From Promethearchaeota archaeon (GTDB lineage: Archaea; Asgardarchaeota; Lokiarchaeia; Sigyniarchaeales; SOKP01), in contig SHMU01000009.1 of NCBI GenBank assembly GCA_008080765.1, positions 1-43,197 of the forward strand: 43,197 bases of DNA, written 5' to 3'. Every line of letters starts with the position of its first letter. Position 1 is the stretch's first letter. A program made the position numbers and the translations under genes. Below are positions 1 to 43,197 of this stretch, piece after piece. The notes under the pieces were generated by a model that was not told the origin of the DNA, searched no databases, and saw nothing but the letters and a program-made list of their open reading frames with translations.

Positions 1-237
1 GACGTACGGCTTCACCTCGACAATGATGGAAAGGCTTTTTCTTCCCAATGCTATCACTCCTACCCTACGGAGTACCACGATAGCGGGAGACAGGGCAACG
101 GTCAGGTGCAAGAACTTGGCGTCAACCGAAGGTGTCATGACCACTCCATCGTAGCGGGATTTCTCCACGCTCAGTCTGGTAAACTAGGGCGTTCGTGTTG
201 ACACGAAGCCCATCCCTTTAGGGATGGGTAGTTCACT
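1..237 (+). mobile_element. 3' (right) end of an IS200/IS605-family (tnpB-type) element, truncated by window start; possible TnpB C-terminal tail to about 156, then guide-RNA-like region and terminal hairpins
   Basis: Open frame TYGFTSTMMERLF...TTPS* ending at about 156; hairpins TTCGTGT-TG-ACACGAA (192-207) and CATCCC-TTTA-GGGATG (211-226) followed by GGGTAGTTCACT; strong similarity to the reverse complement of 37127-37370. Confidence 0.7.
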
Positions 238-257
238 CCATGCTTAGTTCTTCTATA

Positions 258-1349
258 TTATCTTATTAATTCATCCAAGGAGTCCATTATCAATTCTGCA
301 AACGGTTTGCTCTTTCTTGTCAAGCTGATATCCTCGAATTGAGAATAATTAACCCCATTTGGATAGAGATTAAATAATAGAGTATCTGCAAAGGTATCAA
401 ATTGCGTAGCGCATAGATCATATCCCACCACTAAAAATCCATTATCAATTGCTAATTTCTGGAATTCTACTGAATATTCCTTGTCTGTAGGAATTCTCCA
501 CTCAATTATATTCCATTTGGAATATTTTTGAAGTATCGCCTTGATATTTTTCATGTAGCCTGTAATACTGACAATCCCTTTATAGAAATCTTCACTCATT
601 GCATGAGAAACTTTTTTTCGCACTTGTTCTTCTTTAGATTTTGTTTGAATTTGTACGATATCAGATTTCATTTCCCGTCTATTAATTTTATTGACGATAT
701 TATAAGCCATATGAATATGCTCATCATCATATAAATAAATAGGATTTTTGCGTTTTTCCCAAAAATTATTAAATGGTTTTGAGTACATTACCACAGGTTC
801 CAATTTTCCTTCGGTAAACGGTTTTCCTTTTGAGGGTTTAAACTTACGTTTATCGGCATAGTTATTATAATTTGCAATATACCCATAAGGAGAACATCCA
901 ATCTTTTCTATGAATTTTTGTGAATTATATGTTTTAGCTCGAATATCTGTTTCTAAACGGAGGATACCTTCGAAAACATCTTGTTGATATAATGAGCGTA
1001 CTCCTATGGTGCCTAATATCCCTGCAAATCCTTTTCCCTGATACTCTCTTTTACATACTAGTTTTGCTGCAAACATAGTATGGTGATTAATTTTTTGAAG
1101 CACACCTCCACCTAAAATTACTTTTGTTTTCAGAGGTTCTACTACAATCCACCATTGATTTTTGTCAGAGAGCGCTTCCTTAAACAAAGTATCATCATAT
1201 ACCCATGGATAGAGATACTCATAGCCGTATACATCAATATAGAGATCTACCATCTGGGAGGCATCTTTTGGTATCCCCAATCTTAATCCATACAACTCAT
1301 CATCCGTATAAAACGTATGAAGATAATCTTTTTCTAATTCTTGAATCAT
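258..1349 (-). CDS. GNAT-like N-acetyltransferase with C-terminal extension
   Basis: 363-aa ORF; ...AAKLVCKREYQGKGFAGILGTIGVRSLYQQ resembles GNAT motif A (Q/RxxGxG/A). Confidence 0.6.
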   Translation of the reverse strand: MIQELEKDYLHTFYTDDELYGLRLGIPKDASQMVDLYIDVYGYEYLYPWVYDDTLFKEALSDKNQWWIVVEPLKTKVILGGGVLQKINHHTMFAAKLVCKREYQGKGFAGILGTIGVRSLYQQDVFEGILRLETDIRAKTYNSQKFIEKIGCSPYGYIANYNNYADKRKFKPSKGKPFTEGKLEPVVMYSKPFNNFWEKRKNPIYLYDDEHIHMAYNIVNKINRREMKSDIVQIQTKSKEEQVRKKVSHAMSEDFYKGIVSITGYMKNIKAILQKYSKWNIIEWRIPTDKEYSVEFQKLAIDNGFLVVGYDLCATQFDTFADTLLFNLYPNGVNYSQFEDISLTRKSKPFAELIMDSLDELIR

Positions 1350-1948
1350 TATTTCTCACTTTGTATCATTAAAGAGATTTCTTTAATCTATGTAATGCAT
1401 ATCTTTCTACAGACTACTACTCCCATTTAAAGCCTATATACATATTATTCGAACCTCTTTATAAAATTTATCTTAATATTATGATCAACAGTATTGCTCA
1501 CGACTGCATTTGGTTGTGCTGTGGATGTCCATAAAAGAAAAAAAATTTTGATAATGGTCTTCCGGTGTTCTTTTTCTCTCTATTTTAATATATTAGTGTG
1601 TAATATTTAAAGCAAGTTAGTAAAAAAGTGAAGTATCATTTTTTTGAAAGCAACAATACATCTTCATGCTAATTTGAATGGTAAGATTCTTGAATAGTTT
1701 TATTCAGTTTTTAAATCTTATGTAAATAATTAGTTATTTTTAATAAAATTTCAAAAAAATAAAGATATTATAGATTAGAGAGATTAAGAGCAGCGAAATA
1801 TACTATTTGATTAAATAATATAATTAAAAAACCTCATTTCAACTTCTTACTTGCTTTGAATAATGAACAATAATCATATTAATTATAGAATTCTTATCTT
1901 CATTATAATTACATTTATTAATTTACAAATACTTCTCACAGAAAAAAA

Positions 1949-2695
1949 GTGGATTTTGCCAACTATATAGAGAGTAAACAAGGCACGCATCCTGTTGTAC
2001 TCTCATGTCCTCACGGAGGATTCTTAAAGCCCCGCCATATTGAAGATAAAACGGGTGGCTTTAATATTCCAGATAGAGGCAGTTTTCTTATCTCAAAACA
2101 CATTTTAAATGTACTATCAAAGGAAAATATCAGTATTCATTATCTTTTAAGTAAAATCCATCGATGTAAAATTGACTTTAATAGACCTCCCCGAGGCTCC
2201 GAGGCATTTAACCAAGATCATCCTTCTAAAGACCTTGCAAATCAAATTCATGATTTGTATCATCGTAGGTTAATGGACTTAGTCGAATCATGCATTTTAG
2301 AATATGGCAAATGTTTATTTATTGATTTTCATGGATTTACAAAGCCTCATGACGATTATCCAGATATTATAATCGGAAATCTTTTTGGAAATACCTTAGA
2401 TATTTATACTGAGGAAGAAGATGAGGAGGATAATCAAATTGACGAGGAATATTATTGGGGTTATTCAGAGCTAATTAATGAATTGAAGCAACATTTCCAT
2501 CTCGATGACGGACTTGCCATCACTCAATATAATATTGCTTATTCTGGAGGATATATTATCTATCAGTTTTATCAGAAAGCTTACGTGAATGCCATCCAAT
2601 TAGAAATCTCTGACAAAATTAGAGAAGACCTCTCCCTTTTACGTGAGTTTATTTCAGATATTACAAGTGCCATAAAAAATTGTCTGCTTGAGTAA
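1949..2695 (+). CDS. N-formylglutamate amidohydrolase-like protein
   Basis: 248-aa ORF with GTG start; HPVVLSCPHGG and FIDFHGF motifs of the FGase family. Confidence 0.65.
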   Translation: MDFANYIESKQGTHPVVLSCPHGGFLKPRHIEDKTGGFNIPDRGSFLISKHILNVLSKENISIHYLLSKIHRCKIDFNRPPRGSEAFNQDHPSKDLANQIHDLYHRRLMDLVESCILEYGKCLFIDFHGFTKPHDDYPDIIIGNLFGNTLDIYTEEEDEEDNQIDEEYYWGYSELINELKQHFHLDDGLAITQYNIAYSGGYIIYQFYQKAYVNAIQLEISDKIREDLSLLREFISDITSAIKNCLLE

Positions 2696-2742
2696 TTATT
2701 AAAAAGAGAAAAAAGAGAGAAAAGAGAGCGGGAAATATAGGA

Positions 2743-3426
2743 TTATAACTTCAGTTTTGCTTTTCGAACAACCCTTAATCTCTTAATACGTCTTTGCATG
2801 CTTACTACAATTACGATAATGAATGAGAATGAGAATAATATGGTTGCCCATTCTATTATTGGCATTATAATAAAAAATCTAAATGCAATATTTACTGCAG
2901 TTGAGAAAAACCCATAGAGTGCCACATTTCGCGTAAATTTATATTTGTAAAGAGCGATTGAAGGAAAAAAGGTGACAAAAATCGAAACTGTAAAGAAATT
3001 TATTGCCCAAAATCCATGGACCTCCAGATTATCAATTGGATTAAGCCCAATCATAATGATTGAGAAGGCTAGATAAACTCCGCAGACTTGCGTAGCGATA
3101 GTAAGAATCATGTTGCGGCGGCCACCGATATACCATTCATAGAGCCCCAGAAAAAAGGGAATAAGCGTTATACCCGTTACCACGCATCCTAAATTAAAAT
3201 AGAATCCACCTTGAGGATTTGCTTTTAAACTTCCTAAATCGCTCATCCAGTTATTAAATGGGCTATATCCTGGATAATAATACCCCGCTAAAAGTATGAA
3301 TATCCAGAAAAAGATAAAGGAAGCAATTCCCGAAACAACCGAGATGGGAACATCTCGAGGGATGGGAAATTCTTTAAGAATATCAACCGCTTTATGTAAT
3401 GAATCCGAATTAATACGATTTACCAT
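2743..3426 (-). CDS. DUF998-like multi-pass membrane protein
   Basis: 227-aa ORF with about 6 hydrophobic segments and a YYPGYSPFNNWMSDLG motif typical of DUF998. Confidence 0.65.
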   Translation of the reverse strand: MVNRINSDSLHKAVDILKEFPIPRDVPISVVSGIASFIFFWIFILLAGYYYPGYSPFNNWMSDLGSLKANPQGGFYFNLGCVVTGITLIPFFLGLYEWYIGGRRNMILTIATQVCGVYLAFSIIMIGLNPIDNLEVHGFWAINFFTVSIFVTFFPSIALYKYKFTRNVALYGFFSTAVNIAFRFFIIMPIIEWATILFSFSFIIVIVVSMQRRIKRLRVVRKAKLKL

Positions 3427-3567
3427 TATTTTAACCTTATAATAATTGTCGTGAGTAATAAATGAGAATAAATTTTAGTATATTCAAGACCTAATTACTT
3501 TAAGGAATTAATATTTTATAAGGTATTTATATTTTTTTATAACTAAATTCTTGGAAAAATTTATAAT

Positions 3568-4350
3568 ATGATTGAAATTGCCATCATTCAAATGGAAATT
3601 AGAGATGGAGCAAAGGATCACAATTTACGGAAAGTTCTTTCCATTTTAAAAGAACTAACATTTAAAGATTCTCCGCCAGATATTATATGCTTACCAGAAC
3701 TCTTCACTACAGGGTATGATTTGACCAGTGTAAACCAATTAGCAGAGCCATTAATGGGTAAAACGCTAACTAAGATTCGGGAAATCATCATTGATAACTC
3801 ATGTGTAATAGGTACAATTTTGGAAAAAAATAAAGATAAGTTCTATAATACAGCTTTTATTTTAGGCAAATCCGGAGATATTTTAGGACTATATAGAAAA
3901 GTTCACCTATTTTCACCAATGTTAGAGAAAGAATATCTTACCGCGGGAACTACAATAACACCGTTTATCATTCCTGAGCTTCAAAATATAAAGGTGGGAC
4001 TTGCAATTTGTTATGATTTACGATTTCCCGAATTATTTAGAAAATTGACTCTTCAAGGTGCTGAGGTTATTTTTGTTCCTTCTGAATTTCCGACTCCAAA
4101 AAATGATATTTGGAAAACTTTGTTAATTGCACGCGCTATTGAAAATCAAGTTTTTATTATAGGGACTAATAGAGTGGGGAGGGGACATTCCGATTCTTTT
4201 TTTGGTCATTCAATGATTACAGATGGAGATAGCCATTATATCTTAGGAAATCTACCTACTGTCAAAACTTGTATATTAGACTTTTCTAATCTGGAGCAGA
4301 TCAGAAAGAGTTTGCCCCTATTAAAAGATAGAAGAGAAGAGCTCTATTAA
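3568..4350 (+). CDS. Carbon-nitrogen hydrolase (nitrilase superfamily)
   Basis: LPELFTTGY (Glu), YRKVHLF (Lys) and GLAICYDLRFPELFR (catalytic Cys) motifs. Confidence 0.9.
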   Translation: MIEIAIIQMEIRDGAKDHNLRKVLSILKELTFKDSPPDIICLPELFTTGYDLTSVNQLAEPLMGKTLTKIREIIIDNSCVIGTILEKNKDKFYNTAFILGKSGDILGLYRKVHLFSPMLEKEYLTAGTTITPFIIPELQNIKVGLAICYDLRFPELFRKLTLQGAEVIFVPSEFPTPKNDIWKTLLIARAIENQVFIIGTNRVGRGHSDSFFGHSMITDGDSHYILGNLPTVKTCILDFSNLEQIRKSLPLLKDRREELY

Positions 4351-4364
4351 TTTGGTTTGAAGCC

Positions 4365-5258
4365 TTAAAAGTAAAGTTCGTTATGCAAATATTTGTAGAA
4401 ATGCTTAAAATATCCCCTGGTTTTTTTCGTGATATACTCTTTTTTCATCTCTTTAGTTATTATTTTGTTTACTGGTTGATATTGATTCCTTAGTATCATG
4501 AAGTTCATATATTTATTCGTTATTGCATGCTCTGGACAGCGATAGGTGCATCTCATACAGAAACAGCAGCGATCTCCGAAAATAATTCTATCGTTCTTTA
4601 TTGTAATATTATTTGTAGGGCAGAGTTGTATACATTGCTTGCAAAGGGTGCAATTTTCATCTGCGATAAGATACCTTCCAAAATATTGTGCTCCTATAGT
4701 TTCCAACAAGCTGGAGACATTGGAAATTATATTTAATATTTTTGAATTTGGCTGCAGTTTATTTTTGGAATTTAGGATTTCATATGCATAGAGATTAATC
4801 TTCCTAGATGCAACATGGTAGAGTTGATTTTTTAATTCTTTTGGATAATCTATCACAATATTAGAGGGCATAACCAAGAAATCTTCATGAAAAATGTCAT
4901 AACCCTTCCTTTTTAGCATTAATCGTATTTTTTTAGTACTTCCTCCGAAGAAAAGAGGATCTCCCATCGTTTTGAAGAGAAAGCTTTTTTTTCTTTCCGT
5001 TAAATTCGGAATTTGATGTATAAAAGTATAGAAAATGCTAGGAGCGCTAAATGCATGAACGGGAAACCCAAATCCCAGCATTTCATATTTATCAAAATCT
5101 ATTTCTATATGATTTTTAAGAATGTGTTCAATTTGATAGAGATCCACCGTTGCTTGTCTTTGTCTCAATCTAGAAGCATATATCTGTGCTACCTCTTTCG
5201 TATTTCCCGTTCCAGAGAAATAAAAAATTGCAATATTTATATATTCAATCGATACCAA
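4365..5258 (-). CDS. EFR1-type flavodoxin-like/2x[4Fe-4S] ferredoxin protein
   Basis: N-terminal IFYFSGTGNTKEVA (flavodoxin FMN loop); CTLCKQCIQLCP and CCFCMRCTYRCP ferredoxin motifs. Confidence 0.85.
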   Translation of the reverse strand: MVSIEYINIAIFYFSGTGNTKEVAQIYASRLRQRQATVDLYQIEHILKNHIEIDFDKYEMLGFGFPVHAFSAPSIFYTFIHQIPNLTERKKSFLFKTMGDPLFFGGSTKKIRLMLKRKGYDIFHEDFLVMPSNIVIDYPKELKNQLYHVASRKINLYAYEILNSKNKLQPNSKILNIISNVSSLLETIGAQYFGRYLIADENCTLCKQCIQLCPTNNITIKNDRIIFGDRCCFCMRCTYRCPEHAITNKYMNFMILRNQYQPVNKIITKEMKKEYITKKTRGYFKHFYKYLHNELYF

Positions 5259-5571
5259 TAGTAAGACCCCTTTTTTCTATACTTTAATAGTTTCTTATTC
5301 CTTAGTTTTATATTGGTCTATATTAGTTTTATATTAGTTTTATATTAGTTTTCCATTTATTTTAGCTTTTGTATAAACTAAAATGATAAAATTTTTGGGA
5401 TATACAGAAAATCGAAAAAACGCGAATGTATTATAGAAATCCCATTTATATTACAACTATTATTTTGATAGATGTATAAGGCGGTTCATAGTATTAATGA
5501 ATAATTATTCATTCATATTAGTACTAATTATATTATAGAGTAAAAATGATCATTAGGATTGAAATACAATT

Positions 5572-6327
5572 ATGAAAATTGGGGGCATCATTGATATCTC
5601 CACGAAAGATATTCCCGGAAAAGCATGTATGGTAATATTCACTGTTGGATGTAATTTTGGGTGCCAATTTTGTCATAATAAGCATTTATTAAGAGATGAT
5701 GCGGGAAGGAAGTATTCTATCAAGCATCTTATGAGCTTAGCAAAGAATAATTATCTTGTGAACGCGGTGAGTATATCGGGAGGAGAACCAGCCCTTCAAC
5801 CCGATTTACCCGATTTATGCCATAAATTAAGCGAACAGAACAAATTTGTGAGTATTGATACAAATGGTTCACATCCAGATGTTATCGAGAGGGTTCTCCC
5901 CAGCATTAAGAGAGTAGCATTAGATCTAAAAACATCGCTTTCTATAAAAAGGTATGAGCAAATTACTAATACATCGGTAAATATTGACAATATACTGAAG
6001 ACTTTTCATCTTTTAAATGATGCTACCCACATACAATTTGAAGTACGAACTACTTATATTGATAATCTGTTAGTTGAAGACGATATTAAAGAGATAATTA
6101 CATTTCTCAAGGAAAATCTATTTACTGGGAATTTTGTCCTTCAGCAATATCAATATTCGGAAGGCGTAGGAGAAGAATTTAGAGAAAAATTTCAAAAACC
6201 GGAGCACAATACCCTTTTAAATTTTCTCAAACCGTATTTAAATGACGATTTTTCATTTGATATATACCTTCGGGATGAGGTTGTGGGGTACTCAGAGATT
6301 CATGATGTATTTCAACAAATATTATAG
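5572..6327 (+). CDS. Radical SAM protein, anaerobic ribonucleotide reductase activase-like
   Basis: CNFGCQFCHN (CxxxCxxC) and SISGGEPALQPDL motifs; NrdG/PflA-type short radical SAM architecture. Confidence 0.8.
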   Translation: MKIGGIIDISTKDIPGKACMVIFTVGCNFGCQFCHNKHLLRDDAGRKYSIKHLMSLAKNNYLVNAVSISGGEPALQPDLPDLCHKLSEQNKFVSIDTNGSHPDVIERVLPSIKRVALDLKTSLSIKRYEQITNTSVNIDNILKTFHLLNDATHIQFEVRTTYIDNLLVEDDIKEIITFLKENLFTGNFVLQQYQYSEGVGEEFREKFQKPEHNTLLNFLKPYLNDDFSFDIYLRDEVVGYSEIHDVFQQIL

Positions 6328-6359
6328 GAACCATAATAAGAGGGACAGGATAAAGGAAA

Positions 6360-7502
6360 ATGGATGAAAAAGAAATTTTAAAGGAAATTAATTCTTGTAT
6401 TGACTGTAATAATTGCTTGGAAGTATGTGATACCTTTATTGAGACAGGAAATGAATTGCAATCGCCAAAAGGAAGATTAAAAATTGGTGATAAAGCATTT
6501 CGAAATCAAGAAATTAGCGAGGAAGAGCGATTTGGGCTGTATACATGCACATTATGTGGGCTTTGTGATTTAGTATGCGGGCAAAATATTGACATTTCTA
6601 CAATAATTCACCAAACGAAAATCAAGCAAGCATACACATCAAAAGGTCTATATGATATACAGACCAAGATTTCTAAGGGGATTATTGAAAAGGATAATTC
6701 TGTAAATGGTACTCCTGAAGAACGCTTGGATTGGTTGACCCCAGAACTTCGGAAAACTGAGGAATTTGACAAAAAAGAGTCTGATACACTCCTATTTTTA
6801 GGATGTATGTCTTCTTTTAAAGTCAAAGAAAGTGCGATCTCAGCATATATGCTCTTAAAAAAAGCTGATTATGATTTTAAAATCCTTAAAGAAGAGCCTT
6901 GTTGCGGGGAATATCTTTATTCAACCGGTAATTTCAACAAGGCAATGGAATATATTCCAAAAGTCCATAAGCTCTTAAAGCATCAGGGGGTTAAAAGGCT
7001 CATTGTGACTTGTGCGGGGTGTCTCTATGCGTTTAATAATGTCTATCCAAAATATCTGGATGACTGGAATATTGAAGTAAAGCATATTATCCAAGTGATT
7101 AAAGAATTAATAGATGAGGGGTCGCTAAGAATTGCAAAAAAGCACTCAGACCAAGCTGTTCTGTATCATGATTCTTGTAGAATGGGTCGTAAACTTAGAG
7201 AATTAGAAATATTTGATCAACCGAGGAGTCTCTTGATTAAAAGTGGCGTAAGAATTAAGGAATTGAATAAAAATTGTATTGAATCTCCATGTTGCGGAGC
7301 GGGTTCAGGTTTGAGAGGTGTAGACAAAGAATTATGTATTGACATAGGCTCAAAAATTCTTCAAGAGATGGACGATGAGATATTGGTCTCGAGCTGCCCT
7401 CTGTGCGTATTTAATTTTCGCTACATAAATTATAAGAATCAAGGGGATAAAAAAATAAAATATATCACCGATTTTCTTCTTGATGCTATAGAAAAAAGTT
7501 AA
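6360..7502 (+). CDS. (Fe-S)-binding protein with two 4Fe-4S motifs and CCG domains (GlcF/HdrB-like)
   Basis: CIDCNNCLEVCD, CTLCGLCDLVCG, EEPCCGEYLYSTGN, ESPCCGAGSG, SSCPLCVFNF. Confidence 0.85.
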   Translation: MDEKEILKEINSCIDCNNCLEVCDTFIETGNELQSPKGRLKIGDKAFRNQEISEEERFGLYTCTLCGLCDLVCGQNIDISTIIHQTKIKQAYTSKGLYDIQTKISKGIIEKDNSVNGTPEERLDWLTPELRKTEEFDKKESDTLLFLGCMSSFKVKESAISAYMLLKKADYDFKILKEEPCCGEYLYSTGNFNKAMEYIPKVHKLLKHQGVKRLIVTCAGCLYAFNNVYPKYLDDWNIEVKHIIQVIKELIDEGSLRIAKKHSDQAVLYHDSCRMGRKLRELEIFDQPRSLLIKSGVRIKELNKNCIESPCCGAGSGLRGVDKELCIDIGSKILQEMDDEILVSSCPLCVFNFRYINYKNQGDKKIKYITDFLLDAIEKS

Positions 7503-7635
7503 ATTCAAACTTTCTCTTTAATCATTTTCTTTTCCTTTTAATTAATACTTGCTTTTAAAATCAATAATCTAAAGTCTCTTACTTCAACTAATAGATTTAA
7601 TGATAAAAAACAAAAGAGAATACGTTTTGCTTTTA

Positions 7636-8355
7636 TTAGAGCCTTTTCTTAATGAAATTGGGTAATAAAAATCCCATATAAAACAAGAAGGAGCCCAAAA
7701 TTAGAATCACACGGGATATAATTAATGCTGGGGGAATCAATGAAAATACACCCACATCTAAAAATCCTCCCAAAATATAACATACTGAAGCAGAAATTAA
7801 TAATTTTCCTCTCATATTAATATCTTTCTCAGAAGATTTCAATGATTCCCTCCCCAGCATAATTCCAGATACAGCTACAGTGATATTGATAAACATTAGA
7901 TAGACCGCCATTAGCGGTTCATATTCAAAATTACCAATACCAGCATAATCACCAATAGCCGTATAATCTATGGATAAGAACGTAAGGATATAGATATCTA
8001 CGATGATTGTTATTGCTAAATAAAAACCCAGAATTAATTTCTGTCTTTTCTTAATGATTAGCTCTGTTATCCCCATGAGCCAGAAGGTACCCGTGACTGG
8101 AATAAAAAAGCTTCCAAAGAAGATATAAAGTCTGGGATCTAATCTTTGAGTTTCGGTAAAAACTACAAACAGGAAATCAAGAGTAGAGGGCCACCAAGGC
8201 TGATAAATAGCCATCCAAGCTAACCCGATATATAACAATTCGATTTTTCTCACTTGAAAATATCGAATTACTATAATCAATCCTACAATAAAACAGATTA
8301 AAATGGTAAATAAAGCAAAGAGTCCATTTAAAAAATCACTAATCGATATACTCAA
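7636..8355 (-). CDS. Predicted multi-pass (about 7 TM) membrane protein, unknown function
   Basis: 239-aa ORF with about seven hydrophobic segments and no recognised domain. Confidence 0.6.
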   Translation of the reverse strand: MSISISDFLNGLFALFTILICFIVGLIIVIRYFQVRKIELLYIGLAWMAIYQPWWPSTLDFLFVVFTETQRLDPRLYIFFGSFFIPVTGTFWLMGITELIIKKRQKLILGFYLAITIIVDIYILTFLSIDYTAIGDYAGIGNFEYEPLMAVYLMFINITVAVSGIMLGRESLKSSEKDINMRGKLLISASVCYILGGFLDVGVFSLIPPALIISRVILILGSFLFYMGFLLPNFIKKRL

Positions 8356-8602
8356 CTTAATTACCCCTAATTATAAAATTATTTGAATGCTATTATATAT
8401 TATAGATTAGATTCATCATATATAAATATTAAGTTGAAATCTGAGAAATAACAAAAATTAATTGTTATTAAATTCATACCCTTACATTTAAAACTGAAAT
8501 CTTTTAAGCTAATTTGAAATCTTTAAAATTAATTATAAATCCTTAATTAGCACAATTGAGAAGAAAAAATTAATTCTTAAACAAAAAAAAATTTGAAATT
8601 AG

Positions 8603-10162
8603 ATGGATGAAATACTTGTTTTTGATTTTGGTGGTCAATACTGTCATTTAATCGCAAGAAGAATCCGAGATCTTGGCGTGTTTGCGGAGATTGTTCCGTT
8701 TAATATTAATATTGATCTATTGAAGAAGAAAAATCCTAAAGGGATAATCTTTTCTGGAGGACCTAGTAGTGTATATGAAGCTGATAGCCCTAGAGTGAAG
8801 GATGAGATCTTCCAATTTATTTTAAAAGAAAAGATCCCTATTTTAGGAATATGTTATGGACACCATTTAATAATACATCAGCTAGGAAAAAAAATAGAGC
8901 CCCATGATAACAAAGAATATGGGCGCACCGAATTAACCATCATCAACTCAAAAACTCTTTTCAACTCATTAACGACTAATGAGATTGTATGGATGTCTCA
9001 TGGAGATCAAGTTGTAACAATGCCCGAGGGGTTTGAAGTGCTTGCAAAAACCGGGACTTGTCCGATCGCGGCGTATGGAAATAAAAACCTTAAATTGTAT
9101 GGTGTGCAATTTCATCCTGAAGTTGTCCATACACCGAGGGGAAATATTATTTTGGAGAACTTTATTTCAAATATTGCTAAGGCAAAAAAGGAATGGAAAT
9201 TGGGAGATTGGATAGACCACTCCATTGAGGAAATTAGAAAAACGGTGGGTGATAATGAACGTGTGATTCTTGGGCTAAGCGGAGGTGTCGATTCTTCGGT
9301 GGCTGCTGCATTGCTCAATAGAGCAATTGGAAATCGCCTACATTGCATTTTTGTAAACAATGGCCTTCTGAGGAAAAATGAAGAAAAACAGGTACAACAA
9401 GTCTTCCAAGAGGAGTTAGGATTTCAGTATTTTCATTATGTTGATGCCGAAGATGTTTTTTTAAAGCGACTGGAGAAGATTGAGGAGCCTGAGGAAAAAC
9501 GCAAAATAATTGGTCATACATTTATTGAAGTATTTGAAAACAAAACAAAAGAATTAGAGCACAAATTTCCCAATATACATTATCTTGCTCAAGGAACAAT
9601 CTATCCCGATCGAATCGAATCCAGTGCCCCCAGTAAATCGGCGGCAAAAATCAAATCACATCATAATCTAACTTTACCAGAAGATATGAAGCTGAGGGTA
9701 ATTGAACCCTTAAAAGATCTCTATAAGGATGAAGTTCGTAAAATTGGATTAAAATTGGGATTACCCAAACGTATGATCACTCGGCATCCCTTTCCGGGAC
9801 CGGGATTAGCGGTCAGAATCTTAGGGGCGATCACTAAAGAACATTTGGATATCTTACGTGAGGCAGATTGTATTTTGCTAGAGGAGATTCGAAAAGCAGG
9901 TCTTTATGATGAAGTATGGCAAGCGTTTTGTGTATTTCTCCCATTAAAAACCGTAGGTATCATGGGGGATTACAGGACTTACGAGTATCTTTGTGCGATA
10001 CGAATTGTAGAATCGTTAGATGCCATGACGGCAAATTTTGCAAAACTTGAGTGGAATGTATTGGAGCATATAAGCACCAGAATTATTAATGAAGTTAAAG
10101 GAATAAATAGAGTGGTATATGATATCTCTAATAAGCCTCCCAGCACTATAGAATTCGAATGA
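8603..10162 (+). CDS. guaA: GMP synthase (glutamine-hydrolysing), fused GATase plus ATP-pyrophosphatase
   Basis: GATase: GICYGHHLI and FHPEVVHT; ATP-PPase: LGLSGGVDSSVAAALL; GMPS C-domain: RHPFPGPGLAVRILG and YDISNKPPSTIEFE. Confidence 0.95.
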   Translation: MDEILVFDFGGQYCHLIARRIRDLGVFAEIVPFNINIDLLKKKNPKGIIFSGGPSSVYEADSPRVKDEIFQFILKEKIPILGICYGHHLIIHQLGKKIEPHDNKEYGRTELTIINSKTLFNSLTTNEIVWMSHGDQVVTMPEGFEVLAKTGTCPIAAYGNKNLKLYGVQFHPEVVHTPRGNIILENFISNIAKAKKEWKLGDWIDHSIEEIRKTVGDNERVILGLSGGVDSSVAAALLNRAIGNRLHCIFVNNGLLRKNEEKQVQQVFQEELGFQYFHYVDAEDVFLKRLEKIEEPEEKRKIIGHTFIEVFENKTKELEHKFPNIHYLAQGTIYPDRIESSAPSKSAAKIKSHHNLTLPEDMKLRVIEPLKDLYKDEVRKIGLKLGLPKRMITRHPFPGPGLAVRILGAITKEHLDILREADCILLEEIRKAGLYDEVWQAFCVFLPLKTVGIMGDYRTYEYLCAIRIVESLDAMTANFAKLEWNVLEHISTRIINEVKGINRVVYDISNKPPSTIEFE

Positions 10163-10250
10163 TAGCTAAACCATACATTTCAGAATAGCTTGTCCTTCTT
10201 TTTTGTAAAATTACTAAATTTCTCTAAGGGAGTATTTGAAATATTAGCGG

Positions 10251-11843
10251 TTAATAATCACATTCTCTTTGTACACTATGTTGAATATTGTGAGACATCT
10301 TATGGCATAATTTCAGCAGTAGCTCTAATTTTTTATCCTTATATTCATCATCATCCCATAAATTATTTTTTTCATGAGGATCTTTATTTAAGTTGAAAAG
10401 TTGTCCAAAATCATCTGAGAGAGTCATTCTCCATTCATCTTCAACGATAGTCCGAGTTTTTTGATCTGTATAGTTATCATCCATTTCAATTAATATGTTT
10501 GGGTTAATTTTCACATTAGGATCAGTAAATATGGGAACCATACTTTTTCCTTTCATATAAGAAGGTATTTCTACTCCAGCAAACTCCAAGAGTGTTTCCG
10601 GAATATCAATTGAACTTACCAAAGAATTCGAGATAGAATTCTGACTCATTCCGGGTACATACATTAAAAATGGAATGTGGATTAACGCATCATAAATGAA
10701 AGGTCCCTTGAAGAAAAAACGATGATCTCCCCCTAATTCTCCATGATCTGTTGTATAAATGATAATTGTATTATGCGCAATACTCAGTTTTTCCAAGGTT
10801 TTTAATATGTCACCTACAGCATCATCAATCATTTTTTCCATTCCATACATAGCAGCAAGAGCTTTTTTGGCTTCTTGTTTTGTAAGGTCCTTTGCATGGG
10901 GAAAATCCTTATCATTTGTGCCTTCTGTTTTTTTTGAATGAAGAAAATGTTCACGAAAGAATTTTATTCCTTCATGGTGGTCATCGCTAAAGGTTTCTGG
11001 TAAAGGAACATCTTCGGGATTATACATGTCGAAATATTTTCCTGGAGGCGTAAAGGGAGCATGTGGGTCTGGAAAGGAGCAAAAGCAAAAGAAATTATCC
11101 TTTTTATATTTTCCTTGAGCAAACCGATTTAAAAACCCAATCGTGGTTTCTTTTACAAAGTTCGTGGAATATAACTCTTCCGGGACTTTATGTTTGAACA
11201 CTTGGATCTCTACATCACATTCTTTAATGATAAAATGAAAACACTTTTTAATTTTCCGCTCTAAAGTCTTATCTGAGCTCCCTGATTTGATGTTCAGTTT
11301 TGCTTGAAGGTTCTCGTTGCGCTTGAGCTTCTCAATCATCCATTTTTTATAATCGGGATGTCCTAAGAAAGTTCCATGCCCAGAAATAATCTTAGTCTCC
11401 TCAAGCCCAAAATATGGTGACCGATGAGTAAGATTCTTATAATCTTTTTCATACACAAATTCTTGACTTCTGGTGGGATTGTTATATTTTTCTCCATACG
11501 GAGCTCCAAAATAATTCAGATGAATTTTTCCAAAACTAGCAGTATGGTACCCATTTCTTCTTAAAATCTCAGCAAATGTTTCTGTTCCTTCCGAAAGATT
11601 CCTTCCATTTGTAGTAACCCCATGAATCGAGGGATATTGCCCCGTAAAAATCGTGCTTCTGTTTGGCATGCAGATCGGGTTATTGCAGTAAAAGTTGGTA
11701 AATCTTATTCCCTTTTCTCCAATACTATCAATATTTGGCGTTTTTAACGGAATATTTCCACCATTATAACAACTCAAATGATCGCGTCGTTGCTGATCGC
11801 ATATAATCAACAGAATATTATACTTTTCTTTCATTAAAATCAT
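10251..11843 (-). CDS. Sulfatase family protein
   Basis: CMPNRSTIFTGQYPSIHG contains the CxPxR formylglycine signature; YTTDHGELGGDH metal-binding motif. Confidence 0.9.
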   Translation of the reverse strand: MILMKEKYNILLIICDQQRRDHLSCYNGGNIPLKTPNIDSIGEKGIRFTNFYCNNPICMPNRSTIFTGQYPSIHGVTTNGRNLSEGTETFAEILRRNGYHTASFGKIHLNYFGAPYGEKYNNPTRSQEFVYEKDYKNLTHRSPYFGLEETKIISGHGTFLGHPDYKKWMIEKLKRNENLQAKLNIKSGSSDKTLERKIKKCFHFIIKECDVEIQVFKHKVPEELYSTNFVKETTIGFLNRFAQGKYKKDNFFCFCSFPDPHAPFTPPGKYFDMYNPEDVPLPETFSDDHHEGIKFFREHFLHSKKTEGTNDKDFPHAKDLTKQEAKKALAAMYGMEKMIDDAVGDILKTLEKLSIAHNTIIIYTTDHGELGGDHRFFFKGPFIYDALIHIPFLMYVPGMSQNSISNSLVSSIDIPETLLEFAGVEIPSYMKGKSMVPIFTDPNVKINPNILIEMDDNYTDQKTRTIVEDEWRMTLSDDFGQLFNLNKDPHEKNNLWDDDEYKDKKLELLLKLCHKMSHNIQHSVQRECDY

Positions 11844-12002
11844 CTATATTAGTCATAAGACTCTTTTGAATAAATTTTTCTCATATAAAATCTTTGAGTA
11901 TTTAACCACAAAAAATTGATTTGGTATCGTTTTCTTCACAAAACTTTTTATTTAGTTTATATTTAACTCTCCATAGCTTAATTTATGTATAATGGTTTTT
12001 GA

Positions 12003-13355
12003 ATGTCAAAAGAGTCGAAAATATCAATAATCGGTATGGGTTTTGTCGGCTTAGTCACAGCATCGTGTTTTGCTGATAGGGGATTTAAAGTAATTGGGTC
12101 CACCTTAGATGAAGAGGCCGTGAAGTTGATTAATCAAGGGCTCTCTCCTTTTTATGAAAGAGAGTTAGATCCGATTTTAAAGCGGGCAGTGCAAAATGGA
12201 AATTTAAAGGCAACATTGAGTAATGAAGAGGCTGTCTTAAATTCGGATATATCATTTATCTCCGTAGGTACGCCCATGAGAGAAGATAAAAGTATTGATC
12301 TTTCCTATATTGAAAACAGTTCTAAAGAAATTGGGCGCGCGCTGAAGAATAAGGACTCATATCATCTTGTCGTTGATCGCAGTACGGTAGTGCCCGGAAC
12401 TACTCGAAACATTATTGGAAAAAATGTTGAGACGGAAAGTGGAAAAATTATGGGAAAGAATTTTGGATTATGTATGCAACCAGAATTCTTGCGCGAGGGA
12501 AACAGTGTATACGATACGCTCCATCCCAATAGAATTGTTATAGGAGAGTTAGATAAAAGAAGCGGTGATCTTTTAGAAAGTGTATGGAAATCGTTTTACG
12601 GTGATGCTCATATTCCCCTCTTGCGGATCAATATTGAAAGTGCTGAAATGGTTAAGTATGCAAACAATTGTCTACTGGCTACTAAAATTAGTTTTGCTAA
12701 TGAAATATCGCGAATTTGTGAAATTCTTCCCAATATGGATATTAAACAGGTTATGGAAGGTATTGGTTTAGATGATCGAATCAGTCCTAAATTTTTAAAT
12801 GCAGGTGCAGGTTTTGGAGGGTCATGTTTTCCTAAAGACGTCAATGCAATCCTTGCATTTGCCCGAGAACATCATGTAAATCCCAAACTATTATCGACAG
12901 TGTTAGAAGTAAATGATGATCAAGCGGATCATTTAGTTAATTTAGCAGAAAATTTAGTCGGAGATTTTAAAAATAAGAAAATTTCAATCTTGGGATTGTC
13001 ATTTAAACCGGGTACCGATGATATACGGGAAGCCTCAAGTATAAGAGTGATTAATGAACTTATTAAAAGAGGAGCCGACCGTATAATTGGATATGATCCT
13101 CATGTTGATGGTGTGACCGAAAAATATCTGAAAAAAAACATTGAATATGCACAATCCGCAGAGGAGGCTCTTAAGGATGCCGAATGTGCTTTTCTTATTA
13201 CAGAATGGGATGAATTTAAATCTTTAACACCCGAAGATTTTAAACGCTTGATGAAAACACCGAATTTAATTGATGGACGTCGAATTTATCCCTATAAACA
13301 ATTTCACAAAGAATTGTTATTTAGAGCTATCGGGCGAAATGATAACAAAAAGTAG
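12003..13355 (+). CDS. UDP-glucose/GDP-mannose dehydrogenase family protein
   Basis: GMGFVGLVTASCFADRG Rossmann motif, GAGFGGSCFPKDVNA catalytic Cys motif, SFKPGTDDIREASS. Confidence 0.93.
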   Translation: MSKESKISIIGMGFVGLVTASCFADRGFKVIGSTLDEEAVKLINQGLSPFYERELDPILKRAVQNGNLKATLSNEEAVLNSDISFISVGTPMREDKSIDLSYIENSSKEIGRALKNKDSYHLVVDRSTVVPGTTRNIIGKNVETESGKIMGKNFGLCMQPEFLREGNSVYDTLHPNRIVIGELDKRSGDLLESVWKSFYGDAHIPLLRINIESAEMVKYANNCLLATKISFANEISRICEILPNMDIKQVMEGIGLDDRISPKFLNAGAGFGGSCFPKDVNAILAFAREHHVNPKLLSTVLEVNDDQADHLVNLAENLVGDFKNKKISILGLSFKPGTDDIREASSIRVINELIKRGADRIIGYDPHVDGVTEKYLKKNIEYAQSAEEALKDAECAFLITEWDEFKSLTPEDFKRLMKTPNLIDGRRIYPYKQFHKELLFRAIGRNDNKK

Positions 13356-13582
13356 AAAGAATTTATTTTTCAATATACTTTTATTTTCCCCAAAAAATCA
13401 CTAAATTCTATTCTTTTTATCTAATTTTCGAATTTTATTTCAAATCTTCTATTCGATTTATCTACCTCTTTCTCCTTACTAGATCCAAAAATTTTTTTAT
13501 GAAAATCCGCTTTTTGAATTAATTTTTGTAAACTTAATTATAAAAATAAAATTAAAAATGTGTAATTGATAAATCACGCAAA

Positions 13583-14929
13583 ATGCAGCTTAAAAAAAGA
13601 ACCTATAAAGTTGTGTTTATTGGTCCCTATTATACCGGCTTCTTTATTAATTCCTCCACTTTAATAGATAAAGGTTATACCAATATTCAAGCGAAAATGT
13701 TAACTTCGTTAAAAGAAATAAATGATCAAGGATGGTTTATTGAGATGGATAATAAAGAAGATGTATTATGGGATGTAGAATTTAGCTCCATGTATGGAGG
13801 TACTACAATGATTCCTGCCTCTTTTCTTGGGAGAGTCGTGAACTTTACTGATAACATCATTGTTTTTGAGCAATTTCAGTTTACCATCGTGAAAGTATTA
13901 TTTTTCTATCATGACTATGGAGTGGGCACTTTCCGGGTAAAGGTTGAGGTCAATGTTGATAGAGAAATTGAAGTGAGCGGATTTAGACAACTAATTGAAC
14001 AATTTAGTGCTCAACTTGGAAACATCATTAATCCATTGATAGAAAAAGATACACTCACATTAAAGTCTTATCTGGAAAAGTTTTCAATACCTCTCGAATC
14101 TTATGAACAAATTAGTGAAGAGTTAAAAGAAAAACATTTAGACCATATCCCTATCCGAAGCTCCCTTTGGTTTCATCGGGTATTTCATTTTTATCTCGAG
14201 GAAAAGCGTCCAGTAACCGAGGATGATTATCTAAAATACAAAGATGTACTTTATTCCTCACAAATGGACGGTCCGAAAAACTGTTCCTTAAATGAATATG
14301 CTCAAGTATATCCCTCGTTTAATTTCTCTCTATTTCTTTATCATCCGGAAACCAGACCAAAAGATATATGCCTCAATCGAGTTTTAGAAATCGCAGAATA
14401 TTATTATGCTGCAACATCTCTTTTAGATACAATATTGTTTAATGAATTTGCGAAATTTGCAAGAAAAAAGGAATATCCTCCAAAAATTAAGAAGCTGGAA
14501 GACGAATTGAAATCCCTAAAAAACCTCTCAAGCCAATTAGATCTATTCCTCTTGACCTTAAAGGATTCTATTATTAACTTATCACCAAGTTCTATTCTCA
14601 TGTGGCGCAATATTGATAGAGAATGGTATTATACTTCCATGTTGGAAACTCTTAAAGAAAAAAGTAATCTTCTGACCACGCAAGTAAATGAAACTTTGGA
14701 CGAATTGAATCAGAAGCGTGCTCAAATACTTAACCGCTTTGTAAAAATCTTTACTTTATTGGCCATTATTGGACCTGCTTTAGAAATTTATGTTCTTATT
14801 CAAGACTTAAACATCATAAATCTCGTATTGTCTCATCTTGGGATATTCCTCTCGATTAGCATTCCCATTGTATCTGTAATTATAATTCTTTTCTTATATT
14901 ACACCAAAAAATTAATGTTCGATTATTAA
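13583..14929 (+). CDS. Uncharacterised protein with large soluble N-terminus and two C-terminal TM segments
   Basis: 448-aa ORF; hydrophobic segments FVKIFTLLAIIGPALEIYVLI and LGIFLSISIPIVSVIIILFLYY. Confidence 0.65.
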   Translation: MQLKKRTYKVVFIGPYYTGFFINSSTLIDKGYTNIQAKMLTSLKEINDQGWFIEMDNKEDVLWDVEFSSMYGGTTMIPASFLGRVVNFTDNIIVFEQFQFTIVKVLFFYHDYGVGTFRVKVEVNVDREIEVSGFRQLIEQFSAQLGNIINPLIEKDTLTLKSYLEKFSIPLESYEQISEELKEKHLDHIPIRSSLWFHRVFHFYLEEKRPVTEDDYLKYKDVLYSSQMDGPKNCSLNEYAQVYPSFNFSLFLYHPETRPKDICLNRVLEIAEYYYAATSLLDTILFNEFAKFARKKEYPPKIKKLEDELKSLKNLSSQLDLFLLTLKDSIINLSPSSILMWRNIDREWYYTSMLETLKEKSNLLTTQVNETLDELNQKRAQILNRFVKIFTLLAIIGPALEIYVLIQDLNIINLVLSHLGIFLSISIPIVSVIIILFLYYTKKLMFDY

Positions 14930-15107
14930 AGAAAGAAATTAAACCTTTTTTATTTTTATTTACTGAATTATGCTAATTTAAACGAATATTTGGATGAAAA
15001 ATAGATGAATGGGAATATTTCAATAATCTAGGATTAATTGGTTAAGATAAAATAGAATAAAAAGTTAAAATAGATCAAAATAAATATTTGATTTCTATTG
15101 CGATTTC

Positions 15108-16748
15108 TTAATAATTTCCGGAATAGATTTGGTTTTTAACTTGCTCTAAATCGAGGTCTTCTTGGGATTTAATCCCTATATCCCAATGACGGCATACATC
15201 AACGGCACGTTGAGAAATACATGCAATATCTTCCCGATCGATAAGGTCTAATTTAAACTTTCTCGTACCCGCAAGTAACTGCTGAATACCCGTACCTAAC
15301 TTACTGCTGAAATAGGTATAAAGTCCTACTGCTGCAGGGGGTATTTCTTTATTAGGATATTTTCGCTTCAATTCATCATATTCAACGAAGGCTTCTTTCA
15401 GAGTCAAACTATGTGGATCTTTGGTTTTGGGGAATCCTAAATTAGTAAGCATTGCCGGTGAAACTTTATTTTTCTGAATTCTGTCATCGACAAATTTCGA
15501 TTTCATCACAGCCGTAATAGGGGATCGTGCCATAGCAATACAAGTCACATAGGGGGCTCCCATTGCTAAGGCTTTAAACATCTGTGTTTCTCTCGCAAAT
15601 CCTCCCGCAATGGCTATTGTTGGAATTTTTGCATTGGGATTTTTTTTCTTAATCATATCCAAGCAGCCAACAACAAGAGCTTCTAAATATGCCGTAGGAA
15701 TAGAGCCTTCATTCATCATGCTTACGGGACTCATCCCCGTTCCACCACCTGCACCATCGAATGTCATTCCATCAACTCCTCCTTCAACACCCATACGAAT
15801 GATCCAAGCTGTTGCTGCGGGTCGGTATGCTCCTGTCTTAATAAAGATGTTCTTCGCACCCCCTTCTCTGATTTCATCAATCTCTCCCAAAACATCTTCG
15901 GTCGTTGAAAGACCCACTCTGCTATGCCGTTCAAAGTCCGGAATCAAGCCATTTTTCCATTGGTCAATTATTACCGGATCACTTGGATCAGGAATTACTA
16001 AATAACCTCTATTTTGTAAGAGTTGGGCTCGTTCCAATGTCTTTAATCGAACCTCACCCCCGATAGCTTTTGCTCCTTGACCAAACTTGATTTCAAATGA
16101 ATCAACTTCTAACTTGCTCTGACAGTAAGGAAACACCCCAAGACGAGTATCTTCTACATTTTTTTGAATAATAATATCTCCATGTTTCCCATCCCAGAAC
16201 TCTCGAAATGCCTCAACTCGATATTTCATATCTATAGTATCTACTACTTTGGGATATGCAGCTCCATTCTCAAATTGAGCATTTTCGTCCATACCAACTA
16301 CGTTTTCTCCTACAGTCACACTTACACCCGCTAAAGCGGAACCCATCGCAAGACCTTCCCAATTTTGCTTTGCAACATAGGTACTGCCAAGCCCCGCAAT
16401 GACGATTGGTAATTTTTGATCAATATTTCCCCATTTAGAGGATACATCTGCATTTGGGAAAATAACCGAGTCTTCATGGGCTTCAATTCCCTCCGCGCCT
16501 CTTACCTCAAATTGTATCTGAAAGTCACTATAAGAAAAGCCAAAATCTTTAGGAGTCCCCGCGGTGGAGTCTCCAAAGTATTCCCGTAGGGGATATAACA
16601 CTTCTCTGCCCCGCAACGCTGCCTTACTTACTTCACAGAACACAGGACAATCAGCGAGACAAATGGGACATAACCCCGATTCACAAGAGTCCTGAACCCG
16701 CGTGCGTGTTCCTATCATGCTGTTGATATGTGTCACCATATTTTTCAT
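15108..16748 (-). CDS. FMN-binding glutamate synthase family protein (GltB central/FMN domain)
   Basis: MTFDGAGGGTGMSPVSMMNEGSIPT, IPTIAIAGGFARETQMFKALAMGA; N-terminal Cys-rich CESGLCPICLADCPVFCE. Confidence 0.9.
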   Translation of the reverse strand: MKNMVTHINSMIGTRTRVQDSCESGLCPICLADCPVFCEVSKAALRGREVLYPLREYFGDSTAGTPKDFGFSYSDFQIQFEVRGAEGIEAHEDSVIFPNADVSSKWGNIDQKLPIVIAGLGSTYVAKQNWEGLAMGSALAGVSVTVGENVVGMDENAQFENGAAYPKVVDTIDMKYRVEAFREFWDGKHGDIIIQKNVEDTRLGVFPYCQSKLEVDSFEIKFGQGAKAIGGEVRLKTLERAQLLQNRGYLVIPDPSDPVIIDQWKNGLIPDFERHSRVGLSTTEDVLGEIDEIREGGAKNIFIKTGAYRPAATAWIIRMGVEGGVDGMTFDGAGGGTGMSPVSMMNEGSIPTAYLEALVVGCLDMIKKKNPNAKIPTIAIAGGFARETQMFKALAMGAPYVTCIAMARSPITAVMKSKFVDDRIQKNKVSPAMLTNLGFPKTKDPHSLTLKEAFVEYDELKRKYPNKEIPPAAVGLYTYFSSKLGTGIQQLLAGTRKFKLDLIDREDIACISQRAVDVCRHWDIGIKSQEDLDLEQVKNQIYSGNY

Positions 16749-17010
16749 ATTCTATTAACACCTCTCTTTCTAAGAATCAATTAGAACCTTTTTTACCTAT
16801 CTATTTCATAAAACTTTCGAAAGGAGATAAAATAGCGATTCCTTTGAAAACGTGGCAAAACTATTCTAATTAGCATCTTAACATAGGTTTTTTTATAATT
16901 TAATTATACTAGTTAACATATATAAAACAAGTTATTTAATATATTTCTGGTTAAACACACATACTTAATATAACTGATATATCCCTAAGAAAGATTATTA
17001 ATTTTCATGT

Positions 17011-17505
17011 AAGCAAGGAATAACTAATCTTTCAGAGGTAAAAGGATTACTTGAATTAGTCTCACTTGAAAGACTTGATTTAAGACTTAATCATTTGAGA
17101 AATCTCCCGAACTCTATAGACAACTTTATATCCTTAAAAGAACTAAATATAAGCTCTAATAATCTAGAAATTATTCCAGAATCATTTGGAAACCTCTTTC
17201 CTTTCACTCATTTAAATTTAACTAATAATAAGTTAATAAAACTCCCTAAATCATTTGGAAACCTCTCTTCGCTTCCCTATTTAGATTTAGCAAATAATTA
17301 CTTGATCAAACTACCAGAATCCATAGGGAACCTCACATCACTAACATATTTAAATTTGTGGGGAAATTATGAGCTGACGATTCTTCCAGAGTCGATGAGC
17401 AACCTAAAATCACTCCAAACGCTGGATTTAAGATATAATAAGCTTATTAAAACCTCCAGGATGATAAAAAAGTTGAAAAAACAAGGGATTACCATTTTAA
17501 AATAA
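17011..17505 (+). pseudogene. 5'-truncated leucine-rich-repeat protein fragment
   Basis: LRR units (SFGNLSSLPYLDLANNYLIKLPESIGNLTSL...) and upstream in-frame QGITNLSEVKGLLELVSLERLDLRLNHLRNLP with no ATG; frame blocked upstream by TAA. Confidence 0.6.
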
Positions 17506-17600
17506 ATCTAGTGAAGCCCCGAATCATATTGATATCAGAATGAAAGAAACCACATTATAATATCGATCGTATTTATTCTTTTTAGGGCTTGGTAATTGAT

Positions 17601-20210
17601 TTATTCAAGATATAATATTGCAGTTTGCTCTATGGGATTAGCATAAAATTTTAGTTCCCGATCTTCAAGTCTTGAAGATTCTGAGACCCAAATAATATCT
17701 TCATATTCCTTTAATTCGGGAAATAATTTCGCAAGCATATTTTTCGGTTTTGTAAATAAATCCTTATTTAATACAGAATTCTTTTTTTCTGGATAGATGG
17801 CAATGTATACCATATTATTTTCCACCAAATCATTAAAAAAGTGTGTACCGAGCGAGGCATCAGGCATGAGATGTTTATGCATTTCTATAATTTCACATAT
17901 AATGGATGCTCTGTCTATTTCCTGAAAATTTACGGGAATCCCCAAAGATGGACTTTTCGTTGCCCATCGTCCTGGTCCCGCAAGGAGCACGCAAGTATCT
18001 TCTGACCAAGGTGGGATCTTGTTTATTTTCCCAATAATTCGCGCAATTTGATATCGTTCTTTCATGGATAAGGTACTATATTTTTCTGGAGATACATAAA
18101 CAATCCTATCAACTGATTTTGCCACTCCATGACCGATTATAGGTCCATTGGTTTTTAATAAAATATTACGGAGAGAAATATTAGTGGGAACTTCAAATGA
18201 TTTCATTTCACTAATAATTTGAAAGGGTCTACATTGGAGAATGAAAATTTTGTATTGTGTTTCGTTATAGAAATTAATGGTAAATTCTAGATCTATTTCA
18301 TGATTATAAACATCTGAAAGGATGTGAAGAATTTGCTTCATATCTTCGATTATATGTTCCTCTGCTATAATTTCATCCAAATTCAAGCGATAAATAGAAT
18401 AATCAAGATTTCGATATTTTAATTGCTTTTCCGTTTCATAATCTCGTTTTGCAAACAATTTTACTACCAATTCTGAAGCAGTAGGAGCAATTTCATAAAA
18501 ATATCTGATATCAAATTGGTTATTTTGAAGATCAAGAACATCAACTTTTCTTTGAGTAAATTTTTGAAGCTCATCATAACCCGCTTCGGGTCGTTTTAAG
18601 GGGGAGTTAAGTGCCACAATGCGCACATAATCATCATCGTATCTTTCAACCGCTCTTGTACCTAAGCCATAGACTAATCGAATCATCCCCGCTTCGGGAT
18701 TAATGTTTTTGTTCCAGATAAAGGGATTAAAGGAATAGCCAACTCCTGCCAATTGTGGGTAAAATAAATTTCCATAGGTTGAACCCGAAACCCTTTGAAT
18801 GAGAATAGCCATTTGTTCATCTTTATCTAAGATTCCTCTGCGTAGTCGGTACATTAGAGCTTTTTCGCTTTTAGTACTTTTATAGACAGTACGTACCGCA
18901 TCAAGAAGAGCTTCCAACCGCTTTTCAAGTGTGCCTTGATTAACCAAAAATACGCTTTCATATTTACCAGAAAAGGCATTTCCATAGGCATCTTCCAATA
19001 AACTGCTACTCCTCACGATTATAGGGGATTGCCCATAGTAGTTTAACATATTTCTAAATTGAACAATAATATCTTTTGGAAACTTCCCCTTTTCTAAAAT
19101 TGTCCTTGCTTGCGCTGCCAAATCAAGAAACTCATCAGATCCGGAACTCTTTCGTATTTTGTACCGTATCCACCAGCATCCATTTATGACCAAGTAGCTG
19201 TAAAACACATCTGAACCAATGAAAAAAGAATCATGTTGCTCTAATTTTTCCTTCCATTGTGGATCTGTTTTCTTTAAAATGAATTGAGCAAGAAGCATGC
19301 CCGCAGACTTTCCTCCAATCAATCCAGTGCCAATCATTCTTCGCCCAATCTTAAGCAAATCTGAAAGCGAAAAATAGGTATTTACTAATTCGAATAATTT
19401 CTCATCCCGCGTAATTATCATTCGTATTAATTTTCTTTTCATCTTATTTGCTTCTTCTTCATTAATAGCACCTTCTTTTTGATCATATAAATATTTATAT
19501 GCATTCTCAAAGATTCTGGACCAAATATCCTTTACTTGAGATTTGAAACTAACCCATGGTTGGGTATACTCCGATAAAATCTCAGAAATCATATCGCTTC
19601 GATTTACGGGGATAAATTGTTTATCTTTCCAGAGGTGAAGCATAAACATAGTTGGCGAATATCGTTTCCATACCTTTAGGGGTTGAATATAACATTTGCC
19701 TCCTTTATTAAACACGTCAAGAATTATCTGAGCTGTTTCATGGATTCTAATGATAGTATATTGGCTATGATTATCCCTTATTAATGAAAAATAAGTCGCT
19801 GTATCAAAATCAAAAAGATAAGGACAAGTGAGCATGAAGAAATTAGCAACCATTCGGTCGCTATTCCAATCTACTGCCAACTTTGAAAGAGAGTCAAAGA
19901 TATAGGCTGCTCCACGCCCATATTTTTCAATTACCGTAAATATTTCATCAATAAAATGTTCAAATCCCTCTTCTGGATGAAGATAAAAGATCTGAGCGTT
20001 GATATTTTCAGGAATTAATGATTCATGCTCTGCAAAACGGAAATAAATCAAATCTCGTTGCTGTCTGTCATTCTCCAAACAAAATTTATGCACGAAAGGT
20101 ATATAATCGCTTATCTGATCCACTTGAAATACTATATTATCTCCTGGGCGAACATTATGTAGCATATCATCCAGTTCTGGAATACCTGTGCTAAAAGATA
20201 GATCATTCAT
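17601..20210 (-). CDS. PEP/pyruvate-binding domain (PPDK/PEP synthase-like) protein with degenerate RecA/KaiC-like N-terminus
   Basis: GLIGGKSAGMLLAQFIL, SPIIVRSSSLLEDAYGNAFSGKYESVFLVNQG, LLAGPGRWATKSPSLGIPV; N-terminal FSTGIPELDDML resembles KaiC but lacks a Walker A lysine. Confidence 0.85.
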   Translation of the reverse strand: MNDLSFSTGIPELDDMLHNVRPGDNIVFQVDQISDYIPFVHKFCLENDRQQRDLIYFRFAEHESLIPENINAQIFYLHPEEGFEHFIDEIFTVIEKYGRGAAYIFDSLSKLAVDWNSDRMVANFFMLTCPYLFDFDTATYFSLIRDNHSQYTIIRIHETAQIILDVFNKGGKCYIQPLKVWKRYSPTMFMLHLWKDKQFIPVNRSDMISEILSEYTQPWVSFKSQVKDIWSRIFENAYKYLYDQKEGAINEEEANKMKRKLIRMIITRDEKLFELVNTYFSLSDLLKIGRRMIGTGLIGGKSAGMLLAQFILKKTDPQWKEKLEQHDSFFIGSDVFYSYLVINGCWWIRYKIRKSSGSDEFLDLAAQARTILEKGKFPKDIIVQFRNMLNYYGQSPIIVRSSSLLEDAYGNAFSGKYESVFLVNQGTLEKRLEALLDAVRTVYKSTKSEKALMYRLRRGILDKDEQMAILIQRVSGSTYGNLFYPQLAGVGYSFNPFIWNKNINPEAGMIRLVYGLGTRAVERYDDDYVRIVALNSPLKRPEAGYDELQKFTQRKVDVLDLQNNQFDIRYFYEIAPTASELVVKLFAKRDYETEKQLKYRNLDYSIYRLNLDEIIAEEHIIEDMKQILHILSDVYNHEIDLEFTINFYNETQYKIFILQCRPFQIISEMKSFEVPTNISLRNILLKTNGPIIGHGVAKSVDRIVYVSPEKYSTLSMKERYQIARIIGKINKIPPWSEDTCVLLAGPGRWATKSPSLGIPVNFQEIDRASIICEIIEMHKHLMPDASLGTHFFNDLVENNMVYIAIYPEKKNSVLNKDLFTKPKNMLAKLFPELKEYEDIIWVSESSRLEDRELKFYANPIEQTAILYLE

Positions 20211-20427
20211 AGTCTATTCTCAAGATCTTCTATACAAAGATATAAATTTAAATTATCTATAAGAAACAATAAGATAGTAGAAAATGGGAAAAAAAAGTGA
20301 AAAAGAATGAACTAAAAATGAAAAAAAATGATCCAAAAATAAAAAAAATGAACTAAAATTGAACCAAAAATTAGATTAAAATTAAACAAGAAATAAGAGA
20401 AGGTAATTTCTATAAATTATTTAAAAA

Positions 20428-21810
<1,383 letters not shown>

Positions 21811-22232
21811 TTATACCATGTTTAACCAATATATACTCATATAACTCTCTTAACTTCCTGAAAATATATGCTTTCTCCATTAATAAGTTGTAAATATATC
21901 ACCTGAAACGATCTGAAAACCCATTTGATTCCATTCTAAAACCTTATCTCTCTGATTGACGCTAAATGATTATTTAGTCTGCTGATTTTAGTTTTTTAGT
22001 GTATTTATAACTCCAATTTATTAGTGGACAATTTTTTAATACTTAATTTGCATATATCTGAAAATGCCGTAAAAAGGAACTTTTACGGTGAAAAAAGAAT
22101 AGGTTATCGTGAAAAGAATTCAAATTCCTATAAAATTAGCATTTAATTCGATTTAGCTTTAAGAATATGTGATGATTTGAAGAAATTCTCAGCAGGTGTG
22201 ATTTGTTCGCTTCTTAATTTTCTAAATAATTT

Positions 22233-22613
22233 TTACAATAGCTCGAGCTTTTCTTCAATATTTACTCTAAATTCGGTAGATTTAATGAACTTTTCACAAA
22301 AAGATTTGATCTCTTCCCACTTTTTTTCAGTTTCTGTTTTTTCTAATCCAAATGGTTCGCTCAAATTGGGCTCAAATACATTGACTTCATGCTTGTATTT
22401 CTTGATATACTCATATAACTCCTCGCAAAATTGTTTGAACTTTTTACTATTGAATTCAAGCCCTAATGTATCTTTCAGATCGTAATCCTCCCCCAAATCG
22501 ATTTGGGTTAGATTTGTCCACGTAATATCAGTTCCTTTTGTAGGAATAATTCCGTTATGGTGCGTTTCGACTAATTTGAGCTCATGTAAACACTTATTAT
22601 TCCTCGGGAGCAT
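22233..22613 (-). CDS. Hypothetical protein downstream of the LRR gene
   Basis: ORF of 127 aa from the internal Met (MLPRNNKCL); longer ORF to 22712 would overlap the LRR stop; no recognised domain. Confidence 0.45.
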   Translation of the reverse strand: MLPRNNKCLHELKLVETHHNGIIPTKGTDITWTNLTQIDLGEDYDLKDTLGLEFNSKKFKQFCEELYEYIKKYKHEVNVFEPNLSEPFGLEKTETEKKWEEIKSFCEKFIKSTEFRVNIEEKLELL

Positions 22614-22692
22614 TATTTCCAAAAAAATGAAACATCCAAGAAATATGGAATCTGGGGGTAACGGAAAGCTGTAAAGAGGGACAGAATATGCC

Positions 22693-24543
22693 CTATTCAG
22701 TAACAGATACACCTTTTTTCTCGAGATTTGTTAAAAGCTTTTTGGAGCGTGAATCTAAGGGATTCTCCTGTATATATAAAGAACTAAGAGCTGAGAGGTT
22801 TGATATTGACTCTGGGAGTGTCGTCAACTGATTACCCCATAATGATAGTTCTTTCAATGAGGAGAGATTCGATATGGACTCTGGGAGAGTTGTGAATTCA
22901 TTACTACTTAAACTAAGGTGAGTGAGCGATTTTAGGTTCGATATTGACTCTGGGAGTGTCGTTAATTTATTACCCTCTAAATATAGACTTTGGAGAGATT
23001 TTAGGTTTGATATTGACTCTGGGAGAGTTGTGAATTCATTACTACTTAAACTAAGGTGAATGAGCGATTTTAGGTTCGATATTGACTCTGGGAGTGTCGT
23101 TAATTTATTACCCTCTAAATATAGACTTTGGAGAGATTTTAGATTTGATATTGACTCTGGGAGAGTTTTTAACTTGTTCCATCTTAAATCCAGTGTTTGG
23201 AGTGATTTTAGTTCGGTTGTGGACTCTGGGAGAGTCGTGATCTTGTTGTTATTTAAACGTAGAATTTCAAGTGATTTTAAGTCGCCTATTGACTCTGGGA
23301 GAGTCTTCAATTGATTATACTCTAAATATAGTTTTTTCAGTGAGGAGAGGCTTGTTATGGACTCTGGGAGAGTTGTGAATTCATTCCCACTTAAAATGAG
23401 AGAAGCAAGCGATTTTAGATTTGATATTGACTCTGGGAGGGTCTTGAAGTTATTATTATCTAAATATAGTGTTTGGAGTGATTTTAGTTCGGTTGTGGAC
23501 TCTGGGAGAGTCGTGATCTTGTTGTTATTTAAACGTAGAATTTCAAGTGATTTTAAGTCGCCTATTGACTCTGGGAGAGTCTTCAATTGATTATACTCTA
23601 AATATAGTTTTTTCAGTGAGGAGAGGCTTGTTATGGACTCTGGGAGAGTTGTGAATTCGTTACTACTTAAACTAAGGTAATTGAGCGATTTTAGGTTCAA
23701 TATTGACTCTGGGAGAGTCGTGAAGTTATTATTACCAATATTAAGGTAAGTGAGCGATTTTAGGTTGGTCATGGACTCTGGGAGAGTCGTGAAGTTATTA
23801 TTACCAATATTAAGGTAAGTGAGCGATTTTGGGTTGGTTATAGACTCTGGGAGTGTCGTTAAATTATTCTCATATAAATCCAGTGTTTGAAGTGATTTTA
23901 AATTACCTATGGACTCTGGGAGTGTCGTTAAATTATTCTCATATAAATCCAGTGTTTGAAGTGATTTTAAATTACCTATGGATTCTGGGAGATTTTCAAT
24001 TTTTTTTTGACTTAGATTTAATCTATTATTTATTATGGGTATTTTTTCACCATGATATTCAAACCAGTTAACACCTATAGCTTCGAGCTCTTCTTTAGAC
24101 AGATAATTTATATAGGATTCCCCCAATAGAAACTCTATAACTGTAGAACATCCACTCGACAATCGTTTGGCAATTTCATCTTTAAGCACTCGTGTTGCTA
24201 TGGGATCTCCAGCATCCGACAATTGTTTTAACAATGGAAAGGCAAGACGCATTTCTAAGAGGCGTGTGTCATACTTATGCTCCGCCCATGCTTGCAGATT
24301 TGAACAATGCCCCCAAAACTCTGTTTCTGGATCGAGTAATTTTTTATTTTCTTCGTGTTCATGACTGTAAAGTTCGATTGCCTCATCAATGCTCTTAATA
24401 TGCTCATAGTTGTTCACCTTGTCTGTTTCAATATTGAAAAGCAGATACTTACATGTCATAAATTTTTGATCGGCAACATAAATAACTGTTTCCTCATCTT
24501 CCAACTTTACCGAGAGAAATTCATTGATTTTAAATTCCTTCAT
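22693..24543 (-). CDS. Leucine-rich-repeat protein with N-terminal WGHCSNLQAWAEH-type domain
   Basis: 616 aa; many 23-aa LPESIxNLKSLxxLxLxxNxLTT units; N-domain EFWGHCSNLQAWAEHKYDTRLLEMRLAFPLLKQLSDAGDPIA. Confidence 0.92.
   Translation of the reverse strand: MKEFKINEFLSVKLEDEETVIYVADQKFMTCKYLLFNIETDKVNNYEHIKSIDEAIELYSHEHEENKKLLDPETEFWGHCSNLQAWAEHKYDTRLLEMRLAFPLLKQLSDAGDPIATRVLKDEIAKRLSSGCSTVIEFLLGESYINYLSKEELEAIGVNWFEYHGEKIPIINNRLNLSQKKIENLPESIGNLKSLQTLDLYENNLTTLPESIGNLKSLQTLDLYENNLTTLPESITNPKSLTYLNIGNNNFTTLPESMTNLKSLTYLNIGNNNFTTLPESILNLKSLNYLSLSSNEFTTLPESITSLSSLKKLYLEYNQLKTLPESIGDLKSLEILRLNNNKITTLPESTTELKSLQTLYLDNNNFKTLPESISNLKSLASLILSGNEFTTLPESITSLSSLKKLYLEYNQLKTLPESIGDLKSLEILRLNNNKITTLPESTTELKSLQTLDLRWNKLKTLPESISNLKSLQSLYLEGNKLTTLPESISNLKSLIHLSLSSNEFTTLPESISNLKSLQSLYLEGNKLTTLPESISNLKSLTHLSLSSNEFTTLPESISNLSSLKELSLWGNQLTTLPESISNLSALSSLYIQENPLDSRSKKLLTNLEKKGVSVTE
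22760..24000 (-). repeat. Tandem 69-bp LRR-coding repeats, including exact internal duplications at 138- and 276-bp offsets
   Basis: GACTCTGGGAGAG/TGT motif recurs every 69 bp; about 185-nt block at 23195-23379 repeated at 23471-23655 (276 = 4x69). Confidence 0.9.
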
Positions 24544-24714
24544 TTCTGCCTACCTACTATTTTCATCTTTTAATATAGATTCTCTATAATATCATAAGAA
24601 GATGTTAATAAAAATATCTTTCTTTCGCTTATAAATTCCAGAATTTGGAGAGATGAATACGTTTTAAGAAATAATTGATAATCTCTCTCATTTCACATTT
24701 TTTTAATCAGCCTT

Positions 24715-25231
24715 TTTTCTTAAAAGTTCAAGATAGACATCACTTATTTTTCCCATTATTCCTAATCCTTTAAGCAAAGAAATAAGTTCAGATTTTTGTT
24801 TTTCAGACCAATTCATAAGTTCCATTGCTATCATGTCAGCAGTCTCATCTATATACTCGCTTGGGATTAGGTGAGCCCCATAAATACGAAACTTCTGGAT
24901 AAGAGACTTGCATTTCCTTTATTAAAAAAGCTAACTGAATCAGGAAATCCCATTGCAAAAAAATCGTAATTGCCAGTGCGGAGCGTTTCAAGAGCCATTT
25001 CACGGCAATATTATAGTTATTTTTTCCGTGCGGAGCTAATGTGCGGCGAGTTCTTGGGCTTATGTAGGATTCAAGCCACGTATATAATTCCTTCACAGAT
25101 ACATGGCTCATTCCCAAAAACTTTTTCTAAAAAACGGACTTTCTTGGACATTGTCAAGGCAGCAAGCTGAACCTCTTTGCATAATTGCTTGGCTTCCCTC
25201 TATAAGCTTATGAAAGAATGTTATATTCATT
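24715..25231 (-). pseudogene. Multi-frameshifted remnant of an unknown ORF
   Basis: Coherent peptides in alternating frames: EAKQLCKEVQLAALTMSKKVRFLEKVFGNEPCICEGIIYVA / ESYISPRTRRTLAPHGKNNYNIAVKWLLK / ALETLRTGNYDFFAMGFPDSVSFFNKGNASLLSRSFVFMGLT / LIPSEYIDETADMIAMELMNWSEKQKSELISLLKGLGIMGKISDVYLELLRKKAD*. Confidence 0.65.
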
Positions 25232-25235
25232 TTTA

Positions 25236-25604
25236 TCACTTTTTCTGTTCACTTTTGAAGTTGAATAGGTAAGGAAAAAAAGAATATATAGATGTTAGAT
25301 CTAAATTATTCACGATCTTAATTCCTAATTCTGTTTCTTGCTCCGATAAATCTAATTGAATTCTTTTTTTTCCACATATTTCAATAAATTCCCAGAGATT
25401 GAGATTAGCCAATTTAGCTGCATTGCCTAAGGATACTTTACCTTTTCTATATTTATCTAGAGCGGTTTCAATTTTGAAATTATGAATAGATTTTGATAAT
25501 AAATGGCGAATTACTGTATTTTTATCCATTTTTAAAATTTCTTGCAATTATTCAATATCCTCATTCATTTCAGATGGGATTATTATTGACATTCTTTTGC
25601 TCAT
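25236..25604 (-). pseudogene. UPF0175-like (putative antitoxin) ORF interrupted by an in-frame TAA at 25548-25550
   Basis: MSKRMSIIIPSEMNEDIE*LQEILKMDKNTVIRHLL...ALDKYRKGKVSLGNAAKLANLNLWEFIEICGKKRI resembles UPF0175 (YRxGKVSLGxAAxLAGLxxWEF). Confidence 0.65.
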
Positions 25605-25802
25605 ATTAATTTTCCTCAGATAAAATGATTAAGCAGTGAAAAATAGAGCGATTTCATTTTAATTTAATTATATTATAAAACAAGTAAGGTTATTATATCT
25701 TAAAACAATGATCATATAATAATCATTAATATCTCAGAATTACTATGATTTCTTTCTTAGAGAGCTAAAAATTTAAAAAATTATTCAAAATTATACTATA
25801 AG

Positions 25803-26615
25803 ATGTTTAAGCGCAAAATCGAAATTACTCGTATTAAGAAGCACGACAAAACCAAGCTGATTGATGAGGTGTTAATCGAACAATCGGTAAATATTTTCAT
25901 TAATTCTGAACCTATTGTAGATATTATTTGTTTGCCAAAAGATTTGAGAGAGTTGGCAATCGGATTTCTCTATTCCGTGGGCATCATTGATTCTTTTGAG
26001 GAAATTAAGTCAATAGAAGTGGATGAGATCGAATATAATATTTATGTGGATTTACAAGAGGCGAAAGGGTTCAATTCTGAGAATTTAAAAATCAATTCTG
26101 TTAGCCGTGTGATAGACACCACCTGCGGCATTACATCTCCATGGCGAGATACGATTAAAAAGGTCTTAGATGAGAAGAATGTCTCTGAACAAATACTCAA
26201 TAAAAACCCCCTCCTTAACGCAGATCAAATTTATACTGCGATTAAGCAGATGCAAACAAGCACGTCATTGTATCGGGAGACTGGAGGGTGTCACGGAGCT
26301 GCAATTTATGATTTTAATACTAAGTCATTAAGTTTGAAGGAAGACATTGGACGCCATAATGCAATTGACAAAGTATTAGGAGATTTACTTCAGAAGAATC
26401 ATAATTTTCAAGAAGTACTCCTTACATCAACGGGAAGATTAACGGGTGATTCTGTTTTAAAAGCAATTAGAGCCCAAATTCCCATAGTCGCATCGGTATC
26501 CGCAGCAATAGAATCGGGGATTCGATTAGCATTTGCGTATGGGATTACATTAATTGGTTTTGTGCGAGGCGCTCGAATGAATATCTATACACATCCAGAA
26601 CGCATACAAATCTAA
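25803..26615 (+). CDS. fdhD: Formate dehydrogenase accessory sulfurtransferase FdhD
   Basis: TTCGI, ETGGCHGAAIYD, EDIGRHNAIDKVLG, TSTGRLTGDSVLKA motifs. Confidence 0.92.
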   Translation: MFKRKIEITRIKKHDKTKLIDEVLIEQSVNIFINSEPIVDIICLPKDLRELAIGFLYSVGIIDSFEEIKSIEVDEIEYNIYVDLQEAKGFNSENLKINSVSRVIDTTCGITSPWRDTIKKVLDEKNVSEQILNKNPLLNADQIYTAIKQMQTSTSLYRETGGCHGAAIYDFNTKSLSLKEDIGRHNAIDKVLGDLLQKNHNFQEVLLTSTGRLTGDSVLKAIRAQIPIVASVSAAIESGIRLAFAYGITLIGFVRGARMNIYTHPERIQI

Positions 26616-26636
26616 GGTAAAAAATAAGATGTTGAA

Positions 26637-27566
26637 TTAAATTTCAAATAAGTCGGTGGATAAGTATCTTTCACCCGTATCGGGTAGAATTATAACCAAA
26701 TTCTCTCCCTTTTGGAGTTCTTTTGCTGCTACATTTAATCCTGCCCAAGTAGCAGCTCCCGCAGATATCCCTACAAAAATCCCTTCCATTCGTGCGAGCT
26801 TACGAGAAGTTTTTTTCGCATCTTCATAGCTCACTTGAATGATCTTGTCGTATATGTCCGTATTTAAGACTTCGGGGATGAAGCCTGCTCCCATGCCTTG
26901 GATTTTATGGGGTTTAGGAATTCCACCGGAGAGTACTGGAGAGGCTTTAGGCTCAAGAGCATATATCTTAATATTATGACCGCATTTTTGTTTTAATACC
27001 TCTCCTACGCCCGTTATGGTGCCTCCCGTTCCAACCGCCGCAACAAGACCATTCACTTTCCCTTCTAAATCGTTATAAATTTCTAATGCTGTAGTTTTTC
27101 TGTGAATTTCAGGATTTGCCGGATTTTGAAACTGCTGGGGAATGTATATGCGGGAGTTCTCTTGGGACAGCTGTTCTGCTTTTTTGATGGCAGCGTTCAT
27201 CCCCTTCTCTGCGGGAGTTAAAATTATCTCTGCCCCAAGTGCTTTCAAGATCTTCCTTCGCTCTATGGTGACACTCTCTGGCATAATTAAAATACATTGA
27301 TACCCTTTGACAGCACAAACTAAAGCCAACCCGATTCCTGTATTCCCGGAGGTTGGTTCTACAATGATAGATTTTTCATCAATATGTCCTTTTTTTTCTG
27401 CCCTTTCCATCATCGCCATCGCAACGCGATCTTTCACGCTTGCCATCGGATTGAATGCTTCCATTTTTACAAACACATTGGGTCGCACATTCTCAGCAAT
27501 TCTATTTAATTTGACCATTGGGGTATTCCCAATTGTCTCAATAATCGTATTATAAATTTTTCCCAT
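26637..27566 (-). CDS. cysK: Cysteine synthase A
   Basis: NPMASVKDRVAMAMMERAE (PLP Lys), EPTSGNTGIGLA, VGTGGTITGVGEVLK, GISAGAA. Confidence 0.95.
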   Translation of the reverse strand: MGKIYNTIIETIGNTPMVKLNRIAENVRPNVFVKMEAFNPMASVKDRVAMAMMERAEKKGHIDEKSIIVEPTSGNTGIGLALVCAVKGYQCILIMPESVTIERRKILKALGAEIILTPAEKGMNAAIKKAEQLSQENSRIYIPQQFQNPANPEIHRKTTALEIYNDLEGKVNGLVAAVGTGGTITGVGEVLKQKCGHNIKIYALEPKASPVLSGGIPKPHKIQGMGAGFIPEVLNTDIYDKIIQVSYEDAKKTSRKLARMEGIFVGISAGAATWAGLNVAAKELQKGENLVIILPDTGERYLSTDLFEI

Positions 27567-27741
27567 GATTAATAACCAAGAATATTAGTTTTATCAGTAT
27601 TTTAAATTGTCTTCTACTATTTATTCAATTAGCTTATAGGTCAAAAACTTTGAACACTTTTTAAGGTGGATGGTTTAATGGTAAATCCAAAAGATCTTTT
27701 GATAGCTTTTCTTAAGCGGAAATTATTAGCGAATATTTCAA

Positions 27742-28566
27742 TCAAGTGTTTCTTTCCTCATTAGATTTAGATTCTTCAGAGTGCAAAATATATTCCTCTA
27801 ATCGTTTTAATCTTTTTTCAAAATTAGCCAGAGAGATTGAATAGGGGTCAGGCAAATCACCGTGAGAAAGATCCACCTTATGAATTTTTTCACCCTCTCG
27901 TGAAATAATTTTTCCCGGGACTCCTACGACCACAGAATTTGCCGGAACATCCTCAATAACTACGGAATTAGCGCCAATCTTTACGTTATCATTTATTTTA
28001 ATTGCTCCTAATAATTTTGCACCAGTTCCAACCACTACATTATTTCCTAATGTGGGATGACGCTTTACAGGCTTATTAGTAGTTCCTCCCAGCACTACAC
28101 CTTGATATAAGGTGACATTATCTCCAATTTCGGAAGTCTCTCCAATAACAACACCGCCTCCATGATCGATAAAAAATTCCGAACCGATTTTTGCCCCCGG
28201 ATGTATTTCAATACCCGTAATTTGGCGTGCGATTTCTGAAAGATAGCGGGGGATAAAAGGCATCTTAATAACCCAAAAGAAGTGTGCGATCCGATATAGC
28301 AATACAGCTTTAATTCCCGGATAACTGGTGAGCACTTCTAAAATGCTATGAGCAGCAGGATCTTTTTTAAAAGCAGAATTGACATCAGAAATAAAAAAAT
28401 TCAAGATTTTTTGTAAGGTATCATCAAGTACATCTCTTTGAATATCTTCTATATTGAAATCTATGGTTGAGATGCACTCAACGCAATAATTATGTTGTTC
28501 TTCCGATTCCGAACCAATTTTTTTTCCACAATTTAAACATTTTAAAAAATCTTTCAAAAAATTCAC
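27742..28566 (-). CDS. cysE: Serine O-acetyltransferase with N-terminal zinc-ribbon-like extension
   Basis: Hexapeptide fold [40 protein letters not shown]-terminal [22 protein letters not shown]. Confidence 0.9.
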
Positions 28567-28989
28567 CTTTAAATCCTTCTCTGGTAAAAAGAAAAAAAGC
28601 TGTAATAAAAATTTATCTGCAATAATTTCATAGATATACGTATAAATTGAGTATAAGTTCTAAGATTACTAGCAATGGAATTCTAATCTATTAATATGAG
28701 TACTTAAAGAGAAATTAAAGGATAGTGTATTTTCTCCTATTACCAAGCATATTGCATTACTATCTTCTGCCTAATAAAAGTAATATGTTTATTAAATCAG
28801 CTTTTAATTTTTAAAAAAAGCTATAGAAATCTCAATAAAGAAATTGCTTGAACACAAATTACTTAAAGATAGAAACTACAATCAATAAGTCAGATGAATA
28901 ATTTAATTATTTAATAGAATAATAATTATAAAAAGCAATAATACTCTTTCATATGATATAGAAATTGAATAATTTCTAGGTAGATATCC

Positions 28990-29487
28990 ATGATTAGGAA
29001 TATATTTATTATAAAAAACGGGCTTGCCTTAGTAAAGCTTCATTTTGGCGAATGTCATTCCTTAAAACAAGTTGATAACCTAATTGCAGCATTTATTAGT
29101 AGTTTAGATTCTTATTCTAAAAAGGCAATGGGAGCTTCAATAAAAAATATAACACTTGGGAATTATATATTTTATTTAATGAAAGATGATCTTAGATCTA
29201 ATTTACTCTATGTGTGTATTTTGGATAATAATGATAGTGATGCTGATGTTCAATTTAAGATGGAAAAAATCGCAGAGCTATTTTATAATGAATTTGCTTC
29301 GGTAATTGAAAATTTTAATGGAGAAATAAGTAGATTTGGAGCTTTTAAAAAAAAATTACTTGAGATGAATTTAGCTAAAAAAAATTGTGGCGGACGGCCC
29401 GAATGTGAGGGATGTCCAAATAGCTCTCGGGTTCCGGGCTTTTTAAATTTCTTCAAAAAGAGAGGCAGAATTTTCTCAAAAGAATAA
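28990..29487 (+). CDS. Longin-like domain protein with Cys-rich C-terminal motif
   Basis: IRNIFIIKNGLALVKLHFGECHSL...FIS..SYSKKAMGASIKNITLGNYIFYL...LLYVCILDN..., tail NCGGRPECEGCPNSS. Confidence 0.6.
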   Translation: MIRNIFIIKNGLALVKLHFGECHSLKQVDNLIAAFISSLDSYSKKAMGASIKNITLGNYIFYLMKDDLRSNLLYVCILDNNDSDADVQFKMEKIAELFYNEFASVIENFNGEISRFGAFKKKLLEMNLAKKNCGGRPECEGCPNSSRVPGFLNFFKKRGRIFSKE

Positions 29488-29908
29488 AACTATTTATTGA
29501 AAGAAAAGAATAAAAGAAGGAAATATATCAAAAAACTTGCTAATATTTAACCTATCGTGTTCCTTTGAGGTTCACCTTACTTAAAAGGAGAATATTCTTT
29601 TACTTAGAAGAGATGAGACTGATTTTTTAGCTCACTCCGTTCTTTGAAAATTAATATCTTCTCCAATAAATTTAAAAACATGCTTAAAACACACTATAAA
29701 GTTAAAAGTTAAGATAAGTTAAGTTTTAATACAACAAAACATTTGAGGAGAACTTGAGAATCAAATGAAAAAAGTAATGTATTTTTTGAATAAAAAGGAT
29801 TTGTAATTCTCATAAAAAAAAAATAGATTTCCATAACACTGATTCTTGTATAGAATGAAAATAAAAAACTCTAATAAAAATTATAGAATTTGGTTAAGGT
29901 GTTAAAAA

Positions 29909-30838
29909 ATGAAAACTAATATGCAAAATAATATCTTGTCAGAAATACCTGCCTCCAATAATGACGTGTCCGATCATATTAGCTTAGATCAAGCTATCCT
30001 TATGAGGGATGTTTCCGATAGCAGTGAAGCGTTATTAAATACGGTCGAAAATGAAAAAAATAAATTTTATAATCTCCCAAGATATTATGATCTGGCATTT
30101 GAGAGAAATATAGAAAGGGATATAGTCTTTTTCCAAAAGTGCTTTCAAATGTATTGTGATGGAGATGTCAAGCGCATTCTTGAGGTTGCATGCGGGACGG
30201 GAATGTTTTTGGAATATTTGCCTCATTATGGGTATCAAACAGTGGGATTTGATTTAAGTGAGGCTATGGTAATGTATACTAAAAAGCGATTGCATCTTGC
30301 TGGTCTAAACAAACATCAGGCAAAGGTTGTGTTAGGAGATATGAAAGATAAGGTGTTTAAAAAGAAATTCGATGCGGCTTTTGTCTGTGTTAATAGTTTA
30401 GGTTATCTTACTCGCGATGCTGATATCTGTGATCATTTTAAAACGATGGTTAAAAATCTAAGAAAAGGAGGTATCTATATTGTTGAAATTAGTTGTAAAT
30501 GTGAAAATCTGTTAAACGAAAAAAGGGTTGATGAGACATGGCATGTCTCTAAAGAACATATTGATTTACAATTAAAGTGGAGACCTTTTCTCTATGATTT
30601 AAAGCATCGATTACGATTTATTGATTTCGAAATGCAGGTAAATGATGATCAGATGATAATTGAGATTAAAGAAGTTCATAAGCTTCGCTTGTGGCTATTT
30701 GAAGAGTTTAAGCAATTTACATCGAGTAATGGATTTACAATTGTTGGAATTTATAATCAAAATTATGAAGAAATCTCCCTTTCAATGCCAATTACGGGCG
30801 AACTAGGTGTATTGTTTTTTGTTTTAAAAAATGATTAA
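29909..30838 (+). CDS. Class I SAM-dependent methyltransferase
   Basis: RILEVACGTGMFLEYLPHYGYQTVGFDLSEAMV motif I and downstream acidic loop. Confidence 0.88.
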   Translation: MKTNMQNNILSEIPASNNDVSDHISLDQAILMRDVSDSSEALLNTVENEKNKFYNLPRYYDLAFERNIERDIVFFQKCFQMYCDGDVKRILEVACGTGMFLEYLPHYGYQTVGFDLSEAMVMYTKKRLHLAGLNKHQAKVVLGDMKDKVFKKKFDAAFVCVNSLGYLTRDADICDHFKTMVKNLRKGGIYIVEISCKCENLLNEKRVDETWHVSKEHIDLQLKWRPFLYDLKHRLRFIDFEMQVNDDQMIIEIKEVHKLRLWLFEEFKQFTSSNGFTIVGIYNQNYEEISLSMPITGELGVLFFVLKND

Positions 30839-31153
30839 TAATCGTAGAAAAAAACCATAGTATAAAAGAGAAATATTTGACCCCCTCTTCTTTCTTTTCA
30901 GCTATGATATGGATAAAAAATTAGTAATCTTGTTTTTTTATACTTATCTTTATTTTTTTAACAATCTCATTCCTGTTTTTTATTCTATTAAAGTTCCTCA
31001 AGAAGAGATAAAAATCAAGCAATAAAAGAAAATTCTTAAGTATAAAAAATCTCAAAAAATAGAAAAAGCATTAAATATTGATAAGCTATGGTGTTATTCT
31101 AGGAAAAAATTATCACAAATAGAATAGAAGAAAAATAAAATGAAAAAAACATT

Positions 31154-32302
31154 TTAGTAAGAACCAAACTCTTGAATACCCTTAAATAATGCAATGATAT
31201 TTTCGGGTTTTTGATCTAATAACCAATTAGTAGGACCAGGAATATATCTTCCATTCTTTCCAAGAGTCTGAATTTTGTGTTTGATATCTTTTCGTACCTC
31301 ATTGGGTGTGCCGTTTACTAATAAATCAGAATCATCAACAGTTCCAAGTAAAGTTATCTCAGGAAATTTATTTCGATATAACTCTAAATTATTCAGATGT
31401 GGTTGTAAAGAATCTATTCCATCTATCCCCAATTCAACGAAGTCAGGAAATAATTCTTCGATAGCGCCGCAACAATGTAAAAGAAATTTAATACCCGCAT
31501 CATGGACCATATCTACATATTTCTTTAAAATTGGTTTGAAAAACTTTTGCCATTGTCTCAATGGGAGTTGTAGCCCATTATTATGTCCAATATCATTGCC
31601 AATCATAATGACATCAGGTTTAGTTTTTAACAATAATTCAAGCGATTTTTGTTGGATATTCTCCCAGAGAAAATTTATATGTTTCTCTAAGAATCTTGGA
31701 TCTTTTCGTGCTAATTTTGCAAAATTTAAATAACCAATACTCAGCACGCACTTTTCAAAAGGACCATTGATACCTGAAGCGACGACTATATCATATTTTT
31801 TCATCTTTCTACGATTTTTTGATAATATTCGAAATCGTGATTTATCTGGCTTTTGATCCTCTATTCGTTCCCAAAAAGCTTCTATCTTTTCTTTTGTAGT
31901 CAAAGAAGGACCCATATACCAATATGATGGAATACCATCATCACTTACTATAAATTTATAAATCTGTCCGCCATAACTTATAAGCTCATCGGGATTTTCT
32001 CCTCTTTCAAGCTGGACGGGTTCTACAACTTCCCAGCATAAATCGATTTTCGCATCTAATCCTCCCTCATATATATCAGGAGATGAGAATTTTGCCAATA
32101 AAGGTTGAGTATTGAGGAATCGTGGGGAAAGATCATCATTCAAAAAATGTTCAATATCTTTCTCTGTTAGGGCATATGGAGAGTCCATAAAAAGATCAAT
32201 AAATTTAAAATCAGCTCCTAAACATATACTTGGCACGCGGTCCGGAATTTCTCCTTCTAAAACCATATTTATTCTTTCAAAAGCACTCAGACTGTTTTCC
32301 AT
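31154..32302 (-). CDS. Uroporphyrinogen decarboxylase (URO-D) family protein, MtaA/MtbA/CmuA-like methyltransferase candidate
   Basis: FERINMVLEGEIPDRVPSICLGADF N-term; GIKFLLHCCGAIEELFPDFVELGIDGIDSLQP; LLGTVDDSDLL. Confidence 0.85.
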   Translation of the reverse strand: MENSLSAFERINMVLEGEIPDRVPSICLGADFKFIDLFMDSPYALTEKDIEHFLNDDLSPRFLNTQPLLAKFSSPDIYEGGLDAKIDLCWEVVEPVQLERGENPDELISYGGQIYKFIVSDDGIPSYWYMGPSLTTKEKIEAFWERIEDQKPDKSRFRILSKNRRKMKKYDIVVASGINGPFEKCVLSIGYLNFAKLARKDPRFLEKHINFLWENIQQKSLELLLKTKPDVIMIGNDIGHNNGLQLPLRQWQKFFKPILKKYVDMVHDAGIKFLLHCCGAIEELFPDFVELGIDGIDSLQPHLNNLELYRNKFPEITLLGTVDDSDLLVNGTPNEVRKDIKHKIQTLGKNGRYIPGPTNWLLDQKPENIIALFKGIQEFGSY

Positions 32303-32659
32303 TCAGAATACACTCCCAATTTTTCCTAAAATTGCTAAAATGTTGTCGTTTTTAATTTGAATAATTCCTTCAGAGAGTCCCTTAAGAATACTAGTTACAT
32401 CAGCCAAAAGATAATCGGATGGTATCGTGATATACATATTGGTGGGAATACGGTTAATATCCTCAACTTTTCTAATTTCTTCCAAGATTTCAATTTTAAA
32501 ATCTCCGTTTTCAATAGCTACCAAGAATGCAGGAGGAGCATCAGTAATAAGAAATAAAATCCTTGCATCAGGTATTTCTCTCTTAAGAATTCCAAATTTT
32601 TTAAGAACCCATAAACCTGAATAAATAATTGCTGGAAACCCTGTATATAAAGAATTCAT
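32303..32659 (-). CDS. Small SCP2-like (sterol carrier/lipid-binding fold) protein
   Basis: 118 aa; FLVAIENGDFKIEILEEI...MYITIPSDYLLADVTSILKGLSEGIIQIKNDNILAILGKIGSVF matches SCP2 C-terminal pattern; stop abuts the start of the URO-D gene. Confidence 0.5.
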   Translation of the reverse strand: MNSLYTGFPAIIYSGLWVLKKFGILKREIPDARILFLITDAPPAFLVAIENGDFKIEILEEIRKVEDINRIPTNMYITIPSDYLLADVTSILKGLSEGIIQIKNDNILAILGKIGSVF

Positions 32660-32693
32660 TTTTAATATCTAATTTTGTTTCTAAAATTTTATT

Positions 32694-33047
32694 TTAATTT
32701 TGCTTTATTATTTTTTTGATTTTTATCTTAATTAAAGTAAAAAAATGGATTGAATTGATTACAGCGTATTTTATTTTCTCTACTTGATTGTTTAGTTTTA
32801 TTCCTAATTTTTCTTCCTTTTTATCTTGTATGGTTTTAAAAACTTGCAAAAAGGCATTTAGAAATAAGAATATGAATATGAAAATGTACATGTAAATGTA
32901 TATGTAAATGTATATGTAAATGTAAATGAATAGTATTTGTAAATAATCTATTCCCATCTTCATAATTGGTTCTATGAAATAGTCCAATATTTTTTTCTCC
33001 CATAGACTTGAAGAAAGACTCGCAAATGTGCTTTCTAAATTATCCAT
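32694..33047 (-). CDS. Hypothetical protein with a TM segment encoded by a hexanucleotide-like microsatellite
   Basis: 117 aa; FIYIYIYIYIYIYMYIFIFIFLFL. Confidence 0.45.
   Translation of the reverse strand: MDNLESTFASLSSSLWEKKILDYFIEPIMKMGIDYLQILFIYIYIYIYIYIYMYIFIFIFLFLNAFLQVFKTIQDKKEEKLGIKLNNQVEKIKYAVINSIHFFTLIKIKIKKIIKQN
32867..32934. repeat. Imperfect 6/12-bp tandem repeat (ATGTAAATGTAT-type)
   Basis: gaatatgaatatgaaaatgtacatgtaaatgtatatgtaaatgtatatgtaaatgtaaatgaata. Confidence 0.85.
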
Positions 33048-33086
33048 ATTCTTTTCTTATAATACAGTTATTATAATTAGGTCTTT

Positions 33087-34511
33087 TTATAAGTTAATTT
33101 GTTTTAGTTGCTCTTGTATTCGTAATTTCTTTTCTCCATACATATCATAAAACATTAAAAAGAAAATTCCCGCAATAATGCAAAGAATGCCACCGATCAG
33201 CCCACTATGAATTCTTACCCCTAAAACCGCAATGCCTACTTGGTACTCCGCAATTGGATCAAATCCAGTAAATACATGAATTGCTGCAATCGCTCCTGCT
33301 GCAATCATATAGGAAAATCTGAAAAAGAAATTCGTCACCCCTTGTAAAGTTGCCTCTTGATGTCTGCCTAAAGCAGCCGTAATTTCATCATAAGTATCAG
33401 AAATTATAGGCATAAGCAGAACTGCAGAAGCACCATATAAAAATCCCGCAATACTATAATAAATCACATATTCCAAAACAAATCTACCCCACATAAAAGG
33501 TAAAAAGGCGCAGCCAAGCAATATGTAGCCCATTCCAAACGTTTTAGCATGACCAATCTTTTTTCCAACCTTAATCCATACCGGAATAGAAACTAAAAAC
33601 CCAAGAATAAAACCCATTTGAGAAATCATGCTTACACTAATATCTGCTCTTAATACATCCGTTATGAAGAGAAGAGTAGATAAATAATTTAAATTATAGG
33701 CCACGCTAAAACTTAAATAGGCAAATACATATACAAGAAAATTCTTATTTGTTACAGCAGTCTTTAAAACTTTTTTTAGCGAAACCGGATTTTTGGTTGA
33801 TGTTTCACATCCAGAAATATATCGTTCAGTAAGAGCTTTAGGTTCAATCATTCCGGGAATAATTAATACACTGTTTGCAAGTAAGATGATTAATGCTACA
33901 AAGGCAGCTGTCGCATACGAACCTAGATTCCCTTGCTGAATGAATAGTGGAATTACTAATGCAGTTGCAACAAATGTGCCAAGTGTTGAAAATATTAACG
34001 CAGAAGCTCCGATTTTTCTCCGATCTGAATCAGTCCTAAAAATTGATACTGACGCAGCAGTGTAATTTGAATTAAAAATAGTGTAGAAAAGATCATATAA
34101 GCATACCACGATTACAAAATAAATGAAAATTGGCCAAGGTGTCGACGTAGCATCAACGCTTGGAGGAAAATAGATGAAAAAGAACATTATTGAGGTTCCA
34201 AAAGCTCCTGCAAGTATCCATATCGTTCTTAATCCAAACTTTCTGCTCCATGAACGTGGTTTCTCGGTAAAATAAGCCAATAGCGGGTCATTAATCGCAT
34301 TCCATATGCTAAAAATTGTATAGGCTAAGGCAATCAGTATAACATTAAGCAATATTTCTTTTTCATAGAAATAGAATACAACTTGTCCAAAAAATGCTAA
34401 AAAAAAGCTATCCATAAACCATGCCGCAGAATAAGATAAAAATTTCCCTTTGGAATACTTTTGGCTATCTTCTAAACAGAATCCTTGTGTCGAATCGTTA
34501 GTTTCAGTCAT
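33087..34511 (-). CDS. MFS_2/GPH-family (glycoside-pentoside-hexuronide:cation symporter-like) transporter
   Basis: About 12 hydrophobic segments; AIWNAINDPLLAYFTEKPRSWSRKFGLRTIW N-terminal signature. Confidence 0.85.
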   Translation of the reverse strand: MTETNDSTQGFCLEDSQKYSKGKFLSYSAAWFMDSFFLAFFGQVVFYFYEKEILLNVILIALAYTIFSIWNAINDPLLAYFTEKPRSWSRKFGLRTIWILAGAFGTSIMFFFIYFPPSVDATSTPWPIFIYFVIVVCLYDLFYTIFNSNYTAASVSIFRTDSDRRKIGASALIFSTLGTFVATALVIPLFIQQGNLGSYATAAFVALIILLANSVLIIPGMIEPKALTERYISGCETSTKNPVSLKKVLKTAVTNKNFLVYVFAYLSFSVAYNLNYLSTLLFITDVLRADISVSMISQMGFILGFLVSIPVWIKVGKKIGHAKTFGMGYILLGCAFLPFMWGRFVLEYVIYYSIAGFLYGASAVLLMPIISDTYDEITAALGRHQEATLQGVTNFFFRFSYMIAAGAIAAIHVFTGFDPIAEYQVGIAVLGVRIHSGLIGGILCIIAGIFFLMFYDMYGEKKLRIQEQLKQINL

Positions 34512-34661
34512 TTTTTTTTATTAATTTTTATTCTGTTAAATGATATATAGTAGATATATTTTTAAATGTTTGGGATAGTATTTAAGTAGTTAAATGTTCA
34601 CAATTATAAATATATAAATTTATATACATATTATATAAATATTAATAAAAAAGGTTTTAAA

Positions 34662-35849
34662 ATGATATTTGAAGATAATGATATTCAACAAACCAAGGAT
34701 CGTTTAAGTGCATGGTGGAATAACGAAGGATTAGACAGACCATGTATTGGTTTTAATTTTCCTTTTACAAATTCAAAAATTACCAGTGTAGATGAGATCA
34801 CAGACTTTTTTATGTCTTTTTGCTTGGCAAAGAATCCAGATGGTATTAAAAGCTGCATGGACAAATTTGAAGAATTAAAAGAAAATTTATATGCAGGAGG
34901 AGAAAGTATCTATAGTTTTAGACCTAATTATGGTGCTGGCTCTTTGGCTGCTGTATTTGGAGTTGAACCCGAATATATGAAGGGTTCAGATAAATTTGGA
35001 CCTTTAGCAGAAACAGTATGGTATCTTAAAGAAATGGCTCCCGATGAGGCAATAACCCTTTTAGAAGAGACCAAATTAGATAAAAATAATGAATGGTATT
35101 CACGATTCCTAAATATTGTTGAATACGCTGCAAAAAGAGCAGAGAAAGGAAATTATACTATTGCAATGATTGATTTAGGAGGTGTGCTTGACGTTCTATC
35201 CTCTTTATTAGGACCAAAAAATATTATACTGAATATGAAAAGAAATCCTGAGCTTATTGAAAATGCATGTACTCTTATCTTAGAAAAAGAGAAAAGAGTC
35301 TTTTCTGATCTTCAAACAATTATTGATAAGCATTCTCTAGGTTGTAATAGTTGGCTAAATTTATGGTGTCCTAAACATTATTATCCTGTTCAAAGTGACT
35401 TTAGTGCCATGTTATCCCCGAAGTGGTTCAAGAGATTTGCACTCCCATATATTAAGGAGCAGGCCGAGGATCTTGACTTTGCGGTATATCATCTTGATGG
35501 AGAAAATCAAATTGCTCATTTAAACGATCTCTTAAGCTTAGACTGTTTAGATGGGATTCAATGGGTACCCGGCGCAGGAAAAGAAATTACTTCCAGTATG
35601 CAATGGATGCCATTATATGAAAAAATTCAAGCTGCTGGAAAGAAAGTTATTCTTACCAATTTTGAAGACTCTACGATGATTCCTCTCTTCTATGAAAAAT
35701 TAGATCCCGATCTTCTCTATATATCAAGATTTTTTTTAGATCGTTTTAGAGCAGAATTTTATCTTCCCGAATTTATCGGTGGCAAGGGCGGAAAAGGCAA
35801 TTTTCGAAAATTCAAAAGAGAAAGAAAAAAAGAAATTAAAATGGAATAA
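34662..35849 (+). CDS. URO-D-fold protein, second divergent paralog
   Basis: FAVYHLDGENQIAHLNDLLSLDCLDGIQWVPGAGK and MLSPKWFKRFALPYIKEQAED motifs. Confidence 0.8.
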   Translation: MIFEDNDIQQTKDRLSAWWNNEGLDRPCIGFNFPFTNSKITSVDEITDFFMSFCLAKNPDGIKSCMDKFEELKENLYAGGESIYSFRPNYGAGSLAAVFGVEPEYMKGSDKFGPLAETVWYLKEMAPDEAITLLEETKLDKNNEWYSRFLNIVEYAAKRAEKGNYTIAMIDLGGVLDVLSSLLGPKNIILNMKRNPELIENACTLILEKEKRVFSDLQTIIDKHSLGCNSWLNLWCPKHYYPVQSDFSAMLSPKWFKRFALPYIKEQAEDLDFAVYHLDGENQIAHLNDLLSLDCLDGIQWVPGAGKEITSSMQWMPLYEKIQAAGKKVILTNFEDSTMIPLFYEKLDPDLLYISRFFLDRFRAEFYLPEFIGGKGGKGNFRKFKRERKKEIKME

Positions 35850-36019
35850 AATTAGAAAAATACATCAGTAACCTTAAAGCCAATGCATATAAATTTTAAT
35901 ATATCCTTTTTATTATAAATTAAGGAAATAATTCACAAGTTTATCAGATATTGTAATGAAATTCATCTTGTAAAATACTGATCAGAAAATTTGAATTAAG
36001 TAGAACTGAGGGTATCAAA

Positions 36020-36805
36020 ATGGAAGAAATTAAAAATAAATTAAATCAAAAAATTCAAGTTTTAAAATTGTTAAATACAGTAACACGTTTGAGAATTATT
36101 TTAGTCCTTATGGTGTATGGAAAGCAAAGTCTTGCTCAATTAAGGGATAAGACAGGGAAAACGAAGGCAACCATCACCAATCATATCAAAAAATTTGAAA
36201 ATTTAGGAATCATTAACACCTCAAGAAAAGATGCGAAAGGATCAATTGATGCAAAAGTATATGAATTAATTCCGGGTTTCATAGATCTCATTAAACTCAA
36301 TCCAGAAGATATTAATTTGCTTTCAGAGGAAGAACAAAAGATCGTGCTTAAGTTCTTTATTTTACGGGATAAGTGGATGTTTGAAATGATGAGAAATATA
36401 TTTCAACTGCTTACTCTTTATTATTCCGAATTAAAAAATCAGGACATAGATTTTGAGTCTAAAGAAACTGTGGAATCAGATTTCGAAAAAAAAGAAGAAT
36501 CTGACTCTAAGAAAGATGATTTATTTGATTTTAAAAATCTTGAAGAATTTAAGAATCATTATTTTGAATCTATTGCGAAATATCAAATTCTCTTCTTAAA
36601 TGAGGGAGCGAAACGATACTATGATGCTCTGCTTATGGAAAGTAAAACCAAATTACATGAAAAAATTAAAAAAGATGATGACCTAATAAATGACTATAAA
36701 CGTCCCTATTTAGTATTTGATACGATGATACCTTTGGAAAATATCCTAAGATTTGATCCCGAAACGCGACAATTTATCCGATTTTTTAAGGTTTTTGATA
36801 AATAG
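36020..36805 (+). CDS. ArsR-like winged-helix transcriptional regulator with long C-terminal region
   Basis: LLNTVTRLRIILVLMVYGKQSLAQLRDKTGKTKATITNHIKKFENLGII wHTH. Confidence 0.8.
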   Translation: MEEIKNKLNQKIQVLKLLNTVTRLRIILVLMVYGKQSLAQLRDKTGKTKATITNHIKKFENLGIINTSRKDAKGSIDAKVYELIPGFIDLIKLNPEDINLLSEEEQKIVLKFFILRDKWMFEMMRNIFQLLTLYYSELKNQDIDFESKETVESDFEKKEESDSKKDDLFDFKNLEEFKNHYFESIAKYQILFLNEGAKRYYDALLMESKTKLHEKIKKDDDLINDYKRPYLVFDTMIPLENILRFDPETRQFIRFFKVFDK

Positions 36806-36996
36806 AACCCCGGGAATTATTATTAAAATGCTAAACTTTCTTATTTATTTTGTATTGGATTAAATTATCATTTTTTAAGCTATTTCTGATGATTTAATCG
36901 GCATTTGATTTCAACATTTAGTTCTTTATATATGCAGTCAAACATTTAAATAGTATCAATATTTAATATATCTTAGGTTAAAATTGGTTATACAGA

Positions 36997-37034
36997 AAAT
37001 GTGATGTTCATTTAGTTCAATTAAAGATTTGAAC
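36997..37034. promoter_or_regulatory. Candidate operator region: AAATGTGATGTTCATTT plus GTTCAA-N8-TTGAAC inverted repeat
   Basis: Half-sites AAATG/CATTT at 36997-37013; perfect 6-bp inverted repeat at 37015-37034. Confidence 0.35.
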
Positions 37035-37126
37035 ATTAGGAGCAGTATTAACCATTTTATTAAAGTCAAAACATGCATATATTTTCAATATTATAATCTA
37101 TGAGTTAGAATGGATTCAAAAATTTA

Positions 37127-37508
37127 AGTGAACTACCCTCGCCTGAAGGCGAAGGCTCTGTGTGTCTACGGAGCTCTTAGTTCACCAGACTGAGCATGGA
37201 GAGATTCATGCTACGATGGATCGGTCATGAAACCTTCGGTTGCCGCCAAGCCCTTGCACCAGACTGTTGCTCTGCAATCGATGGTTAATAGCCCCGAAGG
37301 GTAGGGGTAGTGGCATCGGTTTAACAAGCCTTTCCATCATTGTCGAGGTGAAGTCGGATTCCTTACCTGCTCATGCGGCATGGATACGCACTACTCGATG
37401 AAGCCCCTTTGCGTGAAAACGGGCGGAGGAAGATTTACTCGAGGGAGTATACACTTCACGCAAAACGTCTGATTCCTCTCCCCCTTAAAAGGGGAGTGTT
37501 CTCAGACT
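37127..37508 (-). mobile_element. tnpB-less IS200/IS605-derived mini-element (MITE-like) with hairpin ends and guide-RNA-like core
   Basis: Right end AGTGAACTACCC with CGCC-TGAA-GGCG hairpin near 37140; left-end hairpin CTCCCC-cttaaaa-GGGGAG at 37478-37496; internal region similar to 1-237 (opposite strand). Confidence 0.7.
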
Positions 37509-37564
37509 AAATTTATAAAATAAGAACAGAAATTAATAAATAATAATAAAATGGAGGTTAAATA

Positions 37565-38194
37565 ATGGAATTTGAAAAACTTACTGAACTCTTAATCGAG
37601 TTAGAAGTTGATGATATTGAGGCAGCCGTAAAAGAGGCATTAGACGAGGGAAAGGACCCATTTAAAGTGCTAAATGCACTTACCAAGGGAATGGATGAAG
37701 TGGGACGGCGCTATGAAGCAAAAGAATATTATCTAACTGAACTGGTATTAGCAGGAGAAACAATGAAAGAAGCTTTCAAAGTATTAAAGCCCGCCTTAGC
37801 AGCTCAAGAAAACATAGAGAGCAAACCCAAAGTTATTTTAGCGACAGTTAAAGGTGACAATCACGATATCGGTAAAAATATTCTGGGCTCATTATTGTTG
37901 AGCTCCGGATTTGAAATCTACGACTTAGGTATGGATGTTGATGAGAATACTATTGTTGATAAAGTGAAAGAGACAGGTGCACAAATAGTTGCGCTAAGTT
38001 CTTTGCTCACGATGACCGTGGAACAAATCGAGGTGGTACATGAAGCCCTTCAAGAAGCCAATCTTCGTGATAAAGTTAAATTAATTGTTGGCGGAGCTCC
38101 CTTAAACGAAGATCTTGCGAAAAAATTGGGTGCAGACGATTTTGCCGAAGATGCTGTAGAGGGTGTAAATCACATAAAAGCACTGGCTCAATAA
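37565..38194 (+). CDS. Corrinoid (B12-binding) protein, MtaC/MtbC/MttC-like
   Basis: VKGDNHDIGKNILGSLLLSSGFEIYDLG (DxHxxG) and LSSLLTMTVEQIEVV; N-terminal methionine-synthase-cap-like helical domain; GGAGG upstream of ATG. Confidence 0.95.
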   Translation: MEFEKLTELLIELEVDDIEAAVKEALDEGKDPFKVLNALTKGMDEVGRRYEAKEYYLTELVLAGETMKEAFKVLKPALAAQENIESKPKVILATVKGDNHDIGKNILGSLLLSSGFEIYDLGMDVDENTIVDKVKETGAQIVALSSLLTMTVEQIEVVHEALQEANLRDKVKLIVGGAPLNEDLAKKLGADDFAEDAVEGVNHIKALAQ

Positions 38195-38304
38195 GTTTGA
38201 GTAGTTCTTAAATGATGCTCTACCTCTCTATTAATATAATTTTATACAATCTTTTTTGCAAAAATTAAAATCAATATCAAATTTAAAAAATATTATGAGA
38301 AAAA

Positions 38305-39492
38305 ATGGATGCTCAAGAAAGAGTGCTAAAAGCAATTAACCATGAAGAACCGGATAAAGTACCCGCATTTGAAAGTACCATTACAAATAATGGATTAAAG
38401 AAATATTATGGGATTGAAATTGAAAAAAGTGAGATTCAGCTCTATAAAAGCTTGAGCAAACTCGGGAAGAAAGGTGATAGACTCCTTCAAAAAGGCTATT
38501 GCAATAAAAATATAGTTAAATCCGTTATGCGAAATTTCTATGAATTCTGCAAAAGAGCTCACCTAGATCTTGTTCTGAGCATGGGGGCTCTGTTTAATAG
38601 GAAATTGTTAGAGAATGGAGAAGGATTTATCGATGAATTTGGTCGTATTATGAAATTTGAATCATACGTTGATAAAAATGGAATTGAAACTGTAATTGTA
38701 GGATATCATGGAAGTGTAATTAATTCTTTCGAAGATTATGAATCGTGGGAACAACCCGATCCCAATTGGGAAGCGAGACTAATTAATTTCGAAGCGGGAA
38801 GGGAAGTCCAAGAAGAGATGAATAATAGGGTATTTTCTATTCCTGCCATCAGCGCATTAATGGAAGTCACATGGGAGTCTTTTGGCTTAGAAAACTTTTC
38901 TAAGCTTTTTGCGCGGTCGGCTCAAATTAAAAAAGTTTTTGATGATCGCGGCAAATTTACTCTAGAATTAGTGAAAATCCTAGCGGAGCATGATGCAAAG
39001 ATTATTTTGCTCTGGGATGATTATGGGTATAAAAATGGCTTATTCATGAGTCCCAGAAATTATCGGAAGTATGTGTTTCCCTGGATTAAACGCATCTGTG
39101 ATGCCGCCCATAGGATGGATTGTAAAATTATGCTTCATTCGGATGGGGACTTAACGGAGATTCTTGATGACATTGTTAATAGCGGTGTTGACGTTTTAAA
39201 TCCGATTGAACCGACCACTGCAAATCCTGATTATACGATTTGCAACTTAAAAGAAAAATATGGAGATAAATTAACCTTATCGGGAAATATATCACCCATG
39301 CTTCTTGCATCAGGACCAATCCAAGAAATCATATCTTATTCAAAAAGATTAATCAAAGAAATTGCTCCTGGTGGAGGGTTTCTATTCGGCTCTGGACACA
39401 GCATAAATCCCGCAATCCCTCCCCAACATTATGAAGCAATGCAGCAGATAAAAGAACAATATGGTAGTTATCCAATAGACCACAATTTTTAA
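38305..39492 (+). CDS. URO-D family methyltransferase-like protein, third paralog, directly downstream of the corrinoid gene
   Basis: AQERVLKAINHEEPDKVPAFES; KIMLHSDGDLTEILDDIVNSGVDVLNPIEP; LTLSGNISP; PGGGFLFGSGHSINPAIP. Confidence 0.88.
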   Translation: MDAQERVLKAINHEEPDKVPAFESTITNNGLKKYYGIEIEKSEIQLYKSLSKLGKKGDRLLQKGYCNKNIVKSVMRNFYEFCKRAHLDLVLSMGALFNRKLLENGEGFIDEFGRIMKFESYVDKNGIETVIVGYHGSVINSFEDYESWEQPDPNWEARLINFEAGREVQEEMNNRVFSIPAISALMEVTWESFGLENFSKLFARSAQIKKVFDDRGKFTLELVKILAEHDAKIILLWDDYGYKNGLFMSPRNYRKYVFPWIKRICDAAHRMDCKIMLHSDGDLTEILDDIVNSGVDVLNPIEPTTANPDYTICNLKEKYGDKLTLSGNISPMLLASGPIQEIISYSKRLIKEIAPGGGFLFGSGHSINPAIPPQHYEAMQQIKEQYGSYPIDHNF

Positions 39493-39500
39493 CTTCTTAA

Positions 39501-39580
39501 TTTTTTCATTTTTTCATTTTTTCATTTTTTCATTTTTTCATTTTTTCATTTTTTCAACTTTTCAACTTTTCAACTTTTCA
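39501..39580. repeat. 8-bp tandem repeat: 7x TTTTTTCA followed by 3x ACTTTTCA
   Basis: Direct reading of 39501-39580, 9 nt after the URO-D stop. Confidence 0.95.
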
Positions 39581-39929
39581 ACTTATCTATTTTTTTATGA
39601 TAAAATGGCTTAAAAATAATAAATTCATACATATTTCATCTAAAATGTTTTTCAATGGCACTTTAAAATTTCAATATTTTTTCAAATCATTATTCTATTA
39701 AACTCAATAAACTACCTGGATACAAATTTATAGTTGTTTAAAATTAAAAAATACGGAAATAAGGAAAAAAATATAGTTTTTTAAGAGGATCTTTATGAAT
39801 TAAAGAATTTGCAGAGATTATGGAATAAAATGGTTAATAGAAAATATTGAAATATTTCCTATCTATCAAATATTAAGGATTTTTTTCTTTTTCATTATAA
39901 TTTGATTATTTGTGAGTATTAGACTTATC

Positions 39930-41426
39930 TCATTTCGATTTATCTGATCGTGGATTTCCTAATTCTTTAATATATTTATCCCGTCTTTCTGCATGAATTT
40001 TAAGCAGTTCACCTTTCATTTCCTTGACGATATCTCCAGTTAAAGGGTAACCAAGTGTCCATATAATAAATCCTAAAAGTGCTACTAGCCCCGGGATGAG
40101 CCCAATTGCGATACTTACTCCCAGAAACGCATTAAACGCTCCCATAGTCGGTTGGAGCTTATCTCCAACATAGACTAATCCAAATAACGTCATGAGGGTA
40201 GTCGGTGTGATAAAGGCGAGACTTATCATAGGTTTACTGATTAGAGGTCCAATACCCGCATATAACCCTTCTCTACGTTCTCCTGAAATCTTCCACAAGT
40301 CATAATCAATAGTATCTGCCCACATAGGATAATGAAGAATGAAATCTCCAGAATAGGCAAGAAAAACTATGGAGATTCCTATACAGACTAAATACCATAA
40401 CCCGGTAAATGAAAATGCAAACGAAAGTAAAAATCCGAGAGCTAACACTCCTTGGTAAAAACTAAGTGCTGTTTTAATGGAATATATATTGGCAAGTCGT
40501 AGTTCAATAATTGCGCCGACGATAAGACAAATTAATGGTGGAATCCAGAAAATTAACATTTCTATCCCAGAATTCATCATCGGTGAAATTACCCATGTAA
40601 GAAAGAAAGGAAGTGTTGCCATACTCACATTTATTATGTATACGCTTACACCATCATATATCATATAGATAAGATAGGATTTGTTTTTAAATGCTGATTT
40701 CACAGCTTTTTTCAAGGGAGTAGGTTTCTCTGGAATGTGCTCAGGATGCTCTCTGACAACATATGCTGCGAAAAGATAAGGAACTAAACCAAAAATTGCA
40801 ATCCCAATCACTAAAAATTGAAATATTCTTATTGACTCCACTGTGGGATTCACCAAAAAAGCTAATGGCAAGAAAAATCCCAGCATAACTCCTGGTAAGG
40901 TAAATAATGTTGAATATATTTGAATCTTTTCCCTCTCCTTTTGGTCTAACGTCATTTGAGGCAAAAGTGCAACGTGGGCACCAAGCACAAGGGTAAACAT
41001 GGAATCATATGCTATTTGGCTTACCATATACCATACAAATAACCAGACTTGGGAACCCAGTGTTTGAGTTCCTCGAAACGCCTCTGGTGGGAAAAAAACC
41101 ATAGCAAATGCGATACTAAAAAGGGGTGCCCCATATTTGATATAGGGAATATATCTTTGAATTTCACCCCGCTTTTTATTGTAAAATCTAGTATTATTAA
41201 TTTTATGACCAAATAGTGGGTCATTTGCGGCGTTCCATATCATATAGGCAATTTGGCCAATGATAATCCATACGTTTTGTAGCCCCATCCACGCATAATA
41301 AAAAGCTTGTATTAAACCCATAACGGAATGGTAAAACGTTCCGGGCATTGTAGCAAAGGCATACGCAAGTTTTTCCTTTACAGGGACATATTCATAATTA
41401 TTATCATCTGCTTTCGTAGTACTCAT
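39930..41426 (-). CDS. MFS_2/GPH-family transporter, second paralog
   Basis: MIWNAANDPLFGHKINNTRFYNKKRGEIQRYIPYIKYGAP; about 12 hydrophobic segments. Confidence 0.85.
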   Translation of the reverse strand: MSTTKADDNNYEYVPVKEKLAYAFATMPGTFYHSVMGLIQAFYYAWMGLQNVWIIIGQIAYMIWNAANDPLFGHKINNTRFYNKKRGEIQRYIPYIKYGAPLFSIAFAMVFFPPEAFRGTQTLGSQVWLFVWYMVSQIAYDSMFTLVLGAHVALLPQMTLDQKEREKIQIYSTLFTLPGVMLGFFLPLAFLVNPTVESIRIFQFLVIGIAIFGLVPYLFAAYVVREHPEHIPEKPTPLKKAVKSAFKNKSYLIYMIYDGVSVYIINVSMATLPFFLTWVISPMMNSGIEMLIFWIPPLICLIVGAIIELRLANIYSIKTALSFYQGVLALGFLLSFAFSFTGLWYLVCIGISIVFLAYSGDFILHYPMWADTIDYDLWKISGERREGLYAGIGPLISKPMISLAFITPTTLMTLFGLVYVGDKLQPTMGAFNAFLGVSIAIGLIPGLVALLGFIIWTLGYPLTGDIVKEMKGELLKIHAERRDKYIKELGNPRSDKSK

Positions 41427-41528
41427 AATTGTGTTATAAAAATTTTTTTTAAATTTTTCTAAACTATTTTAATATAATATTAAACGTTAGATAATTTAAA
41501 TTATATACCTATCTTTGTGCTATGAGTT

Positions 41529-41545
41529 AAATGTGAGTCACATTT
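41529..41545. promoter_or_regulatory. Perfect palindrome AAATGTG-AGT-CACATTT, candidate operator between divergent genes
   Basis: 7-bp arms with a 3-bp spacer, about 100 bp upstream of the transporter start. Confidence 0.45.
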
Positions 41546-41728
41546 GTAGTAATTCAATCACAATAGCACAATTAAGAAGCAATTCTAATTAAGATCTACA
41601 ATAGTATAAAAACATTTTATATTCTGCGTATGAAAAAATAAAAAAGCGTAAAGCTTAAAAGGTAAAATTTCTCAACTAACTTAAACTATATATAAATATG
41701 TATACTATTGTTAGGGGTTTATTTATAA

Positions 41729-42598
41729 ATGAATATGAGCGAATATGTTATGATAAAATGTCCCATTTGTCATATGGAAAAGAAAGTAGAAATACCAACT
41801 AATCTTATTGACGAAGCAGCCCATCTTACGGCGGTGCTCATACCAAAAAGTATTGTCTGCGAGCATACATTTCATGCCTTTGTAGATAAGAATTTTGCCG
41901 TTCGCGGCTATCAGAAAACGGATTTTGAGCTTCCTATAAATATCCAAGAGGAGAAGATTGAAGAAACAACCTTGTTAGAATCGGAGTTAAATGATTTTGA
42001 GAATCTGAAATGGAATATTTCTCCTAAAAATTTAAAATATATTTTTAGGGGGATAATGTTCAATAAACCTACTGTATTCATCCTCCCAGATTCCAGAAGT
42101 GAATTAAAAGAAATTGTGGAGAGAACCATTAACTTCCTCTTCAATGATACCTTCAAGCATAACCTCACCATTCTCTTAAAATCGAATTATAAGAAAATAA
42201 AAAGTGATTTTAAGAATTACTTGGTGATAGGGTGGGAAAAAATTCTTAGAGACAAAGATAAGATAATGAATGATCAAGATATGGAAGTAGAAGAAAAAAT
42301 AGTCAGAGCCTTCTTTCGCAATGCCTCAAAAACAGATGCAATTATTAATTTAGAATTTGAAATCAGGAATATCTACAAGATAAGTCAAAATGTAATATCC
42401 ATTATTGAAAATTTGGAGAAAGACAAAGATATCGATATTATGACGCTAAAAGACCGCTTAAGGGTGCAATTCTCACTAGACCTTGATATTCAATATCTCA
42501 GATATATTTTAACCATCGTCCGATATTATTTTAAAGTCTATGTTCCGGTAAATGATTCTAATGAAATTCAAGAGTTTTTAGATATTCTCTCAAGTTAA
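41729..42598 (+). CDS. Uncharacterised protein with N-terminal CPxC zinc-binding-like VRGYQK domain
   Basis: MIKCPICHMEKKVEIPTNLIDEAAHLTAVLIPKSIVCEHTFHAFVDKNFAVRGYQKTDFEL. Confidence 0.65.
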   Translation: MNMSEYVMIKCPICHMEKKVEIPTNLIDEAAHLTAVLIPKSIVCEHTFHAFVDKNFAVRGYQKTDFELPINIQEEKIEETTLLESELNDFENLKWNISPKNLKYIFRGIMFNKPTVFILPDSRSELKEIVERTINFLFNDTFKHNLTILLKSNYKKIKSDFKNYLVIGWEKILRDKDKIMNDQDMEVEEKIVRAFFRNASKTDAIINLEFEIRNIYKISQNVISIIENLEKDKDIDIMTLKDRLRVQFSLDLDIQYLRYILTIVRYYFKVYVPVNDSNEIQEFLDILSS

Positions 42599-42697
42599 GT
42601 GATGCTCTGAACAATTACTAAACACAACAAATTCTTCTTTTCACTTCAGAAGCACTTCATTTTATCAAACTGAGAAAAAATATACGATAAAAGTACG

Positions 42698-42742
42698 ATT
42701 GAAGCCTCCCCGCCCTAAAGGACGGGGATTCCCGCGAGTCCA
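42698..42742 (-). mobile_element. Right end of the tnpB element with terminal hairpin
   Basis: CCCCGCCCTAAAGGACGGGG hairpin just downstream of the tnpB stop. Confidence 0.75.
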
Positions 42743-43197
42743 CTAAGCATTAGCTGACGGGCATATCTTAGGGCTGTTTGTCGCGGTAAACCCCTTCCAC
42801 GTGCGTAGAAAGGATTCCTCCTTCAAGGAGGGTTGATGCGATAAGTCATCGGATGTCAAGAACTTTACCATGATATTCACGGCGGAATTTAAGTCCCTAT
42901 CCATCTTATGACCGCATTCGCAAGTAATAGTACGCTCGGACAATGAACGCTTTACTCTTTTCCCGCATTTCGCACAGGTCTGTGTGGTGTATGATTCATC
43001 AATTCTTATTACTCTTTTGCCTATTTTTTGTGCTTTATAGGTTAAGAATTGGACAAATCTTCCCAACGAGCCCGTGTTTTGCATTGAATGATGAAGAGTC
43101 TTGTTCGATTTGTTTTGTCGGGGCGATTTGGTGGTTTTTTTCTTCCGTGCCATCGTTTTCACAGTGAGCTCTCCCACAATAATCGTGTTCGCTTTCG
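42743..43197 (-). CDS. tnpB: TnpB (IS200/IS605 OrfB) C-terminal part, open at window end
   Basis: ANTIIVGELTVKTM (RuvC-II region), SYTTQTCAKCGKRVKRSLSERTITCECGHKMDRDLNSAVNIM (Zn ribbon and RuvC-III Asp). Confidence 0.92.
   Translation of the reverse strand, partial: KANTIIVGELTVKTMARKKKTTKSPRQNKSNKTLHHSMQNTGSLGRFVQFLTYKAQKIGKRVIRIDESYTTQTCAKCGKRVKRSLSERTITCECGHKMDRDLNSAVNIMVKFLTSDDLSHQPSLKEESFLRTWKGFTATNSPKICPSANA

Follow-up and report, generated by a model that had tools for sequence, protein, structure and literature searches.

The window, i.e., the whole stretch of 43,197 nucleotides analyzed here, contains a compact repeat without a tnpB gene, which raises the question of what kind of element it represents and whether its RNA could serve a nuclease encoded elsewhere. 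An earlier note on this DNA had described IS200/IS605-type hairpins at both ends and suggested a stand-alone omega-RNA/PATE-like element which might guide a TnpB encoded elsewhere. The repeat, its hairpins and the lack of tnpB hold true, with the coordinates corrected from 37127-37508 to 37128-37514, and so does the reading as a nuclease-less, mobile, guide-RNA-like mini-element. The assignment to TnpB does not, since the RNA is a HEARO and the coding relatives carry iscB, by which a membership among TnpB omega RNAs or PATE-like elements is rejected. With the RNA being a HEARO, which is the omega RNA of IscB (PMC9755519), the finding moves from TnpB to IscB. The feature is almost certainly an iscB-less HEARO mobile element. 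In terms of identity and origin, it is very probably a MITE-like, non-autonomous element that descends from an IscB-bearing one of the IS200/IS605 class (ISC or OMEGA element). The genome in which it resides encodes Ras-family GTPases as well as an archaeal-type Rpb6, pointing to an Asgard archaeon (Promethearchaeota) as the probable host, and is rated 73% complete.

Structure and copies of the mini-element

In the window, two Rfam matches exceeded the cut-off, both of them HEARO, one on the plus strand (37128-37358), forming the first 231 nt of the mini-element, and one on the minus strand at the left margin (4-236; Table 1). The latter explains the similarity between 37128-37358 and 1-237, which had been noticed before. 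This similarity is real, as both regions are full-length HEARO, but the earlier note had placed it in the right-end half of the mini-element, which is the wrong way round for an IscB element: what the two have in common is the 5' portion next to the guide, which lies on the minus strand at 1-237. The view that no protein underlies the likeness proved right, because the covariance model recognizes both regions and the short, copy-specific reading frames rule out a coding explanation. Likewise, the open frames within the 387 bp are short, differ from copy to copy and include none of note, and the HNH endonuclease ORF which usually adjoins a HEARO and gave the family its name is absent.

The mini-element starts with GTGAAC at its left end, and its right end is set at 37514 because the following ATAAA belongs to the target, as deduced from a congener in which the sites of sister copies are vacant. 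The earlier note had considered the case that no other copies exist; a BLAST search of the genome recovered, far above chance, four full-length copies in four contexts (E 3e-199 to 3e-133, 87-100% identity), i.e., three besides the window copy, which are 87-91% identical to it, together with several partial relatives. After correction of the ends, the copies measure 387 (C9, the window), 387 (C20), 386 (C86) and 388 bp (C91). Uniform size, conserved ends and different contexts are what is expected of a MITE. A complete ISC element encodes IscB; as this ORF is missing, the mini-element is filed as a non-autonomous derivative and not as an ISC element proper. The iscB frame has been lost, while the hairpin structures at the two termini, the entire HEARO and its 3' extension have been kept. 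Pattern scans of collections of genome contigs and viral contigs gave no match to the core of the mini-element.

Table 1. Positions of the mini-element, its parts and neighbors in the window, and of related mini-elements in a sister species.
Feature	Position	Strand	Basis
iscB-less HEARO mini-element, 387 bp	37128-37514	+	four copies in the genome; vacant sites for two sister copies in congener G004
Predicted guide segment, 16 nt, GGATTCAAAAATTTAA, host DNA flanking the element on its left	37112-37127	+	directly 5' of the HEARO RNA; differs per copy
Left terminal hairpin (read in reverse, the transposase right end, hairpin plus TAGTTCAC)	37128-37157	+	sequence, compared with iscB copies and resident IS605 ends
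HEARO RNA (IscB omega RNA), full length	37128-37358	+	Rfam RF02033 1-211 of 211, 99.7 bits, E 1.8e-19; covariation of pairs in a set of 15 sequences
3' extension of the RNA past the Rfam model, small hairpin at its end	37359-37448	+	alignments; common to iscB-bearing copies and G067 elements
Right terminal structure, outer stem GTCTGA/TCAGAC enclosing inner hairpin CTCCCC...GGGGAG, short tail after	37467-37514	+	fold and alignment
ATAAA, target-derived 3' motif, predicted IscB TAM	37515-37519	+	11 of 11 elements, 3 of 3 vacant sites
Second HEARO/IscB element (type B), left part only, truncated at the contig end	1-237	-	HEARO at 4-236, 88.4 bits
Downstream co-oriented neighbor gene, methyltransferase cognate corrinoid protein	37565-38194	+	TIGR02370, E 2e-51, under the model's own cut-off
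tnpB-derived mini-elements of sister species G003	C68:27633-27944 and 10 further places (L111, L115, L118, L121, L123, L125, L127, L129)		

Measured against the gathering score of RF02033 (83 bits), the HEARO of three mini copies (window, C20 and C86) lies above the cut-off with 102.6, 99.7 (window) and 90.1 bits; that of C91 falls below it with 60.5 bits and is decayed. Across 15 copies from three genomes, 81.7% of the cells in Rfam pairs are paired, and changes on both sides of a pair occurred in 23 pairs and 77 cells; shuffles gave 29.7 ± 4.7 such cells, and slid controls no more than 15. In the 3' extension, covariation is weak and comprises just two pairs, and single-sequence folds of this part in the window copy are not clearly above shuffles. 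Within single copies, selection on the fold is not visible either: simulated random substitutions break about as many pairs as the actual differences from the consensus (P 0.18, 0.45, 0.26, and 0.92). The single mini copies may simply be decaying, and the RNA that they retain could be a passenger.

Insertion sites, target motif and predicted guide

Vacant sites were searched by querying the genomes of the genus with joined flanks. In the congener G004, element-free flanks were found at three loci, corresponding to two minis (C20 and C91) and an iscB copy (C46), which demonstrates insertion at these loci. An empty site, which the earlier note had proposed to look for, was seen for sister copies and not for the window copy itself. 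The sites of C20 and C91 are orthologous and lack a target duplication, with junctions aligned at about 75% identity, so that single-base precision is uncertain. The motif ATAAA follows all HEARO/IscB elements of which the right end could be read (11 of 11, including five right ends of the second IscB family described below), at a background of 0.0056 per position in the flanks. It is also present at the junctions of all three empty sites in G004, which rules out that it is part of the element.

The guide of an IscB omegaRNA comprises approximately 16-17 nt 5' of the scaffold, and the TAM is read in the target (PMC9640706). For OrufIscB, ATAAA was experimentally determined as the best TAM (PMC13180657). 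As in ISC elements, the predicted guide and TAM lie on the 5' and 3' side at the insertion junction, respectively. An empty site has the form of guide match followed by TAM, and in an occupied site the guide is followed by GTGAA; with the left flank as predicted guide and ATAAA as TAM, each copy therefore points at its own empty site. From this arrangement we infer that IscB would read ATAAA at these elements and that the left flank of the window copy would be used as a guide. Since tnpB-derived minis of the sister species G003 share the motif, it is probably the transposase that determines it, and the TAM of the nuclease would be matched to it; ATAAA could even serve the transposase alone as a target motif.

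Three insertions (G000 C86, L063; G000 C46, L062; G003 C68, L071) are located at apparent AAA TAA stop codons. The end of the inserted element restores the stop as AAG TGA, leaving the upstream protein unchanged. Joining the flanks of C86 and of C46 yields AAA TAA, and the C46 site in the congener is TTT AAA TAA. This placement is judged to follow from the ATAAA motif and the purging of harmful insertions, with no separate mechanism involved.

iscB-bearing relatives, transposases and elements in other genomes

Two relatives in the same genome, C15 and C46, align with the mini-element over its positions 1-316 and then run into an iscB reading frame, the alignment ending near the start of this ORF. 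Their right terminus has the layout of that of the mini-element with a different outer stem. A single frameshift divides the iscB of C15, the larger portion of which is an IscB according to NF040563 (E 8e-58), RRXRR and HNH, and the top PDB matches of the protein are IscB structures. C46 is internally deleted. RRXRR occurs in C15 and C46 alone in this genome, and a search for related loci with the IscB fragment of C15 found no relative. A complete and intact iscB was not among the assembled sequences of the 73% complete genome, as C15 is frameshifted, C46 deleted, and the type-B copies are split at contig ends.

These type-B copies belong to a second IscB. Five contigs start inside its C-terminal part; they are mutually similar, open in four of five cases and adjacent to ATAAA. 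The type-B HEARO is situated at four contig ends, among them window positions 1-237, and the copies in C126, C176, and C119 likewise break at contig ends. Such a pattern is characteristic of an element whose multiple copies were collapsed during assembly, and the second IscB family appears to be of this kind. Because five contigs carry the C-terminal part, open in four, a source of IscB in trans is likely, and so is the presence of an intact IscB in the genome. The RNA of the minis (type A) and the type-B RNA are 74-78% identical. In addition, weak HEARO matches of a different sequence type were detected at G000 C105:1238-1489 (L023; 44.5 bits) and C235:4189-4428 (L025; 30.6 bits), possibly representing another guide-RNA family.

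Copies of Y1 TnpA exist in the genome, one of them, in C50, without stops. The ends of the resident IS605 elements of ISHp608 type (C50, C17, and C165) were at first taken to be unrelated to the mini-element, which was dropped, as the latter read in reverse has the same layout, i.e., target motif, hairpin with foot sequence, and hairpin followed by TAGTTCA-. In this direction, the mini-element features TTTTAT beside the hairpin with the foot and TAGTTCAC after the other hairpin, where the resident IS605 have TTTTAC and TAGTTCAA or a variant of it. The foot and cleavage tetranucleotides, GAAG/TCAC in the mini-element and GAAT/TCAA (mostly TCAA) in the resident IS605, have changed together, which agrees with the known IS608 recognition code. 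No transposase with exactly the ends of the mini-element was found, those of the resident Y1 TnpA being related and not identical. A mobilization of the mini-element in trans by a Y1 TnpA is plausible from these ends. The window further holds, at its right contig end (42743-43197, minus strand), the C-terminal part of a TnpB present in high copy number, and many near-identical TnpB ends are located at contig ends of this genome.

HEARO was found in 3 of the 86 genomes of the class; owing to this patchy distribution, the elements are probably recent arrivals. G067, which belongs to another family of the same order, contains two iscB-less HEARO elements (C514 and C86 of G067). They share a breakpoint just past the iscB start region, unlike that of the window mini, and retain the whole HEARO including the 3' extension. 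In G012 (C258:1887-2101, L072), a solitary and well-conserved HEARO (122 bits) lies between a DUF3795 gene and a gene for a family-B DNA polymerase; an iscB is missing from its vicinity, and a right end is not obvious. The sister species G003 harbors at least 11 copies of a tnpB-derived mini-element of about 309 bp which are 90-97% identical. One parental element, with a TnpB of 398 aa, is located in G002:C101, and the right flank is ATAAAA in seven of the eight copies read.

Function, competing explanations and significance

With regard to function, an even chance is given to the explanation that the minis are plain MITEs, in which the terminal structures alone matter for movement by TnpA and the omega RNA is a passenger without guide function, left over from an internal deletion of iscB. 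The missing selection on pairs in individual copies, the decayed RNA of C91 and the lack of an assembled intact iscB fit this explanation. IS608-type TnpA needs just about 60 bp per end. Against a mere passenger speaks that approximately 320 bp of the HEARO side were kept, compared to about 60 bp of the other end, and that the mini-family of G067 with its other breakpoint also preserves the complete HEARO and 3' extension, although these are two cases only.

A chimeric element, to which an IscB element contributed the HEARO side and a tnpB-type element answering to the same transposase the right end, is rather unlikely; it would concern the origin alone and agree with either view of the function. 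The right end of the mini-element does not align with that of C15 or C46, yet over 34 nt it matches that of the tnpB-derived minis in G003, and the target motif is identical in both families. On the other hand, the parental iscB element of the mini lineage, which was not seen, may simply have had this right end, and short terminal hairpins can converge. Finally, that the RNA is a TnpB omega RNA after all is hardly conceivable: TnpB is abundant in the genome (79 matches), and the 309-bp tnpB-derived family of the congener G003 shares the motif on the ATAAA side and 88-89% identity over the 34 nt of the right hairpin, but the HEARO model is completely covered, and in the closest coding relatives the matching position is occupied by iscB.

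For the iscB-less HEARO element, a use of the RNA in trans by a resident IscB, in the past or at present, falls slightly short of an even chance; activity of the window copy today is unlikely. The mini-element would be moved in trans by a Y1 TnpA, and transcription from the flank would yield an RNA beginning with about 16 nt of host DNA. An IscB produced elsewhere in the genome might load this RNA, and the complex would cut the vacant allele (guide match, then ATAAA) and spare the occupied one (guide, then GTGAA). Cutting of the vacant allele would favor restoring or keeping the insertion. It is doubtful that the minis form a dispersed mobile guide set, obtaining a new host-derived guide with every insertion and served in trans by one resident IscB family, so that nuclease and guides would be separate mobile entities with one transposase class and one TAM.

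With the IscB OMEGA RNAs (HEARO) of ISC elements, the mini-element shares the RNA family, the guide in the 5' flank, the 3' TAM of ATAAA type and ends of the IS200/IS605 class (PMC9640706, PMC9755519); it differs in lacking the iscB ORF and in forming a short multi-copy family of uniform length. Non-autonomous MITEs or PATE-like elements of IS200/IS605 are comparable, being short, hairpin-ended and movable by Y1 TnpA in trans. To our knowledge, none of them is known to keep a complete IscB guide RNA. ISC elements, HEARO and IscB OMEGA were reportedly described in works of Weinberg from 2009, Kapitonov from 2016 and Altae-Tran from 2021, the last of which is said to have included stand-alone (trans) omega RNAs beside IscB systems, e.g., in Ktedonobacter racemifer. 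Like the minis, the latter are HEARO/omega RNA loci without an adjacent iscB, whereas the loci described here are shown to be mobile elements by their two ends, their vacant sites and a target motif, and they reside in an archaeal (probably Asgard) genome.

IscB is the likely ancestor of Cas9. If guide RNAs travel without their nuclease, this would plausibly form a stage on the way from transposon-bound OMEGA to guides separated from their effector, as in CRISPR-Cas9. The locus makes this idea testable by offering four copies with predicted guides, ATAAA as predicted TAM, a congener with vacant alleles and, for comparison, the tnpB-derived minis of a sister species.
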